Source: Wenzhouxiangella limi
GTDB taxonomy: Bacteria; Pseudomonadota; Gammaproteobacteria; Xanthomonadales; Wenzhouxiangellaceae
Direction: 5' to 3'
Length of the DNA stretch: 64,000 nt
NCBI RefSeq assembly: GCF_010499265.1
Contig: NZ_JAAGSC010000039.1
Coordinates: forward strand, 171,559-235,558
The position numbers were made by a program, and so were the translations under genes. The notes below the pieces were generated by a model. It saw only the letters and a program-made list of their open reading frames with translations. It had not been told where the DNA came from and did no database searches. Of this stretch, positions 1 through 64,000 are shown piece by piece. The first letter of the stretch is position 1. The number at the start of each line of letters is the position of its first letter.

Positions 1-65
1 CACTTTTGTCGGTGCAGGCGCGCAACACCGCGGTTCGCATGCCCAGCATCAAGATCGTCGAGTAG
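1..65 (+). CDS. C-terminal tail of a probable Mrp/ApbC-type Fe-S carrier ATPase (partial)
   Basis: An open frame runs from the left edge to a TAG at 63-65. Its last residues read ARNTAVRMPSIKIVE, which looks like the end of an Mrp/ApbC P-loop Fe-S cluster carrier. In Pseudomonas the mrp/apbC gene lies beside dcd, the next gene here, which supports the guess. Only about 20 residues are visible, so no domain or motif can be checked. It is convergent with dcd. Inference, moderate to low certainty. Confidence 0.4.
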   Translation, partial: LLSVQARNTAVRMPSIKIVE

Positions 66-70
66 GGTTT

Positions 71-637
71 CTAAGCCCGCGGCAGGGTGACGCCGCGCTG
101 ACCCATGTACTTGCCGGCGCGATCGGCGTATGAGGTTTCGCACGGCTCGTCGGATTCCAGGAACAGGAACTGGGCCACGCCCTCGTTGGCGTAAATGCGC
201 GCCGGCAGCGGCGTGGTGTTGGAAAATTCCAGGGTGACGTGGCCCTCCCACTCCGGCTCCAGCGGGGTGACGTTGACGATGATGCCGCAGCGCGCGTAGG
301 TGGATTTGCCCAGGCAGATGGTCAGCACGTTGCGCGGAATCCGGAAGTACTCGACCGTGCGCGCCAGCGCGAAAGAGTTGGGCGGGATGATGCAGGTCCC
401 GCCCTTGAAGTCGACGAAGCTGTTCTCGTCAAAGTGCTTGGGATCGACCACGGCCGAGTTGATATTGGTAAAGATCTTGAATTCGTCGGCGCAGCGGCCG
501 TCGTAGCCGTAGCTCGAGGTGCCGTAGGACACCAGCCTGCGTCCTTCGCTGGTGCGAATCTGGCCAGGCTCGAACGGTTCGATCATGCCGTGCTGCTCGG
601 CCATGGTGCGAATCCAGCGGTCGGACTTGATGCTCAC
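71..637 (-). CDS. dcd: dCTP deaminase
   Basis: Deaminates dCTP to dUTP, feeding dUMP and then dTTP synthesis in the cytosol. The protein has 188 aa, the normal length for the homotrimeric bacterial enzyme (about 190). Characteristic elements are GKSTYARCG (residues 110-118, with the serine and arginine used for substrate binding and catalysis) and the segment [13 protein letters not shown] (129-141), which carries the catalytic glutamate of the TLE motif. The start is GTG at 637, preceded at 7 bp by GGAG. It follows the DegS gene on the same strand with a 46 bp gap and is convergent with the partial upstream gene. Assignment is secure. Confidence 0.97.
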
Positions 638-683
638 GATCTGACTCCGATGGTCCAGGGGGCTCAGGGTTCATTCTAGGCGC

Positions 684-1778
684 TCAGCCCGGCAACGGCG
701 GCTGCTGGATCAGGATGACGCTGGTCGTGAAGCGCTGGTTGCCGCGAGCGACTTCGACTTCCAGTTCATGCCCGGGCGCGAGGCGGGCGATGCGCAGCAT
801 CAACTCGCGCGCCGTGGCCACCGCGCTGCCGTCCGCGCTGAGCAGGATATCGCCGCTGCGCAACCCGGACTGCCAGGCCGGCCCGCCGCGGTGGATGCGG
901 GTGATGCGCGCCCCCGGGCGGTTGCGTTGGGCCGGGTCGAAAGCGATGCTGACATCGGTCAGGTCAGCGCCCAGCCAGGCGCGACGGACCTGGCCGTACT
1001 CGATGATCTGATCGGCGATTTGATGGGCCAGGGCGGCGGGAATGGCGAATCCGATGCCCTGGGCGCCCAGGTTCTGGCTCAGCGAGGCCGAGTTGATGCC
1101 GACCACCTCGCCGGCCGGATTGACCAGCGCGCCGCCGCTGTTGCCGGCATTGATGGCGGCGTCGGTCTGGATAAAGTCTTCCAGCGTGGTCAGATTGAGC
1201 TGGTCGCGGCCGGTGGCGCTGACGATGCCCATGGTGACGGTATGGCTCAGACCGAAGGCGTTGCCGATGGCCAGCACCACGTCTCCGGCGCGCAGTCCCG
1301 TTGCGGTGGCCAGGTCTGCGGCCGGCAGATCTTCCAGGTCGATCTTCAGCACGGCCAGGTCGGTGGCCGGGTCGGCCCCGATCAGCCGCGCCTCGGCAGT
1401 GCGCCCGTCCCACAGCGCCACGACCACGTCGTCAACGCCGGAGATCACGTGCAGGGTGGTCAGGATCAGGCCGTCTTCGCTCAGGATCACCCCGGATCCC
1501 AGTCCGCGCCGGGGCCGCGTGACCATGCGGTCGCGGTACAGGCTGCGCAGCAGCGGGTCGCTGGAGGCCAGCCCGAGCGGCTCGGTGACCAGCGTGCGGG
1601 TGTAGACGCTGACCACGCTGGGCGCGGTGCGATTGACCGCCTCGGCGTACGAACTCGTGCCGCTGGGCGGGCTGTTGTGCAGCGCCGGCAGCCATTCCGG
1701 CCGGAGCCACACCGCCACAAAGGCCACGGCCAGACCGAGGACAACGAACTGCAGGGTAAAGAGGATGAGTTTCGGCAA
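684..1778 (-). CDS. degS: DegS-type trypsin-like periplasmic serine protease with PDZ domain
   Basis: Inner-membrane-anchored HtrA/Do-family protease. DegS proteins sense misfolded porins through the PDZ domain and cut RseA to release sigmaE. Using a TTG start at 1778 the product has 364 aa, close to the usual 355: an N-terminal membrane anchor (about 4-25), catalytic triad His110, Asp140 and Ser214 (in GNSGG), and one C-terminal PDZ domain (about 255-355). One PDZ domain plus an uncleaved anchor favours DegS over DegP or DegQ. The next upstream start is ATG 1934, which would give 416 aa and run across the petA promoter. A still longer open frame continues antisense into petA and is a shadow. 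Start codon uncertain; family certain. Confidence 0.85.
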   Translation of the reverse strand: MPKLILFTLQFVVLGLAVAFVAVWLRPEWLPALHNSPPSGTSSYAEAVNRTAPSVVSVYTRTLVTEPLGLASSDPLLRSLYRDRMVTRPRRGLGSGVILSEDGLILTTLHVISGVDDVVVALWDGRTAEARLIGADPATDLAVLKIDLEDLPAADLATATGLRAGDVVLAIGNAFGLSHTVTMGIVSATGRDQLNLTTLEDFIQTDAAINAGNSGGALVNPAGEVVGINSASLSQNLGAQGIGFAIPAALAHQIADQIIEYGQVRRAWLGADLTDVSIAFDPAQRNRPGARITRIHRGGPAWQSGLRSGDILLSADGSAVATARELMLRIARLAPGHELEVEVARGNQRFTTSVILIQQPPLPG

Positions 1779-1861
1779 GGCGGATTCGCGGGTTTCGGGC
1801 GCTGCCGGATCGGCGAAAGCTCCGACGCGTGAGAGCCCCTGTTGTCGGGCGGCCAGTATAA

Positions 1862-1891
1862 TTGCTGTCTGTCTTAATTTTTCGCTAAAAT
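1862..1891 (+). promoter_or_regulatory. candidate sigma70 promoter for petABC
   Basis: TTGCTG (1862-1867) and TAAAAT (1886-1891) are spaced by 18 bp, about 80 bp upstream of the petA ATG. The -10 lies inside a short perfect palindrome, CGCTA-aaa-TAGCG (1883-1895). A separate TATAAT at 1857-1862 has no matching -35 at normal spacing. The 195 bp region 1779-1973 separates degS and petA and holds no other gene. Confidence 0.5.
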
Positions 1892-1973
1892 AGCGGATTG
1901 CCCGCAGCGCCGTCGCGTCACTCTGGATCGGCATTTGTGGCGGGCCCCAACCTTTCCAGACCGGGAGTGATTC

Positions 1974-2600
1974 ATGTCGGAAACCGAACCACTTGCCTCC
2001 GTCCAGCCGTCGGCGGATGACCCTTCCCGCCGGCGCCTGCTGCTGGCCTCTACCGGCGTGGTCGGTGCGGTCGGTGTCGGGGCGGCGGCCTGGCCGTTCC
2101 TGGCCTCGCTTCGCCCCAGCGAAAAGGCGAAGGTCATCGGCGCACCGGTCGAGGTGTTTATCGGCAACCTCGAACCCGGACAGCTGGCGCGCGTGCAGTG
2201 GCGCGGCTCGACGATCGGCATCATGCGCCGCACCGAGCGCATGCTGGCTGATCTGGACAAGCTCGATGATCGTCTGCGTGATCCGGAGTCGAGCAATCTC
2301 GATCAGCAGCCCGAGTACGCGCGCAACCAGCATCGCTCGATCCGGCCGGAAATCCTGGTGCTCAACGTTCACTGCACTCACCTGGGCTGCATACCCCAGG
2401 CCATTCCCGAAGTCGGCGCGCAGCCGTTCGACGCCAACTGGCTGGGCGGGTTCTTCTGCCCGTGCCACCGTTCGACCTTCGATCTGGCCGGACGCGTTTA
2501 TGCCGGTGTGCCGGCGTCCAGCAACCTGCTGGTGCCGCCTTACAGTTTCATTGACGATGAAAACGTCATTATTGGCGTGGATCCGGAAGGAGCAGCGTAA
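1974..2600 (+). CDS. petA: ubiquinol-cytochrome c reductase Rieske iron-sulfur subunit
   Basis: Carries the high-potential 2Fe-2S cluster that takes electrons from ubiquinol in the cytochrome bc1 complex, on the periplasmic face. The 208 aa protein has a twin-arginine signal/anchor (RRRLLLAST from residue 19, followed by a hydrophobic helix), as expected for Tat-exported Rieske proteins. Cluster ligands are in CTHLGC (Cys134, His136, with disulfide Cys139) and CPCHRSTFD (Cys162, His165, with disulfide Cys164). It is the first gene of petABC; petB follows after 2 bp. Confidence 0.97.
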   Translation: MSETEPLASVQPSADDPSRRRLLLASTGVVGAVGVGAAAWPFLASLRPSEKAKVIGAPVEVFIGNLEPGQLARVQWRGSTIGIMRRTERMLADLDKLDDRLRDPESSNLDQQPEYARNQHRSIRPEILVLNVHCTHLGCIPQAIPEVGAQPFDANWLGGFFCPCHRSTFDLAGRVYAGVPASSNLLVPPYSFIDDENVIIGVDPEGAA

Positions 2601-2602
2601 TC

Positions 2603-3841
2603 ATGTCGAAAGCAGCAGGCCCGATTTCCCGCGGAGTGGACGCCGTTGACGACTGGGTCAACCAGCGCGCCTCGGTCAAGTCGTTCTACCGCCAGCACCT
2701 GAGCGAATACTGGGCGCCGAAGAACTTCAACCTGTGGTACTTCTTCGGTTCGCTGTCGCTGCTGGTGCTGGTCAATCAGCTACTGACCGGGATTTTCCTG
2801 ACCATGCACTACAAGCCCGACGCCGAGCACGCCTTCGCGTCGGTCGAATACATCATGCGCGACGTGGAGTGGGGCTGGCTGATCCGCTACATGCACTCGA
2901 CCGGGGCGTCGCTGTTTTTTGCCGTGGTCTACCTGCACATGTTCCGGGCGCTGATGTACGGCTCTTATAAAAAGCCGCGCGAACTGGTCTGGATTCTTGG
3001 CGTGGCGATCTTTCTGATCCTGATGGCGGAATCCTTCATGGGTTACGTGCTGCCCTGGGGCCAGATGTCGTACTGGGGCGCGCAGGTCATCATCTCGCTG
3101 TTCGGCGCCGTGCCTTACGTGGGCGAGGGGCTGGTGGAGTGGATTCGGGGCGACTATTTTGTCGCTGACGCGACCCTGAACCGCTTTTTCGCCCTGCACG
3201 TGGTGGCCTTGCCGATGGTGCTGGTGCTGCTGGTCGTGCTGCATCTGGCGGCCCTGCACGAGGTCGGCTCGAACAACCCTGACGGGGTGGACATCAAGGC
3301 GAAAAAAGACGCCAAGGGTCGTCCGCTGGACGCGGTTCCGTTCCATCCCTACTACACCGTCAAGGACATCTTTGGCGCCGGCGTATTTCTGATGATCGCC
3401 GCGTTCATCGTGTTTTTCTGGCCGGAAGGGGGCGGCAAGTTCCTCAAGCCCGACAACTTCGTCATGGCCAACCCGCTGGTGACCCCGGATCACATACCGC
3501 CGGTGTGGTATTTCACGCCGTTCTACGCCATTTTGCAGGCGATACCGGACAAGCTGCTGGGCGTGATCACGATGGGGGTTGCGGTGCTGATCCTGTTCTT
3601 CGTGCCGTGGCTGGATCGCAGTCCGGTGCGCTCCCTGCGCTACCGCAGCTGGGTTTCCAGAGTCGCGCTGGGGATCTTTGTCGTGGCCTTCGTGCGACTC
3701 GGCATGCTCGGACTTTCGCAGGACTCGAGCACGTTCGAACTGCGACTGTGGACCTTTGTCTACTTCGCCTTTTTCATCCTGATGCCGGTATGGACGAGCT
3801 TCGAGAAAACCAAACCCGTACCGGAGCGCGTGACCTCATGA
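2603..3841 (+). CDS. petB: cytochrome b subunit of the bc1 complex
   Basis: Integral membrane diheme cytochrome b holding the quinol oxidation and quinone reduction sites. The 412 aa length and about eight hydrophobic helices match the long, unsplit proteobacterial form. Heme-ligand histidine pairs are visible in helix B (MHSTGASLFFAVVYLHMF) and helix D (FFALHVVALP and VVLHLAALH). The ATG at 2603 follows petA with almost no gap, and the stop overlaps the petC start as ATGA at 3838-3841, indicating translational coupling. Confidence 0.97.
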   Translation: MSKAAGPISRGVDAVDDWVNQRASVKSFYRQHLSEYWAPKNFNLWYFFGSLSLLVLVNQLLTGIFLTMHYKPDAEHAFASVEYIMRDVEWGWLIRYMHSTGASLFFAVVYLHMFRALMYGSYKKPRELVWILGVAIFLILMAESFMGYVLPWGQMSYWGAQVIISLFGAVPYVGEGLVEWIRGDYFVADATLNRFFALHVVALPMVLVLLVVLHLAALHEVGSNNPDGVDIKAKKDAKGRPLDAVPFHPYYTVKDIFGAGVFLMIAAFIVFFWPEGGGKFLKPDNFVMANPLVTPDHIPPVWYFTPFYAILQAIPDKLLGVITMGVAVLILFFVPWLDRSPVRSLRYRSWVSRVALGIFVVAFVRLGMLGLSQDSSTFELRLWTFVYFAFFILMPVWTSFEKTKPVPERVTS

Positions 3842-4578
3842 GTGGATTGATCCGCACCCTCGCCGCTGCTGCCCTGCTGGTGGCCACCGGGCCCTCGCTG
3901 GCCGCCGGTGGCGGCGACCTGGACAGCGCCGGGACCAACGTGTTCGACCGCGCCTCGCTGCAGCGGGGCGCGGCCCTTTTCGTCAACTATTGCATGGGCT
4001 GTCACTCGCTCCAGTACCAGCGCTACCAGCGCCTGGCCGAGGACCTGGATCTGAGCGAGGCAATGGTCGACGAGTTTCTCGTCAAGGGCAACAGCGAACT
4101 GACCGACTACATGAAGTCGTCGATGCCTTACGAGGAGTCGGCCGACTGGTTCGGCAAGGCGCCGCCCGACCTGAGCCTCACGGCGCGGTCGCGCGGACCC
4201 GACTGGATCTATACCTTCCTGCGCAGCTATTACCTGACCGATACCGGCTGGAACAACACCGTGCTGGAAAACCCCGCCATGCCGCACGTGCTGTGGGACC
4301 TGCAGGGTACCCAGCGCGCCCTGACCGAGACGGTGACCGACGAGGACGGCAACAGCCGCACGCGCATTACCTCGCTGGAGCTGGATTCCGGCGGCAGGCT
4401 GTCGCCGGCCGAGTATGATCGTACCGTGCGCGACATAACCGCCTTCATGGAGTACGTGGCCGAGCCGGCCATTCTCAAGCGCGAGCGTATCGGCGTTTGG
4501 GTGCTGCTGTTTCTTGCGGTGTTTACCTTCCTGGCCTACCTGTTGTACGTTGAGTACTGGAAGGATGTGAAGAAGTGA
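3838..4578 (+). CDS. petC: cytochrome c1 subunit of the bc1 complex
   Basis: Membrane-anchored c-type cytochrome that passes electrons from the Rieske protein to soluble cytochrome c. The 246 aa product starts at the ATG overlapping the petB stop; the frame is open further upstream but that part is antisense-like petB shadow. It has a cleavable signal peptide (about 1-23, ending SLAAG), the covalent heme motif CMGCH at 52-56, a downstream NPAMPHVLW segment likely holding the methionine ligand, and a C-terminal membrane anchor ending EYWKDVKK. Third gene of the operon. Confidence 0.96.
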   Translation: MSGLIRTLAAAALLVATGPSLAAGGGDLDSAGTNVFDRASLQRGAALFVNYCMGCHSLQYQRYQRLAEDLDLSEAMVDEFLVKGNSELTDYMKSSMPYEESADWFGKAPPDLSLTARSRGPDWIYTFLRSYYLTDTGWNNTVLENPAMPHVLWDLQGTQRALTETVTDEDGNSRTRITSLELDSGGRLSPAEYDRTVRDITAFMEYVAEPAILKRERIGVWVLLFLAVFTFLAYLLYVEYWKDVKK

Positions 4579-4630
4579 ACCCGGCGCGGCCTGCCCGGGT
4601 TCGGAATCAGCCGACAGGAGAACGCTGCCC

Positions 4631-5245
4631 ATGATGGCCCTGTACTCGTCCGAGAATTGCCTCGACTGCCACCGGGTGCGCTTTATCCTGGCGGAGAAGG
4701 GCATCAACGTAGAAATCATCCACGTCGAGCAGGATCGAGCCGCCACGGCGGATCTCGCCGAGCTCAATCCCTACAGCGAAACGCCAACGCTGGTCGATCG
4801 CGACATGGTGCTCTACGGTACCTGGGTGGTCGCCGAATACCTTGACGAGCGCTATCCGCACCCGCCGCTAATGCCCATTGACCCGGTGTCGCGGTCGCGG
4901 CTGCGCCTGGCCATGTACCGGGTCCATCGGGACTGGGTCCAGGCCGGCGAGACCCTGGAAAAATCGAGCGGCGAGAAGAAGATCGCCGCCACTCGCAAGG
5001 CCTTGCGCGACGACCTGATCGCCTCCGACCAGTTGTTCGGCCTGACCCCCTTCCTGCTCCACGACGAGCTTTCCCTGGCCGACTGTGCGCTGGTTCCGCT
5101 CCTGTGGCGCTTGCCGGCTTATGACATCGACCTGACGCCAAAGCAGATTCCCAACCTGACGAAGTACATGGACCGGATGTTCGGGCGCGATTCCTTTCAG
5201 CGCAGCCTGACCGAAGTCGAGCGTGCCCTGCGCGAGGGCGACTGA
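4631..5245 (+). CDS. sspA: stringent starvation protein A (GST-fold RNA polymerase-associated regulator)
   Basis: SspA binds RNA polymerase and adjusts transcription under starvation and acid stress; it has a glutathione S-transferase fold but no GST activity in known members. The 204 aa protein has an N-terminal thioredoxin-like half (YSSENCLDCHRVRF, then NPYSETPTLVDRD and the YGTWVVAEYLDERYPHPPL segment typical of SspA) and a helical C-terminal half. AGGAG lies about 10 bp before ATG 4631; ATG 4634 is an alternative. It stands 52 bp after petC and 4 bp before sspB; petABC-sspAB is a recurrent proteobacterial order. Confidence 0.93.
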   Translation: MMALYSSENCLDCHRVRFILAEKGINVEIIHVEQDRAATADLAELNPYSETPTLVDRDMVLYGTWVVAEYLDERYPHPPLMPIDPVSRSRLRLAMYRVHRDWVQAGETLEKSSGEKKIAATRKALRDDLIASDQLFGLTPFLLHDELSLADCALVPLLWRLPAYDIDLTPKQIPNLTKYMDRMFGRDSFQRSLTEVERALREGD

Positions 5246-5249
5246 GGCC

Positions 5250-5657
5250 ATGCTCTCCAGCCGTCCCTACCTGCTGCGCGCGGTCCACGAATGGATCGTC
5301 GATTCCGGCCTGACCCCCCACCTGATCGCCGACGCCGAGCACCCGGAACTCGACGTGCCGAACTCCGCCCGCCAGGACGGCCGCGTGGTGCTCAACGTCA
5401 GCCCCAGCGCCGTGCGCGATCTGCTTATCGACGGTGAATTGGTCACTTTTGTTGCCCGTTTCGGCGGCGTTTCGCGGGCCGTGACCGTGCCCATGGCCGC
5501 CGTGCAGGCAATTTATGCCCGCGAAAACGGCCGCGGCATGATGTTTCCTGACGAGGAGGAAGGCGAGGCCTCCGAAGCCGACCAGGAAGAGGCCCCGATC
5601 GACGAGGAAGAAGCGCGCAAACGCCGCCCCGGGCCGAACCTGCGCGTGGTCAAGTAA
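5250..5657 (+). CDS. sspB: ClpXP protease specificity-enhancing factor SspB
   Basis: Adaptor that delivers ssrA-tagged and other substrates to the ClpXP protease. The 135 aa protein begins MLSSRPYLLRAVHEWI at ATG 5250, just after sspA. It has the Sm-like substrate-binding core (GRVVLNVSPSAVRDL and FGGVSRAVTVPMAAVQAIYARENG), an acidic flexible linker (about 97-122) and the conserved C-terminal ClpX-docking tail ending LRVVK. All expected parts are present. Confidence 0.96.
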   Translation: MLSSRPYLLRAVHEWIVDSGLTPHLIADAEHPELDVPNSARQDGRVVLNVSPSAVRDLLIDGELVTFVARFGGVSRAVTVPMAAVQAIYARENGRGMMFPDEEEGEASEADQEEAPIDEEEARKRRPGPNLRVVK

Positions 5658-5669
5658 GCCGAAGCAGCG

Positions 5670-6005
5670 CTACTCGATCAGGCGGCTGCCGTCGGCCAGT
5701 TCGGCCGAAATCCGGACTGCTTTACCCCCTTCGAGAATCACTTCGCCGGACTGGCGCTGACCGCCGTCGGGGCTGAAATCGAACCGATAGCGCCGTCGCC
5801 AGCACAGCCGGTCATTGCGGCGCGCCGGCCACATTGCCGATAAGGCGACCGTCTGGTCCAGCAACTGCCATTGCTGACGTTGGCAGAAGCGGCCGGCGGC
5901 GTCGCGGGCAAGGTCGCGGGCGCGCACCGCCGTCATCCACCACAGGCATAAAGCCGCCAGCGTCAAAATGGCGGCGAAGGGTGTCTCCAGGCCGCTGTTG
6001 CCCAC
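5670..6005 (-). CDS. DUF3301 family small membrane-anchored protein
   Basis: Function unknown. The likely product of 111 aa starts at GTG 6005, 22 bp after the Smr-domain gene; there is no ATG at a sensible place. It has one N-terminal hydrophobic segment (about 7-23) followed by RARDLARDAAGRFC and a soluble domain with QLLDQTVAL and YRFDFSPDG, the pattern of the DUF3301 family. The start is uncertain because no strong ribosome-binding site is visible. Probably cotranscribed with the upstream Smr gene. Confidence 0.7.
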   Translation of the reverse strand: MGNSGLETPFAAILTLAALCLWWMTAVRARDLARDAAGRFCQRQQWQLLDQTVALSAMWPARRNDRLCWRRRYRFDFSPDGGQRQSGEVILEGGKAVRISAELADGSRLIE

Positions 6006-6027
6006 TATGGGTGCACCGGTGGGCTTT

Positions 6028-6555
6028 TCAGTGATCCAGAAGAATGTAGACCGCGCCGGTGCCGCCGTCTTTGGGCGGCGCGGATGCGAACGCGCAAACG
6101 GCCGAGTGGCGGGCCAGCAGGCCGGCGGCAAGGCGCTTAAGCTGCGGTCCGTCGGGGCCAGAGCGCAGCCCCTTGCCGTGGATGATCTTGACGCAGCTCA
6201 GGCCTGAACGCCGGGCGTGATCCAGGAAAAGGCGCATCGACTGCGAGGCGGCCGCGACGTTCATCTGGTGCAGGTCGAGCTCGTCCTGGACCCGCCAGTG
6301 ACCGCGCCGCAGGCGGGTCAGCAGGCGCCGCTGGAGCCCGGGACGCAGGTAGCTGATCTCCTCGCCGGTCTCGACCTGGCTGAAGTCCACCGGCGCGGTG
6401 GCCAGTTCATCGATCACGGCGAGTTCATCGCGCCGGCGCTGGGCGGGCACGGGCCGGGGCGCGTCCGGTCGGCTCCGGTCGCGCTCGCTGCGAACTCTTC
6501 GGACGCTGCCGATCTCGGCCCGGAACAGCTCGCGTTCGTCGTCGGCAATGGTCAT
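6028..6555 (-). CDS. Smr-domain putative endonuclease (SmrA/SmrB-like)
   Basis: Small MutS-related (Smr) domain protein of 175 aa. Smr domains are nucleases; E. coli SmrB cleaves mRNA at collided ribosomes. The charged N-terminal region (1-75) is followed by the Smr domain with [10 protein letters not shown] (91-100, the LDxH motif) and the HGKG motif (126-129). I start it at ATG 6555 ([11 protein letters not shown]), which gives the usual length; ATG 6597 would add 14 residues. It diverges from surE with 75 bp between starts. Confidence 0.88.
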
Positions 6556-6574
6556 CAAAGCGGCTCCTGCGATG

Positions 6575-6603
6575 CTGTCGATCAAGCCCGATTCCATTAT
6601 AGT
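6575..6603. promoter_or_regulatory. overlapping divergent promoter elements, smr and surE
   Basis: Within the 75 bp divergent gap the plus strand reads TATAGT at 6598-6603 with a weak CTGTCG 17 bp upstream (6575-6580), pointing to surE. The same bases on the minus strand give a perfect TATAAT (complement of 6596-6601), pointing to the Smr gene, with no clear -35. The two -10 hexamers share four base pairs, so the two promoters would exclude each other. Pattern-based only. Confidence 0.4.
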
Positions 6604-6630
6604 TGTCGGTTTGGGACAGCTGATTCAAGC

Positions 6631-7425
6631 ATGCATATTCTCATCTCCAATGACGACGGGCTGTATGCGCCCGGCATTCGCCTGTTGTCGGGGCGTCTCG
6701 GCGAACTGTGCGACCGGGTGACCGTGGTCGCGCCCGATCGCGACCGCTCCGGCGCGAGCAATTCGCTGACCCTGGATCAGCCGATCCGGGTCGAGCACCA
6801 GGACGACGGACGCTACAAGATCTACGGCACGCCCACCGACTGCGTCCACCTGGCCATTACCGGCCTGCTGGAAACCGAGCCCGACATGGTCGTGTCCGGC
6901 ATCAACGCCGGCGCCAACCTGGGCGATGACGTGCTGTACTCGGGAACGGTGGCCGCCGCGATGGAAGGGCGTTTTTTGGGGCTGCCGGCCATGGCCGTCT
7001 CCCTGGTCTACGTGCCCGACGGTCCGCATCACTACAAGACCGCGGCGGAGGCGGCTGCCATCCTGATGCAGCGCCTGCTGTCCGAGCCCCTCCCGGCCGA
7101 CACCATCCTCAACGTCAACGTCCCGGACCTGCCCTGGGAGGAAATCCGCGGCTTCGAGACCACGCGGCTGGGGCATCGGCATTGTTCCGGCGATGTCATC
7201 CCGATCGAGGATCCCAGGGGGCGCCCGTTCTTCTGGGTCGGCCCGCCGGGCAGCGAGGAGGACAATGGCCCCGGTACCGACTTCCACGCCGTGCGCAACG
7301 GCTACGTGTCGGTGACCCCGATCCACGTCGATTTGACCCGCTACCAGGCGCTGGAGCAGGTCAGCAACTGGATCGAGAGCCTTAATCGCAGCAATCTGGC
7401 CGAGCCGGATCGGACGGGAACCTGA
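6631..7425 (+). CDS. surE: 5'/3'-nucleotidase SurE
   Basis: Metal-dependent nucleotidase/exopolyphosphatase of stationary-phase survival clusters. The 264 aa product starts at ATG 6631 ([10 protein letters not shown]), placing the metal-binding NDDG motif at residues 7-10. The second motif [11 protein letters not shown] (about 38-48) and [20 protein letters not shown], whose asparagine completes the metal site, are intact. The frame is open further upstream, but that part is antisense to the Smr gene. pcm follows after 21 bp, the classical surE-pcm order. Confidence 0.96.
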
Positions 7426-7446
7426 CCCTTGGCGGCGGGCGCGCAC

Positions 7447-8088
7447 ATGGGGATCGGGATGACGTCGGCCGCCACCCGCCAGCGTCTGGTCCGGCGCCTG
7501 GCCGACGAGGGCATCCGCGACCCGCGCGTCCTGGCCGCCATTGGCGAAGTGCCGCGCCACCGTTTCGTCGACGAGGCCTTGTCATCGCGGGCCTACGAAG
7601 ACTCTGCGCTGCCGATCGGCAGGGGGCAGACCATTTCCCAGCCCTTTGTGGTGGCCCTGATGACCGAGGCCGTCCTCAGCGCGGTCCGTCCGTCGCGGGT
7701 GCTGGAGATCGGCACCGGTTCGGGCTATCAGGCGGCCGTGCTGGCGCAGGTGGCAGACCGGGTCTTTACCACCGAGCGCATCGGTGAGCTGCTCCGAACC
7801 GCGCGCCAGCGGTTCCACGAACTGGGCCTGCACAATATCCTGACCCGTCATGTTGACGGCCTTGCCGGCTGGCCGGGGCAGGCGCCGTTCGACGCCATCG
7901 TGGTCACCGCCGGGGGCGAAATACCGTCTGCTTTGTTTGCTCAGCTGGCCGATGGCGGAGTGCTGGTCGGTCCGGAACAGCACGGCGCCCATCAGGAACT
8001 GATCCGCGTGACCCGGTCCGGCGACGACTTCGAGCGCGAACAGCTGGGCGCAGTGACTTTCGTGCCGCTGCGGCAGGGGTTGGAATGA
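7447..8088 (+). CDS. pcm: protein-L-isoaspartate O-methyltransferase
   Basis: Uses S-adenosylmethionine to methylate L-isoaspartyl residues and start repair of aged proteins. The 213 aa enzyme has PIGRGQTISQPFVVALMTE (the conserved isoaspartate-binding segment), the SAM-binding motif VLEIGTGSGYQAAVLAQ, and FDAIVVTAGGEIP. The start could be ATG 7447 (MGIGMTS) or ATG 7459 (MTSAATRQR); relatives often carry the longer GIGMTS form, so I give 7447. A TTG at 7429 is less likely. Lies between surE and nlpD. Confidence 0.94.
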   Translation: MGIGMTSAATRQRLVRRLADEGIRDPRVLAAIGEVPRHRFVDEALSSRAYEDSALPIGRGQTISQPFVVALMTEAVLSAVRPSRVLEIGTGSGYQAAVLAQVADRVFTTERIGELLRTARQRFHELGLHNILTRHVDGLAGWPGQAPFDAIVVTAGGEIPSALFAQLADGGVLVGPEQHGAHQELIRVTRSGDDFEREQLGAVTFVPLRQGLE

Positions 8089-8115
8089 ACGCCGCCGCTT
8101 TTCCGGGGTGATGCG

Positions 8116-9000
8116 GTGAGCGCTCGGGTGCTGCTTTCTGGCGTGGCGGTCGTCCTGCTGGCATTGACGGCGTGCGCCCCCATGACGCCGGCACCGGTTG
8201 AGCAACGCGACCCCGGGCCGAGCGCCGAGCCCGTGGCTGTACCGACGGTTTACCCGGTCAGACAGGGCGATACGCTGTATTCGATCGCGTTTCGCTACCG
8301 CCTGGACTGGCGCGAAGTCGCGCGCTGGAACCGGATCGAGGCGCCTTTCCTGATTCGACCCGGGCAGGAGCTGCGTCTGGTTGCGCCACCGCAGGCGCTG
8401 GCCAGCAGTGAAACGCCGTCGGTTCAGGGTTCAACCGAGCCGGCCTCCGAGCCTGTCCAGGCGCCGGCACCCGATCCGTTGCCGGCGCCACGGCCCGAGC
8501 CGGCCCCGGCCCCGGAGCCGGTCCCGGAGCCGGTCCCGGAGCCGGCCCCGGAGCCGCAACCCGAACCGGAAGACCGGCCGGCCAGTGCGCCGGCTGCGAC
8601 GCTGCCGGCCGACGGTACCCGGCGGGTGGCCGGTATTGACTGGCGCTGGCCCACGGCCGGCCCGGTGGCGCGCCCCTTCGACCCGGCCGCCACCCGGCGC
8701 GGGATCGGCATTGCCGGGCAGAGCGGTCAGCCGGTCGTGGCGGCGGCCGATGGTCGGGTGGTCTACAGCGGCACCGCCCTGATCGGCTACGGCGAGCTGA
8801 TCATCATCAAGCACTCCGATACCCTGCTTTCGGCCTACGCCCACAACCGGGTCCGCCTGGTCGACGAGGGCATCCGGGTTCGGGCCGGCCAGCCGATTGC
8901 CGAGATGGGCATCAGCGACCGCAACCAGGAACTGCTGCATTTTGAAGTGCGGCGCAACGGTCAGCCGGAAAATCCCCTGAATTTCCTGCCGAAGCGATGA
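8116..9000 (+). CDS. nlpD: NlpD-type lipoprotein (LysM plus degenerate M23/LytM domain)
   Basis: Envelope lipoprotein that activates an AmiC-type amidase during cell separation. The 294 aa product begins at GTG 8116. It has a lipoprotein signal with lipobox LTAC (Cys20), a LysM domain (about 47-95, VRQGDTLYSIAFRYRLDW), a long proline/glutamate-rich linker (about 100-165) and a LytM domain (about 172-294). The LytM domain lacks the zinc-binding histidines of active M23 peptidases (GIGIAGQSGQ and LLHFEVRRNG instead of full HxxxD and HxH sets), as in E. coli NlpD, so it is an activator, not a hydrolase. rpoS, the usual next gene, is absent; amiC follows 121 bp downstream. Confidence 0.93.
   Translation: MSARVLLSGVAVVLLALTACAPMTPAPVEQRDPGPSAEPVAVPTVYPVRQGDTLYSIAFRYRLDWREVARWNRIEAPFLIRPGQELRLVAPPQALASSETPSVQGSTEPASEPVQAPAPDPLPAPRPEPAPAPEPVPEPVPEPAPEPQPEPEDRPASAPAATLPADGTRRVAGIDWRWPTAGPVARPFDPAATRRGIGIAGQSGQPVVAAADGRVVYSGTALIGYGELIIIKHSDTLLSAYAHNRVRLVDEGIRVRAGQPIAEMGISDRNQELLHFEVRRNGQPENPLNFLPKR
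8511..8558 (+). repeat. 12-bp tandem repeat inside nlpD linker
   Basis: Four consecutive 12-bp units based on CCCGGAGCCGGT (8511, 8523, 8535, 8547; the last two diverge at the end) encode Pro-Glu-Pro-Val/Ala repeats in the linker between LysM and LytM domains. Unit number could vary by slippage without changing frame. Confidence 0.85.
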
Positions 9001-9060
9001 TGCGAGCAAGCCGATTTGCCAGATTTTTTCTGGGAAGCTGATGTATCTTTCCGTTTTGTA

Positions 9061-9089
9061 TTGAAAAAAGGCTCTCGATCAGGCATGAT
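9061..9089 (+). promoter_or_regulatory. candidate sigma70 promoter for amiC
   Basis: TTGAAA (9061-9066) and CATGAT (9084-9089) are 17 bp apart, in an AT-rich 121 bp gap between nlpD and amiC. The -10 ends 32 bp before the amiC ATG. This would let the amiC-mutL-hfq block be transcribed apart from surE-pcm-nlpD. Confidence 0.5.
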
Positions 9090-9121
9090 TCATACCTGAA
9101 GTTTCCATCAAGGGCGATTGG

Positions 9122-10444
9122 ATGGCGGTCCCGAGACCAAGTTTGATCCTGTTGCTTGGCCTGTTGCTGGGTGGATTTGCCGCGCCGGCATCGGCGGCCG
9201 AGGTGCACAACCTCAGGGTCTGGTCGAGTCCGGACAGCACCCGGGCGGTGCTGGACCTGGACGAAGCGGTGGATTACCGGATCTTCACCCTCGCTGATCC
9301 TGAGCGTCTGGTGGTTGATATCGACAACGTCCAGGCTGCCGGCGAGCTGCCTTTCGATCCGGACGACGGCGGCGTGATCGAGCGGGTCCGGCACGGCGTG
9401 CGCAACGGCACCGATCTGCGCGTGGTGTTTGATCTCAAGGGCAAGGCCGAGCCGCAGAGTTTCGTGCTGGATCCGGCGGGTCGCTACGGCCACCGTCTGG
9501 TCATCGACCTGAAGCCCGAGGGTGCCACCACGCCCACCGAACGCGTTCGTGAAGCGGCCCGCGCGGCGCGAAACGGCAAGCGCGACATGATCGTTGCCAT
9601 TGATGCCGGGCACGGCGGCGAGGATCCCGGTGCCATCGGCCCGGGTGGCACCTACGAAAAAAAGATCACCCTGCAAATCGCGCGCGAGCTGGAGCAGCAG
9701 ATCAACGACTCGCCGGGCATGCGCGCGGTGATGATCCGCACCGGCGATTACTTCGTGCCCTTGCGCGAGCGCTATGACCGCGCTCGCCAGGCCGACGCCG
9801 ACCTGCTGCTGTCGGTCCATGCCGATGCGTTCCGCGATTTTCGGGTCCGCGGCAGTTCGGTCTACGTGCTGTCGCGCAGCGGGGCGTCCAGCGAGGCGGC
9901 GCGGCTGCTGGCCCAGAGCGAGAACGAGGCCGATCTGATCGGCGGCGTCAAGCTCGATCGCGGTGACGACATGCTCTCATCGGTGCTGCTGGATCTGTCC
10001 CAGAGTGCGGCCCTGGAATACAGCAATGACGCCGCCGAGCAGATCCTGCAGCAGCTCGGCTCGGTCGGGCGGCGTCACCGCAGGAACGTCGAGCGGGCCA
10101 ACTTCGTGGTGCTGCGCTCGCCGGACGTGCCCAGCGTGTTGCTGGAAGTGGGTTTCATCAGCAATCCCGACGACGAGAAGAATCTCAATACGGCCGCCCA
10201 TCGCCAGCGCGTGGCCACCGCCATCGTTGGTGGCGTGCGCAACCATTTCTTGCGCACCGCTCCCCAGGGAACCTGGATCGCGGCCAACCGCAGCGGTCAA
10301 CAGCACGTGGTCCAGCGCGGCGACACTCTGGGCGTCATCGCGCAGCGCTACCAGGTCAGCATCTCCACGATCCGGGCGGCGAACAACATCAACGGTGACG
10401 TCATCCACCCCGGGGCCGTGCTGGTCATTCCCACCGGTTCTTGA
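9122..10444 (+). CDS. amiC: AmiC-type N-acetylmuramoyl-L-alanine amidase with AMIN and LysM domains
   Basis: Periplasmic zinc amidase that cleaves peptide stems from septal peptidoglycan. The 440 aa product has a signal peptide (about 1-25, ending ASAAE), an AMIN septal-targeting domain (about 26-135), an Amidase_3 catalytic domain (about 155-380) and a C-terminal LysM domain (about 392-438, VQRGDTLGVIAQRYQ). Zinc ligands are visible in DAGHGGEDPGA, TYEKKI and LLSVHADAF, with catalytic Glu in LLEVGFISN. An insert after YVLSRSGASSEAA resembles the autoinhibitory helix that NlpD/EnvC activators displace. In E. coli the gene upstream of mutL is amiB; domain content here fits AmiB/AmiC with LysM. 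Confidence 0.93.
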   Translation: MAVPRPSLILLLGLLLGGFAAPASAAEVHNLRVWSSPDSTRAVLDLDEAVDYRIFTLADPERLVVDIDNVQAAGELPFDPDDGGVIERVRHGVRNGTDLRVVFDLKGKAEPQSFVLDPAGRYGHRLVIDLKPEGATTPTERVREAARAARNGKRDMIVAIDAGHGGEDPGAIGPGGTYEKKITLQIARELEQQINDSPGMRAVMIRTGDYFVPLRERYDRARQADADLLLSVHADAFRDFRVRGSSVYVLSRSGASSEAARLLAQSENEADLIGGVKLDRGDDMLSSVLLDLSQSAALEYSNDAAEQILQQLGSVGRRHRRNVERANFVVLRSPDVPSVLLEVGFISNPDDEKNLNTAAHRQRVATAIVGGVRNHFLRTAPQGTWIAANRSGQQHVVQRGDTLGVIAQRYQVSISTIRAANNINGDVIHPGAVLVIPTGS

Positions 10445-10474
10445 TCAGCGCTTGAATCCCGTAAACTTGCGGGC

Positions 10475-12220
10475 ATGCCGATTTGCAAGCTGCCCCCCCA
10501 CCTCGTCAACCAGATCGCGGCCGGCGAGGTCGTTGAACGCCCCGCATCGGTGGTCAAGGAACTGCTGGAAAACAGCCTTGATGCCGGTGCCGGTCGTATC
10601 CGGATCGATGTCGACGAAGGCGGTATTCGCCGGATGCGGATCAGCGATGATGGCTGCGGCATCGCCGCCGAGCAACTGGCGCTGGCGCTGGACCCGCACG
10701 CAACCAGCAAGATTGCCTCGCTGTCGGATCTCGAAGCGGTGGCCACGCTGGGGTTTCGTGGCGAGGCGCTGGCTTCCATCGCCTCGGTCGCCCGACTGAC
10801 CCTGGCCTCGCGCACCCCCGAGGCTGCAGAAGGCAGCGAGGTTCGGGCCGAGAATGGGCAACTGTCGTCGCGCCAGCCGCGCGGCATGCCGCCGGGCACC
10901 ATCGTCGATGTGGAAGACCTGTTTTTCAACACGCCGGCGCGGCGCAAGTTCGTGCGCACCGAGCGCACGGAGTTCGGTCATATCGATGATCTGGTTCGAC
11001 GGCTGGCGCTGGCGCGTCCGGCGACAGCCTTCGAGCTGGTTCACAACGGCCGCGCGGTTCGCAGGCTGGTCGCCGCGACCGATGAGCGTTCGCGCCAGCG
11101 GCGCGTCGGTGATGTCTGCGGACAGGCATTCGTCGACCAGGCGCTCTACCTGGAAAACCGCCACGAGGGCCTGGCCCTGGAGGGCTATATCGCCCGGCCC
11201 AGTTTTTCCCGCAGTCAGGCTGATCTGCAGTTCTTCTTCGTCAACGGCCGGCTGGTTCGCGACCGCCTGATTGCGCACGCGGTTCGTCAGGCCTACCAGG
11301 ACGTGCTCTTTCACGGTCGTCACCCGGCGTTCGTCCTCCATCTGACCATCGATCCGGCGCGCGTGGACGTCAACGTGCACCCGCAAAAAACCGAGGTGCG
11401 GTTCCGTGATTCCCGACAGGTGCACGGTTTCCTGTTCTCCACGCTTCACCGCGCGCTGGCCGAGACCCGTCCGACGGCTGACCGGAGCGCGCCGGCGGCC
11501 GCGCCCGCCGTGTCCGGAGCGACCTTCCGGCCCGCGCAAGGCGGGCTTGGTCTGGGGGTTGCCGAATCCGTGGCGCGCTACGCCGGGCTGGCCGGCGCCA
11601 GCGCTCATGCAGGAACGCAGGACCCGGAAGCGGATACACCGCCGCTGGGCTTTGCCGTGGCCCAGATCCACGGCGTCTTCGTGCTGGCCGAAAATGCCGC
11701 AGGGCTGGTGATCGTCGACATGCATGCCGCGCATGAGCGAATCGTCTACGAGCGCCTCAAGCAATCCTGGTCCGAACAGCGGGTCAAGGCGCAGCACCTC
11801 CTGGTGCCCGAGCGGGTCATGGTCAGCGAACGCGAGGCGCTGGCCCTGGAAAAGCGCGTCGGCGAGCTGAATCGCCTCGGTTTCGAGCTCGAGCTGGCCG
11901 GACCGGATTCGGTGACGATCCGGGCGGTTCCGGCCCTGTTGGCCGGCAGCGACTGCATCCAGCTGGTCCGCGACGTGCTCGCCGACTTGGTCGAGATGGG
12001 CCGCAGCGAGCGGGTCGCCGAGTTGATCGACGATCTCCTCTCGACCATGGCCTGCCACGGTTCGGTGCGCGCCAACCGGCGCCTGAATCCCGACGAAATG
12101 AACGCCTTGCTGCGCGACATGGAAAGAACCGAACGCAGCGATCAATGCAATCATGGCCGGCCGACCTGGGTGCAGCTCGACATGAAGTCCCTGGACCAGC
12201 TGTTCCTGCGTGGCCAGTAA
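10475..12220 (+). CDS. mutL: DNA mismatch repair protein MutL
   Basis: Links MutS mismatch recognition to strand removal. The 581 aa protein has the GHKL ATPase N-terminus ([35 protein letters not shown]), a variable linker (about 330-385) and a C-terminal dimerisation domain. The C-terminus carries [12 protein letters not shown], matching the endonuclease motif DQHA(X)2E(X)4E with Met for Gln, plus [12 protein letters not shown] and CNHGRP, the other metal-site motifs. This is the nicking type of MutL, unlike the E. coli protein that depends on MutH. Its end overlaps the miaA start by 11 bp. Confidence 0.96.
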
Positions 12221-13193
12221 CCCGGATCCAGAGGGCGGATTGCCGCCGGCCGTGATCCTCACCGGCCCGACCGCGGCCGGCAAGACGGCCGTGGCCCAGA
12301 TGCTTTACGACCGTTTTCCCGTTCACTTGATCAGCGTCGACTCGGCCCAGGTATATCGCGGCCTGGATATCGGCTCGGCCAAGCCGGATGCTGCGTTCCT
12401 GGAGCGGTATCCGCATGAGCTGATCGACCTGCGCTGTCCGGAGCAGAGCTACTCGGCGGCCGATTTCGCGGCCGACGCCGAAGCGGCCATGCGGCGCGCG
12501 GCCGCAACTGGCCGGATACCAGTGCTGGTGGGGGGAACCGTGCTTTACCTGCGCGCGCTGCTCTACGGTCTTGACCCTTTGCCGGCGGCCGATCCGGCGT
12601 TGCGCGAGCGCCTGCGCCGGCGCGCGGAGCGTGACGGATGGGTCAGTCTGCACGCTGAGCTGGCTCGGCTTGACCCGGCAACCGCGGCCCGGATCCGCCC
12701 GTCTGATCCGCAGCGCCTCCAGCGTGCCATGGAGGTGCTGGAACTGACCGGTCGGGGCCTGGCAGCGCACCATTCGGGCCCGCGCCGGCCGCGCTTTCGC
12801 ACGCTGCGCCTGGTGCTCACGCCGGCGGACCGGACCGAACTGCACCGGCGCATCGAACGGCGGTTCGCCGCAATGCTGGAGGCGGGGCTGGTTGACGAGG
12901 TCCGCGCCCTGCGCCGGCGCGCAGGCCTGCGCGCCGATCATCCCGCCATGCGCGCGGTGGGTTATCGCCAGGTCTGGCAATATCTGGACGGGGCGTTCGA
13001 TCGATCAGTCCTGATCGCTCGGGCCGGCGCGGCGACGCGCCAGCTGGCCAAGCGCCAGCTCACCGCGCTTCGAAAGTTTTCCGATGCGCTCTGGTATGAT
13101 CCGAACCGAATCGGGTCCTGTGCGGTCATAGACAGCCAGGTGCGCGATTTCATGCGGGCGTTGGCGGTGGGCCGGAATGTCAGATTCCCGTAA
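12210..13193 (+). CDS. miaA: tRNA dimethylallyltransferase
   Basis: Transfers a dimethylallyl group to A37 of tRNAs reading UNN codons. The 327 aa product starts at GTG 12210, inside the last codons of mutL, giving the P-loop GPTAAGKT at 19-26. Further signatures are [37 protein letters not shown] and [13 protein letters not shown] near the C-terminus. Length is normal. It is part of the conserved mutL-miaA-hfq order; hfq follows after 39 bp. Confidence 0.96.
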
Positions 13194-13232
13194 ACCCATA
13201 ACAATCAAAGACATATTCGGAAGGAGACAGGC

Positions 13233-13472
13233 ATGTCCAAGGGACAGTCACTACAGGATCCCTATCTCAACGCGCTGCGGCGCGAGCGTGTACCGGTCGC
13301 GATCTATCTGGTCAACGGCATCAAGCTGCAGGGTCAGATCGAATCATTCGATAACTTTGTGGTGCTGCTGAAGAATTCAGTCAGCCAGATGATCTACAAG
13401 CACGCCATTTCCACGGTGGTCCCGGCAAGAAACGTGCGCCTGGCGCCGGAAGAGGAGGAATCCGACTCCTGA
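13233..13472 (+). CDS. hfq: RNA chaperone Hfq
   Basis: Hexameric Sm-like protein that pairs small RNAs with mRNAs. The 79 aa product has Sm1 ([20 protein letters not shown]) and Sm2 ([12 protein letters not shown], with the KHA motif), and a short acidic tail ending EEEESDS instead of the long E. coli tail. A strong AAGGAGA precedes ATG 13233. The final codons contain the AGGAGG that probably serves hflX. Confidence 0.97.
13453..13471 (+). promoter_or_regulatory. Shine-Dalgarno and CTG start of hflX overlapping the hfq stop
   Basis: AGGAGG (13453-13458) lies 10 bp before CTG 13469-13471. The CTG overlaps the hfq TGA (13470-13472) as CTGA, mimicking the usual ATGA coupling. The hflX frame is open from 13355 but contains no ATG, GTG or TTG before GTG 13598, and conserved HflX residues are encoded between 13469 and 13598. 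A near-cognate start is the simplest reading. Confidence 0.6.
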
Positions 13473-14776
13473 TCCCGACCGACCCGTACCCGTCCCGGTC
13501 TGAAGGCGGCCGGACGCTGCTGCTGCATCCGCTGATATCGGCCTCCGACGACGCCGATTCCCGCGAGGAATTCCGCCGTCTGGCCGAGGCGGCCGGCGTG
13601 AGCGTGATCGCCGAGGTTCAGGCGCCGCGTGATCGCCCCGATCCGAAGTTCCTGGTCGGCTCCGGCAAGGTCGAAGAGGTTGTCGGGCTGGTCGAAGACA
13701 ACGACATCGGCCTGGTGCTGGTCAACGGTCGGCTCAGCCCGATTCAGGAGCGCAACCTGGCGCGTGCGCTGCGCTGCAACGTCCTCGACCGCACGACCCT
13801 GATCCTGGATATTTTTGCCCAGCGGGCCCGCTCGCACGAAGGCAAGCTGCAGGTCGAGCTGGCCCAGCTCAAGCACCTCTCCACCCGGCTGGTTCGGGGC
13901 TGGACGCATCTGGAGCGCCAGCGCGGCGGGATCGGCTTGCGCGGGCCCGGGGAGACCCAGCTCGAAACCGACCGCCGCCTGCTGGCCGATCGCATCCGCC
14001 AGCTCACGGCCCGGCTGGGGCGCGTCGAGCAGCGGCGCGCACAAGGCCGCCGGGCGCGCCGCCGCAGCGACATCCCGCTGGTCGCGCTGGTTGGCTATAC
14101 CAACGCCGGCAAATCGACCCTGTTCAATCGCCTGACCGAATCCGCGGTAATGACGCGCGACCAGCTGTTTGCGACCCTCGACCCCACCGTTCGGCGGATC
14201 GAGGCGCTGCCGGGCTCGCCGGTGCTGCTGAGTGATACCGTGGGCTTTATCCGCGATCTGCCGCATGAGCTGATTGCCGCCTTCCGCGCGACCCTCGAGG
14301 AGACCCTGGGCGCCAGCCTGGTCGTTCACGTCATCGACGCCTCGGACCCCGATCGGGGCCGCCATCAGGCCGTGGTTCAGGAGGTGCTGGAAGAAATCGG
14401 CGCCGGTGAGTTGCCGATGCTCAAGGTCTACAACAAGGTGGATCGCACGGCGCAGTCTGCCGGCGTGGAGCGCAACGTGGCCGGCCAGGTCGAGGCGGTG
14501 TGGCTGTCGGCGATGACGGGCGAGGGGCTGGATGCACTGGGCAGCGCCATCGTCGAGCGACTGGGAGAGGGCCGTATCCGGCGGGAAATTCACCTCCCGC
14601 CCCAGGGCCAGCGGTTACGCTCTCGTCTGTTCGATCTCGGCGGCGTTTGTTCGGAGCAGGTCGAAGACGACGGCAGTATGCGCCTGCAGGTCGACCTGGC
14701 GCGCCGGGATGCCCGAATTCTGTCGCGTCTTGACGGCGTCGATGGCAAACTGGCAGAAGATCTACTGTTAGACTAG
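13469..14776 (+). CDS. hflX: ribosome-associated GTPase HflX
   Basis: GTPase that splits stalled ribosomes under stress. From CTG 13469 it has 435 aa (E. coli 426). The N-terminal domain includes [20 protein letters not shown] and [14 protein letters not shown], followed by [21 protein letters not shown], the glycine-rich [17 protein letters not shown] and the G domain ([23 protein letters not shown]). If translation began at the first canonical codon, GTG 13598, the product would have 392 aa and lose the first strands of the N-terminal domain. A sequencing error is the alternative. Gene identity is certain; the start is the open point. Confidence 0.9.
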
Positions 14777-14850
14777 CGGGCTGTTTGGTTGAGAAGTCCA
14801 GCCTCGCTGAATCCCTTTTTCCCCTTGAAGTAAAGGACACGGAGAACTCA

Positions 14851-16005
14851 ATGCCCTGGAATGAACCCGGACGCGGAAGCGGCGGCGACGATCGCGACCC
14901 CTGGAAAGGGGGGAATGGCCAGCAGCCGCCGGATCTGGACGAGGTGTTTGCCAACGTCCAGCGTCGCCTGAAAAAAATCATGGGCAGCGGTGGCGACGGC
15001 GGTGGCCGCAAGAGCGGCAGCAGCGGTGGTCCCTCCATGGGCGGCATCGGTCTGCTCGTCGGCCTGCTGATCGTGATCTGGGTGGCGTGGAATTCCATCC
15101 ACATCATCGACGAGTCCGAGCGCGGGGTCGTGCTGCGCTTCGGCGAATATGTCCGCACGATGCCGCCGGGCCTGAATTTCACCCTGCCCAGCCCGATCGA
15201 GAAGGTGCAGACGGTCAACGTCACCAGCGTTCGTTCGCTGGAAAGCGCCAGCCGCATGCTCACCGGGGACGAGAACCTGATTGATCTGGCCTTTGCGGTT
15301 CAGTATCGGGTGGTTGATCCGGAGGCGTTCCTGTTCAACGTCCAGGTGCCGGAAGAATCCCTGGGGCACGCCGCCGACAGCGCCATGCGCGAGATCGTCG
15401 GCACCAACAACATGGATTTCATTCTCGAAATCGGTCGCGGGCAGATCGCGCTGGATACCCAGGCGTTGCTGATCGAGGTGCTGGAGCGCTATGGCTCGGG
15501 CCTGGAGATCACCTCGTTCAACCTGCAGGAAGTGCGGCCACCGACCCAGGTCCGCCAGGCGTTCGACGACGTCGTGCGGGCCCGCGAGGACCAGATCCGC
15601 TTCGCCAACGAAGCCCAGGCCTACGCCAACCAGGAAATTCCCGAGGCGCGCGGTCGCGCCGCACGGGTGCTGGAAGAAGCCGAGGCCTATCGCGAATCCA
15701 TCGTCGCCAAGGCCACGGGTGAATCCGATCGCTTCACCTCGGTGCTCGACCAGTACGCCTTGGCGCCGGAAGTCACGCGCGAGCGCCTGTATCTCGAAAC
15801 ACTGGAGAAAGTGTATGGCCGGTCGGCAAAGATCCTGATGGACGTCGATTCTTCCAACAATATGTTTTATCTGCCGCTGGATACGCTGGGCGGCGGTCGG
15901 GCGCGCTCGGCGCCGCCACCGCCGGCGCCGCTGATGTCGCCATCAGAGCAGCAGCGGGTCAGCCAGACCGATCCGCGCGCACGCACCGGCCGGGGAGTAC
16001 GCTGA
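14851..16005 (+). CDS. hflK: FtsH protease modulator HflK
   Basis: SPFH/band-7 protein that, with HflC, forms a large cage around the FtsH protease in the inner membrane. The 384 aa product starts MPWNEPGRGSGGDD at ATG 14851 after GGAG; the frame is open 66 bp upstream but the extension has no conservation pattern. It has a glycine-rich cytoplasmic N-terminus, one transmembrane helix (about 66-85), the SPFH domain and a long alanine/glutamate-rich helix (EARGRAARVLEEAEAYRES). hflC follows after 1 bp. Confidence 0.95.
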   Translation: MPWNEPGRGSGGDDRDPWKGGNGQQPPDLDEVFANVQRRLKKIMGSGGDGGGRKSGSSGGPSMGGIGLLVGLLIVIWVAWNSIHIIDESERGVVLRFGEYVRTMPPGLNFTLPSPIEKVQTVNVTSVRSLESASRMLTGDENLIDLAFAVQYRVVDPEAFLFNVQVPEESLGHAADSAMREIVGTNNMDFILEIGRGQIALDTQALLIEVLERYGSGLEITSFNLQEVRPPTQVRQAFDDVVRAREDQIRFANEAQAYANQEIPEARGRAARVLEEAEAYRESIVAKATGESDRFTSVLDQYALAPEVTRERLYLETLEKVYGRSAKILMDVDSSNNMFYLPLDTLGGGRARSAPPPPAPLMSPSEQQRVSQTDPRARTGRGVR

Positions 16006-16006
16006 T

Positions 16007-19563
<3,557 letters not shown>

Positions 19564-19609
19564 TGGCGTTCGGGGCCGCAGCGGCGAGTCGGCCGACGGA
19601 GTCCGGACG

Positions 19610-20689
19610 GTGAGCGCGACACAGGTCATTCACAACTTTTCCGCCGGTCCGGCGGCCTTGCCGCAACCGGTGCGCGAACGGCTGGCCGAGGCCCTGGCCC
19701 CGCGTCCGGACGGTCAGCCCTCGGTGGCCGAAATCAGCCATCGCGGCAAGCGCTTTCTGGCCATCGCCGAAGAGCTGGAAGCCAGACTGCGGGGTCTGAT
19801 GGGCGTCGGCGACGACCACGCCGTCGTGCTGCTGCAGGGCGGGGCCAACCTGCAGTTTGCCTGGCTGCCGATGAACCTGGCCCGGGACCGCACGCCGGCC
19901 TATCTGATCAGCGGCTACTGGGGCCAGAAAGCGCTGGCCGAGGCGCGCAGGCTGGGCCCGGCCGAGGTGGTCGGCAGCAGCGCCGACGAGGGGTTCCTGG
20001 ATCTGCCGGAGATGGGGCATCTGCCGAGCGAGTGCGCCTACCTGCACTACACCGGCAACGAGACCATCCACGGCCTGCAGTTCGCCTCGCCACCGGCGGT
20101 GGCGGTGCCGGTGGCCGCGGACCTGTCCTCGGAGTTCCTGTCGCGCCCGTATCCCTATGCCGATCTCGGCCTGGCCTACGCCGGCGCGCAGAAGAATCTG
20201 GGCATTGCCGGGCTGACGGTGGTCCTGATCCGGCGCGACCTGCTGGACCGCATTCCCGACGATCTGCCGCGGTTTCTGGACTACCGGACCTGGGTTCAGA
20301 GCGATTCGATGTACAACACGCCGGCCACGCTGGCCTGGTACGTCGCCCTGGAAACCCTGCGCTGGATCGAAGAAGAGGGCGGTCTTGCCGGCATGGCCGC
20401 CCGCAACCAGGCCAAGGCCGAGGCGCTGTACGCGGCCATCGACGCCAGCGATTTCTACACCAACCCGGTCGCAGCGCACGCCCGGTCGCTGATGAACATC
20501 CCGTTCTGGACCGCCGACGAGGCGCTGGTGGCGGCCTTCGTTGGCGAGGCCGAGCAGGCCGGCCTGCCGGGGCTGAAAGGCCATCGGGCGCTCGGAGGAC
20601 TGCGCGCCAGCCTGTACAATGCGCTGGATATGGACGCAGTTCTTGCCCTGGTCGACTTCATGCGGGATTTCGAGCAACGCCGTGGCTGA
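19610..20689 (+). CDS. serC: phosphoserine aminotransferase
   Basis: PLP-dependent enzyme of serine (and often pyridoxal phosphate) synthesis, converting 3-phosphohydroxypyruvate to phosphoserine. From GTG 19610 it has 359 aa, matching the family. Signatures are NFSAGPAALPQPV at the N-terminus, EISHRGKRF, LLQGGANLQFAWLPMNL, and the PLP-lysine region YAGAQKNLGIAGLTVV. Upstream in-frame sequence overlaps serS in another frame and is ignored. It opens the serC-pheA-hisC-aroA-cmk operon; its end overlaps pheA by 8 bp. Confidence 0.95.
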   Translation: MSATQVIHNFSAGPAALPQPVRERLAEALAPRPDGQPSVAEISHRGKRFLAIAEELEARLRGLMGVGDDHAVVLLQGGANLQFAWLPMNLARDRTPAYLISGYWGQKALAEARRLGPAEVVGSSADEGFLDLPEMGHLPSECAYLHYTGNETIHGLQFASPPAVAVPVAADLSSEFLSRPYPYADLGLAYAGAQKNLGIAGLTVVLIRRDLLDRIPDDLPRFLDYRTWVQSDSMYNTPATLAWYVALETLRWIEEEGGLAGMAARNQAKAEALYAAIDASDFYTNPVAAHARSLMNIPFWTADEALVAAFVGEAEQAGLPGLKGHRALGGLRASLYNALDMDAVLALVDFMRDFEQRRG

Positions 20690-21827
20690 AAAAACGCTCA
20701 ATCTTGAGGCCGTACGCGAGCGCATCGACGCCCTGGATCAGCAGATTCAGGTCCTGATCGCCGAGCGCGCCGGTCTGGCCCAGGACGTGCGCCGGGTCAA
20801 GGGCGATCTGGCCGGGCCGGCCGCCTATTACCGACCCGACCGCGAGGCCCAGGTGCTGCGCCGGGTGATCGAGCGCAACGACGGCCCCTTGAGCGATACC
20901 GTCATGCTGCGCCTGTTCCGCGAGATCATGTCGGCCTGCCTGGCCCAGCAGGAACCGCTGCGGGTGGCCTATCTCGGACCGGAAGGCACTTTCACCCAGC
21001 AGGCCGTCTATCGCCAGTTCGGGCACTCTGTCAACGCCATCGCCCAGCCCAGCATCGAAGACGTGTTTCTGCAGGTCCAGGCGGGCGAAGTCGATTTCGG
21101 CGTGGTGCCGGTGGAAAACTCCTCGCAGGGGATCGTCTCGCATACGCTGGACATGTTCCTGCACTCCGAGATCAAGATCACCGCCGAGGTCGAGTTGCGC
21201 ATCCACCAGCACCTGCTGACTCGTGCTCGCCGACTGGGCGAGATCGAACGCGTCTACGCCCACAGCCAGTCGCTGTCGCAGTGCAAGCACTGGCTGGCCG
21301 CGCATTTGCCGGAGGCTGAACTCATCGCTTTGTCGAGCAATGCCGAAGCCGCGCGCCGGGTCCGCACCCAGCCCGACGCGGCCGCCATCGCCGGCCGCCA
21401 CGCCGCCGAGGTCTACGGGCTGCCGGTGCTGTTTGGCAACATCGAGGACCACGTCGACAACACCACCCGCTTTCTGGTGCTTGGCAGCGAGCTGCTGCCG
21501 GCCTCGGGCGAGGACAAGACGACCCTGCTGGTGGCCGGCAGCGACGGGCCGGGCGCGCTGTTCCGGCTGCTCGAGCCGCTGGCCCGGCACGGGGTCAACA
21601 TGAAGCGCATCGAGTCGCGGCCCTCGCGCCAGGGCCGCTGGGACTACGTCTTCTTCATTGATGTCGAGGGTCACATCGAGGAAGCCGCCGTGGCCGAGGC
21701 GCTGGCCGAGCTGCAAAGCGAGGCGCGCATGGTCAAGATTCTCGGCAGCTATCCGCGCGCCGTGCTCGGGCGCATGCCCGAAGCCGAGGGTGCGAGCCCG
21801 AGTCCTGGCGCGGCGCCCGCGGCATGA
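20682..21827 (+). CDS. pheA: bifunctional chorismate mutase / prephenate dehydratase (P-protein)
   Basis: Converts chorismate through prephenate to phenylpyruvate for phenylalanine synthesis. The 381 aa protein from GTG 20682 has an AroQ chorismate mutase (1-90, VRERIDALDQQIQVLIAERA), a prephenate dehydratase (about 95-275, YLGPEGTFTQQA, VVPVENSSQGIVSHTLDM, NTTRFLVLG) and a C-terminal ACT domain (about 288-365) with GALFRLLEPLARHGVNMKRI and ESRPSR, the phenylalanine feedback site. The ATGA overlap with hisC shows coupling. Confidence 0.96.
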   Translation: MAEKTLNLEAVRERIDALDQQIQVLIAERAGLAQDVRRVKGDLAGPAAYYRPDREAQVLRRVIERNDGPLSDTVMLRLFREIMSACLAQQEPLRVAYLGPEGTFTQQAVYRQFGHSVNAIAQPSIEDVFLQVQAGEVDFGVVPVENSSQGIVSHTLDMFLHSEIKITAEVELRIHQHLLTRARRLGEIERVYAHSQSLSQCKHWLAAHLPEAELIALSSNAEAARRVRTQPDAAAIAGRHAAEVYGLPVLFGNIEDHVDNTTRFLVLGSELLPASGEDKTTLLVAGSDGPGALFRLLEPLARHGVNMKRIESRPSRQGRWDYVFFIDVEGHIEEAAVAEALAELQSEARMVKILGSYPRAVLGRMPEAEGASPSPGAAPAA

Positions 21828-22951
21828 GACGGCGCGATTTTACCGACCTGGCCGTGCCCGGCGTTCGCGGTCTCAGGCCCTACACGCCCGGCAAGCCCAT
21901 CGCCGAGCTGGAGCGCGAATACGGGGTCAGCGATTCGATCAAGCTGGCCTCCAACGAAAATCCGCTGGGCGCGAGCCCGCGCGCGCTCGAAGCGATCCGC
22001 GGCGAGCTCGACGAGGTCTGGCTGTATCCGGACGCCAACGGCTTCGAGCTCAAGCGTGCGCTGGCCGAACGCCATGGCCTGAGCCCGGACTGCATCACCC
22101 TGGGCAACGGCTCCAACGACGTGCTGGTGTTCCTGGCCCAGGCCTTCCTGCAGCCGGGGCTGGAGGCGGTGTTTTCGCAGTACTGCTTTGCCGTCTACCC
22201 GATTGCCTGCCGCATGGTGGGTGCAAGCGAGCGCGTGGTGCCGGCGCTGCCCTCGGCCGGTCCGATGCCGCTGGGCCACGATCTGCGCGCGCTCTACCAG
22301 GCTATCGGCCCGGAAACCCGCATGGTCTTCGTCGCCAACCCCAACAACCCCACCGGCACCTGGCTGGACGGTCGCCGGCTCAAGGACTTCGCCGCCTCGC
22401 TGCCGCCGCAGGTGATCTGCGTGATCGACGAAGCCTACGCCGAGTATGCAGACAGCGACGTCCTAGGTGATGCCAGCACCTGGCTGGAGGAGTTGCCCAA
22501 CCTGGTGGTGACGCGAACCTTCTCCAAGGCCTACGGCCTGGCCGGTCTGCGGGTCGGCTACGCGCTCAGCAATCCGGGCGTGGCCGATCTGCTCAACCGG
22601 GTCCGTCCCCCGTTCAACGTCAACTCGCTGGCGCTGGCTGCCGCGCGCGCCGCGCTCGAGGACGTCGAGTTCATCGAGCGCAGCCGCGCGGCGAATGCCG
22701 GCGGGATGGAACAGCTGCGCGAGGGCCTGGCGGCGCTCGGACTGGAGGTTCTGCCTTCGGCGGCCAATTTCCTGCTGGTCGACTTCGGTCGCGACGCCGC
22801 GCCGGTCAACGAGGCCCTGATGCGCGCCGGCGTGATCGTTCGCCCGGTGGCCAACTACGGCCTGCCCAACCACCTGCGCATCACGATCGGTAGCGCCCGG
22901 CAGAACGAGCGCCTGTTGAGCGCGCTGGCCGAGATTCTGCCGGCGCAATGA
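21824..22951 (+). CDS. hisC: histidinol-phosphate / aromatic aminotransferase
   Basis: Class I/II PLP aminotransferase. The 375 aa protein has IKLASNENPLGASP near the N-terminus, VFVANPNNPTGTW, VIDEAYAEYAD and the PLP-lysine motif TRTFSKAYGLAGLRVGYA. Position between pheA and aroA suggests the HisC2-like form, which makes phenylalanine/tyrosine from the keto acids and may also serve histidine synthesis; substrate cannot be decided from sequence. Starts and ends in ATGA overlaps with neighbours. Confidence 0.93.
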   Translation: MRRRDFTDLAVPGVRGLRPYTPGKPIAELEREYGVSDSIKLASNENPLGASPRALEAIRGELDEVWLYPDANGFELKRALAERHGLSPDCITLGNGSNDVLVFLAQAFLQPGLEAVFSQYCFAVYPIACRMVGASERVVPALPSAGPMPLGHDLRALYQAIGPETRMVFVANPNNPTGTWLDGRRLKDFAASLPPQVICVIDEAYAEYADSDVLGDASTWLEELPNLVVTRTFSKAYGLAGLRVGYALSNPGVADLLNRVRPPFNVNSLALAAARAALEDVEFIERSRAANAGGMEQLREGLAALGLEVLPSAANFLLVDFGRDAAPVNEALMRAGVIVRPVANYGLPNHLRITIGSARQNERLLSALAEILPAQ

Positions 22952-24249
22952 AGCTGATCGTGCGTCCGTGCGCCCGGCCGCTGACCGGCCGCCGTCAACC
23001 GCCCGGCGACAAGTCGATCTCGCACCGGCTGGCGATTCTCGGTGGTCTGGCCGCAGGGCAGAGCACCATTACCGGCTATTTGCAAAGCGCCGACACCCTG
23101 GCGACCCTGGCCGCGATCGAGCAGCTGGGTGCGCGGGTGGAGCGCGAGCAAGACGAAATCCGCATCCACGGCGGTCTCGGTCCGATCGAGCGCGCCAGCC
23201 TGGATCTGGGCAACTCCGGCACCGGCGTGCGCCTGCTGGCCGGCGCCCTGGCCGGGCGCAGCGAGCTGTTCGGCGCCGAGCTGGTGCTGACGGGGGATGC
23301 GTCGCTTTCGAGCCGGCCCATGGCTCGGATCATCGATCCGCTTGACAGCATGGGCGCCGAGATCAGCGCCCGGGACGGCCGGCTGCCGCTGCGCATTCGC
23401 CCGCGACCGCTGCGCGCTGTGCGCTACCGTCCGAAGATGGCCAGCGCGCAGGTCAAGTCAGCGGTTTTGCTCGCCGGTCTGGTGGCCGAGGGCGAAACCG
23501 TGCTGGTCGAGCCGGGGCCCAGCCGCGATCATACCGAGCGCCTGCTGCCGGCGCTCGGTGTGGATGTGCAGCGCGTGGGCGATGAAATCCGCCTGCGCGG
23601 CGGTCAGGCATTGTCCGGCGGCCGATTCCACGTTCCGGGTGATCTCAGTTCGGCCGCCTTCCTGCTGGCGGCCGGCCTGCTCGTGCCCGGTTCCGATATC
23701 GAGGTCGACAACGTCGGTCTCAATCCCAGCCGCGACGGGGTGCTGCGCATCTTTGCGGCCATGCAGGGCAGGGTGGATCGAGCGGCGGCATCGACGGTCG
23801 GTGACGAGCCGGTCGGACAGCTGCGCGCCCGTGGCTCGACGCTGCGCGGGGTATCGATTCCGCCCGACTGGGTGCCGCTGGCGATCGATGAGTTTCCGAT
23901 CGTGATGGCTTTGGCGGCGGCGGCGGATGGAACGACCAGGATCAGCGGAGCCGAAGAACTTCGGGTCAAGGAATCCGATCGCCTGGCCGTGATGTGTCGC
24001 CAGCTGCTCCGGCTGGGCGTGGACCTTGAAGAAACGCCGGACGGCGCACTCATCCATGGCGGCACCGTTGAGGGCGGTGTGGTCGACTCCTGCGGCGACC
24101 ACCGGATCGCCATGAGCCTGGCGGTGCTGGGTTTGGTCGCGCGCGGGCCGGTCACCATTTGCAACGCGCAGTGGATCCGGACCAGTTACCCGGGTTTTGC
24201 CGACGATCTCGCTGCCCTGGGTGCAGAACTTGAGTGGCAGGAAGAATGA
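22948..24249 (+). CDS. aroA: 3-phosphoshikimate 1-carboxyvinyltransferase (EPSP synthase)
   Basis: Joins phosphoenolpyruvate to shikimate-3-phosphate, the sixth shikimate step. The 433 aa protein shows PPGDKSISHRLAIL (substrate-binding lysine), LGNSGTGVRLLAG, SSRPMARIIDPL, MASAQVKSAVLLAG and SCGDHRIAMSLAV, all canonical. In Pseudomonas the gene is fused to tyrA; here it stands alone and no tyrA lies in the window. It overlaps hisC by 4 bp and ends 2 bp before cmk. Confidence 0.97.
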   Translation: MKLIVRPCARPLTGRRQPPGDKSISHRLAILGGLAAGQSTITGYLQSADTLATLAAIEQLGARVEREQDEIRIHGGLGPIERASLDLGNSGTGVRLLAGALAGRSELFGAELVLTGDASLSSRPMARIIDPLDSMGAEISARDGRLPLRIRPRPLRAVRYRPKMASAQVKSAVLLAGLVAEGETVLVEPGPSRDHTERLLPALGVDVQRVGDEIRLRGGQALSGGRFHVPGDLSSAAFLLAAGLLVPGSDIEVDNVGLNPSRDGVLRIFAAMQGRVDRAAASTVGDEPVGQLRARGSTLRGVSIPPDWVPLAIDEFPIVMALAAAADGTTRISGAEELRVKESDRLAVMCRQLLRLGVDLEETPDGALIHGGTVEGGVVDSCGDHRIAMSLAVLGLVARGPVTICNAQWIRTSYPGFADDLAALGAELEWQEE

Positions 24250-24251
24250 TC

Positions 24252-24938
24252 ATGGAGTCTGCGAGCACGGTGCCGGTGCTGACCATCGATGGACCCTCCG
24301 GCGCCGGCAAGGGCGCCGTTTCGGCGCGGGTCGCCGGCCATCTGGGCTGGAACGTGCTCGACTCGGGTGCGGTCTACCGCAGCGTGGCGCTGGCCGCGCT
24401 GGAAGCAGACGTGGATCTCACGGATGAAGCGGCCCTGGTCGAACTGTGCAGCCAGGTTGACCTGGAGTTCTTCGCGGGCCCTGAGGGCATTGAGGCGAGT
24501 CTTGGCGGCCGTCCGCTGGGAGACGCCCTGCGCGCCGAGGCGGTCGGCGAGGCCAGTTCCAGGGTCGCTGCGGTACCGGTAGTGCGCGCCGCGCTGCTGT
24601 CGCTGCAGCGCCGGTTCCGGCGCCCGCCGGGTCTGGTCGCGGACGGCCGGGACATGGGGACCGTGGTGTTCCCCGATGCAACGGTCAAGGTTTTTCTGGA
24701 CGCCAGCGTGGAGGAACGCGCTCGACGCCGTTATCGGCAGTTGAAAGAAAACGGCGAAGATGTTACATTTGACCGGCTATTGAGCGACCTAGAAGCGCGT
24801 GATCGACGCGATCGTGAAAGGGCCGTCTCACCGACCGTTGCGGCAGCCGATGCCGTCGTGGTTGATTCGACCGATCTGAGCCTGGTCGAAGTCGTGGAAC
24901 GGGTGGTCGCGATCGTAGGCGATCGCGTTGCGTTATAG
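24252..24938 (+). CDS. cmk: cytidylate kinase
   Basis: Phosphorylates CMP and dCMP. The 228 aa protein has the P-loop GPSGAGKGAVS, DSGAVYRSVAL, the CMP-binding insert, and DGRDMGTVVFPDATVKVFLDA. I choose ATG 24252 because AGGAAG ends 7 bp upstream; ATG 24246 overlaps the aroA stop but leaves only 1 bp to that site. cmk before rpsA is a very conserved gammaproteobacterial order. Confidence 0.95.
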   Translation: MESASTVPVLTIDGPSGAGKGAVSARVAGHLGWNVLDSGAVYRSVALAALEADVDLTDEAALVELCSQVDLEFFAGPEGIEASLGGRPLGDALRAEAVGEASSRVAAVPVVRAALLSLQRRFRRPPGLVADGRDMGTVVFPDATVKVFLDASVEERARRRYRQLKENGEDVTFDRLLSDLEARDRRDRERAVSPTVAAADAVVVDSTDLSLVEVVERVVAIVGDRVAL

Positions 24939-25080
24939 GTCGTCAAAGGCAAACAGGTGGCTGGTCCGGCAAGCCGGGTCAGTCTGGCACACGAGCGGGG
25001 CCGCCAGGCCACGCAGATGATGAGACAAAAGCGCAACGGCAAACCGTGCCGCGCAGATCTTGCAGGAACTTTCAAACCCA
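24939..25080 (+). promoter_or_regulatory. rpsA leader region
   Basis: The 142 bp between cmk and rpsA carries no gene. In E. coli the rpsA leader folds into hairpins through which S1 represses its own translation. Here AGGAA sits about 13 bp before the start, a weak spacing compatible with S1-assisted initiation. GC-rich complementary segments are present (for example GGCAAGCC at 24967-24974), but I cannot define a structure by eye. Confidence 0.3.
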
Positions 25081-26751
25081 ATGACCGAATCTTTTGCTGA
25101 ACTCTTTGAACAAAGTCTGACCGAACGGGAGCTTCGTCCCGGCGCCATCGTCATGGGGCGGGTCGTGGAAATCCGCGATGACGCCGTGGTCATCAACGCC
25201 GGACTCAAGTCCGAGGGCATCGTACCGATCTACCAGTTCGAGCGCGCCGACGGCGAACTCGAGGTCGAAGTAGGCGACGAAGTCGAGGTGGCGCTGGATA
25301 CCGTCGAGGACGGATTCGGCGAGACCCGCCTGTCGCGCGAGAAAGCCAAGCGTTCCCGGGTGTGGAACACGCTGGAGAAATCTTTCGAGGCCGAGGAGAA
25401 CGTCATCGGCCAGATCACCGGGAAGGTCAAGGGCGGTTTTACCGTCAACATCGACAGCATCCGCGCGTTCCTGCCGGGTTCGCTGGTCGACGTGCGCCCG
25501 GTGCGCGATCCGGGCTACCTGGAAGGCAAGGATCTGGAGTTCAAGATCATCAAGCTCGACCGTCGCCGCAACAACCTGGTGGTCAGCCGACGCGCGGTCG
25601 TCGAGCACGAATACGCCGCCGAGCGCGAGGACCTGATCGAGCGCCTGACCGAAGGTGCCGTCATCAAGGGCGTGGTCAAGAACCTGACCGACTACGGCGC
25701 GTTCCTCGATCTGGGTGGCATCGACGGCCTGCTGCACATCACCGACATGGCCTGGAAGCGGGTCCGTCATCCGTCCGAAGTGGTCGAAGTCGGCGACGAA
25801 CTGGAAGTGCGCGTGCTGCGCTTCGACCGCGAGCGCATGCGCGTCTCGCTGGGTCTCAAGCAGCTCGGCGAAGATCCCTGGGACAACATCGATCGGCGCT
25901 ACCCGCCGACTTCGCGCCTGTTCGGCAAGGTCACCAACATCACCGATTACGGCTGTTTCGTCGAGATCGAAGACGGTGTCGAAGGTCTGGTGCACGTCTC
26001 GGAAATGGACTGGACCAACAAGAACGTCAACCCGGCCAAGGTAGTGCACATCGGCCAGGAAGTCGAGGTCATGGTGCTGGATGTCGACGAAGACCGTCGA
26101 CGGATTTCGCTGGGCATGAAGCAGGTCGCGCCGAACCCCTGGGAGGCGTTTGCCGCCACCCACAACAAGGGCGACAAGGTCAGCGGCGCGATCAAGTCCA
26201 TCACCGACTTCGGCATCTTCATCGGCCTGGACGGTGGTATCGATGGGCTGGTCCACCTGTCCGACATCTCCTGGATGGCGCCGGGCGAAGAGTCCATCCG
26301 CAATTTCCGCAAGGGCGAGGAGCTGGAAGCCGTGGTGCTCGCGGTTGATCCGGAGCGCGAGCGCATCTCGCTGGGGATCAAGCAACTCGAGCAGGATCCC
26401 TTTGCGACTTTCATGGCCGAGCATCCACGCGGTTCGATCGTGACCGGGAAGGTCACGTCGGTGGATCCGCGGGGAGCGGTTGTGGAGCTGGCCGAGGGCG
26501 TCGATGGTTACATCAAGGCATCCGACCTTGCCAAGGAACGGGTGGACGACGCAACGAAGATTGTCTCGGAAGGCGACGAGATCGAGGCCAAGTTCGTGGC
26601 TCTGGATCGCAAGACTCGCAACCTGACGCTGTCGGTTCGGGCCAAGGACGACGCCGAGCTTGCCGAGGTGATCGATCAGTATCAGGGTCGCTCCGGCAGC
26701 GGGACTTCGCTGGGCGATCTGCTCAAGGAACAGCTGGCCGGCAAGGACTGA
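25081..26751 (+). CDS. rpsA: 30S ribosomal protein S1
   Basis: Ribosomal protein that binds and unfolds mRNA leaders. The 556 aa product starts [13 protein letters not shown] at ATG 25081, matching the usual 557 aa. Six S1 (OB-fold) domains follow at roughly 21-87, 105-171, 192-260, 277-347, 364-434 and 451-520. Repeated elements such as [40 protein letters not shown] and [20 protein letters not shown] mark domains 3 to 5. The first two are degenerate, as is normal for the ribosome-binding half. Confidence 0.98.
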
Positions 26752-26769
26752 TTCGCCGGCGAGTTGGTG

Positions 26770-26794
26770 GCAGTGCCCGGGCCCCGGGCACTGC
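26770..26794 (+). promoter_or_regulatory. perfect 12-bp hairpin between rpsA and ihfB
   Basis: GCAGTGCCCGGG (26770-26781) and CCCGGGCACTGC (26783-26794) are exact inverted repeats around a single C; as RNA, a 10-bp stem with a 5-nt loop is likely. It starts 18 bp after the rpsA stop and ends 26 bp before the ihfB ATG. No T-run follows, so it may be a leaky attenuator or mRNA processing/stability element lowering ihfB output relative to rpsA. Confidence 0.65.
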
Positions 26795-26820
26795 AGCCGG
26801 GAAACCGCAGGGAGAGGGCA

Positions 26821-27108
26821 ATGACCAAATCTGAATTGATCGATTTGCTGGTGGCCGAGCAGACCCACCTGAACCAGACCGACGTGGAGCTGGCGGTGCG
26901 CTGTATCATCGAGCAGCTGAGCCGGGCACTGGCCGAAGGGGAGCGGATCGAGATTCGCGGATTCGGCAGTTTCTGCCTCCACTACCGTCCTCCGCGGATG
27001 GGCCGCAATCCCAAGACGGGTGAAGCCGTGGCCTTACCCGGCAAGCACGTGCCGCACTTCAAACCGGGCAAGGAACTGCGTGAGCGCGTCAATCAGGGCA
27101 TGAACTGA
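26821..27108 (+). CDS. ihfB: integration host factor subunit beta
   Basis: Half of the IHF heterodimer that bends DNA. The 95 aa protein has the HU/IHF fold with [20 protein letters not shown] and [20 protein letters not shown], the DNA-intercalating arm including the conserved RNPKTG segment. GGGAGAG precedes ATG 26821; the open frame to 26764 is a non-conserved extension crossing the hairpin. The rpsA-ihfB-lapA-lapB order is conserved in gammaproteobacteria. Confidence 0.97.
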
Positions 27109-27121
27109 CTCGGACTGATCT

Positions 27122-27394
27122 ATGTATCGCTGGCTGCTTCTTCTGGCTGTTCTTGTCGCCGCGCTTCTCGGGCTGGCCATCGGCGTGCTCAATCCCGATC
27201 CCGTGGCGCTGGACCTCGGGCTGGTGCAGCCATCTCTTCCCCTCGGCGGTCTGGTATTGATCGTGTTTGCCGCCGGAACGGTGTGCGGGCTGCTGCTGTT
27301 TTGGCTGATGTTCGATCTGCCGGCGCGGGTGCGACGACGGGCAGCTGGTCGCGGCAAGGGGAACGCGACCGGCCTGCCGGTCCAAAATGACTGA
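27122..27394 (+). CDS. lapA: lipopolysaccharide assembly protein A domain protein (DUF1049)
   Basis: Small inner-membrane protein that helps LapB control LPS synthesis and LpxC turnover. The 90 aa product has two transmembrane helices (about 3-22 and 41-63) around the conserved NPDPVALDLGLVQPSLPLG loop, followed by a basic tail (ARVRRRAAGRGK). It overlaps lapB by 8 bp and follows ihfB after 13 bp. Confidence 0.9.
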   Translation: MYRWLLLLAVLVAALLGLAIGVLNPDPVALDLGLVQPSLPLGGLVLIVFAAGTVCGLLLFWLMFDLPARVRRRAAGRGKGNATGLPVQND

Positions 27395-28553
27395 ACTCGC
27401 GCTGCTGTTTCTTCTGCTGCCGCTGGCAGCCTTCAGCGGCTGGATCGTGGGGCAGGGACAAAAGAAGCGAGGCCGACGCCGGAGATCGGTTCTTTCCAGT
27501 CAGTACTTCCGTGGCCTCAACTACCTGCTCAACGAGGAATCGGACAAGGCCATCGAGGAATTCCTCAAGCTGGCCGAAGTCAACCGCGATACCGTGGACA
27601 CGCATCTTGCCCTTGGCACCTTGTTTCGCCGCCGCGGTGAGATGGACAAGGCAATCCGCTATCACAAGCACATCATCTCGCGGCCCAACCTGGACGAGGA
27701 TCAACGCGAACGCGTGCTGTTCGAGTTGGCCATGGACTACATGCGCGCCGGGCTTCTGGACCGGGCCGAAAGCCTGTTTCTGGAGCTGACCGACAGCGAA
27801 CAGATGGGAACCCGGGCCCGGCGTAATCTGCTCGACATCTATCAGCAGGAAAAGGACTGGGCGCGGGCCGTGGAACAGGCCCAACGCCTGGACCTGGTCG
27901 ACGGCGGTTCGGATTCGGGCCTGATCGCCCAGCTGTATTGCGAACTGGCCGAGACCGCTGTGGCCGGCGATGATTCGGAGGCCGCGACCCAGCACCTGCG
28001 CCAGGCTCGTCGGTACCAGCCCAACAACGCGCGGGCCCGCCTGATCGAGGCGACAATTGCCGAGCGCGAGGGACAGCAGGCCCTGGCGGCGGAGCGCTAC
28101 CGCGAGGCCTGCGAGCTCGATCCGGATCTGCTGGTGGGCTGCGCGCAGGCCATGATCGAATGCCATCGCGGCAGCCACGGGATCGAGCAGCTCAAGGACT
28201 GGCTTGCGCTCAGATCGCGGAGCGCAGATCTCAACGCGCCCGCGCTGCTGCTGGCGCGCCTGACTGCAGAGACCGATCCGGCGCGCGCGGCCGCATTCCT
28301 GCTGGAGACCTTGCAGCGGCGTTCCACCGTCGGCGGGCTGGAGTACCTGATGGAACTGCTGAGTTCCCGTGATCTGGGCCTGGACGAGGTCGGGCCCGAC
28401 CTGATCCGCGACCTGATGCAGCGCCTGATGCAGGGGCAGCCGGTCTATTGCTGTCAGCAGTGCGGATTCAGCGGCAGCGCTCATCACTGGATGTGCCCGA
28501 GCTGCCGCAGCTGGGATTCCACGCGAGTGATCCGCGGCGTTCTGGGAGAGTAA
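27387..28553 (+). CDS. lapB: lipopolysaccharide assembly protein B (TPR protein with rubredoxin-like domain)
   Basis: Adaptor that couples LPS production to FtsH-dependent LpxC degradation. The 388 aa protein has an N-terminal membrane anchor (about 2-20), the conserved SSQYFRGLNYLLNEESDKAIEEF start of the TPR array (phrase split: SSQYFRGLNYLLNE, then ESDKAIEEF), about nine TPR repeats (45-340) and a C-terminal rubredoxin-like metal site with two CxxC pairs, CQQCGF and CPSCRSW. Its TAA overlaps the next ATG by one base. Confidence 0.96.
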   Translation: MTELALLFLLLPLAAFSGWIVGQGQKKRGRRRRSVLSSQYFRGLNYLLNEESDKAIEEFLKLAEVNRDTVDTHLALGTLFRRRGEMDKAIRYHKHIISRPNLDEDQRERVLFELAMDYMRAGLLDRAESLFLELTDSEQMGTRARRNLLDIYQQEKDWARAVEQAQRLDLVDGGSDSGLIAQLYCELAETAVAGDDSEAATQHLRQARRYQPNNARARLIEATIAEREGQQALAAERYREACELDPDLLVGCAQAMIECHRGSHGIEQLKDWLALRSRSADLNAPALLLARLTAETDPARAAAFLLETLQRRSTVGGLEYLMELLSSRDLGLDEVGPDLIRDLMQRLMQGQPVYCCQQCGFSGSAHHWMCPSCRSWDSTRVIRGVLGE

Positions 28554-29572
28554 TGGCGATCGCTCCGTGGTGGTCGCTGATCATGGCGGGCGCTCTGTCG
28601 GCGCTGCTGGCCTGGCCGCTGCGTACCTGGCTGCTGGCGCGCAACATCGTCGATCGTCCGGGCCATCGGCGCAGTCACCACGCGCCCACGCCCCGCGGTG
28701 GCGGTCTGGCCATGGCCGCGGCGATGCTGTGCGTTGTTGTTCCTGCCGCCGGACTCGATGGTGACTTTGTGCCGGTACTGATCCTGATCATGGCTTTGGC
28801 CTTGCTGGGGTGGGTGGATGATGTGCGTGATCTGCCGGTGCGATGGCGCCTGCTGTATCAGGTCTTGATTGCGCTGTTCATGCTTTGGTTTACCGGCCCG
28901 GTGTCAAGCATTACGGTGGGCGATCTGGGCTTGACCCTTCCCTGGCTGTGGTCGGCGCTGGGGGTGGTCGCGGTGGTCTGGCTGATCAACCTGCATAATT
29001 TCATGGATGGCTCGGATGGCCTGGCTGCCATGCAGGGTGCGTGGACGGGCCTGGTGCTGGGGATGCTGCTCTACCGTCATGATCTGCACACGCCGGCGCT
29101 GGCGGGCTTTGTTCTGTCCGGTGCCTGTCTGGGTTTCCTGTGGTGGAACCGGCCACCGGCGCGGATGTTCATGGGCGACAGCGGGTCGGTGACGCTGGGC
29201 GGATTGGTCGGCCTGCTGGCCCTGAGCGGGGCGGCCGAGGGAACGGTCAGTATCTGGGTGAGCCTGATCGTTTGCTCGCTGTTTGTCGTCGACGCGACCG
29301 CTACCCTGCTGCGGCGGGTCTTGCGGGGGGGGCGGTGGTATACTCCGCACCGCCAGCACGCCTATCAGCTGCTGATCGCCAGGGGCTGGCGTCACGTTCA
29401 AGTGTTGACGCTCTACCTTCTGGTCAACGTGCTGGTGGTCTTGCCGGTTTTGCTGCTGGCCCTTCGTTTTCCGGCCTGGGACATGGCGCTGGCGATTGGC
29501 TTGACCGCTGTGCTGGCTGCGGCCTGGGGCGTTGTGCAAGGGGCCACGAAGAAGGAGAATCTCACGCGATGA
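28553..29572 (+). CDS. WecA/WbpL-like undecaprenyl-phosphate sugar-phosphate transferase (GT4)
   Basis: Polyprenyl-phosphate N-acetylhexosamine-1-phosphate transferase that starts glycan assembly on the inner membrane. The 339 aa protein has about ten hydrophobic helices and the MraY/WecA signatures HAPTPRGGGLAM, LGWVDDVRDLPV (catalytic DD), NLHNFMDGSDGLA and MFMGDSGSVTLGG. It starts at ATG 28553, sharing one base with the lapB stop, and overlaps the wbpM-like gene by ATGA. In Pseudomonas aeruginosa wbpL and wbpM end an O-antigen locus that also lies beside ihfB; here just these two genes remain. Sugar specificity unknown. Confidence 0.87.
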   Translation: MAIAPWWSLIMAGALSALLAWPLRTWLLARNIVDRPGHRRSHHAPTPRGGGLAMAAAMLCVVVPAAGLDGDFVPVLILIMALALLGWVDDVRDLPVRWRLLYQVLIALFMLWFTGPVSSITVGDLGLTLPWLWSALGVVAVVWLINLHNFMDGSDGLAAMQGAWTGLVLGMLLYRHDLHTPALAGFVLSGACLGFLWWNRPPARMFMGDSGSVTLGGLVGLLALSGAAEGTVSIWVSLIVCSLFVVDATATLLRRVLRGGRWYTPHRQHAYQLLIARGWRHVQVLTLYLLVNVLVVLPVLLLALRFPAWDMALAIGLTAVLAAAWGVVQGATKKENLTR

Positions 29573-31470
29573 CGGGCAAGGTGGGAAAACGCAAATCGGT
29601 TTTCAACCTTCGTGCTCTGGTTGTTGCGCATGACCTGCTGATGATCTCGGCGGCGTGGGTGCTGGCGCGCACGGCGACCGGCTGGCTGGTCGATGCCGGC
29701 GGCCCGCCCTGGCAGCAGATCGCGCTTGAGGTCAACCTGATCCTCATCCTGCAGGGTTTTTTGCAGTGGCGCGCCGGGCTTTATCGCGGCGTCTGGCGTT
29801 TTGCCAGCCTGCCGGACCTCGGTAACCTGATGCGAGCGGCAGTGTTGGGGGCAGCTTCCGGTGCCCTCGTCTTGCTGGTGCTGTCGGCACCGGTGGAGCT
29901 GATGGTCCTCATGGTCTGGGTCTTTCCCGTACTGCTGGCTCTGCTGCTTGGCCTGCCTCGTCTGTTTTACAGAATCTTCAAGGACATGCGCTCGGAAGTG
30001 CGTGAACGGCGCGTGACCCGGCGCACCGTCATTCTGGGTGCGGGCCAGTCGGGACGGCTGCTGCTCAAGGAGTTGAAACGCCGCGGCGGATACGATGTGG
30101 TCGGGTTTCTCGACGACAGCGCGCGCCTGCGCCAGACCCAGATCGACGGTGTACCGGTACTGGGCAGGATTTCACGCCTGCCGCGGACCGTGCGCGAGGC
30201 GATGATCGATCAGGTCGTGATCGCGATTCCTTCGGCGAGCAATCAGCAAATGCAGCGCATCGTGCAGATCTGCGAGCAGGCTGACGTCGATTTCAAGACC
30301 CTGCCGACGCTCAAGGAACTGGGCGCGAGCATCACCCGGTTCGATGACCTCAAGCCGGTCGCGATCGACGATCTGCTGGGTCGCGATCCGGTCTCCCTGG
30401 ACTGGGATGCCATTCGCGCCGGCCTGACCGGCAAGCGCGTCCTGGTGACCGGCGGCGGCGGTTCCATCGGCGCCGAGCTGTGTCGCCAGATCGCCCGGCT
30501 GGATCCCGCCGGCCTGGTCGTGCTGGACAACAGCGAATACAACCTATATCGCGTCGACTACCGGCTGCGCAGCGAATTCCGGGACCTGGTGATCGAGTCG
30601 GTTCTCGGCGATGTCTGCGATCCGGCCACGATCGACACGGTGATGCAGCGCTCGCGTCCCGAGGTGGTCTTTCATGCTGCGGCCTACAAGCATCTGCCGA
30701 TGCTCCAGACCCAGGTTCGCGAGGCGTTTCGCAACAACGTGGTCGGCACGCGGCGGGTGGCCGACGCGGCTGATCGCTACGGGGTCGATATTTTTGTCCT
30801 CATTTCCACCGACAAGGCGGTCAACCCGGCCAACGTGATGGGCGCGACCAAGCGGGTGGCCGAGCTTTACTGCCAGCAGGTCAACCGCGGTTCGGAGACC
30901 CGGTTCATCACCGTTCGTTTCGGCAACGTGCTCAACTCGACGGGTTCCGTCGTCCCGCTGTTCAACGAGCAGATTCGCAACGGCGGACCGGTTACGGTGA
31001 CCCATCCGGAGATCACGCGCTATTTCATGACCATTGCCGAGGCCGGCCAGCTGATCCTGCAGGCGGGTGTCCTGGGTCGCGGCGGCGAGGTCTTCGTGCT
31101 CGATATGGGCGAGCCGGTGCGGATCAGTTACCTGGCCGAGCAGTTGATCCGCCTGGCCGGCAAGGAGCCCGGCCGCGACATCGAGATCGTCTACACCGGG
31201 CTGCGCCCCGGAGAAAAGCTGTTTGAAGAGTTGTTCCACGAGCACGAGTCCTACGCCAAGACGGGGCATGAAAAGATCTTCCTGACGCAGGCATCGAACG
31301 AGAATCTGGATGGACTGGTGCAGGAAGTTGCCGCCGGCGAGCGCGCCGTGCAGCAATACGATACCGCGCAGTTGCGCAGCATTTTGCTGGAGCTGGTGCC
31401 CGAGATCGGACGGGTGCCGCCCCGGTCGGTGAAGGTGGTGCCGCTGACCGGCCGATCGGGGGCGGCCTGA
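29569..31470 (+). CDS. WbpM-like membrane nucleotide-sugar 4,6-dehydratase
   Basis: Converts UDP-N-acetylhexosamine to the 4-keto-6-deoxy sugar used for N-acetylated deoxyhexoses of surface polysaccharides. The 633 aa protein has four N-terminal membrane helices (about 15-125), a CoA-binding-like Rossmann segment (ILGAGQSGRLLLKELKRRGG) and the C-terminal extended SDR domain: VTGGGGSIGAELCRQIARL, STDKAVNPANVMGATKR, with Met-Lys of the SMK triad in place of the usual Tyr-Lys, as in WbpM/PglF. Overlaps both neighbours by 1-4 bp. Upstream open frame within the GT4 gene is ignored. Confidence 0.92.
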   Translation: MTGKVGKRKSVFNLRALVVAHDLLMISAAWVLARTATGWLVDAGGPPWQQIALEVNLILILQGFLQWRAGLYRGVWRFASLPDLGNLMRAAVLGAASGALVLLVLSAPVELMVLMVWVFPVLLALLLGLPRLFYRIFKDMRSEVRERRVTRRTVILGAGQSGRLLLKELKRRGGYDVVGFLDDSARLRQTQIDGVPVLGRISRLPRTVREAMIDQVVIAIPSASNQQMQRIVQICEQADVDFKTLPTLKELGASITRFDDLKPVAIDDLLGRDPVSLDWDAIRAGLTGKRVLVTGGGGSIGAELCRQIARLDPAGLVVLDNSEYNLYRVDYRLRSEFRDLVIESVLGDVCDPATIDTVMQRSRPEVVFHAAAYKHLPMLQTQVREAFRNNVVGTRRVADAADRYGVDIFVLISTDKAVNPANVMGATKRVAELYCQQVNRGSETRFITVRFGNVLNSTGSVVPLFNEQIRNGGPVTVTHPEITRYFMTIAEAGQLILQAGVLGRGGEVFVLDMGEPVRISYLAEQLIRLAGKEPGRDIEIVYTGLRPGEKLFEELFHEHESYAKTGHEKIFLTQASNENLDGLVQEVAAGERAVQQYDTAQLRSILLELVPEIGRVPPRSVKVVPLTGRSGAA

Positions 31471-32501
31471 TGACCCACCTGCGTCCGGCCCCGACCGTGG
31501 CGGCGGGTCGAATCGAATGGATGCAGCACGAATCGCGGATGCTGCAGGGCAACCCGCTGGGTGATCCCGTTGCCCGGCGTCATCCGGTCTACCTGCCGGC
31601 CGGTTATGATCGCGACCAGCGCCGCTATCCGGTGCTGGTTTCGCTCGCCGCCTACACCAATGCCGGACCGGGGCAGGTGGGCTGGCGCAACCACGGCGAA
31701 TCGCTGCCGGAGCGCCTGGACAGGCTGATCGGGACCGGTCGAATGGCGCCGGTGATCGTCTTATTTCCCGATTGTTACACCAGCCTGGGCGGAAATCAGT
31801 ACGTCAACTCGCCGGCCATCGGCCGCTACGCCGACTATCTGCTCGACGAACTGCTCCCGGCGCTGGATCGGCGCTACCGCACGCTCGCCGAGCCGGCCGC
31901 TCGGGCGGTTTTCGGCAAATCCTCCGGCGGGTTCGGTGCCCTACATCTGGTGATGCATCGGCCCGGTCATTTTCGCGCTGCTGCCAGCCACGCCGGCGAC
32001 TGCGGCTTCGATCGGGTCTATCCACGCGACTTCCCGCTGTGCTGCGATGTCCTGGCGCGGCATGATCGCGACCTGCATGCCTTCGTGCGCGCCTTCTGGC
32101 GCAAGCAGCGTCCGGGCAGTGCGGATTTTCATGCCCTGATGACGCTTTGTCTGGCGGCGAGCTATTCTCCGAATCCCGGCCAGGCCATGCATCTTGATTT
32201 GCCCTTCGACCTTGAAACCTGCGCCCTGGATGAGTCGGTCTGGGCGCGCTGGCTGGCCTACGATCCGGTCCGCTGCGCGCCCGGTTGTGCCGACCAACTC
32301 GCCGGGCTGGCTGGGCTGTGGATTGACGCCGGTCGCCGCGACCAGTATTTCATCCACTACGGTACGCGCGAACTGCACGCCCGCCTAAAGCAGGCCGGGG
32401 TCGAACACCATTTCGAGGAGTTCGACGGTACGCATTCAGGCATCGATTGGCGTTACGATCATTCCCTGCCGTGGCTGGTGCAACGGTTGAAAGTTGCCTG
32501 A
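31470..32501 (+). CDS. alpha/beta-hydrolase esterase (esterase D / enterochelin-esterase-like)
   Basis: Probable serine esterase of the PF00756 type; substrate unknown. The 343 aa protein has HPVYLPAGYD, PVIVLFPDCYTSLGG, the nucleophile elbow GKSSGGFGAL (Ser about 152) and a late histidine in FDGTHSGIDWRYDHSLPW. No signal peptide is visible, so it is likely cytosolic. The ATG at 31470 overlaps the wbpM-like stop by one base, which implies cotranscription and suggests, without proof, a role with activated sugar or lipid-linked glycan intermediates. Confidence 0.8.
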   Translation: MTHLRPAPTVAAGRIEWMQHESRMLQGNPLGDPVARRHPVYLPAGYDRDQRRYPVLVSLAAYTNAGPGQVGWRNHGESLPERLDRLIGTGRMAPVIVLFPDCYTSLGGNQYVNSPAIGRYADYLLDELLPALDRRYRTLAEPAARAVFGKSSGGFGALHLVMHRPGHFRAAASHAGDCGFDRVYPRDFPLCCDVLARHDRDLHAFVRAFWRKQRPGSADFHALMTLCLAASYSPNPGQAMHLDLPFDLETCALDESVWARWLAYDPVRCAPGCADQLAGLAGLWIDAGRRDQYFIHYGTRELHARLKQAGVEHHFEEFDGTHSGIDWRYDHSLPWLVQRLKVA

Positions 32502-32551
32502 GCCGGCGGCATCATCTATTCAAACTCGCATCTCTCATACAGGTTTCCAGC

Positions 32552-33133
32552 ATGGTTACGATTACACCCGCCGCGCGTGATTATTTTTCCTCGCTTCTGG
32601 AGCAGCAGCCGGAAGGCACCAATCTGCGCATCTGCATTCACCGGCCCGGATCGCCCACCGCGGAGGTCGAACTGGCCTACTGTCCTGCCGGCAAGGAAAG
32701 CGAGACTGACGAGCCCTTCGACTGCGGTCGGTTCACGCTGTTTATCGAGATCAACAGCCTGCCGGCCCTGCAGGACGCGATGATCGATTTCGAACGCAAC
32801 GCCATGGGCGGAGAACTCACCATCCGGGCGCCGGGCCTGAAGGGTGAACGTCCGTCCGACGATGCGCCACTGACCGAACGGGTCAACTGGGTGCTGGAAG
32901 CGCGCATCAACCCCATGGTCGCCTCCCACGGGGGGCTCGTTTCGCTGGTCGAGATTACCTCGGAGAACGACGTCGTGCTCAAGTTCGGCGGCGGCTGCCA
33001 GGGTTGCGGCATGATCGACGTCACCCTTAAAAACGGGGTCGAAACCACGATGAAGCAGGAACTGCCAGAAATCCGCAACGTGGTCGATTCCACCGATCAC
33101 AGCCAGGGCGAAAACCCCTACTACGCGGCCTGA
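32552..33133 (+). CDS. nfuA: Fe-S biogenesis protein NfuA
   Basis: Carrier that delivers 4Fe-4S clusters to apo-proteins. The 193 aa product starts MVTITPAARDYF at ATG 32552. It has the degenerate A-type N-terminal domain (about 1-95) and the Nfu domain (about 105-185) with the cluster-binding FGGGCQGCGM (CxxC). Length matches the 191 aa E. coli protein. Convergent with the downstream cytochrome genes after 27 bp. Confidence 0.95.
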   Translation: MVTITPAARDYFSSLLEQQPEGTNLRICIHRPGSPTAEVELAYCPAGKESETDEPFDCGRFTLFIEINSLPALQDAMIDFERNAMGGELTIRAPGLKGERPSDDAPLTERVNWVLEARINPMVASHGGLVSLVEITSENDVVLKFGGGCQGCGMIDVTLKNGVETTMKQELPEIRNVVDSTDHSQGENPYYAA

Positions 33134-33160
33134 TTCGCCGGCCGGGCGGCTCGGTCCCGT

Positions 33161-33484
33161 TCAGGGCTCGAGTTCGCCGTCCTGGCGCGAATACCAGGCT
33201 GCCAGATCGCGGATGTCCTGATCGCTGAGATCGCGCGCGAAGCCGGCCATGATGGCGTTGTCGCGATCACCGGAGCGGTAGGCGCGCAGGGCATGGACCA
33301 GGTAGTCGAAATGCTGACCGCCGATGAGCGGGTAGTCGTCCTGCAGGGCGAGATTGCCGTTTTCGCCGTGACAGCTTTGACAGACCTCGGAAAGTTCCTG
33401 GCCGCGGGCAGGGTCGTCCGCCAGTGCGGGGCTGGCGATGATCAAGCCAAGCGCCACCAGGGCAATACCGGGCATGGTCTTCAT
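33161..33484 (-). CDS. small periplasmic class I cytochrome c (second half of a c4-like pair)
   Basis: Exported monoheme cytochrome c of 107 aa. It has a signal peptide (about 1-22, cleaved near ALA-DDP), heme motif CQSCH (35-39), LIGGQHFDYLVHALRAYRSG, and MAGFARDLSDQDIRDLAAWYS with the likely Met axial ligand. The sequence resembles one domain of the diheme cytochrome c4. Its start overlaps the preceding cytochrome gene by 4 bp (ATGA), so both are made together. Confidence 0.88.
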   Translation of the reverse strand: MKTMPGIALVALGLIIASPALADDPARGQELSEVCQSCHGENGNLALQDDYPLIGGQHFDYLVHALRAYRSGDRDNAIMAGFARDLSDQDIRDLAAWYSRQDGELEP

Positions 33485-33822
33485 GAGCGATCCTCCCCGA
33501 AGCTGGCGAAGTAGGCGGCCACGTTGCGGATGTCCTCATCGCTAAGAGTATTGGCCTGGGCCTGCATGGTAGCGTGTCGCCGCGATCCCTCGCGATAGGA
33601 ACGCAACGCCGACTCGATGTAGCCGGCGGTCTGGCCCTTGATGCGCGGGACGAAATAGGTCGGATAGACGTTGGTCTGAAAAGGAATGCCGTGACAGCCG
33701 AGACAGGTGAAGGCGATCGTGCGGCCCTCGTCGGGATCCCCTTCCTCGGCATGTGCAACAGCGACCAGCGCGCTTGCCGTCAGAGCTGCGAGTAGCGTTT
33801 TTTTGAGCATCTTGGCGTACAC
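33481..33822 (-). CDS. small periplasmic class I cytochrome c (first half of a c4-like pair)
   Basis: Exported monoheme cytochrome c of 113 aa from ATG 33822 (ATG 33810 also possible). It has a signal peptide ending VAHAEEG, heme motif CLGCH (40-44), the c4-like segment PRIKGQTAGYIESALRSYREG and ATMQAQANTLSDEDIRNVAAYF with the candidate Met ligand. It is the promoter-proximal gene of a two-gene operon and looks like the N-terminal domain of cytochrome c4 made as a separate protein. Electron partners are probably bc1 (petABC in this window) and a terminal oxidase elsewhere. Confidence 0.88.
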   Translation of the reverse strand: MYAKMLKKTLLAALTASALVAVAHAEEGDPDEGRTIAFTCLGCHGIPFQTNVYPTYFVPRIKGQTAGYIESALRSYREGSRRHATMQAQANTLSDEDIRNVAAYFASFGEDRS

Positions 33823-33847
33823 AGTCGGAAAGATCGGAAGACGGCGT

Positions 33848-33853
33848 ATTATA
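33848..33853 (-). promoter_or_regulatory. candidate -10 element of the cytochrome c pair
   Basis: The minus strand carries a perfect TATAAT (complement of 33848-33853), about 26 bp before the start at 33822. The expected -35 position has no good match. This lies in the 153 bp divergent gap before gcdH, which otherwise shows only a possible TAGAAT (33936-33941) on the plus strand. Confidence 0.4.
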
Positions 33854-33975
33854 GCCAGCCATCCCGACCGGATGCTGACGAAGCGACAGACGCGCTTCGG
33901 GCACGAACATCAACGTCGGAAACGGGCGGGTTCCGTAGAATGCAGGACAGACAGGATAACTTTCAGGCAAACACC

Positions 33976-35139
33976 ATGCGCAAGCTCAATTCCACCGATC
34001 TGTTCGATATCGACGAGCAGCTGACCGACGAAGAAAGAATGATTCGCGACAGCGTCGCTCGCTTTGTCGATGACAAGGCCCTGCCGCTGATGGCCGAATG
34101 TTTCGACGAGGGTCGTTTCCCGGCCGAGCTGGTGCCGGACATAGCCGAGATGGGCCTGCTCGGTTCCAGCCTGGAGGGTTATGGCTGCGCCGGACTGAAC
34201 GCGGTCAGCTACGGTCTGATCTGCCAGGAACTCGAGCGCGGAGACTCCGGCCTGCGCAGCTTCGTGTCGGTCCAGTCCTCGCTGTGCATGTACCCGATCC
34301 ATGCCTTCGGTTCTGAAGAGCAGAAGCAGCGCTGGCTGCCCGACATGGCCGCCGGCAAGGTCATCGGCTGTTTCGGTCTGACTGAGCCTCACGGCGGCTC
34401 CGATCCCTCCAACATGAAGACCCACGCCCGGCGCGACGGCGACGACTGGGTGCTCAACGGCGCCAAGATGTGGATCACCAACGGTAATCTTGCGCAGATC
34501 GCCATCGTCTGGGCGCGCACTGAAGACGGTATCCAGGGCTTCATTGTCGAGACCGACAGCCCCGGTTTCGAGGCGCGCGAGGTCAAGGCCAAGATGTCGT
34601 TGCGCGCCTCGGTTACTTCCGAGTTGTATCTGGACAACGTCCGCGTGCCCGAGGGCAATCGCCTTCCCGGGGTGAAAGGGCTGAAAGGTCCGCTGTCCTG
34701 TCTCAGCCAGGCGCGCTACGGCATTACCTGGGGCCCGATCGGTTCGGCCATCGCCTGCCTGAGCGAAGCACTGACCTACACCGCTGATCGCGAGCTGTTT
34801 GGCCGGCCGCTTGCGGCCAACCAGGCCGTTCAGATCCGCCTGGCCGATATGGCGCTGCGCATTACCCAGGCCCAGCTGATGGCGCTGCGCCTGGGCCGTC
34901 TCAAGGACGAGGGCAGGGTTCATCCGACCCAGATCTCGATGGCCAAGTGGAACAACGTGCGCATGGCGCTGGACATCGCCCGGGACTGCCGCGACCTGCT
35001 GGGTGGCTCGGGGATCACGCTGGAGTACGTGGCGATCCGCCACATGCTCAACCTCGAGTCGGTGATTACGTATGAAGGCACCGAAACCGTGCACCAGCTG
35101 GTGGTAGGGCGGGAGTTGACCGGCTTGAGCGCATTTTAG
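33976..35139 (+). CDS. gcdH: glutaryl-CoA dehydrogenase
   Basis: FAD acyl-CoA dehydrogenase that oxidises and decarboxylates glutaryl-CoA to crotonyl-CoA in lysine/tryptophan degradation. The 387 aa product begins MRKLNSTDLFD at ATG 33976. Signatures separating GcdH from other family members are SSLEGYGCAGLNAVSYGL, FGLTEPHGGSDPSNM, SQARYGITWGPIGSA (substrate carboxylate arginine) and TYEGTETVHQLVVGRELTG with the catalytic Glu. The gene diverges from the cytochromes and is followed by a hairpin-containing gap. Confidence 0.94.
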   Translation: MRKLNSTDLFDIDEQLTDEERMIRDSVARFVDDKALPLMAECFDEGRFPAELVPDIAEMGLLGSSLEGYGCAGLNAVSYGLICQELERGDSGLRSFVSVQSSLCMYPIHAFGSEEQKQRWLPDMAAGKVIGCFGLTEPHGGSDPSNMKTHARRDGDDWVLNGAKMWITNGNLAQIAIVWARTEDGIQGFIVETDSPGFEAREVKAKMSLRASVTSELYLDNVRVPEGNRLPGVKGLKGPLSCLSQARYGITWGPIGSAIACLSEALTYTADRELFGRPLAANQAVQIRLADMALRITQAQLMALRLGRLKDEGRVHPTQISMAKWNNVRMALDIARDCRDLLGGSGITLEYVAIRHMLNLESVITYEGTETVHQLVVGRELTGLSAF

Positions 35140-35146
35140 GGTTTGA

Positions 35147-35188
35147 GGTTTCGGGTTTCGGCTCAGGCGAAGCCGGAACCCAGAAACC
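35147..35188. repeat. imperfect inverted repeat / hairpin after gcdH
   Basis: GGTTTCGGGTTTCGGCT (35147-35163) pairs imperfectly with AGCCGGAACCCAGAAACC (35171-35188) around a 7-nt loop. It begins 8 bp after the gcdH stop. It may end or stabilise the transcript. The GGGTTTCGG look also resembles extragenic repeat elements of GC-rich gammaproteobacteria, but no second copy is evident in this window. Confidence 0.55.
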
Positions 35189-35211
35189 GCGGTTTTGAAG
35201 TAACCTGCTTG

Positions 35212-35231
35212 CATCTGCGTTCATCTGCGGT
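35212..35231 (+). repeat. 10-bp direct repeat before the E1 gene
   Basis: CATCTGCGTT (35212-35221) is followed at once by CATCTGCGGT (35222-35231), nine of ten bases identical, ending 12 bp before the next ATG. It occupies the place where a ribosome-binding site would be expected; none is evident. Confidence 0.6.
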
Positions 35232-35243
35232 TCCGATCAAAGC

Positions 35244-37487
35244 ATGACCCAGTCCGCCGCCCGACGTGTCAATCGTGCCGAAGTCGTCGACGAAGCGTTT
35301 CTGAGGCACCTGAGCGCGCTTGAGCAGGGGCGTTCGACGGCCAGCGACGGCGGCTCCATTGCGTCTGCCGATCTGCTTGAACTGTTCGACAGCCAGATGG
35401 TCTCGCGCCAGCTCGACCTGATGGCGCGGGTCAAGCGCGCCGAGAACAAGGTGTTCTACACCATCGGCTCGAGCGGTCACGAGGGCAATGCGCTGGTTGG
35501 AAGGCTGACCCGGCATACCGACCCGGCGTTCCTCCACTACCGTTCCGGGGCTTTCATGGCCGAACGCTACCGCAACCTGCCCGATCGGGATTTCGTCGCC
35601 GATACCTGCCTGTCGTTTGCCGCTTCAACCCGGGATCCGGCCTCTGGGGGACGGCACAAGGTCTGGGGGAGTCAGCCGCTCTGGGTGCTGCCGCAGACTT
35701 CGACCATCGCCTCGCACCTGCCCAAGGCGGTGGGTACGGCGCTGGCGCTGGCCCGGGGGGCGCGCGACGGCCACGACCTGCCGGTTCCGCCCGACAGTAT
35801 CGTGGTGTGCAGTTTCGGTGACGCCAGCCTCAATCATGCCGCCGCCCAGGCCGCCTTCAATGCCTGTGCCTGGTCGCGGCATCAGAACTTACCGGTGCCG
35901 ATTTTGTTCGTGTGCGAGGACAACGGGCTGGGGATCTCGGTGCCCAGCCCCCGCAACTGGGTCCACGACAGCATGGCGCGGCGCCATGGGCTGACCTATC
36001 GCCGCGCCAGCGGACTGGACCTGGCCGAAGGCTATCAACCGGTCAGCGAGGCGATCGCTCACTGCCGTGAACGCCGGACCCCGGTTTTCCTGCACCTGGA
36101 TGTCACCCGTCTGATGGGCCACGCCGGGACCGATTTCGAGATCGACTACCGTTCGCCGGAGGATCTGGCCGCCGCGGAGGCGCGCGATCCGCTGCTGCGC
36201 TCGGCCGAGCGGGTAGTGGTCCGGGGCCTGATGCAGCCCGAGCAGATTCGCAGGCGCTACGAGCAGCTGCGGCAGCGATGCCTGGAAGCGGCCGACCGGG
36301 CTGATCAAACTCCGCGCCTGGCCAGCTTCGGGGAAGTGGTCGGACCGCTGGCGCCGGTTTCGACCGCGGCCGTGATGCAGGAAGCCCGGCGCAGCCCGGC
36401 GGCGGACGCGCGTGCTGAATGTTTCGGCGGCCCGGATCGCTTGCCCGAAGCCCAGGAACCGCGCCACCTGGCCATTCAGATCAATCGGGCGCTGACCGAC
36501 CTGATGTTGAAGATTCCCGAAGCCCTGGTGTTCGGCGAGGACGTGGCGCGCAAGGGTGGCGTTTACACCGTGACCAGGGGCCTGTGGTCCCGCTTCGGAC
36601 AGCGTCGAGTCTTCAATACGCTGCTCGACGAAACCACGATTCTGGGTCTGGCCCAGGGCTACGCCATGATGGGCTATCTGCCGATCCCGGAAATCCAGTA
36701 CCTGGCCTATTTTCACAACGCCTGCGATCAGATTCGCGGCGAGGCCTGCTCGCTGCAGTTCTTTTCCAACGATCAATTCCGCAATCCCATGGTGCTGCGG
36801 ATCGCCGGTCTGGGCTACCAGCGCGGCTTCGGCGGCCACTTCCACAACGACAACTCCATCGCCGCCCTGCGCGACATCCCGGGTCTGGTCATCGGTTGCC
36901 CGGCGCGCGGCGATGATGCGGCAATGATGCTGAGAACCATGGCCGCGATGGCGCGGGTGGACGGCCGCGTGTGCGCGCTGATCGAGCCGATCGCGCTGTA
37001 CATGACCAAGGATCTGCACGAGCCCGATGATGGCGGCTGGCTGTTTCCCTATCCGGCCCCGGAGCAGTCGCTCGAGCCGTTCAGGCCGCGTGTTTATCAC
37101 GAGCAGGCCGCGGATCTGCTGATCGTCACCTACGGCAACGGTGTACCCATGGCCCTGCGCTGTGCCGCTCGCATGCGGGCACGGGGCATCTCGGTTCGGG
37201 TGCTGGACCTGCGCTGGCTCAAGCCGCTGGATCTGGCGGCGGTAGCGCGTCACGGGAGCGATTGCGCAGCGATCGTGGTGTTCGACGAAGGCCGTCCCGA
37301 TGGCGGGGTCGGTGAAGCCGTTGTCACCGGCCTGGTTGAGGCCGGCCTGGGCGGCAAGCCCGTCCGGCGGGTGACCGGGCGCGATTGCTATATCCCGCTT
37401 GGGGATGCAGCGCGGCTGGTGCTGGCCTCCGAAGAGCAGCTCGATCAGGCTGCGCAGGCGCTCCTGACCAGACCGCGGGAGCTCTGA
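35244..37487 (+). CDS. fused alpha-beta thiamine-diphosphate 2-oxo acid dehydrogenase E1
   Basis: A 747 aa fusion of E1-alpha (about 45-340) and E1-beta (about 400-745) of the branched-chain/pyruvate/acetoin dehydrogenase type. The alpha half has the ThDP site GDASLNHAAAQAA with EDNGLGIS about 28 residues later. The beta half has VFGEDVARKGGVYTVT, IPEIQYLAYFHNACDQI and GFGGHFHNDNS. Such enzymes decarboxylate 2-oxo acids and reductively acylate an E2 lipoyl domain; no E2 or E3 gene lies in the window. The bicarbonate-permease gene starts 3 bp downstream, so the two are almost surely cotranscribed. Substrate (2-oxoisovalerate, pyruvate or other) is not determinable. Confidence 0.87.
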   Translation: MTQSAARRVNRAEVVDEAFLRHLSALEQGRSTASDGGSIASADLLELFDSQMVSRQLDLMARVKRAENKVFYTIGSSGHEGNALVGRLTRHTDPAFLHYRSGAFMAERYRNLPDRDFVADTCLSFAASTRDPASGGRHKVWGSQPLWVLPQTSTIASHLPKAVGTALALARGARDGHDLPVPPDSIVVCSFGDASLNHAAAQAAFNACAWSRHQNLPVPILFVCEDNGLGISVPSPRNWVHDSMARRHGLTYRRASGLDLAEGYQPVSEAIAHCRERRTPVFLHLDVTRLMGHAGTDFEIDYRSPEDLAAAEARDPLLRSAERVVVRGLMQPEQIRRRYEQLRQRCLEAADRADQTPRLASFGEVVGPLAPVSTAAVMQEARRSPAADARAECFGGPDRLPEAQEPRHLAIQINRALTDLMLKIPEALVFGEDVARKGGVYTVTRGLWSRFGQRRVFNTLLDETTILGLAQGYAMMGYLPIPEIQYLAYFHNACDQIRGEACSLQFFSNDQFRNPMVLRIAGLGYQRGFGGHFHNDNSIAALRDIPGLVIGCPARGDDAAMMLRTMAAMARVDGRVCALIEPIALYMTKDLHEPDDGGWLFPYPAPEQSLEPFRPRVYHEQAADLLIVTYGNGVPMALRCAARMRARGISVRVLDLRWLKPLDLAAVARHGSDCAAIVVFDEGRPDGGVGEAVVTGLVEAGLGGKPVRRVTGRDCYIPLGDAARLVLASEEQLDQAAQALLTRPREL

Positions 37488-37490
37488 TTC

Positions 37491-38459
37491 GTGCTGGAAC
37501 TGGCGGTCCAGAACCTGCTTTCGCCGATCGTCCTGAGTTTCGTGCTCGGCCTGGTCGCTGCCGGCTTGCGCTCTGATCTGAGCGTGCCCGAGGCGGTGGC
37601 CAAGGGTCTTTCGATCTACCTGCTGTTTGCCATCGGTTACAAGGGCGGGGTCGAAGTGGCGGCGGCCGGGCTCGACTGGCGCCTGGCCCTGGGCCTGCTC
37701 GCCGGCGCGGGGCTTTCGGCCATCCTGCCGCTGATCGCCTACGGTCTGTTGCGCGCGATGAGCCGCCTGTCGAGCGTGGATGCCGCCGCGGTGGCCGGCC
37801 ACTACGGCTCCATCTCCATCGTCACCTTTGTTGCTGCCGGTGCACTGCTGCAGTCGCGCGGTGTGGCATACGAGGGCTGGCTGGTGGCGGTGGCCGCGAC
37901 CATGGAGGCGCCGGCCATTCTGACCGCGCTGTGGCTGGCGCAGCGCAATGCCAGCGCGCGCTCGGCCGCGGGCGTGCCGTGGCGCGAAGTCATTCTCAAC
38001 GGCTCTATCGTTTTGCTGATCGGCGCCTTCCTGATCGGTTGGGCGACCGGGCCGGCCGGCATGGCCGAGGTCGAGGGTTTCCTGGTGGCGCCGTTCAAGG
38101 GCGTGCTGTGCCTGTTCCTGCTCGACATGGGGCTGGTGGCCGGGCGCAATCTCGCGCGCAGCCGCAGCGCGCTGACGGTCGGCGTTGTGCTGTTCGGACT
38201 ACTGATGCCGCTGGTTGGGGCGGTGACCGGACTGGCAACGGCCTGGGCGCTGGGTCTTTCGGTCGGCGGTATGGCGATCCTGGCGACGCTGGCGGCTTCG
38301 GCTTCCTACATCGCGGTGCCGGCGGCCATGCGCGTAGCCCTGCCGGAAGCCAACCCGGCGATCTACCTGTCGCTGTCGCTGGGCGTGACTTTTCCGTTCA
38401 ATCTCGCCGTTGGCATTACCCTGTATCTGGCGGCAGCCACCTGGCTGTCCGGAGGCTGA
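37491..38459 (+). CDS. SbtA-like sodium-dependent bicarbonate permease
   Basis: Multi-pass membrane protein of 322 aa, about ten helices, of the sodium-dependent bicarbonate transporter family (DUF897). It matches the family start NLLSPIVLSFVLGLVAAGLR followed by SDLSVPEAVAKGLSIYLLFAIGYKGG (quoted in two parts: SDLSVPEAVAKGLSIYLL, FAIGYKGGVE), and later GHYGSISIVTF and a mirrored second half (LFLLDMGLVAGRN). GTG 37491 lies 3 bp after the E1 stop; an SbtB/PII-like gene follows 2 bp downstream. Cyanobacterial SbtA imports bicarbonate; activity in proteobacteria is less studied. Confidence 0.85.
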   Translation: MLELAVQNLLSPIVLSFVLGLVAAGLRSDLSVPEAVAKGLSIYLLFAIGYKGGVEVAAAGLDWRLALGLLAGAGLSAILPLIAYGLLRAMSRLSSVDAAAVAGHYGSISIVTFVAAGALLQSRGVAYEGWLVAVAATMEAPAILTALWLAQRNASARSAAGVPWREVILNGSIVLLIGAFLIGWATGPAGMAEVEGFLVAPFKGVLCLFLLDMGLVAGRNLARSRSALTVGVVLFGLLMPLVGAVTGLATAWALGLSVGGMAILATLAASASYIAVPAAMRVALPEANPAIYLSLSLGVTFPFNLAVGITLYLAAATWLSGG

Positions 38460-38461
38460 GC

Positions 38462-38773
38462 ATGCAGACCCATACCGCAACCCGCATCGAAATCATCATC
38501 GAAAGTCCCGCCTTGCGGGCACTGACGCGCGAGCTGGACCGGGCGGCGGTCAAGGGTTATACGGTGCTGCCGGTCCTGGGCGGGGAGGGCAGGTCAGGGC
38601 CGTGGACGGCTGCGGGGGAGGTCGGGTCGGCTGGCGGCATGGTGGCGGTGCTGACCATGGTGGCGCCGGAGCGCGCCGAAAGCGTCCTGGACTCGGTGTT
38701 TGAGGTCGTCAGCCGCCACATCGGCCTGGTGTCGGTCAGCGAGTGCCGGGTGGTTCGCCCCGAACGGGTGTGA
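38462..38773 (+). CDS. SbtB-like PII-family regulator
   Basis: A 103 aa protein with PII-like topology: TRIEIIIESPALRALTREL, then AAVKGYTVLPVLGGEGRSG (start of the T-loop) and MVAVLTMVAPERAESVLDSV. It lacks the Walker-like features and uridylylation tyrosine of GlnB and matches SbtB/CPII-type proteins encoded next to SbtA permeases, which sense adenine nucleotides (and bicarbonate in the CPII case). No C-terminal CxPxxxC extension is present. Probably gates the upstream permease. Its 3' end overlaps the convergent monooxygenase gene by 38 bp. Confidence 0.8.
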   Translation: MQTHTATRIEIIIESPALRALTRELDRAAVKGYTVLPVLGGEGRSGPWTAAGEVGSAGGMVAVLTMVAPERAESVLDSVFEVVSRHIGLVSVSECRVVRPERV

Positions 38774-40264
38774 CCCCGGATCCGGCTTCGGCCAGTTCGT
38801 AAGCCGCGGGGTCGAAGCGCCGGCAGTGCCAGCGGAAGGTCGAGGTAAAACGCGGCCACAGGGTGGCGTTGCGGCCGCTTCGGGGGTGCAGATACCAGCT
38901 GCCGCAGCCGCCGCGGTTCCAGACCGTGCGCGCCAGCCGCCGCTGCAGGTCCTCATTCCAGTCTCGCTGGGCTTGGTCACGGACTTCGATGCGCGTGCTG
39001 CGATGGCGTTGCATGAAGCTGAGCATGTCGATCAGGTAGCGAATCTGGCCCTCGATCATCAGCAGCACCGAGTTGTGGCCCAGGGCGGTGTTCGGGCCGA
39101 GCAGGGTGAAGAAGTTGGGGAAGCCGGCCACGGTGCTGCCCTTGTAGGCTTGCGGGCCATCGGCCCAAGCCTCGGCCAGGTCGCGGCCCTGGTGGCCGAT
39201 GATCAAGCCTGGGGGAACCGGGCTTGTGGCCTGGAACCCGGTACCCAGCACGATCAGGTCGGCCGGGCGACGCTGCCCGCTCCGGTCGATGATCGCGCGG
39301 CCTTCGAGGCGCTCGATGGGCTCGGTGACCAGTTCAACGTTGGCTGCGGCGACGGCCGGGTAGTAGTCGTTGGACATCAGCACCCGCTTGCAGCCCATGG
39401 CGTAGTCGGGCGTAAGCTGCTCGCGCAGCGCCGGGTCCGAGACCTGGCTTAGCAGATGGCGGCGGGCCTTGCGACGATGGAAAGCGGTCATCCGCGGCCA
39501 GCGGGCGAACGCCGGAAGCCGGCTTTCCAGCAGCAGGAACTGGCTGAGCCGCAGCGCCAGCCGGGCCGGCGCAAAGCGCCGGTAGAGGCGCTGTTTCCAG
39601 CCCGCGATGGCGCGATCCGGGCGGGGCAGGATCCACTGGGCGCTGCGCTGGTAGATGTCGACCGCACGGGCGTCGCGCTGAAGATGGGGAACGAACTGGA
39701 TGGCCGAGGCGCCGGTGCCGATGACCGCGACGCGTTGATCTTTCAGATTCAGCCCGTCGGGCCAGCGCTGGGAGTGGATGACCGGACCGTCGAAATCGGC
39801 AAGGCCTTCGATATCGGGCCAGGCCGGCCGCGACAGCCCGCCGATGGCCGAGACCAGCATCCGGCCGGCGAACACCCGTCCGTGCTGGTCGTGGACCCGC
39901 CAGGCGTGCTCGGATTCCTGCCAGCGGGCCTGCACGACCCGGGTATCGAGGTGGATGCGGGGCGCGATGCCGTGCCGGGTGACGAGATCTTCGAGGTACT
40001 GCTGGATTTCGGCGCGAGCGGCGAAGCGGCGCGACCAGTCGGCCTTGGGCGCAAACGACAGCGAGTAGAGATGCGACTGAACGTCGCAGGCGCAGCCCGG
40101 GTAGCGGTTGACCCACCAGGTCCCGCCCACGCCGGACTCGGCGTCGAGCACGACAAAGTCGTCGAAGCCCGCACGGCGCAGGCGGATCGCCAGGCCGATG
40201 CCGGCAAAGCCGGCGCCGATGATGACCAGGCCGGTCTTGACGACCTGGCTTGCGACCGGATCGG

Positions 40265-40268
<4 letters not shown>
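38736..40268 (-). CDS. flavin-dependent Baeyer-Villiger-type monooxygenase
   Basis: FAD/NADPH monooxygenase of 510 aa. It has the N-terminal FAD motif [30 protein letters not shown], the type I Baeyer-Villiger fingerprint FxGxxxHxxxWP ([13 protein letters not shown], about 166-178), the NADPH motif [11 protein letters not shown] and LGTGFQATS. Such enzymes insert oxygen beside carbonyl groups of ketones; the natural substrate is unknown. Its ATG overlaps the kbl stop by 4 bp, so it is translated with kbl, an unusual pairing. Confidence 0.9.
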
Positions 40269-41455
<1,187 letters not shown>

Positions 41456-41590
41456 GGTGGCTACTTGAAGATCAATTTCAGCACCGCATTGTAGGCCAGC
41501 GCGGGGGGCGGGGGTCACGACACGCCTGATGCGGTTCTCGCACGGCCGATGGTACGATGCCAGTCTGATTGAAAACGCTGGAGTAAACCC

Positions 41591-42139
41591 ATGTCGCGAT
41601 GGATGCTTGTTCTTATTACCTGTGCCTGGCTGGCCTCATCGGCCTGGGCGGACGACTTCGCCATGTCGGCCACCGAAGCCTTCGAGACGGTCAGCGATCC
41701 CGACCGGGACGTGCTGTTCATCGACGTACGCGACCCGGTCGAGATCATGTTCATCGGCTGGACCGACAGCGTCGACATCAATATTCCGTTCCTGCTGGTC
41801 GACCGCAACGGCTGGAACGCCGACAGCGGCAGCTTTCCGATGCCGCGCAACCCGGATTTCGCCGCCCAGGTCGAGGCGGCGCTGGCCGAGCACGGGCTGG
41901 CGCGCGACGCGCTGATCATCACCATGTGCCGCTCGGGCAGCGGCCGTGGCGAGCCCAGCGCGCGCTTCCTGCAGGAGGCCGGGTTTCCCAACGTCCGCTA
42001 CGTCCGCCACGGTTTCCAGGGTGATCGGATCGAGCAGGGCGAACAGGCCGGCATGCGCCTGAAGAACGGCTGGCGCAACGAAGGCCTGCCCTGGCAGCCG
42101 CGCATGAATCCCGACAAGATTCATCGCCCGGGCGCCTGA
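41591..42139 (+). CDS. exported rhodanese-domain protein
   Basis: A 182 aa protein with a cleavable signal peptide (about 1-20, SSAWADDF) and a single rhodanese domain: [16 protein letters not shown] and the catalytic loop beginning Cys in [18 protein letters not shown], then [14 protein letters not shown]. It probably acts as a periplasmic sulfurtransferase or sulfur sensor. It lies between kbl and tdh but on the opposite strand, so it is not part of the threonine pathway transcripts. The stop codon lies inside a palindrome shared with the tdh end. Confidence 0.87.
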
Positions 42140-42150
42140 ACGCCCGGGCG
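42125..42150. terminator. bidirectional terminator-like hairpin between rhodanese and tdh
   Basis: CGCCCGGGCG occurs twice (42125-42134 and 42141-42150), each self-complementary, giving a 10-bp stem with loop CCTGAA. It includes the rhodanese stop TGA (42137-42139) and ends 9 bp before the tdh stop. No T-run is present on either strand, so function as a terminator is inferred from position. Confidence 0.55.
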
Positions 42151-42159
42151 GTCGCCCCG

Positions 42160-43212
42160 TCAGGCGGCCTGAACCTCGCCGGTCCAGTCGCACACCACCT
42201 TGCCGCACTCGCCGGCGGCCATCAGCTCGAAGCCGGTTTCGAACTGCTCGATCGGCAGCTGGTGGGTCAGCGCCTTGCGCAGCGGGAAACCGGTCAATAC
42301 CATCTGGGTCATCTTGTACCAGGTCTCGTACATGCGCCGACCGTAGATGCCGTGGACCTGCAGGCCCTTGAAGATGACCTGATCCCAGTCGACCCCGGCG
42401 CCCTTGGGCAATAGCCCGAGCAGGGCGACGCGGCCGCCGTGGTACATGCAGTGCAGCAGGTCGCCGAAAGCCTGCGGATTGCCCGACATCTCCATGCCGA
42501 CGTCGAAGCCGTCGATATCGAGCTCGCCGAGGATGTCGCGCAGATTTTCGCGCGTGACGTTGATGGTGCGGGTAGCGCCCATGTTGCGCGCCAGCTCCAG
42601 CCGATGGTCGTTGACGTCGCTGATGACGATATGGCGAGCGCCCACGTGTCTGGCGATGCCTGCGGCCATGATGCCGATCGGGCCGGCGCCGGTGATCAGC
42701 ACGTCTTCACCGACCAGGTCGAACTGCAGCGCGCAGTGGGCGGCGTTGCCGAAAGGGTCGAAGAAAGCCGCCAGTTCGGACGGGATCTCGTCCGGGATCG
42801 GCCACAGGTTGCTGGCCGGCACGACCACGTACTCGGCAAAGCCGCCGTCGCGATTGACCCCGATGCCTTCGGTGTGCGGGCACAGGTGGGGCTTGCCGGC
42901 GCGGCAGTTGCGGCAGACGCCGCAGACCACGTGGCCCTCGGCGGACACGCGCTGGCCTTCGCTGTAGCCGCGCACGCCTTCACCGATGCCGACGATGCGT
43001 CCGACGAACTCGTGACCGATGATCAGCGGCGGCTTGATCGTGCGCTGGGCCCATTCGTCCCACTGGTAGATGTGCAGGTCGGTGCCGCAGATGGCGGTCT
43101 TCTCAAGCTTGAGCAGGACCTCGTTGGCGCCAGGTGCCGGAATGGGGACTTCGCGCATTTCCAGGCCGGGTGCGGCGCTGGCTTTGACGACGGCTCGCAT
43201 GCTGGCGGTCAT
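42160..43212 (-). CDS. tdh: L-threonine 3-dehydrogenase
   Basis: Zinc and NAD-dependent dehydrogenase making 2-amino-3-oxobutyrate from threonine; Kbl then yields glycine. The 350 aa protein has the catalytic zinc region ICGTDLHIYQWDEWA and GHEFVGRI, the structural zinc cysteines in CGVCRNCRAGKPHLC, and the Rossmann motif GAGPIGIMAAGIARHVGA. ATG 43212 has GGAGAG 7 bp upstream. The promoter region carries a perfect -10 and a palindrome. Confidence 0.97.
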   Translation of the reverse strand: MTASMRAVVKASAAPGLEMREVPIPAPGANEVLLKLEKTAICGTDLHIYQWDEWAQRTIKPPLIIGHEFVGRIVGIGEGVRGYSEGQRVSAEGHVVCGVCRNCRAGKPHLCPHTEGIGVNRDGGFAEYVVVPASNLWPIPDEIPSELAAFFDPFGNAAHCALQFDLVGEDVLITGAGPIGIMAAGIARHVGARHIVISDVNDHRLELARNMGATRTINVTRENLRDILGELDIDGFDVGMEMSGNPQAFGDLLHCMYHGGRVALLGLLPKGAGVDWDQVIFKGLQVHGIYGRRMYETWYKMTQMVLTGFPLRKALTHQLPIEQFETGFELMAAGECGKVVCDWTGEVQAA

Positions 43213-43241
43213 CGAATCTCTCCAGTCAGGAATAGCCGGCC

Positions 43242-43261
43242 ATTATAAATGATCCTCATTT
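43242..43261 (-). promoter_or_regulatory. tdh -10 element and adjoining palindromic operator candidate
   Basis: Read on the minus strand, TATAAT (complement of 43242-43247) lies about 30 bp before tdh. Just upstream is the perfect palindrome AAATGA-tcc-TCATTT (43247-43261), touching the -10. The palindrome covers the spacer, so a bound protein would block the promoter. It slightly resembles a Fur-type AATGA/TCATT core, but one half-site pair is not enough to name the regulator. No good -35 is seen, compatible with activation. Confidence 0.45.
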
Positions 43262-43295
43262 CTGTGGCGCTGCCGCCTTGCCCGGCAGGTCTGAC

Positions 43296-44363
43296 TCACG
43301 GGGTCTCGTTGGCGTCGTCGGTCCACGGAAAGTCCTCGGATTCCATCGACTCCTGGTAGTCCTCGATGCGCTCGGCGGCGATGTCGGTACGATAAAAGCG
43401 GGCGATGTGGAAGACCGCATCGCCCTCGTTGACCAGCGGCAGGTTCAAGCGACCAATGACAATGCCGCTGAACGGTGCCCGGATTTCCTGCTCGCTTTCG
43501 CCGAAAGGGTCGGAGACCACGCCCATGACGGTCTGGTCGCGCGTGACGCGGTCTCCGAGCTGGGCATAGGCACGAAAAATGCCGCTCTGCGAGGCCCGCA
43601 CCCAGCTGCTTGATCGCGCCATGATGGGTTCCGGCGGCGGCTTGCGTCGGCTCTTGCGCAGCATGCCGAGCAGCCGCATCACCCGAATAATGCCTTCCAC
43701 GCCGCCGCGGATGCAGAACTCGTCCAGGCGCAGCGCCTCCCCGGCCTCGTAGAGCAGGATGGGCGTTTTGCGTTCGGCCGCGGCCGCGCGCAGCGAGCCG
43801 TCGCGGATGGCCGAGTTCAGGATCACCGGCGTGCCGAAGGCCTTGGCCATGGCCAGGGTTTCCTCATCATCCAGGTTGGCTCGAATCTGGGGCAGGTTGC
43901 CGCGGTGCACGGCCCCGGTGTGCAGATCGATGCCGTGGGTGGCGCGGCTGACGATCTCGCGCATGAAGACGTGGGCGATTCGTCCGGCCAGCGAACCGGT
44001 CTGGGACCCGGGGAAAGAGCGGTTGAGATCGCGCCGATCGGGCAGGTAGCGGCTGGTGTGGATGAAGCCGTGCAGGTTGACGATGGGCACGGCGACCAGC
44101 GTTCCGCGCAGACGTTGAAGTTCATCGATGCGCATCAGCCGTCGAATGATCTCAACGCCGTTGAGTTCATCGCCGTGGATGGCGGCGCTGATGAACAGCA
44201 CCGGCCCGGCGCGTCTGCCGCAGATCACCTGGACGGGCATCGCCGTTTGGGCATGGGTGTAAAGCCGACCCATGTCGAGCTGGATGCTGCGCCTTTCCCC
44301 TGGCTGGACGTCGACCTGGCCGATGGTGATCGCGCGGTTAAGCGCCGTGCGTTTTCGAGTCAC
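43296..44363 (-). CDS. succinylglutamate desuccinylase / aspartoacylase family protein
   Basis: Predicted zinc amidohydrolase of the AstE/AspA (M14-like) family, 355 aa from GTG 44363. Zinc-site residues appear in SAAIHGDELNGVE (His and Glu) and IDLHTGAVHR (His), and the substrate arginine region in DRRDLNRSFPGS. A C-terminal barrel-like domain (about 255-330) has IRAPFSGIVIGRLNLPLVNEGD, the biotinyl/lipoyl-like tail of the family subgroup often linked to RimK-type ligases. No astABCD genes or RimK are nearby, so the substrate is unknown. Confidence 0.83.
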   Translation of the reverse strand: MTRKRTALNRAITIGQVDVQPGERRSIQLDMGRLYTHAQTAMPVQVICGRRAGPVLFISAAIHGDELNGVEIIRRLMRIDELQRLRGTLVAVPIVNLHGFIHTSRYLPDRRDLNRSFPGSQTGSLAGRIAHVFMREIVSRATHGIDLHTGAVHRGNLPQIRANLDDEETLAMAKAFGTPVILNSAIRDGSLRAAAAERKTPILLYEAGEALRLDEFCIRGGVEGIIRVMRLLGMLRKSRRKPPPEPIMARSSSWVRASQSGIFRAYAQLGDRVTRDQTVMGVVSDPFGESEQEIRAPFSGIVIGRLNLPLVNEGDAVFHIARFYRTDIAAERIEDYQESMESEDFPWTDDANETP

Positions 44364-44401
44364 CGTCGGTCGCGTTGGGGCTTAAGCCAGGTCATGGCGG
44401 C

Positions 44402-44788
44402 TCAAAGCGGGCAGCCGCCGTTGAGGCAATCCTCCACGTGATCGGCGATTTCGCGTCGAATCTGGCGGCTGTCGCCGGTCCAGACGCGGCCGCCGAAAAA
44501 GATCATCGGAACCGAGCCGGGCTGCACGCCATGCAGGCCGGCCATGTTGCGCAACAGTTCATGGTGCTCGCGCGTGGTCATGACCTCGAGGTGCAGGATC
44601 TCGAGCTCGGGGTTGCTTGCATCCAGGCTGGCCAGAAACGGCTTCTGGGCGCGGCAGTGCGGGCAGGTCTCGGACATGAACACGTGCATGGTCATTGTGT
44701 CGAGCGGCTCGGGTTCGTCGGAGGCTGAAGCGCACGACCAGGTAAGAGCGACGAGAATCAAGATCAGGGGAAACTTCTTGCGCAACAT
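44402..44788 (-). CDS. exported thioredoxin-fold protein with CPHC motif
   Basis: A 128 aa protein with a signal sequence (about 1-21) and a thioredoxin-like domain with the redox motif CPHC in MSETCPHCRAQKPFL, and SVPMIFFGGRVWTG with the cis-proline. Two further cysteines lie at the end (DCLNGGCPL). It may be a periplasmic thiol oxidoreductase. A lipobox is not convincing. ATG 44788 is supported by AGGAAA; the upstream open frame is an extension. The genes around it run the same way with gaps of 38 and 89 bp. Confidence 0.8.
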   Translation of the reverse strand: MLRKKFPLILILVALTWSCASASDEPEPLDTMTMHVFMSETCPHCRAQKPFLASLDASNPELEILHLEVMTTREHHELLRNMAGLHGVQPGSVPMIFFGGRVWTGDSRQIRREIADHVEDCLNGGCPL

Positions 44789-44829
44789 ACGGGTTTCCTG
44801 ACGGTCACTGGCTGAAACACCGATTGTGG

Positions 44830-44849
44830 GGCCGGTTGCCTTGCCGGCC
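44830..44849 (-). terminator. hairpin downstream of the sucrose-phosphatase-like gene
   Basis: GGCCGG (44830-44835) and CCGGCC (44844-44849) can form a short GC stem around TTGCCTTG in the 89 bp gap before the thioredoxin-fold gene. No T-run follows, so it may only weaken read-through. Confidence 0.35.
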
Positions 44850-44877
44850 ATTGATCCAGGTCAAACCGCTGTTCGGC

Positions 44878-45747
44878 TCACTCCAGCCAGTCGCGCGCTT
44901 CAGGTACGTAGTGGGCGAACCCTTCGATCACGCCGGCGGCGTAGTTGCCGTTCATTCCCCCCGGGCCGCCGCGGGCCAGGTACAGATTATCGATCTGGCC
45001 CTGGGCCTGGGCCATGGACAGCGCCTGCTCGCGCACCGACTCGGTGGCGTTGGCCACCAGCACGGCCTGCAGAGCCGAGGTCAGGAAGGGCAGGTCATTG
45101 CCGCTGTCGCCGGCGCAGACCGTGGCCCAGTGAGCGAAGCCCCAGGCACCCATCACCATTTCGATCGCGCCGCGCTTGGTGGCCTTGTCCGGCAGGATGT
45201 CGATCAGGCCCTGGTCGGTGGTCTCATCCAGGCTGGCGATAATGGCGGCCGGTAATGCGTCGGCGGCAAAAGCGCTCTTCAGGCGGGCGGCGGTCTCCGC
45301 CAGCGCCCGGGCCGGGCAGAAATAGCTCAGCTTGTAGGCGGTCTGGCATTCTTCCGGTTGCCGCTGCAGTGCGCCGACCGATTCGGCGTGCGCGCCCGCC
45401 CGCTCGCGCACCTGCTCGGTCCAGTTGCGGCGAATCAGTTCGTCCCACTGCGACCACGTCGTCCAGCGTTGGTCGAAGGTCGACCAGATGCGGGTGCCGA
45501 CATCGCCGATCACCGCGTCGGGCCAGGGCAGGTCGAACTGCGCGACCGCCTGTTCGACCAGGGCCCGGTTTCGGCCGGTGACATAGACCACGCAAATGGC
45601 GTGGTGCTCGACCAGGGCCCGCAGCCTCTCGCGAGCACCCGGCGACTCGGCCTGCGGACCGTTCGGAATCAGCGTCCGATCCAGGTCGGAGCACAGCAGG
45701 TAGCGCGCCTGTGAATGCGGTTTAAGACGTGTGATGGTCTTGTCCAC
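44878..45747 (-). CDS. sucrose-6-phosphate-phosphatase-like HAD hydrolase
   Basis: HAD IIB phosphatase of 289 aa. Motif I is CSDLDRTLIP (two catalytic aspartates), motif II YVTGRN, motif III lysine in DKATKRGAIEMVM, and motif IV CAGDSGNDLPFL. Middle segments AVIGDVGTRIW and AYKLSYF, and the C-terminal GGMNGNYAAGVIEGFAHY, match sucrose-phosphate phosphatases rather than mannosyl-phosphoglycerate phosphatases. No sucrose-phosphate synthase is in the window, so the pathway cannot be shown. Possible role in compatible-solute synthesis. Follows the DASS transporter by 21 bp. Confidence 0.75.
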   Translation of the reverse strand: MDKTITRLKPHSQARYLLCSDLDRTLIPNGPQAESPGARERLRALVEHHAICVVYVTGRNRALVEQAVAQFDLPWPDAVIGDVGTRIWSTFDQRWTTWSQWDELIRRNWTEQVRERAGAHAESVGALQRQPEECQTAYKLSYFCPARALAETAARLKSAFAADALPAAIIASLDETTDQGLIDILPDKATKRGAIEMVMGAWGFAHWATVCAGDSGNDLPFLTSALQAVLVANATESVREQALSMAQAQGQIDNLYLARGGPGGMNGNYAAGVIEGFAHYVPEARDWLE

Positions 45748-45768
45748 GAAGCGAGTCCGTTGGGCGGA

Positions 45769-47277
45769 TCAAACCGCCCACTCCGGCAGCACCCCTGGCT
45801 GGGTCCCGAACACCCAGCCGAGCAGGGTGTAGGCCGCGGTCAGCACGATCACGATGAAAAACAGATTCAGCAGCATACCGGCCTTGACCATCATCGGGAC
45901 GGTCAGCAAGCCGCTACCGTAGACAATCGCGTTGGGCGGGGTGGCGACCGGCAGCATGAACGCACACGACGCCGCCAGCGCTGCAGGAATGATGAACAAC
46001 AGCGGGTTTTCGCCGATACCGACCGCCGCCGCGGCCAGGATCGGGAGGAAAGCCGCGGCGGTCGCCGTATTGCTGGTCATTTCGGTGAGTACCAGAATGA
46101 CGATCACCGACAGCGCCAGCAGGAGCAGCGTCGGCCAGGCATCGAAACCGACGACGAGCATGCCAATGCTTTCGTCCAGGCCGGTGCGGGTGAAGGCGGC
46201 CGCCAGGCTCAGACCGCCGCCGAACAGGATGAGGATCCCCCACGGCAGTTTTTCGATCGATTCCCAGTCCAGAAGGAACTTTCCCTCGCGCAGGCTGGAA
46301 GGAATCAGTATCAGCGCGATCCCGGCTGCGATGGCGATCACCGCATCGCTCAGGCCGGGCACCAGGTTCTGCAGCGGCTGACGGAAGATCCAAAGCGCGG
46401 CGGTCAGGCCGAACACGACCGCCACGCCGAACTCTTCGCCTCGCATGGGGCCGAGTTTCGCCGCCTCTTGCCGGATCAGGTCGGATCCGCCGGGTAGCTC
46501 GGCCAGATCGACGGGGAAAGACAGTCGGGTCAGGACGAAGAAAGCCAGCGGCAAGCCCAGCGCGACCAGCGGCACCCCAACCAGCATCCACTGGCCGAAG
46601 CCGATCTCGATGTCGTAGTTGTCGAGAATGAATGCGGCCATCAGCGCGTTGGGCGGTGTGCCGATCAGCGTTCCCATGCCACCGACGTTGCAGGCGTAGG
46701 CAATGGCCAGCGCCAGGGCGATGCCGAAATGCCCAAGGGCCCGCTTTTCTTCTGCGCTGGTCTGCGGCAGGCGCTTGCTGAGGTTGATCACCGACATCGC
46801 GATCGGCAGCATCATCAGCGCGGTTGCCGTATTGCTGACCCACATGCTCAAAAAAGCCGAGGCCAGCATGAAGCCGAAGATGATGGCGTTGGGACGCGGC
46901 CCGACCCGGCCGATGATGGCCAGCGCGATGCGCCGGTGCAGGCCCCAGCGCTGCATCGCCAGGGCGATCATGAACCCCCCCATGAACAGAAAGATCAGCG
47001 GGTTGGCGTAGGGCGAGGTGGCCTCATTGATGGTGCCAACCCCCAGAAGCGGGAACAGCGGGACCGGCAGCAGCGCGGTCACCGGGATGGGAATGGCTTC
47101 GGTGATCCACCAGACCGCCATCAGGCTGCCGACAGCGGCCGTGGCCCAGGCCGGCTCGCTCATGCCTTCCGGCGCCGGCAGCCCAAGCATGACCAGCAAA
47201 ACCACCGGCCCGCTCAGCAGACCGATGCGCTGGCGCCTGCCGTAAGACGATGGCAGGTCGCCCGGCTTTTCGACCAT
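45769..47277 (-). CDS. DASS/SLC13-family sodium-coupled anion transporter
   Basis: Membrane transporter of 502 aa for dicarboxylates or sulfate. From ATG 47277 (GGAGG 8 bp upstream) it has about 11-12 helices and the two inverted-repeat SNT motifs WVSNTATALMMLPIA and MTSNTATAAAFLPIL that bind sodium and substrate, plus VWWITEAIPIPVTALLP near the N-terminus. Substrate is not decidable; the Asn-Thr pair suggests dicarboxylates. The longer open frame to 47763 is antisense to the GGDEF gene and not real. Confidence 0.9.
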   Translation of the reverse strand: MVEKPGDLPSSYGRRQRIGLLSGPVVLLVMLGLPAPEGMSEPAWATAAVGSLMAVWWITEAIPIPVTALLPVPLFPLLGVGTINEATSPYANPLIFLFMGGFMIALAMQRWGLHRRIALAIIGRVGPRPNAIIFGFMLASAFLSMWVSNTATALMMLPIAMSVINLSKRLPQTSAEEKRALGHFGIALALAIAYACNVGGMGTLIGTPPNALMAAFILDNYDIEIGFGQWMLVGVPLVALGLPLAFFVLTRLSFPVDLAELPGGSDLIRQEAAKLGPMRGEEFGVAVVFGLTAALWIFRQPLQNLVPGLSDAVIAIAAGIALILIPSSLREGKFLLDWESIEKLPWGILILFGGGLSLAAAFTRTGLDESIGMLVVGFDAWPTLLLLALSVIVILVLTEMTSNTATAAAFLPILAAAAVGIGENPLLFIIPAALAASCAFMLPVATPPNAIVYGSGLLTVPMMVKAGMLLNLFFIVIVLTAAYTLLGWVFGTQPGVLPEWAV

Positions 47278-47355
47278 TCTCGAACCTCCTTGACCTGCCG
47301 GTGGCCGTCGATATTCCTGCAGCTCAGCATATCTCAAGCCGCTTTGGAAAAGGCG

Positions 47356-47361
47356 TATACT
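47356..47361 (+). promoter_or_regulatory. candidate -10 element of the GGDEF gene
   Basis: TATACT (47356-47361) lies 28 bp before ATG 47390 in the 112 bp divergent gap. No good -35 is present at 16-18 bp. The opposite strand shows only a weak TTGAGA/TATCGA pair for the transporter. Confidence 0.35.
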
Positions 47362-47389
47362 GAGGTTGAAGCCGCACGGGAGCGACTCT

Positions 47390-49924
47390 ATGGGCAACCC
47401 CGTCCACAGGAGTCCCGGGTCGGTCAGCAAGTCGCTGGCCAGCTGGCTTTTTTTCTCGGTTTTTCTGTTCATGACCTCGGTGCTGGCGGCCGGCGGGCTT
47501 CCGATGCTCGTGCCGGGCCACGATGACCCGGCCGAATCGTCGATCAACGTGCTCGAGCATGCGGAATTCCTGCGGGATCCGTCGGGTCGTCTCGGGGTCG
47601 ACCAGGTCACTGCCCTGGCCGAGGCCGGCACTGCGTTCGCGCCGCTGGAAAGCGACCATCTGCGCAAGGGTTTCAGTTCCGATGTGTTCTGGCTGAATTT
47701 CAGCCTGACCCGGAATGACCCCGAAACCGAACGCCTGTTCCTGGTGGCCTGGCCCCCGTTCATTGACCGTATCGATCTGTTTACCGAGGTGAACGGCGCC
47801 TACCGGCGCGTGCAGCAAGCCGGGGATCACGTGCCGGTCGGCGAGCGCGCCATGCCGGTTCCGGAGACCGTGTTTCCGGTTGTCGTTGGCCCCGATCCGG
47901 TGTCCTACCTGCTGAGAGTAGAAACGCGCTCGGTGGTCAGTCTTTCGCTCGAGCTCAAGAACGAGGAACGGCTGGTCGGTGAGGGGGTTGCGCGCTGGAT
48001 TCGCCACGGCGTGTTCCTGGGCATGAGCCTGACGGCGATGCTGCTGGCTGTTCTAGCCGCGATCTGGCTGCGCCAGAGCGTGTTCGTGATCGCCGCGGCC
48101 TATCTGTTTTGTTTTTTCGGCTTCCAGTTTCTGGTCAACGGCAATGATCAGCTTTTCCTGTACCCGGATCGGCCGTGGCTGAGCGACAGACTGCTTGGCG
48201 CCTTCACCTGTGCGGCCGCGGGGCTGATGGCCTGGTTCGTGACCAGTTACCTGGAATCGGAAACGCATTTCCCGCGCCTGACAAAAGTGTTACAGGGCCT
48301 GGCGGTGGTCACGGGAGTTGGTGTGGTCATTTCGCTGTTCGGGGGCTATCACCTGATCGCGCCGGGCGTGCTGGCGCTGATCTTTTTGATCCTCGTCGCC
48401 ATGCTGGGGCTGTTTGTCGGCATGATCCCGCAGGCCAGGGTGCGGGCGCTGGCGATGCTGGTGATGTTCCTGCCGGCCATGGCTGCGGCGTTTTTTCAGA
48501 TCCTCCACAGTACCGGCTGGCTGGGCAGCAGCCTCCAGGCCTGTCAGTTGTGGGATATGGCGGCGCTGGCGCAGATGCCGTTTGCGGCCGTTGCCATCCT
48601 GATCCGGGTGAGCGAAGCGCAGCAGGGCCTGGCCCGCGCGGCCGGATACCGATTGCTGGTCGAAAATCAGGTCGACCTGGTGGTGAAGGTCGACCCGGAC
48701 GGCCGTTTCCAGTTCGTCAGCCGGAGCTACTGCGAGACCTTTGGCAAGAGCGCCGAGGAATTGATTGGTTCGAAGTTTGCCCCGCTGGTCCACGAAGAGG
48801 ATGTCGAGGCCACGCTGAAGGCCTTCCGGGCCACCCTGGCCCCGCCGTTTGTCAGCTACGTCGAGCAGCGTGCCTGGACCGTCAAGGGCTGGCGCTGGCT
48901 GGGGTGGTCGGATACTGCGGTGCTGGACGACGCCGGCCGGCCTGAGGCCGTGATCGGCGTTGGCCGCGACGTCACCGACCGGGTCAAGGCCGAAAATGCG
49001 CTGAGCCGTTCTCGCCGGCAGCTGGAAATGGCGCTCGACGTGGCCCGGATCGGCTGCTACTCGATCGACACGAAAAGCGGAACGATCACGGCCGATGAGC
49101 GCTGCGTGACCCTCCTGGGCCATGACCCGGACAACTTCAGTCTGGACTGGCCGGCCTGGAAAGCCCTGCTGCATCCGGATGATCGGGAGCGGGTCATCCA
49201 TCTGACCGAAGCGCGCATTCTCGCGCAGGGTGAGGCAATGGAGATGGAATACCGCATCCGCCACCGCGACGGAGGCTGGCGATGGTGGCTGGATCGGGTG
49301 ACGAGTGCCAATGCCGTCGACGAAAAGCACCGGATGCTCGGGCTGGTTCAGGACATTACTGAGCGCAAGCGGGCCTTGCAACAGCTCGAATTCCTGGTTC
49401 GGCACGACGAGTTGACCGGTTTGTTCAATCGGCGTGGAATCGCCCAGATCGCCCGGCACCAGCTGGCCCAGGCCCACCGCGCCGGCTTGCCGTGCTGTTT
49501 TGCCATTGCCGATCTCGATCGATTCAAGCGCGTCAATGACACCTGGGGACACGAGGTCGGTGACCGCGTGCTGAAACATGTTGCCGAGTGCCTGCGCACG
49601 GCAATTCGGAGCGGCGACTGGGTCGGCCGGTGGGGCGGAGAGGAGTTTTTGCTGGTGCTTCCGCAGACCCCGCTGGAGGAAGCCCGTGAGGCATTGGAGC
49701 GGGTTCGCCAGGCCGTGGCTGATGCCGTGCTCGAAGTCGACGGCGCGGAGCTGGCCATGACGATCAGTATCGGCGTTGCCGCGGCCGGACCGGTCGATCT
49801 GGCACCGGACTCAGTGATTGTGCGCGCTGACGCCAGTCTGTACGCGGCCAAGCAGGGGGGGCGGAACCAGGTGGTGGCCGACTATCCGGCCAGGCTGGCC
49901 GGATCCACGGTGCCGGCGGACTGA
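47390..49924 (+). CDS. 7TM-DISM sensor diguanylate cyclase with two PAS domains
   Basis: Membrane-bound c-di-GMP synthase of 844 aa from ATG 47390 (GGGAG 8 bp upstream). Order: signal/anchor (about 18-38), periplasmic DISM-type sensory domain (about 45-180), seven-helix DISM membrane domain (about 200-400), PAS 1 (about 420-535), PAS 2 with PAC (about 545-665) and a GGDEF domain (about 675-835). The active site is GGEEF at 749-753, and RSGD at 740-743 is a correctly spaced RxxD inhibitory site, so it should be active and feedback-inhibited. Its end overlaps the convergent EAL gene by 43 bp. Confidence 0.92.
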   Translation: MGNPVHRSPGSVSKSLASWLFFSVFLFMTSVLAAGGLPMLVPGHDDPAESSINVLEHAEFLRDPSGRLGVDQVTALAEAGTAFAPLESDHLRKGFSSDVFWLNFSLTRNDPETERLFLVAWPPFIDRIDLFTEVNGAYRRVQQAGDHVPVGERAMPVPETVFPVVVGPDPVSYLLRVETRSVVSLSLELKNEERLVGEGVARWIRHGVFLGMSLTAMLLAVLAAIWLRQSVFVIAAAYLFCFFGFQFLVNGNDQLFLYPDRPWLSDRLLGAFTCAAAGLMAWFVTSYLESETHFPRLTKVLQGLAVVTGVGVVISLFGGYHLIAPGVLALIFLILVAMLGLFVGMIPQARVRALAMLVMFLPAMAAAFFQILHSTGWLGSSLQACQLWDMAALAQMPFAAVAILIRVSEAQQGLARAAGYRLLVENQVDLVVKVDPDGRFQFVSRSYCETFGKSAEELIGSKFAPLVHEEDVEATLKAFRATLAPPFVSYVEQRAWTVKGWRWLGWSDTAVLDDAGRPEAVIGVGRDVTDRVKAENALSRSRRQLEMALDVARIGCYSIDTKSGTITADERCVTLLGHDPDNFSLDWPAWKALLHPDDRERVIHLTEARILAQGEAMEMEYRIRHRDGGWRWWLDRVTSANAVDEKHRMLGLVQDITERKRALQQLEFLVRHDELTGLFNRRGIAQIARHQLAQAHRAGLPCCFAIADLDRFKRVNDTWGHEVGDRVLKHVAECLRTAIRSGDWVGRWGGEEFLLVLPQTPLEEAREALERVRQAVADAVLEVDGAELAMTISIGVAAAGPVDLAPDSVIVRADASLYAAKQGGRNQVVADYPARLAGSTVPAD

Positions 49925-50646
49925 AAAGCCGGGCGGGCGAACAGGTAACCCTGGAACAGGTCCACCCCCAGCGCGCGCAGGACATCACGCTCGGCCATGG
50001 TTTCGACCCCCTCGGCGATGACCTCGCTGCCCAGATCCCGGCAAAGTCGGATCATATGTTCGACGATCTTGCGCTGTGCCGGGTTCTGGTCGATCGCCCG
50101 TATCAGCGCCATGTCCAGCTTGACCAGGTCGGGTATGAACTCCGACAGCAGGTTCAGCCCCGCATAACCCTCTCCGAAATCGTCGATGGCGGTGCGAAAA
50201 CCGCGCTGCTTGTAGTAGTCGAGGATGTTGCGCAGATGTGCGCGGTCCGGGATGGCGTCGGTCTCGGTGACCTCGAAGATGATCTTGTCGAGCGGAAAGT
50301 CGAACTCGGCCGCGGCCTGCAAGGTGCGCTGAATGCAGGTTTCGGCCTGGTAGACGGCATTGGGCATGAAGTTGATGCTGATATTGGTCGCGATGCCAAT
50401 GCGCGCGGCTTCTTCGATGGCCTTGACCCGACAGGTCTGATCAAACAGGTAGAGGTTATCGTCGGTAACGTGCGAGAACACCTCGCCTGCCGATTCACCG
50501 CTGGCGCCGCGAACCAGCGCTTCGTGGGCAAAAATCTCTCCGGTGGACAATTTCACGATGGGCTGGAACGCCATCGACAGGCTGATGGGAAACGGAGGTG
50601 CATCGATGCAGCGGGCGCATCCAGCGGCAGCTTTTTTTCTGATCAT
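49882..50646 (-). CDS. stand-alone EAL-domain c-di-GMP phosphodiesterase
   Basis: A 254 aa protein made of one EAL domain after a short CARC-containing N-terminus. Catalytic residues are present: EALVR, NISINFMPN, FEVTETD, AIDDFGEGYAG, KLDMALIRAID and EGVET. It belongs to the single-domain family with the N-terminal cysteines and PPFPISLSMAFQPIV. Start ATG 50646 is preceded by a pyrimidine-rich stretch with no Shine-Dalgarno. A TATACT (complement of 50686-50691) may be its -10. It faces the GGDEF gene tail to tail. Confidence 0.93.
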   Translation of the reverse strand: MIRKKAAAGCARCIDAPPFPISLSMAFQPIVKLSTGEIFAHEALVRGASGESAGEVFSHVTDDNLYLFDQTCRVKAIEEAARIGIATNISINFMPNAVYQAETCIQRTLQAAAEFDFPLDKIIFEVTETDAIPDRAHLRNILDYYKQRGFRTAIDDFGEGYAGLNLLSEFIPDLVKLDMALIRAIDQNPAQRKIVEHMIRLCRDLGSEVIAEGVETMAERDVLRALGVDLFQGYLFARPAFQSAGTVDPASLAG

Positions 50647-50789
50647 GGAGGGGAGAATTTAAAAAAATTAACAGTTGGGGGCGGAAGTATACCCATGGGG
50701 GTGTTGGCAAGGCCGGTTCGGGCTTGCATTGCCTGTTATGGTGTTTGAGAACGGCTTTGGGGAGGGCATTTTCGAAACGGAATCCGGAC

Positions 50790-51302
50790 ATGGCGGAGAG
50801 AAGCGGACAGAAAACCATTCGCAGGGTGGCAGCGGTGCTGATTTTGCTGATGGGATTGGCGCTGGTCCAGGATCGGGTGCGCCTGCTGCTCGCTGGGCAG
50901 CAAAGCCACGATTGGCCGACCGTTACAGGCGAGGTTGTCGACGCTACGGTGACGGCGCTGGCCGGCACACAGGTCGGGCTCGGCTGGCGCGTCCAGATTT
51001 CCTACGACTACGAGGTCGACGACCGCAGCTTCACGGGCAGTCGGCTGCGCTTCAGTCGGCGCCTCGGCGGCAGAACCAGAGATCAGGCTGAACAGGCTGT
51101 GGTCAGCTATGTGCCAGGCGGTCCGATCGAGGTCCATTACGACCCCGAGCAACCGGCCCGATCAGTGATCGTGCCCGGCCCGGACCGCCGCGCCTGGTTC
51201 GGACTGATCGTCGGTCTCGGTCTGGCCGCGATCGCGGTCACGTTCTGGACCGTACCCACTCGAAGCAATCCATCGTCAAATGCCGGGGGTCGCAAGCGCT
51301 GA
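50790..51302 (+). CDS. DUF3592 membrane protein
   Basis: Function unknown. The 170 aa product from ATG 50790 has two hydrophobic segments (about 12-30 and 140-158) flanking an exported beta-rich region with WPTVTGEVVDATV, ISYDYEVDDRSFTGSRLRF and VSYVPGGPIEVHYDPEQP, the DUF3592 signature. It stands alone between the EAL gene (divergent, 143 bp gap without a clear promoter) and pspF (convergent, 8 bp). Confidence 0.78.
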   Translation: MAERSGQKTIRRVAAVLILLMGLALVQDRVRLLLAGQQSHDWPTVTGEVVDATVTALAGTQVGLGWRVQISYDYEVDDRSFTGSRLRFSRRLGGRTRDQAEQAVVSYVPGGPIEVHYDPEQPARSVIVPGPDRRAWFGLIVGLGLAAIAVTFWTVPTRSNPSSNAGGRKR

Positions 51303-51310
51303 TCGGGGGC

Positions 51311-52312
51311 TTATCGCCCGGCCAGGTCGTGCTTGCGCAGAATGCCGCGCAGCTGGTCGTAGCTCAGCCCGAGCAGGTCCGCTGCCTTGCCCTGATGGCC
51401 TGCGCTCACCGCCAGCGCCCGCTCCGCCAGCGCTTTTTCCTGCTGCTTGAGGTAGGCGCGAAGATCCACGGGGGCCGCGCCCGGATCCGGGATGGCGGCG
51501 CCGGCGGACGCCGTTGAACGCCCGCTGACGGGCCGCCAGGGTGAATCAAACGGGTCCAGCGCCAGTTCGGTGACCGGTTCTTCGATTGCCTCGTGCCGAT
51601 AGACGGCGCGTTCGATCACGTTTTTCAGCTCGCGGATGTTGCCGGGCCAGTCGTGCTCGAGCAGCCGCTCTACCACCGCCGGACTGAAGCCGGCAAACAG
51701 TTCCCGCCCCAGTTCGCGCGTGATGCGCATGGCGAAGGCTTCGGCCATGGGCAGGATGTCTTCGCGTCGGGCGCGCAGCGGCGGCAGGGTGATCACGTCG
51801 AAGGCCAGCCGATCGAGCAGATCCGAGCGAAAGCGACCGCGTGAGGCCAGCTCCGGCAGATCGATATTGGCCGCACCGATCAGCCGTACGTCCACGCTAC
51901 GGGTGTGCGAAGAGCCCAGCCGCTCGAACTGCCCGTACTCGATCACGCGCAGGATTTTCTCCTGCACCGCCGGCGTCGTGCTGGCCAGCTCGTCCAGAAA
52001 CAGGCTGCCGCCGTCGGCGGCCTCGAAGCGGCCGAGGCGGCTTCGGCTGGCGTCGGTGTAGGCGCCGGCTTCGTGTCCGAACAGCTCCGATTCCAGCAGA
52101 CTGTCGCTGATCGCGGCGCAGTTGAGCTTGATCAGCGGCTGGTCCCAGCGCGGAGAGAGGTAGTGCAGGCGCTCGGCGATCAGCTCCTTGCCGGTGCCGC
52201 GTTCGCCGACGACCAGGATCGGCCGGTTCATGGCCGCGGCCTTCGAAACCCGCTCCAGTACTTCCAGGAAGGCGGGCGACTCTCCGATCATGGGCTGCTC
52301 GTCGCGCGTCAT
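51311..52312 (-). CDS. PspF-like sigma54 enhancer-binding activator with altered GAFTGA loop
   Basis: AAA+ activator without a receiver domain, 333 aa from ATG 52312, aligning residue for residue with the start of E. coli PspF. It has Walker A GERGTGKE (36-43), Walker B GGSLFLDEL, the arginine-finger region FRSDLLDRLAFDV, and a Fis-type DNA-binding helix pair at the end (QGKAADLLGLSYDQLRGILR). The sigma54-contacting loop reads GAYTDA at 83-88 instead of GAFTGA; F85Y is conservative, G87D is not. No pspA, pspB or pspC is in the window. Divergent from radA with only 18 bp between starts. Confidence 0.85.
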   Translation of the reverse strand: MTRDEQPMIGESPAFLEVLERVSKAAAMNRPILVVGERGTGKELIAERLHYLSPRWDQPLIKLNCAAISDSLLESELFGHEAGAYTDASRSRLGRFEAADGGSLFLDELASTTPAVQEKILRVIEYGQFERLGSSHTRSVDVRLIGAANIDLPELASRGRFRSDLLDRLAFDVITLPPLRARREDILPMAEAFAMRITRELGRELFAGFSPAVVERLLEHDWPGNIRELKNVIERAVYRHEAIEEPVTELALDPFDSPWRPVSGRSTASAGAAIPDPGAAPVDLRAYLKQQEKALAERALAVSAGHQGKAADLLGLSYDQLRGILRKHDLAGR

Positions 52313-52330
52313 GGGCCTAAAATACCGCAA

Positions 52331-53695
52331 ATGGGCAAACCCAAGACGACTTACATCTGCCGCGAATGCGGCGCCAGTTTTCCCAAGTGGTCAGGACAGT
52401 GCGCCGACTGCGGCGCCTGGAACTCGCTCGAGGAGACGGCCTCGCCATCGGCCGCGCGCACCGGTCCCGGGCAGCGCGGCAATTGGACCGGCACGGCCTC
52501 GGCCGAGGTGACCAGCCTGGCCGATGTCCGGCCCGAGGACTCGAGTCAGCGCCTGGGCTCGGGCCTGAGCGAACTCGACCGCGTTCTCGGCGGCGGCCTG
52601 GTGCCGGGCTCGGTGGTCCTGCTGGGCGGCGATCCGGGGATCGGAAAGTCGACCCTGCTGCTGCAGGCGCAGGCGGCGCTGGCCTCCGAGCACGGCAGCC
52701 TGTACGTCACCGGCGAGGAGTCGGCCGCCCAGGTGGCGATGCGGGCCCGGCGGCTGGACCTGGACCCCTCACGACTCCGCTGTCTGACCGAAACCCGGCT
52801 GGAGGTCATCCTGGCCACGGCCGCCAGTCACAAGCCCGCTTTTCTGGTGGTCGACTCTATCCAGACCCTGTGGACAGAGGCCCTTCAGTCTGCGCCCGGC
52901 GCGGTGGCCCAGGTGCGCGAATGCGCCGCCCGGCTGGTGCAGTTCGCCAAGCAGACCGGCTGCGCGGTGGTCCTGGTAGGCCACGTCACCAAGGAGGGCG
53001 CGCTGGCCGGCCCCAGGGTGCTTGAACACATGGTCGACGCGGTGCTGTATTTCGAGTCGGACTCCGGCAGTCGCTACCGCCTGATCCGGGCGGTCAAAAA
53101 CCGCTTTGGCGCGGCCAACGAGCTGGGCGTGTTCGCCATGACCGGGCAGGGCCTGAAGCCGATCGCCAATCCGTCGGCGATCTTTCTTTCGGGTGCCGAA
53201 ACCCCCTCGCCCGGCAGCTGTGTGCTGGTCACCCGCGAGGGCACTCGCCCGCTGATGGTCGAAGTCCAGGCCCTGGTGGCGCCGTCGACCCTGTCCAATC
53301 CGCGCCGGGTGGCCGTGGGCATCGATCCGAACCGGCTGGCGCTGCTGCTGGCGGTCATGAATCGCCACGCCGGTATCCAGATCGGCGACCAGGACGTGTT
53401 CGTCAACGTCGCCGGAGGCATCCGGGTCAGCGAAACGGCCAGCGACCTGGCCATCGCCCTGGCGTTGAAGTCCTCGCTGCGCGAAAGTCCGTTGCCCAAG
53501 GGACTGGTTGCCTTTGGCGAAATTGGCCTGGCCGGCGAACTGCGCCCGGTCTACAACGGCGAGGAGCGCCTGCGCGAGGCAGCCGGTCAGGGCTTTACCG
53601 AGGCCCTGGTGCCGGAAGGCAACCTCAAGGGCGTGCGGGCTCGCATCACCGCGCGCGGCTTCAGGACCCTGGCCGAGGCGCTGGCCGCCGTTTGA
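52331..53695 (+). CDS. radA: DNA repair protein RadA
   Basis: Branch-migrating helicase-like ATPase aiding RecA. The 454 aa product has an N-terminal C4 zinc finger (CRECGASFPKWSGQCADC), a RecA-like core with Walker A GGDPGIGKSTLLLQ, the RadA-specific KNRFG motif (in AVKNRFGAANELG), and a C-terminal Lon-protease-like domain (about 275-454, VALALKSSLRESPLPKG). ATG 52331 starts 18 bp from the divergent pspF-like gene. Confidence 0.97.
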   Translation: MGKPKTTYICRECGASFPKWSGQCADCGAWNSLEETASPSAARTGPGQRGNWTGTASAEVTSLADVRPEDSSQRLGSGLSELDRVLGGGLVPGSVVLLGGDPGIGKSTLLLQAQAALASEHGSLYVTGEESAAQVAMRARRLDLDPSRLRCLTETRLEVILATAASHKPAFLVVDSIQTLWTEALQSAPGAVAQVRECAARLVQFAKQTGCAVVLVGHVTKEGALAGPRVLEHMVDAVLYFESDSGSRYRLIRAVKNRFGAANELGVFAMTGQGLKPIANPSAIFLSGAETPSPGSCVLVTREGTRPLMVEVQALVAPSTLSNPRRVAVGIDPNRLALLLAVMNRHAGIQIGDQDVFVNVAGGIRVSETASDLAIALALKSSLRESPLPKGLVAFGEIGLAGELRPVYNGEERLREAAGQGFTEALVPEGNLKGVRARITARGFRTLAEALAAV

Positions 53696-53757
53696 GGCGT
53701 TACACTATTCAGCTGCGATTCAAGCATGGCCCCGCAGGCTGGAATACCAGTCGAACA

Positions 53758-53772
53758 GGCGGCGTTGCCGCC
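53758..53772 (+). repeat. short perfect hairpin before the YdbL-like gene
   Basis: GGCGGC (53758-53763) and GCCGCC (53767-53772) form a 6-bp stem with loop GTT in the 98 bp gap after radA. No T-run follows; it could be a weak terminator for radA or a leader element. No clear promoter is seen in the gap. Confidence 0.35.
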
Positions 53773-53793
53773 GAGCCACAGGAGCACGAACAG

Positions 53794-54390
53794 ATGACGC
53801 GATCGATTTCCCTGCTGATGATTGGGCTGGTCATGACTTTGGCGGCCTGCGTGACGATCAACGTTTATTTTCCGGAGGCGGCCGCCGAGCAGGCCGCGGA
53901 TCGCTTCATCCAGGATGTGCTGGGCGAAGACGGGCGGCCGCGGTCGAACGGCGAGCCGGCGACCGGCACTGAGCCCCCTGAAGCGACCGGCTTTCGATTG
54001 TCCGATCTGTTCGTGGCCCGCGCCTACGCCCAGAGTCCGAACATCGACATCGATACGCCGCAGGTGCAGACGATCAAGCAGCGCATGGCCGAGCGCCACC
54101 GCCAGCACCTGGCCGACTGGTACGAGGCCGGCGCCATCGGCCTGTCCAACAACGGCCTGGTCGAAATCCGCGACCGCAGCGCCATTGGCCTGGGCGAGCG
54201 CCGCAATCTGGAGCGGGTCGTGGCCGAGGAAAATGCCGATCGCCGGGCGGTCTATCGGGAGATTGCCGTTGCCAACGGTCATCCGGAATGGGAAGACGAG
54301 ATTCGCCAGACCTTTGCCCGCCAGTGGATCGCCAATGCCCGCGAGGGCTGGATTTACCAGCAGCCCGACGGCAACTGGACGCGCAAGTAG
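53794..54390 (+). CDS. YdbL-like DUF1318 lipoprotein
   Basis: Envelope lipoprotein of 198 aa, start ATG 53794 after AGGAG. The lipobox is LAAC (Cys19), followed by VTINVYFPEAAAEQAADRFI, typical of YdbL-like proteins, a variable linker (about 45-85), and the conserved DUF1318 region (about 88-198: GLVEIRDRSAIGLGERRNL, AEENADRRAVYREIA, ending GWIYQQPDGNWTRK). YdbL works with the AsmA-like YdbH and YnbE in outer-membrane lipid transport; those partners are not in this window. Confidence 0.85.
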   Translation: MTRSISLLMIGLVMTLAACVTINVYFPEAAAEQAADRFIQDVLGEDGRPRSNGEPATGTEPPEATGFRLSDLFVARAYAQSPNIDIDTPQVQTIKQRMAERHRQHLADWYEAGAIGLSNNGLVEIRDRSAIGLGERRNLERVVAEENADRRAVYREIAVANGHPEWEDEIRQTFARQWIANAREGWIYQQPDGNWTRK

Positions 54391-54428
54391 GCTGCCCGGT
54401 CATATCCGTCCCGGTTTTTCTCTGAGCC

Positions 54429-55757
54429 ATGGGTAGAAGACACCGCCGCAAGCTGCCGGCCGAGCCGGTTGTTGCCGAAATCACTGATCTGGGTCACGAC
54501 GGGCGCGGTGTCGGCCGGATCGAGGAAAAGGCAATCTTCATCCACGGCGCGCTGCCCGGGGAAACCGTTCGGGCTCGCGTCATCGCGCGTAACCGGCGCT
54601 ACGACGAAGCCCTGTGCACCGAGGTGATCGAGCCGTCGCCGGATCGGGTGGAGCCGGACTGCCCCTGGTTCGAGCAGTGCGGCGGCTGCGCGCTGCAGCA
54701 TCTGGCCCACGATGCCCAGCTCACGTTCAAGCACAAGCGGCTGGTCGACAATCTGACCCGGATCGGCGAAGTCGAACCCGACGAGTGGCTGTCACCGCTG
54801 TCGGCCGAGCCCTGGTTTTATCGCCGGCGCAGTCGCCTGAGCGCTCGCCTGGTGCGGGGCAAGGGCCGGGTGCTGGTCGGTTTTCGGGAAAAGCAGGGGC
54901 GTTTCGTGGCCGATGTCGGCTACTGCCGGGTGCTGCACCCGGATTTCAGCCATCGTCTGTCCAGCCTGTCGGCGCTGCTCGGAAGCCTGAGCGTCGCCGA
55001 CGCGGTACCGCAAATCGAAACCGCCAGCGGTGATGACGGTTCGGCCATCGTGATTCGCCACCTGCGCGAGCTGAGCAGCGAAGACCTGATGCTGCTCAAG
55101 CGCTGGTCGGACGAGCAGGGCATCGCCGTTTATCTTCAGCCCAAGGGTCCGGATACCGTCCATCGGCTGTGGCCTGAACAGCATGCCCTGCAGTATCGAC
55201 TGCCCGCTTTCGACCTGACACTGGATTTCCACCCGCAGCATTTCATCCAGGTCAACGCCCCCCTGAACGCCCTGCTGATCGAACGGGCGCTGGCGCTGCT
55301 GGCACCCGGGCCGGAAGAAAGCGTGCTGGACCTGTTTTGCGGCCTGGGCAATTTCACGCTCCCGCTCGCTCGTCGGGCCGGAGCGGTCACCGGCGTCGAA
55401 GGCGCCGAGGAACTGATCCAGGCGGCACGGTCCAACGCCCGCGCCAACGGAGTGGACAACGTGGAATTCGATGTCGCCGACCTGGCGGCCGATGTGTCGA
55501 GCCGGCCATGGTACCGACGGGGTTTCGATGCTGCACTGATCGATCCCCCTCGCTCGGGCGCTTTGGAGATTTTGCCGGTGGTGGCCGGTTGCGGTGCCCG
55601 GCGGCTGGTCTACGTTTCGTGCAACCCGGCCACCCTGGCCCGAGACGCCGGGGAGCTGGTCAGGCGCCACGGGTTTCGCCTGAAAAGCGCCGGCATCGCG
55701 GACATGTTCCCGCACACCGCGCACGTGGAATCCATCGCGCTGTTTGAGCGACCATGA
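54429..55757 (+). CDS. rlmD: 23S rRNA (uracil-1939-C5)-methyltransferase RlmD
   Basis: SAM-dependent 5-methyluridine methyltransferase. The 442 aa protein has a TRAM domain (about 8-70), the 4Fe-4S cysteines (CPWFEQCGGCALQH and later GYCRVLHP), the SAM motif VLDLFCGLGNFTLPLAR, LIDPPRSGA and the catalytic cysteine in VYVSCNPATLARD. It starts 38 bp after the YdbL-like gene and overlaps nagZ by ATGA. Confidence 0.94.
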   Translation: MGRRHRRKLPAEPVVAEITDLGHDGRGVGRIEEKAIFIHGALPGETVRARVIARNRRYDEALCTEVIEPSPDRVEPDCPWFEQCGGCALQHLAHDAQLTFKHKRLVDNLTRIGEVEPDEWLSPLSAEPWFYRRRSRLSARLVRGKGRVLVGFREKQGRFVADVGYCRVLHPDFSHRLSSLSALLGSLSVADAVPQIETASGDDGSAIVIRHLRELSSEDLMLLKRWSDEQGIAVYLQPKGPDTVHRLWPEQHALQYRLPAFDLTLDFHPQHFIQVNAPLNALLIERALALLAPGPEESVLDLFCGLGNFTLPLARRAGAVTGVEGAEELIQAARSNARANGVDNVEFDVADLAADVSSRPWYRRGFDAALIDPPRSGALEILPVVAGCGARRLVYVSCNPATLARDAGELVRRHGFRLKSAGIADMFPHTAHVESIALFERP

Positions 55758-56785
55758 ACGCCAAGAGCGTGACCGGCCCGCTGATCGTGGGCATCGATGG
55801 CCTGGCGCTCGACGCGGTCACGCGCGAGCGCCTGCAGCATCCGGCCGTCGGCGGGGTAATTCTTTTTTCGCGCAACTTTGTCTCGGTCGAACAGGTGCGC
55901 GGGCTGGCGGCCGAAATTCGTGCGCTGAAATCGCCGCGTCTGCTTGTGACCGTGGACCAGGAAGGCGGACGGGTCATGCGGTTTCGTTCACCGGAGCTGA
56001 CCCCGCTGCCGCCGCTTGGCCTGCTCGGGCGCTGGTTTGCCAGCCGACCCGACCGGGCCTGCGATCTGGCCTACCGCCACGGGCGGGTCATGGCGGCCGA
56101 GATGCTGGCGCTGGACGTGGATCTGAGCTTTGCCCCGGTGCTGGACCTGGATCGGGGGAGCCGGGTCATCGGTGATCGGGCGCTGGCGGCGGATCCGGGC
56201 GCGGTCATTGAACTGGCTCGCTACTATCTCGCCGGCATGAAGGATGCCGGGATGGCCGGCTGCGGCAAGCATTTTCCGGGCCACGGATCGGTCGAGGCCG
56301 ATTCCCACCACTGCGTGGTCACCGATCCGCGGCCGCGAACGGCGCTTCAGGCCGATCTGCAGCCGTTCGCCGAACTTGCGGATCGAATGACGGCGGTCAT
56401 GATGGCCCATGTCTGTTATCCGGCGATTGACGAGCGGCCGGCCGGGTTTTCAGCGCGCTGGATTCACGAGGAACTGCGCGCCGGGCTGGGTTTTGAAGGC
56501 CTGGTGATTTCGGACGATCTGGACATGCTGGGGGCCGCCCCGGCCGGCGCTCTGGGGCAGCGCCTCGGGCAGGCGTTCGCAGCGGGCTGCGAGCTGGCGC
56601 TGGTCTGCAATCCAGCCTCGGTGGCCGAGCTCCTGGACGGCGATCTGGACCTGCCGCCGATCGCCGTCGAGCGTTTGGGCCGTCTGTATGGCCGTGCCAT
56701 GATGACCATGGAGGAACAGCTGCTGGTGCCGGAGTTCCGCGCCTGGCGTGATTCGCTCAAAGCACTGAATGGACAGGACCAATGA
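55754..56785 (+). CDS. nagZ: beta-N-acetylhexosaminidase NagZ
   Basis: Cytosolic glycoside hydrolase family 3 enzyme of cell-wall recycling, removing GlcNAc from anhydromuropeptides. The 343 aa protein has VTVDQEGGRVMRF, LSFAPVLDLD, the GH3 signature GCGKHFPGHGSVEADSHH with the catalytic His, and VISDDLDMLGA with the nucleophile Asp. Length is typical. It overlaps both rlmD and the MscS gene by 4 bp. Confidence 0.96.
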   Translation: MNAKSVTGPLIVGIDGLALDAVTRERLQHPAVGGVILFSRNFVSVEQVRGLAAEIRALKSPRLLVTVDQEGGRVMRFRSPELTPLPPLGLLGRWFASRPDRACDLAYRHGRVMAAEMLALDVDLSFAPVLDLDRGSRVIGDRALAADPGAVIELARYYLAGMKDAGMAGCGKHFPGHGSVEADSHHCVVTDPRPRTALQADLQPFAELADRMTAVMMAHVCYPAIDERPAGFSARWIHEELRAGLGFEGLVISDDLDMLGAAPAGALGQRLGQAFAAGCELALVCNPASVAELLDGDLDLPPIAVERLGRLYGRAMMTMEEQLLVPEFRAWRDSLKALNGQDQ

Positions 56786-57912
56786 CTGAGTATCTCGATC
56801 GCCTGGGCGGGCTTATCGGTATCCCGGCCTGGGTCCTGCAGGCCTTTCTGATCATTCTGGCGGCGCTGCTGCTGGAGGTTTTTTATCGCGGATTCATCCA
56901 TCGTCTGGAGAAGTTCGCCAAAAAAACCCGCCGGCATTGGGACGATGGTGTGGTCTACGCGGGCAAGCGCCCGGTCTCTCTGCTGATCTGGTGGCAGGGC
57001 CTGGTGATGGCCGCGCGCGTCATGACGCCGCACACCGAACTGCTGTACTTTTCCAGCGACTTTCTGAACGCGCTGCAGCAACTGGGGCTGGTCGTGGCCG
57101 CGACCTGGTTCTTCTTCCGCCTGGCCACCGGCTTCGAGAACGCCTACGTCGCCGAGCGGCAGAAGCGCAACGTGCAGTTCGATATCACCACCGTCAGCGT
57201 GCTCGGCCGTATCGTGCGCATCGCCGTGGCGCTGACCGGCGCCCTGACGGTGCTGAGCATTCTCGAGATACCGATTTCGGGCTTCCTGGCCGCCGGCGGG
57301 GTCGGCGGGATTGCCGTCGGTCTGGCCGCGCGCGACCTGCTGGCCAATTTCTTCGGCGGTTTCATGGTGTTCATGGACCGCCCCTTCTCGGTGGGCGACT
57401 GGGTCCGCTCCCCCGACCAGGAAATCGAGGGCACGGTGGAAAAGATCGGTTGGCGCATGACCACCATCCGCAAGTTCGACAAGCGGCCGATGTACGTTCC
57501 CAACGCGACCTTCACCACCATCACCGTGGAAAATCCCTCGCGCATGAGCCATCGCCGGATCTTCGAGCACGTGGGCATTCGCTACGAGGACCAGCACGTC
57601 ATCGGCGCGGTCATCGACGACATCCGAAGCATGATCGAGAACCATGAGGATCTCGATACCACCCAGACGACCATGGTGCATTTCAACGTCTACGGCCCGC
57701 ACTCGCTCGACATCATGGTCTACTGCTTCACCCGGACCACGGTATGGACCGAATACCACGCCGTGCGCGAGGATGTGCTGCTCAAAATCGGCGCTATCAT
57801 CGCCTCGCACGGCGCCGAGATCGCCTTTCCCACGCGCACCATCAAGCTGGAGCAGGCCGAGCAGCTGGCGCGCGAAACAGACCACGGAGAGTCCCCCGGT
57901 GAACCGATCTGA
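56782..57912 (+). CDS. MscS-family mechanosensitive ion channel
   Basis: Small-conductance mechanosensitive channel of 376 aa. About four to five N-terminal helices end with the pore helix GFLAAGGVGGIAVGLAARDL, followed by LANFFGGFMVFMDRPFSVGD and the cytosolic beta domain (EGTVEKIGWRMTTIRKFDKR, VPNATF). It resembles the YbdG/YnaI type with extra N-terminal helices. It overlaps nagZ by 4 bp and hpt by 14 bp. Confidence 0.92.
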   Translation: MTEYLDRLGGLIGIPAWVLQAFLIILAALLLEVFYRGFIHRLEKFAKKTRRHWDDGVVYAGKRPVSLLIWWQGLVMAARVMTPHTELLYFSSDFLNALQQLGLVVAATWFFFRLATGFENAYVAERQKRNVQFDITTVSVLGRIVRIAVALTGALTVLSILEIPISGFLAAGGVGGIAVGLAARDLLANFFGGFMVFMDRPFSVGDWVRSPDQEIEGTVEKIGWRMTTIRKFDKRPMYVPNATFTTITVENPSRMSHRRIFEHVGIRYEDQHVIGAVIDDIRSMIENHEDLDTTQTTMVHFNVYGPHSLDIMVYCFTRTTVWTEYHAVREDVLLKIGAIIASHGAEIAFPTRTIKLEQAEQLARETDHGESPGEPI

Positions 57913-58459
57913 ACGCTTTCCGGACCGCTGGCCGGCCGGGTCTGATTGCATCCTGACCGCCACGGAAGTGGCCGCGGCGCTGGACCGTCAGGCCCGGCGC
58001 CTGGGCCTTTTGCTTGCCGGTCGCGACGCGGTCACCATGATGGTGCTGATGAACGGCGGACTGTATCCGGCTGTGGAGCTGGCCAGACGGCTGGATTTTC
58101 CGTTTGCCATCGATCACGTGCACGCCACGCGCTATCGCGGCGCGACGTTCGGGGGCGAACTGAAGTGGGGACGCTGGCCCAGCAAGGTCACCGGATGCAT
58201 GCTGCTGGTCGATGACATCTTCGACGAAGGCCACACCCTGCAGGCGGTGCGCAAACGCCTGCTGGACGACGGTGCCGACGAGGTCGTCACAGCGGTTCTT
58301 GCGCTCAAGGAGCACGATCGGGGGCTGCCGCGCGACTGGGTTGACGACAGTGCAATCGCGGTACCGGATCGCTACGTGTTTGGCTGCGGCATGGACTGGC
58401 AGGGTTACTGGCGGCAACTCGACGATATCTGGGCCCTGCCCGAGGACGTTTGCTCATGA
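57899..58459 (+). CDS. hpt: hypoxanthine(-guanine) phosphoribosyltransferase
   Basis: Salvages hypoxanthine (and probably guanine) to IMP/GMP. From GTG 57899 it has 186 aa with the type I phosphoribosyltransferase motif LLVDDIFDEGHTL (PRPP loop), VLMNGGLYPAVELARRL, HVHATRYRG and FGCGMDWQGYWRQL, matching the Pseudomonas-type HGPRT. It overlaps the channel gene upstream and the thioinosine phosphorylase gene downstream (ATGA at 58456), an arrangement where one enzyme makes the substrate of the other. Confidence 0.9.
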   Translation: MNRSERFPDRWPAGSDCILTATEVAAALDRQARRLGLLLAGRDAVTMMVLMNGGLYPAVELARRLDFPFAIDHVHATRYRGATFGGELKWGRWPSKVTGCMLLVDDIFDEGHTLQAVRKRLLDDGADEVVTAVLALKEHDRGLPRDWVDDSAIAVPDRYVFGCGMDWQGYWRQLDDIWALPEDVCS

Positions 58460-59199
58460 ATCAGACGCTGGGCATCATCGCCGGCTCCGGGGCGCTGGAC
58501 CTGTTCGATATCCTCGAGGCGCGTTCGCTGGAAACACCATGGGGGATGCCTTCTGCGCCGCCGGCGCGGGTGTCGCTGGGGCCGGGCGACGCCTGGATGC
58601 TGGCGCGCCACGGACGGCCGCATCGGATTCCCCCGCATCGGGTCGATTACCGAGCCAATATCGCGGCCATGGCCGAACTCGGCGTCACCCAGATCGTCGC
58701 GCTCAACGCGGTCGGCTCGATCGATCCGGCGCTGCGGCCCGGCGCCCTGGTCGTGCCGGATCAGTTGATCGACTACACCTGGGGCCGGGCGCACAGCTTC
58801 AGCGACAGCGCGGAGGAGCGGCTGGAGCATATCGAGTTTGCCGAACCTTTTTCTGCGGCGGTGCGCGAGATGCTGATCACGGCCGCGGCGCGGGCTGACG
58901 TGGCGATCCATGACGGCGGGTGCTACGGGGTGACCCAGGGTCCGCGCCTGGAGACCGCAGCCGAAATTCGTCGCCTTGCCGGCGATGGCTGCACCCTGGT
59001 CGGTATGACGGCCATGCCCGAAGCTTCGCTGGCGCGCGAGGCCGGGGTGGCTTATGCCAGCCTGTGCGTGGTCGCCAATCCGGCCGCCGGTCTGGCCGAG
59101 GTGCCGATTTCGGTGGAGGAAATCCACGCGGTCCTGGCGGCTGCGATGAATCGGGTCGGCGCACTGCTCGGCGCGCTGGGTCACGAATATGGGTCGTAG
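58456..59199 (+). CDS. mtiP: S-methyl-5'-thioinosine phosphorylase
   Basis: Phosphorolyses methylthioinosine to hypoxanthine and methylthioribose-1-phosphate. The 247 aa protein starts at ATG 58456. It has the PNP/MTAP-family elements GIIAGSG, LARHGRPHRIPPHRVDYRAN, ALNAVGSIDP, DQLIDYTWGR, TQGPRLETAAEI and GMTAMPEASLARE. It closely resembles the Pseudomonas PA3004-type enzyme as I recall it, including its neighbourhood beside nagZ. An MTA-adenosine deaminase needed upstream in the route is not in the window. TTG 58450 is an unlikely start. Confidence 0.88.
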   Translation: MNQTLGIIAGSGALDLFDILEARSLETPWGMPSAPPARVSLGPGDAWMLARHGRPHRIPPHRVDYRANIAAMAELGVTQIVALNAVGSIDPALRPGALVVPDQLIDYTWGRAHSFSDSAEERLEHIEFAEPFSAAVREMLITAAARADVAIHDGGCYGVTQGPRLETAAEIRRLAGDGCTLVGMTAMPEASLAREAGVAYASLCVVANPAAGLAEVPISVEEIHAVLAAAMNRVGALLGALGHEYGS

Positions 59200-59292
59200 G
59201 CGTGACCGTCTGCCCGTTGATTCTGCTTGGGTTTTTCACGGCGCAGGAGTAAGCTGAACAGCGATCCAGGCGCTTGTTCGTAGTTCATAGTC

Positions 59293-60258
59293 ATGTCGGA
59301 AACGATGACACTCTCTGTGCTGCATGCTGGCAGCAAGGACCGGATGGTCATGCGTTCGCTGCTCAACCTGATCAGCGGACGCAGTGACGGCGTGGACTGG
59401 CATCTGAGCGACGAGCCCGGCGGTGATATCACCATCATCGACGTGGATAACTCGGCCGGGGAGCAGACCTGGGCGAGCCTGGTCCACGAGACGGGTGCTG
59501 TGATTGCAATGACGCGTCGGCAGGCTTTCGACGCGCCCGTGCGGCTGCAAAAGCCGCTGCGCTCGCGCGAGTTCCTGCAATTGCTCGGCCGGGTGGCTGG
59601 GCGCGAAGCGGTCCCGCTGGCAGGACCAAAACGTCCGGCCGCCGTCGCCCCGGTGACAGCCGAGGTGACCGAACCGCCTGCGACCCAATCACCGGTCGCC
59701 GACGCCGGACGCGCTGAACAGGACCTGGCGTCAGATGCCGACCTGACGCTGGCCGACCACCTGAGATGTCAGACCTGGTCTGCTCCGGTGGCGCTGACAA
59801 GCGCGGCTTGGCCGATGCTGCTGATTGACCCGTGTTCCGGAACCTGGTTTTTCGACGGATCCATCAGCGATCTGGATCCCGCCCAGTTTGCACGTCCGAT
59901 TCCGGCCGCGGCCGGCGTTGCGCTGAGCAATTCTGAACTGGTGGAAAGAATCCAGGGGCATCGCCAGCGCACCTTGAGCGAGCTGAAGTGGTACGCGGGA
60001 CTGGCGCAGCTTCCCGGCCGTCTGCATCCGGAGTTGCGCGGCGAGCCTGAATTCATGCTGACCCAGGTGCCACCCGAAGCGATGAAAAACGAGCTGCTGC
60101 ATCAGCTGGCGCGCATTGCGCTGCGCGGGCCGATCGATCTGGAACGCCTGCTGGTCGAATCGGGGCAGCCGGAGGCCAACGTCTCGGCTTTCCTCAACGC
60201 CTGCTTTTGCAGCGGCAAACTGCTGATCAATCGAACCGCGCGCGCGGCCAGTTTCTAG
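59293..60258 (+). CDS. unrecognised protein: atypical receiver-like N-terminus and helical C-terminal domain
   Basis: I do not recognise a named family. Of 321 aa, residues 5-105 fit a receiver fold: TLSVLHAG strand, DITIIDVDNSAG with Asp50 at the phosphoacceptor place, VIAMTR with Thr74, and QKPLRSREFLQLL with Lys87-Pro88. The N-terminal acidic pair is missing (His11-Ala12), so phosphorylation is doubtful. A Pro/Ala-rich linker (about 110-155) leads to a C-terminal domain (about 165-321) whose end, LARIALRGPIDLERLLVESG followed by ANVSAFLNACFCSGKLL, looks like a winged-helix or DUF4388-like helical module. Its stop overlaps the dnaE stop by 4 bp, convergently. Confidence 0.7.
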   Translation: MSETMTLSVLHAGSKDRMVMRSLLNLISGRSDGVDWHLSDEPGGDITIIDVDNSAGEQTWASLVHETGAVIAMTRRQAFDAPVRLQKPLRSREFLQLLGRVAGREAVPLAGPKRPAAVAPVTAEVTEPPATQSPVADAGRAEQDLASDADLTLADHLRCQTWSAPVALTSAAWPMLLIDPCSGTWFFDGSISDLDPAQFARPIPAAAGVALSNSELVERIQGHRQRTLSELKWYAGLAQLPGRLHPELRGEPEFMLTQVPPEAMKNELLHQLARIALRGPIDLERLLVESGQPEANVSAFLNACFCSGKLLINRTARAASF

Positions 60259-63200
60259 TAGCGCAGGCGCGCGACCGCGATCCCGGCCACCCCGCCTACC
60301 GCGGCCAGCAGTTCGGCAGAGGGCAATACCTGCCAGTCCTCGCCCAGCTCGATCAGGGCCTGCGCCTTTCCATTGCGGTAGCGAACGATGACCGGGGTTC
60401 GGCCGCTGCGGTAGGGGCGCAGGGCGGCGGCCAGGTCGCCGTCCAGCTGCGCGCAGTCTTCGTTGCCGATCTCGATTTCCAGTCGTCGGGCAAAGCGAGC
60501 CCGGGCCTCGTCGATGCCCATGATTTCGTCGGCGACCATGCGGTAGCCGCCGCGGAAATCATCCACCTCGACCTTGCCCACCACGACCAGGATGGCGTCG
60601 ACCACCAGGCGATCGGCAACGAGTCCGAGCAGGCGATCGAAGACCGCGACCTCGATCCGGCCGGTGCCATCGTCAATGGCGACGAAGGCGCCCTTGCCCG
60701 GACGCTTGCGTACGGCCATCACCATGCCGGCCAGGGTCATCTCGACCCCGCGCTGGCGTTTGCGCCCGTTGCCGTTGCCGGCGTCGCCGAGCTGTTTCCC
60801 GAGTCGGTCCAGGGTCGTCGAGGTAAAGCCAGCCAGTTCTTCGCGCAGCTCATCGAGCGGGTGGCCGGACAGATACAGGCCCAGGGTTTCCCGTTCCGCC
60901 TTCAGTCGCTGCAGGTTGGTCCACGGTCGAGCATGTCGGAACGCTGCTGAATGTTTGGCTGTATCGCCATCGGACGGCGCCTGCGTCGTGCCGAACAGGC
61001 TGGCCTGGCCGGCGGCCCGGTCGCTCTGGAAACGTTCGGCTGCCGACAGGACATCGGGCAGAGACTGCATCAGCGCTGCCCGGTTGGGCTCGATGCAGTC
61101 GCCGGCTCCGGCCCGGATCAGGCTTTCCAGCGTGCGCCGGTTGAGTCGCGCCAGGTCGATTTCGCGGCACAGCTCGGCCAGCGAGGAGAACGGTCCGCGA
61201 CGCTGGCGGATTCCGACCAGGTTTTCGATTGCGCCGTGGCCAACACCCTTGATGGCACCCAGCCCATAGCGAATGGCGCCGTCTTCGACCCGGAAATGGT
61301 ACTCGGAGCGGTTGATGTCCGGGGGCAGGATGGCCAGCCCCATGGCCCGACAGTCCTCGATGAGGTTGGCAATCTTGTCGGTCTTGTCGAGGTCGGCCGA
61401 CAGCACCGCGGCCATGAATTCGGCCGGGTAATGGGCCTTGAGCCAGGCGGTGTGATAGGCGACCAGGGCGTAGGCCACCGAGTGCGACTTGTTGAAGCCG
61501 TAGCGGGCGAAGGTTTCCATCAGGTTGAAGATCGCGTCGGCCTGCTCGGCGTCGATATCGTTTTCTCTGGCCCCGGAGACGAAGATTTCGCGCTGACGCT
61601 CCATTTCCTCGGGTTTCTTCTTGCCCATGGCGCGCCGCAGCAGGTCGGCGGCGCCCAGACTGTAGCCGGCCAGTTCCTGGGCGATCTGCATCACCTGTTC
61701 CTGGTACAGGATGACGCCGTAGGTCGGCTTGAGGATGGGTTCGCTGAGCGGATGCGGGTACTTGACCGGCGCCTTGCCGTGCTTGCGGTTGATGTACTCG
61801 TCGACCATGCCGGCATCCAGCGGGCCCGGGCGGTAAAGCGCGACGGCGGCGACGATGTCGTCGAAGGTGTCGGGCCTGAGTTTGCGCAACAGCTCTTTCA
61901 TGCCGGGGGATTCGAGCTGGAAGACGGCCGTGGTGTGGGCCGCCTGCAGTAGCTGAAAGGCCTGCTTGTCGTCCAGCGGCAGGTCGTCGAAATCCAGCGT
62001 GTCCTTGCCTTCGCCGGCGCGGCGTCTGTTGACGGCCTTGAGCGCCCAGTCGATGATGGTGAGATTGCGCAAGCCGAGAAAGTCGAACTTGACCAATCCG
62101 ACCGACTCGACGTCGTTTTTGTCGAACTGGGTCAGCACCGAGTGACCATCCGGCTCGGTGTAGAGCGGCGTGAAATCGGTTAGCGGACCCGGGGCGATTA
62201 CCAGGCCGCCGGCGTGCTTGCCGGCATTTCGGGCCAGACCTTCCAGCGAGCGGGCCAGATCAAGTACCGAACGGGTGTCGTCCTCGCGCTCGTAGCGCTG
62301 CTGGAGTTCGGGCTCTTCTTCCAGCGCTTTTTCCAGCGTCATCTCCAGCTTGTTGGGTATGAGCTTGGCGATGGAGTCGACAAAGCCGTAGTTGTAGCCC
62401 AGTACCCGGCCGCAGTCGCGGACCACCGCCTTGGCCGCCATGGTGCCGTAGGTAATGATCTGGGCGACCTGGTCGCGGCCGTAGGTGCGGGCGACGTAGT
62501 CGATGACCCGGTCACGGCCTTCGACGCAAAAGTCGATATCGAAGTCGGGCATTGAGACCCGCTCCGGATTTAGAAACCGCTCAAACAATAGCTCATAACG
62601 TATTGGATCTACGTCGGTTATACCCAGGCTCCAGGCCACGACAGAGCCGGCGCCCGAACCGCGCCCCGGCCCGACCGGCACGTCGTTTGTGCGCGCCCAG
62701 GCGATGAAGTCGGCCACGATCAGGAAGTAGCCCGAAAAGCCCATGGAAGTGATGACTTCCAGCTCACGCTCGAGTCGCTGCGTATAGTCGGCGCGCTCGC
62801 AGTCGGGCGCCAGACCGTGACGTTCCAGTCGCCGGCTCAAGCCTTCGGCCGACTTGTGGCGGACGAAATCGTCCTCGGTCTGGCCTTCCGGGACGGGGAA
62901 AGCGGGCAGTACGTATTCGCCCAGAGTCAGTTCGAGATTGCAGCGCATGGCCAGGTGGGCGGTGTTTTCCAGCGCGACCGGCAGGTCGGCAAAGGTTTCG
63001 GCCATCTCTTCCGGGCTTTTGAGGTACTGCTGGTCGACGTACTCGCGCGCTCGGCGCTTGTCGTCGAGCAGCCGGCCCTGGTGGATGCAGACGCGGGCTT
63101 CGTGGGCGAAATAGTCTTCGGGGTCCAGGAATCGAACGTCGTTGGAGGCCACCACGGGAACAGCGTGTTCGGCCGCCAGTCGCAGAAAGCCGTTTTCGAG

Positions 63201-63764
63201 TGCCTGCTCGCCGTCCCGGCCAAGCCGTTCCAGCGCAATGCAGGTGCGGCCGGGAAACAGCCGCAGCCAGCCCTGCAGGCGCTGCCCGGCCTGGTTGGCA
63301 CGCCCGTTTGTCAGCGCCTGCCCAACGCTGGAGCTACGACCCAGCAGGACAATCAGGCCATCACTGTGACCGCGCAGCCAGGGGCCGAGCACGCGCGGCT
63401 GACCACCGCGTTCGCGGCCCTCGAGAAAAGACCTCGACAGCAGGCGACACAGGTTGAGATAGCCGGTTCGATCCTGCACCAGCAGGGTGACCACCCCCGC
63501 CTGGGGGCCCTCGTCGGCCTCCTGGACGCGGATGTCGGCCCCGACGATGGGCTTGATGCCGCGAGCGACCGCTGCCCGGTAGAACTTCACCAGGGCGAAC
63601 AGATTGTGCCAGTCGGTGATCGCCACGGCGGGCATGCCCAGCTCCACGGCCCGGTCGAGCAGCTGATGGATTCGAATCAGGCCGTCTTCCAGCGAGTATT
63701 CGGTGTGCAGGCGCAGGTGGACGAACGGCGTCTTCGACGGCGGACTGTCGTGGGCTGGGGTCAT
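60255..63764 (-). CDS. dnaE: DNA polymerase III subunit alpha
   Basis: Replicative polymerase of 1169 aa, the normal DnaE1 length. Order: PHP domain (about 12-260, FVHLRLHTEYSLEDGL, AITDWHNLFALVKFY), palm/fingers with the catalytic aspartates in PDFDIDFCVEGRDRVIDYV (about 400) and GLVKFDFLGLRNLTIID, a helix-hairpin-helix region (RYGLGAIKGVGHGAIENLV), an OB fold (about 985-1065) and a divergent C-terminus. The whole gene is inside the window, 9 bp after the upstream partial gene. Confidence 0.98.
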   Translation of the reverse strand: MTPAHDSPPSKTPFVHLRLHTEYSLEDGLIRIHQLLDRAVELGMPAVAITDWHNLFALVKFYRAAVARGIKPIVGADIRVQEADEGPQAGVVTLLVQDRTGYLNLCRLLSRSFLEGRERGGQPRVLGPWLRGHSDGLIVLLGRSSSVGQALTNGRANQAGQRLQGWLRLFPGRTCIALERLGRDGEQALENGFLRLAAEHAVPVVASNDVRFLDPEDYFAHEARVCIHQGRLLDDKRRAREYVDQQYLKSPEEMAETFADLPVALENTAHLAMRCNLELTLGEYVLPAFPVPEGQTEDDFVRHKSAEGLSRRLERHGLAPDCERADYTQRLERELEVITSMGFSGYFLIVADFIAWARTNDVPVGPGRGSGAGSVVAWSLGITDVDPIRYELLFERFLNPERVSMPDFDIDFCVEGRDRVIDYVARTYGRDQVAQIITYGTMAAKAVVRDCGRVLGYNYGFVDSIAKLIPNKLEMTLEKALEEEPELQQRYEREDDTRSVLDLARSLEGLARNAGKHAGGLVIAPGPLTDFTPLYTEPDGHSVLTQFDKNDVESVGLVKFDFLGLRNLTIIDWALKAVNRRRAGEGKDTLDFDDLPLDDKQAFQLLQAAHTTAVFQLESPGMKELLRKLRPDTFDDIVAAVALYRPGPLDAGMVDEYINRKHGKAPVKYPHPLSEPILKPTYGVILYQEQVMQIAQELAGYSLGAADLLRRAMGKKKPEEMERQREIFVSGARENDIDAEQADAIFNLMETFARYGFNKSHSVAYALVAYHTAWLKAHYPAEFMAAVLSADLDKTDKIANLIEDCRAMGLAILPPDINRSEYHFRVEDGAIRYGLGAIKGVGHGAIENLVGIRQRRGPFSSLAELCREIDLARLNRRTLESLIRAGAGDCIEPNRAALMQSLPDVLSAAERFQSDRAAGQASLFGTTQAPSDGDTAKHSAAFRHARPWTNLQRLKAERETLGLYLSGHPLDELREELAGFTSTTLDRLGKQLGDAGNGNGRKRQRGVEMTLAGMVMAVRKRPGKGAFVAIDDGTGRIEVAVFDRLLGLVADRLVVDAILVVVGKVEVDDFRGGYRMVADEIMGIDEARARFARRLEIEIGNEDCAQLDGDLAAALRPYRSGRTPVIVRYRNGKAQALIELGEDWQVLPSAELLAAVGGVAGIAVARLRY

Positions 63765-63773
63765 GAGCGCGGG

Positions 63774-64000
63774 TCAGCCGAGTCCGACCATGCCCTCGAT
63801 GACCTCCCGGGCGCGCTGGAAGCGTCGGAGCAGCTCGGCGTGATCGCCCGGCGGGTGGGGCAGGGACTGCAGCCAGCGCGACTGCAGCCCGGCCATTTCT
63901 GTCGCCAGGTCGGGCTGGCGCTCGCGCTCGCTCATGCGCCGGGCCAGCCGTTTGACCTGGTAGTCCATGCGCAGCTGCTGGTCAGCTTCCGGGGTATCCA
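63774..64000 (-). CDS. C-terminal part of a possible DUF349-type protein (partial)
   Basis: The frame is open from the right edge to a TGA at 63774-63776; about 75 residues are visible, including PEADQQLRMDYQVKRLARRM and a helical end HAELLRRFQRAREVIEGMVG. The MDYQVKRLARRM segment resembles the end of DUF349 domain proteins as I recall them, which would be long coiled, charged proteins. Only the tail is present, so this is tentative. It precedes dnaE by 9 bp and is probably cotranscribed. Confidence 0.45.
   Translation of the reverse strand, partial: DTPEADQQLRMDYQVKRLARRMSERERQPDLATEMAGLQSRWLQSLPHPPGDHAELLRRFQRAREVIEGMVGLG

Follow-up and report, generated by a model that had tools for sequence, protein, structure and literature searches.

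Our results indicate that the fused E1 gene and the SbtA-family permease gene that adjoin in Wenzhouxiangella limi probably belong to two independent modules joined end to end, with the permease acting as a PII-gated Na+/bicarbonate importer for carboxylases and pH balance. The first module would be a catabolic pair recurrent in the order, glutaryl-CoA dehydrogenase with the fused E1 of a 2-oxo acid dehydrogenase, and the second an SbtA-family permease with a CPII-type PII protein, which a local rearrangement would have placed downstream of E1 in a single small clade within the genus. Working as an SbtA-type elevator, the permease most likely takes up bicarbonate together with Na+, and the T-loop of the PII trimer would most likely enter it at the cytoplasmic face and close it, in response to adenine nucleotide and perhaps to the bicarbonate level. 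We infer that in this cell, in which neither alpha- nor beta-carbonic anhydrase was detected, the imported bicarbonate would feed ordinary carboxylases and help to balance pH.

Organization of the locus

The stretch of DNA analysed here, referred to as the window, is 64,000 nucleotides long. An E1 fusion, a permease and a PII-like gene separated by 3 and 2 bp had been described in it, and this arrangement was confirmed, with all three genes on the plus strand:

33940-35139, plus strand: acyl-CoA dehydrogenase of the glutaryl-CoA dehydrogenase family (best PDB match, 2eba)
35244-37487, plus strand: fused E1 (alpha and beta) of a 2-oxo acid dehydrogenase, 747 aa (PF00676, PF02779 and PF02780 in one chain)
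37491-38459, plus strand: SbtA-family permease (PF05982), GTG start, 322 aa
38462-38773, plus strand: PII-like protein, CPII type (PF00543), 103 aa
38736-40268, minus strand: flavin-monooxygenase-like gene (open reading frame), convergent with the others

The E1/permease spacer is ttc and the permease/PII spacer is gc. Stretches resembling ribosome sites lie inside the preceding genes, GGGAG within E1 upstream of the SbtA start and GGAGG within the SbtA gene upstream of the PII start. Taken together with the short spacers, these make it likely that E1, SbtA and the PII-like gene share one transcript, although no use for co-transcription with E1 is needed to explain the data. The monooxygenase gene, which matched the Pfam profiles FMO-like (31 bits) and Pyr_redox_3 (61 bits) over 38764-40268, bounds the SbtA-PII pair on its far side.

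The fused E1 and its recurrent neighbor

The E1 alpha, pyrimidine-binding and C-terminal domains are all present according to Pfam, and the beta-subunit portion matched PDB entry 1um9 (1.5e-35). The acyl-CoA dehydrogenase encoded upstream matched 2eba, a putative glutaryl-CoA dehydrogenase (E 1e-149). A glutaryl-CoA dehydrogenase gene is found directly upstream of E1 and on the same strand in 28 of 45 E1 loci; 12 loci have none within 1.5 kb upstream, and at the other five (L003, L061, L068, L074 and L075) the upstream side is cut by a contig end. It is glutaryl-CoA dehydrogenase, and not the permease, that is the recurrent neighbor of E1. This pairing fits 2-oxoadipate as a possible substrate of E1; our search of the literature found nothing on a 2-oxoadipate dehydrogenase reading of this enzyme.

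All three domains are shared with E1s of the branched-chain and pyruvate type, but here alpha and beta are fused, glutaryl-CoA dehydrogenase is the partner and no E2 gene adjoins. The three E2 (PF00198) matches of the genome, at C23:461480, C32:270254 and C23:82488, are all on other contigs, where they adjoin SucA, AceE and a split E1. We also considered that the fused E1 might belong to a branched-chain complex, and the presence of the separate split E1 with its own E2 speaks against it.

Conservation of the E1-SbtA adjacency

It had been proposed that the operon might connect the decarboxylation of oxo acids with the supply of bicarbonate. Among 151 genomes of the order, which are assemblies of varying completeness, an E1 orthologue was found in 115, SbtA in 33 and both in 28, but the two genes are side by side only in G000 and G124, that is, in 2 of the 28 genomes with both, and 113 of the 115 E1-containing genomes have no SbtA beside E1. 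Of 30 genomes of the genus, five have the two genes adjacent (G000, G124, G152, G159 and G154); in G153 the E1 3' end lies beyond the contig, and G139 and G163 gave only a split E1 match. In the E1 tree, the five genomes with the adjacency fall into a single clade (support 0.999), as do their SbtA proteins in the SbtA tree (0.968).

Elsewhere in the genus, different genes lie downstream of E1, as judged from gene maps made of stop-to-stop frames picked by similarity and not by a gene caller. In G089 (locus L116), for instance, the last position of the E1 frame is 11270, and a convergent frame of the same flavin monooxygenase family as in the window begins at 11273, with no SbtA between them. 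The same kind of permease-PII pair follows an aromatic amino acid lyase gene in the sister genomes G089, G119, G129 and G151. Likewise, among the best 80 of 472 SbtA relatives, E1 is near SbtA only on the contigs of G152 and G159, both of the adjacency clade, and is missing from the examined stretch of the remaining 78. A general E1-SbtA-SbtB operon was rejected on these counts (2 of 151, 5 of 30 and 2 of 80). The adjacency thus reaches beyond a single genome, to five related ones, but it is not general, conservation lends the proposed link no support, and the E1-SbtA-PII neighborhood looks local to one clade.

The proposed link could still hold within that clade, with the permease importing or exporting bicarbonate under PII control and so balancing CO2 from E1, and from glutaryl-CoA dehydrogenase. 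Both enzymes encoded upstream of the permease are, as we assume from their families, decarboxylating. The tight spacing, the embedded ribosome-site-like stretches and the identical gene order in five species agree with such a functional unit, and part of the report on the Shewanella relative SO_3758 presents that protein as a possible exporter (PMC12093963). Nevertheless, the two adjacencies among 28 order genomes with both genes, the lyase in place of E1 in four sister genomes and the 78 SbtA relatives without E1 make a functional unit very improbable in our estimation. This case, with an adjacency restricted to a single clade, illustrates that tight gene spacing is by itself no proof of a pathway.

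One feature of the clade was counted against the reading of two independent modules: the adjacency persists in the other species although their E1 is 77-79% identical to that of the window, which could mean selection.

The permease and its anion site

The part of the original prediction that assigned the permease to SbtA held up. The protein scored 368 bits against PF05982 (cut-off 27) over profile positions 1-307 of 308, and its AlphaFold2 model (pLDDT 90.5) had SbtA structures as its top five PDB matches (7egl, 8zor, 7egk, 7cyf and 7cye; TM by query 0.80-0.88, E 5e-14 to 6e-11), followed by a bacterial bile acid transporter at 4e-05. These matches place it in the SbtA fold, which comprises 5+5 inverted repeats with core and gate domains. 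Cyanobacterial SbtA shares both Pfam family and fold with it, at 27-30% identity in the fold match.

Four side chains, Ser114, Tyr140, Ser324 and Ser327, have been proposed as HCO3- ligands in Synechocystis SbtA, and changing any of them to Ala lowers transport to about 10-40% (PMC8352866). When aligned with Slr1512, the window permease keeps two of the four (Ser109 and Ser272), whereas Tyr140 and Ser327 are replaced by Ala135 and Ala275, so that the full four-ligand site is absent. The equivalents of Ser114, Ser322, Ser324, Gly111 and Ala320 are kept, with Tyr for Phe110 and Ser for Ala112. The equivalents of Ser114, Ser324 and Ser322 are invariant in all 52 aligned permeases, while those of Tyr140 and Ser327 are each kept in just two. 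Alanine at two of the four proposed ligands was also counted against the main reading.

Because two of the four ligands are replaced, the SbtA name could be misleading and the permease could move another small anion, such as formate, a 2-oxo acid or another carboxylate. Neighbors that vary by species, a 2-oxo acid E1 in some and an aromatic amino acid lyase in others, would suit this, as would the formate tolerance ascribed to mutation of the Shewanella SbtA relative in part of that report (PMC12093963). On the other hand, the three invariant serines, the beta-carbonic anhydrase genes near 53 of the best 80 of 472 SbtA loci and the bicarbonate that the entry titles name as bound in CPII, the nearest PII structure, all argue for bicarbonate, and we regard another anion as unlikely. 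What determines anion choice in the SbtA fold could be tested directly on the replaced ligands.

SbtA-family proteins occur in non-autotrophs, such as Shewanella (SO_3758) and SAR11 LD12/IIIa.3, as described in parts of two reports (PMC12093963, PMC10030771). SO_3758 shares a Ser-Ala-Ser-Tyr-Ile-Ala stretch with the window permease, and its substrate is termed putative in part of the former (PMC12093963).

The PII protein

As in the cyanobacterial SbtA-SbtB pair Slr1512-Slr1513, a PII-like gene directly follows the permease gene. The protein matched PF00543 (53 bits), but the original name SbtB is not the best one for it. A profile built from 47 relatives gave CPII 48.4 bits, SbtB-type chains at most 31.3 (3dfe 31.3, 6mm2 30.6) and GlnB/GlnK at most 18.8, and the 14 best matches of the predicted fold were all CPII chains, with the first SbtB at rank 15. 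By sequence and predicted fold, the protein is nearer to CPII of Thiomonas intermedia than to SbtB, with CPII of strain K12 (5d4n, 5d4o) the best match in both respects at about 28% identity. The CGPxGC redox hairpin, conserved at the C-terminus of some SbtB only, is absent (the chain ends in ...CRVVRPERV), so the partner differs from that in Slr1512-Slr1513 in being CPII-like and lacking the C-terminal Cys pair. The titles of the CPII entries name ADP/AMP and bicarbonate as ligands.

In Thiomonas intermedia, CPII is presumably tied to carboxysome genes. No form I-III RuBisCO was found in the window genome, where the sole match to the large-chain profile (PF00016) is an enolase-like RuBisCO-like protein. 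On this result, carbon fixation by a form I-III RuBisCO was rejected for this genome. If the substrate is bicarbonate, PII-controlled uptake of inorganic carbon extends far past the carbon-concentrating mechanism of cyanobacteria, and the sensor is CPII-like rather than SbtB.

Carbonic anhydrases in the genus and order

The window genome has no match to beta-carbonic anhydrase (PF00484), and alpha-carbonic anhydrase (PF00194) was found in none of the 30 genus genomes. The window genome does contain a gene of the YrdA type that resembles gamma-carbonic anhydrase, and carbonic anhydrase activity may therefore not be lacking. Beta-carbonic anhydrase was found in none of 9 genus genomes with a CPII-type SbtA and in 7 of 21 others, a difference that is not significant (Fisher p 0.07). 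Across the order the enzyme is missing in 12 of 33 genomes with SbtA and in 17 of 118 without it (p 0.011, uncorrected for kinship).

MpsAB belongs to a protein family different from that of SbtA. In Staphylococcus aureus, a non-autotroph, MpsAB is an inorganic-carbon transporter able to replace carbonic anhydrase, as part of one report describes (PMC6689103), and part of another describes six cyanobacterial SbtA homologues that rescue growth in air of carbonic-anhydrase-less E. coli (PMC4275256). With these precedents for the interchange of transporter and enzyme, and with the distributions in genus and order, it is possible that the permease-PII pair took over bicarbonate supply from beta-carbonic anhydrase in this lineage. 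This would be a stronger form of the importer reading, with which its probability overlaps, but we hold it to be rather doubtful. Nine of the 30 genus genomes have neither SbtA nor the enzyme, which means that SbtA is not required where beta-carbonic anhydrase is missing, and four have both, several genomes being incomplete; elsewhere the pair occurs together with the enzyme, which is the opposite pattern. Simple replacement of carbonic anhydrase by SbtA is weakened by these nine genomes, by the YrdA-type gene, by the p value of 0.07 and by the kinship-blind order test. The YrdA-type gene and the nine genomes were counted against the main reading as well.

The permease-PII pair in other proteobacteria

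PII directly follows SbtA in 79 of the best 80 of 472 relatives, and the contig of the 80th ends at that point. The permease-PII pair is a unit of its own, present in many proteobacteria apart from E1. Five of these loci (L139-L143) are again contigs of G152, G089, G151, G119 and G159, and the 80, as the best of 472, are biased to close relatives. Some hosts, such as Rhodovulum and Ectothiorhodospiraceae, are from groups that we take to include phototrophs, and the pair is therefore not to be called a heterotroph trait.

The 53 neighboring beta-carbonic anhydrase genes, three of which were checked with Pfam, are upstream on the same strand in 35 cases, downstream on the same strand in 17 and divergent in one. 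Most of them belong to Rhodobacterales and Roseibium that are related to one another and cannot be taken as separate events; this kinship bias, and the 27 loci with no such gene, were counted against the main reading. Judged by titles and the beginnings of abstracts, which makes for a weak search, no description of an SbtA-CPII-carbonic anhydrase operon outside cyanobacteria was found.

A more far-reaching proposal is that an SbtA-class permease whose anion site has been remodelled, CPII gating and commonly a beta-carbonic anhydrase gene make up a distinct bicarbonate system of proteobacteria. The pair would have replaced the enzyme in the Wenzhouxiangella-type clade, for which our searches found no beta-carbonic anhydrase, and would now be under the control of a CO2-releasing catabolic operon, with inorganic-carbon import tuned to decarboxylation flux. 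We consider this combination quite improbable.

In G042, of the same order, a beta-carbonic anhydrase gene is divergent from a CPII-type SbtA. At locus L215, which has no E1, two acyl-CoA-dehydrogenase-like frames lie near SbtA and score 230 and 163 bits against the acyl-CoA dehydrogenase of the window.

Gene row and its distribution

Our results show that the fused (alpha + beta) 2-oxo acid dehydrogenase E1, SbtA and PII genes form a real and probably co-transcribed gene row, yet one that is a clade-limited juxtaposition of two modules. All three lie on the + strand at the positions originally predicted, with spacers of 3 bp (E1 to SbtA) and 2 bp (SbtA to PII):

35244-37487, +, fused E1 (PF00676, PF02779 and PF02780 on one gene)
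37491-38459, +, SbtA permease (PF05982, 368 bits)
38462-38773, +, PII-like gene (PF00543, 53 bits)

The GGGAG before the SbtA start is inside E1 and the GGAGG before the PII start is inside the SbtA gene, and since both stretches fall within the preceding genes, co-transcription is likely.

The E1-SbtA adjacency proved not to be general. The E1 protein had some match in 147 of 151 genomes of the order and an orthologue in 115 (46-100% identity; the G062 copy is partial), SbtA was present in 33 and both together in 28, but by coordinates E1 adjoins SbtA only in the window genome (G000) and G124. Among 30 genomes of the genus, 28 encode the fused E1 and 18 encode SbtA, and the two are adjacent in five (G000, G124, G152, G159 and G154). 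The adjacency is therefore not unique to this genome, but it is confined to a single clade of the E1 tree (support 0.999).

Genes flanking E1

Neighbourhood maps of the genus showed a common block before E1 and different genes after it. In the five adjacency genomes, E1 is followed by SbtA-PII and then by a convergent flavin-monooxygenase-like gene, except that the G154 contig stops after PII. In G089 the monooxygenase comes directly after E1 (E1 frame ending at 11270, next frame beginning at 11273, in locus L116), and in G037 a 1.7 kb gap separates them. In another subgroup of the genus (G129, G119, G144, G094 and G151; loci L113, L114, L115, L121, L122) E1 is followed by a gene family that combines an FHA domain with a type VI secretion FHA C-terminal domain, assigned by Pfam on the G119 member only, and an isocitrate/isopropylmalate dehydrogenase-type family (Pfam on the G009 member) follows E1 in G009, G099, G029, G051 and G079. 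Given this variation behind a constant block, SbtA and PII entered, or vanished from, the spot behind E1 in one lineage.

The gene before E1 belongs to the glutaryl-CoA dehydrogenase family (2eba, 1e-149; also 3sf6, 3swo and 1siq). At 28 of 45 E1 loci it immediately precedes E1 in the same orientation (33940-37487 for the window pair), while 5 of the 45 end at a contig edge upstream and 12 have no such gene within 1.5 kb. Glutaryl-CoA dehydrogenase and fused E1 thus recur as neighbours within the order, also in other families (G005, G116, G120). The window genome encodes AceE-AceF-Lpd, SucA-SucB and, separately, a split E1 accompanied by its E2; since these E2s sit with AceE, SucA and the split E1, the fused E1 lacks a dedicated E2 nearby. 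We infer that it may serve as the E1 of a 2-oxoadipate dehydrogenase with a borrowed E2, and pass glutaryl-CoA to the neighbouring enzyme.

The permease and its PII partner

Structural comparison upheld the SbtA identity of the permease but not the SbtB identity of its partner. The permease model (pLDDT 90.5) matched five SbtA chains best (TM 0.80-0.88). A profile of 47 PII relatives scored 48.4 bits against CPII, the PII-like protein type of Thiomonas intermedia K12, at most 31.3 against SbtB-type chains and at most 18.8 against GlnB/GlnK; 3dfe is Anabaena SbtB according to PMC4275256. A profile built from nine PII proteins that accompany the order's other SbtA group scored 105.7 against TTHA0516, at most 67.2 against SbtB-type chains and 24.7 against CPII, and these opposite preferences indicate two PII kinds in the order. 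The 14 best PDB matches of the predicted PII fold (pLDDT 88) were all CPII chains, from entries that list ADP, AMP and bicarbonate in their titles as ligands. The T-loop region (about residues 41-60) is modelled with some of the lowest confidence, yet holds several invariant residues (G41, G43, W48, M60), as would be expected if this loop contacts the permease.

Ser114, Tyr140, Ser324 and Ser327 have been proposed as bicarbonate ligands by Liu et al. 2021, and changing any of them to Ala left about 10-40% activity (PMC8352866). The window permease has Ser109, Ala135, Ser272 and Ala275 at these sites; among 52 aligned permeases, Ser114 and Ser324 were each present in all 52, and Tyr140 and Ser327 each in 2. 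The SbtA fold and half of the proposed site are thus retained. Shewanella SO_3758, tied to formate tolerance in PMC12093963, has Ser-Ala-Ser-Tyr-Ile-Ala in common with the window permease. Carbonic anhydrase neighbours of related pairs tip the balance towards bicarbonate as the putative substrate, and the SbtA-CPII pair, whose anion site is altered, is the part worth following. Alongside this altered class, the order has a cyanobacterial-like SbtA class (L060, L087) that carries all four of the proposed ligands.

Order and genus together supplied 41 SbtA loci, 33 of them with a PII gene. Genome contigs were also searched with an alignment of ten SbtA proteins paired with CPII-type PII; relatives turned up in 472 stretches, of which the best 80 were retained. 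Judged by their titles, these come mostly from Rhodobacterales and Roseibium, and also from Granulosicoccaceae, Ectothiorhodospiraceae, Wenzhouxiangella and other groups. In 79 of the 80, SbtA is followed by PII, and the 80th contig ends there. E1 was near SbtA in only 2 of the 80, both Wenzhouxiangella-type and apparently the G152 and G159 contigs. A beta-carbonic anhydrase gene, checked by Pfam in three cases, was near SbtA in 53 of the 80 (35 upstream and 17 downstream on the same strand, 1 divergent), and in the order G042 has one adjoining its CPII-type SbtA. Though many loci are related, these several gene orders point to an association by function.

The sister genomes G089, G119, G129 and G151 carry a CPII-type pair at another site, where SbtA comes directly after a gene of the aromatic amino acid lyase family (L090, L091, L092, L093). 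The E1-linked five and these lyase-linked four form separate clades of the SbtA tree (0.968 and 0.996) and together a larger one (0.919). An amidohydrolase then follows in 3 of the 4 lyase-linked loci, and the G089 locus has a SulP-family transporter nearby, as well as a Usp-domain protein (one member of each family Pfam-checked).

Carbonic anhydrase and inorganic carbon

The window genome (listed completeness 99.59%) had no match to beta- or alpha-class carbonic anhydrase, the alpha class being found in 0 of 30 genus genomes, and encodes a YrdA-type gamma-class protein, a putative carbonic anhydrase. Within the genus, the beta class occurs in 7 of 30 genomes and in 0 of the 9 with CPII-type SbtA (p 0.07); nine genomes have neither SbtA nor beta class and four have both. 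Across the order, the beta class is absent from 12 of 33 SbtA genomes and from 17 of 118 others (p 0.011, kinship ignored). The tracking of SbtA with beta-class absence is suggestive only. Transporters standing in for carbonic anhydrase have precedents in MpsAB, as reported in PMC6689103, and in cyanobacterial SbtA expressed in E. coli, as reported in PMC4275256. According to a minireview (PMC10880623), the inorganic-carbon toolkit is widespread in heterotrophs as well as in autotrophs, the latter having it most abundantly, and in some archaea SbtA tends to alternate with cytoplasmic carbonic anhydrase.

At G000:C23:76913-77647 (L133:6420-8708) an open frame of 763 residues ends in a RuBisCO-like protein, a relative of 2,3-diketo-5-methylthiopentyl-1-phosphate enolase, that scores below the NCBIfam cut-offs of RuBisCO models. 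Labels like T3Sed10 and CSSed in contig names presumably refer to soda lakes. A soda-lake Wenzhouxiangella is described in PMC7691419.

Downstream of SbtA of the other group, with SbtB-like PII, a Sua5 (threonylcarbamoyl-AMP synthase) family gene was present in 7 of 20 SbtA regions (L095, L096, L099, L100, L101, L102, L103; Pfam check on two of the seven). Sua5 uses bicarbonate.
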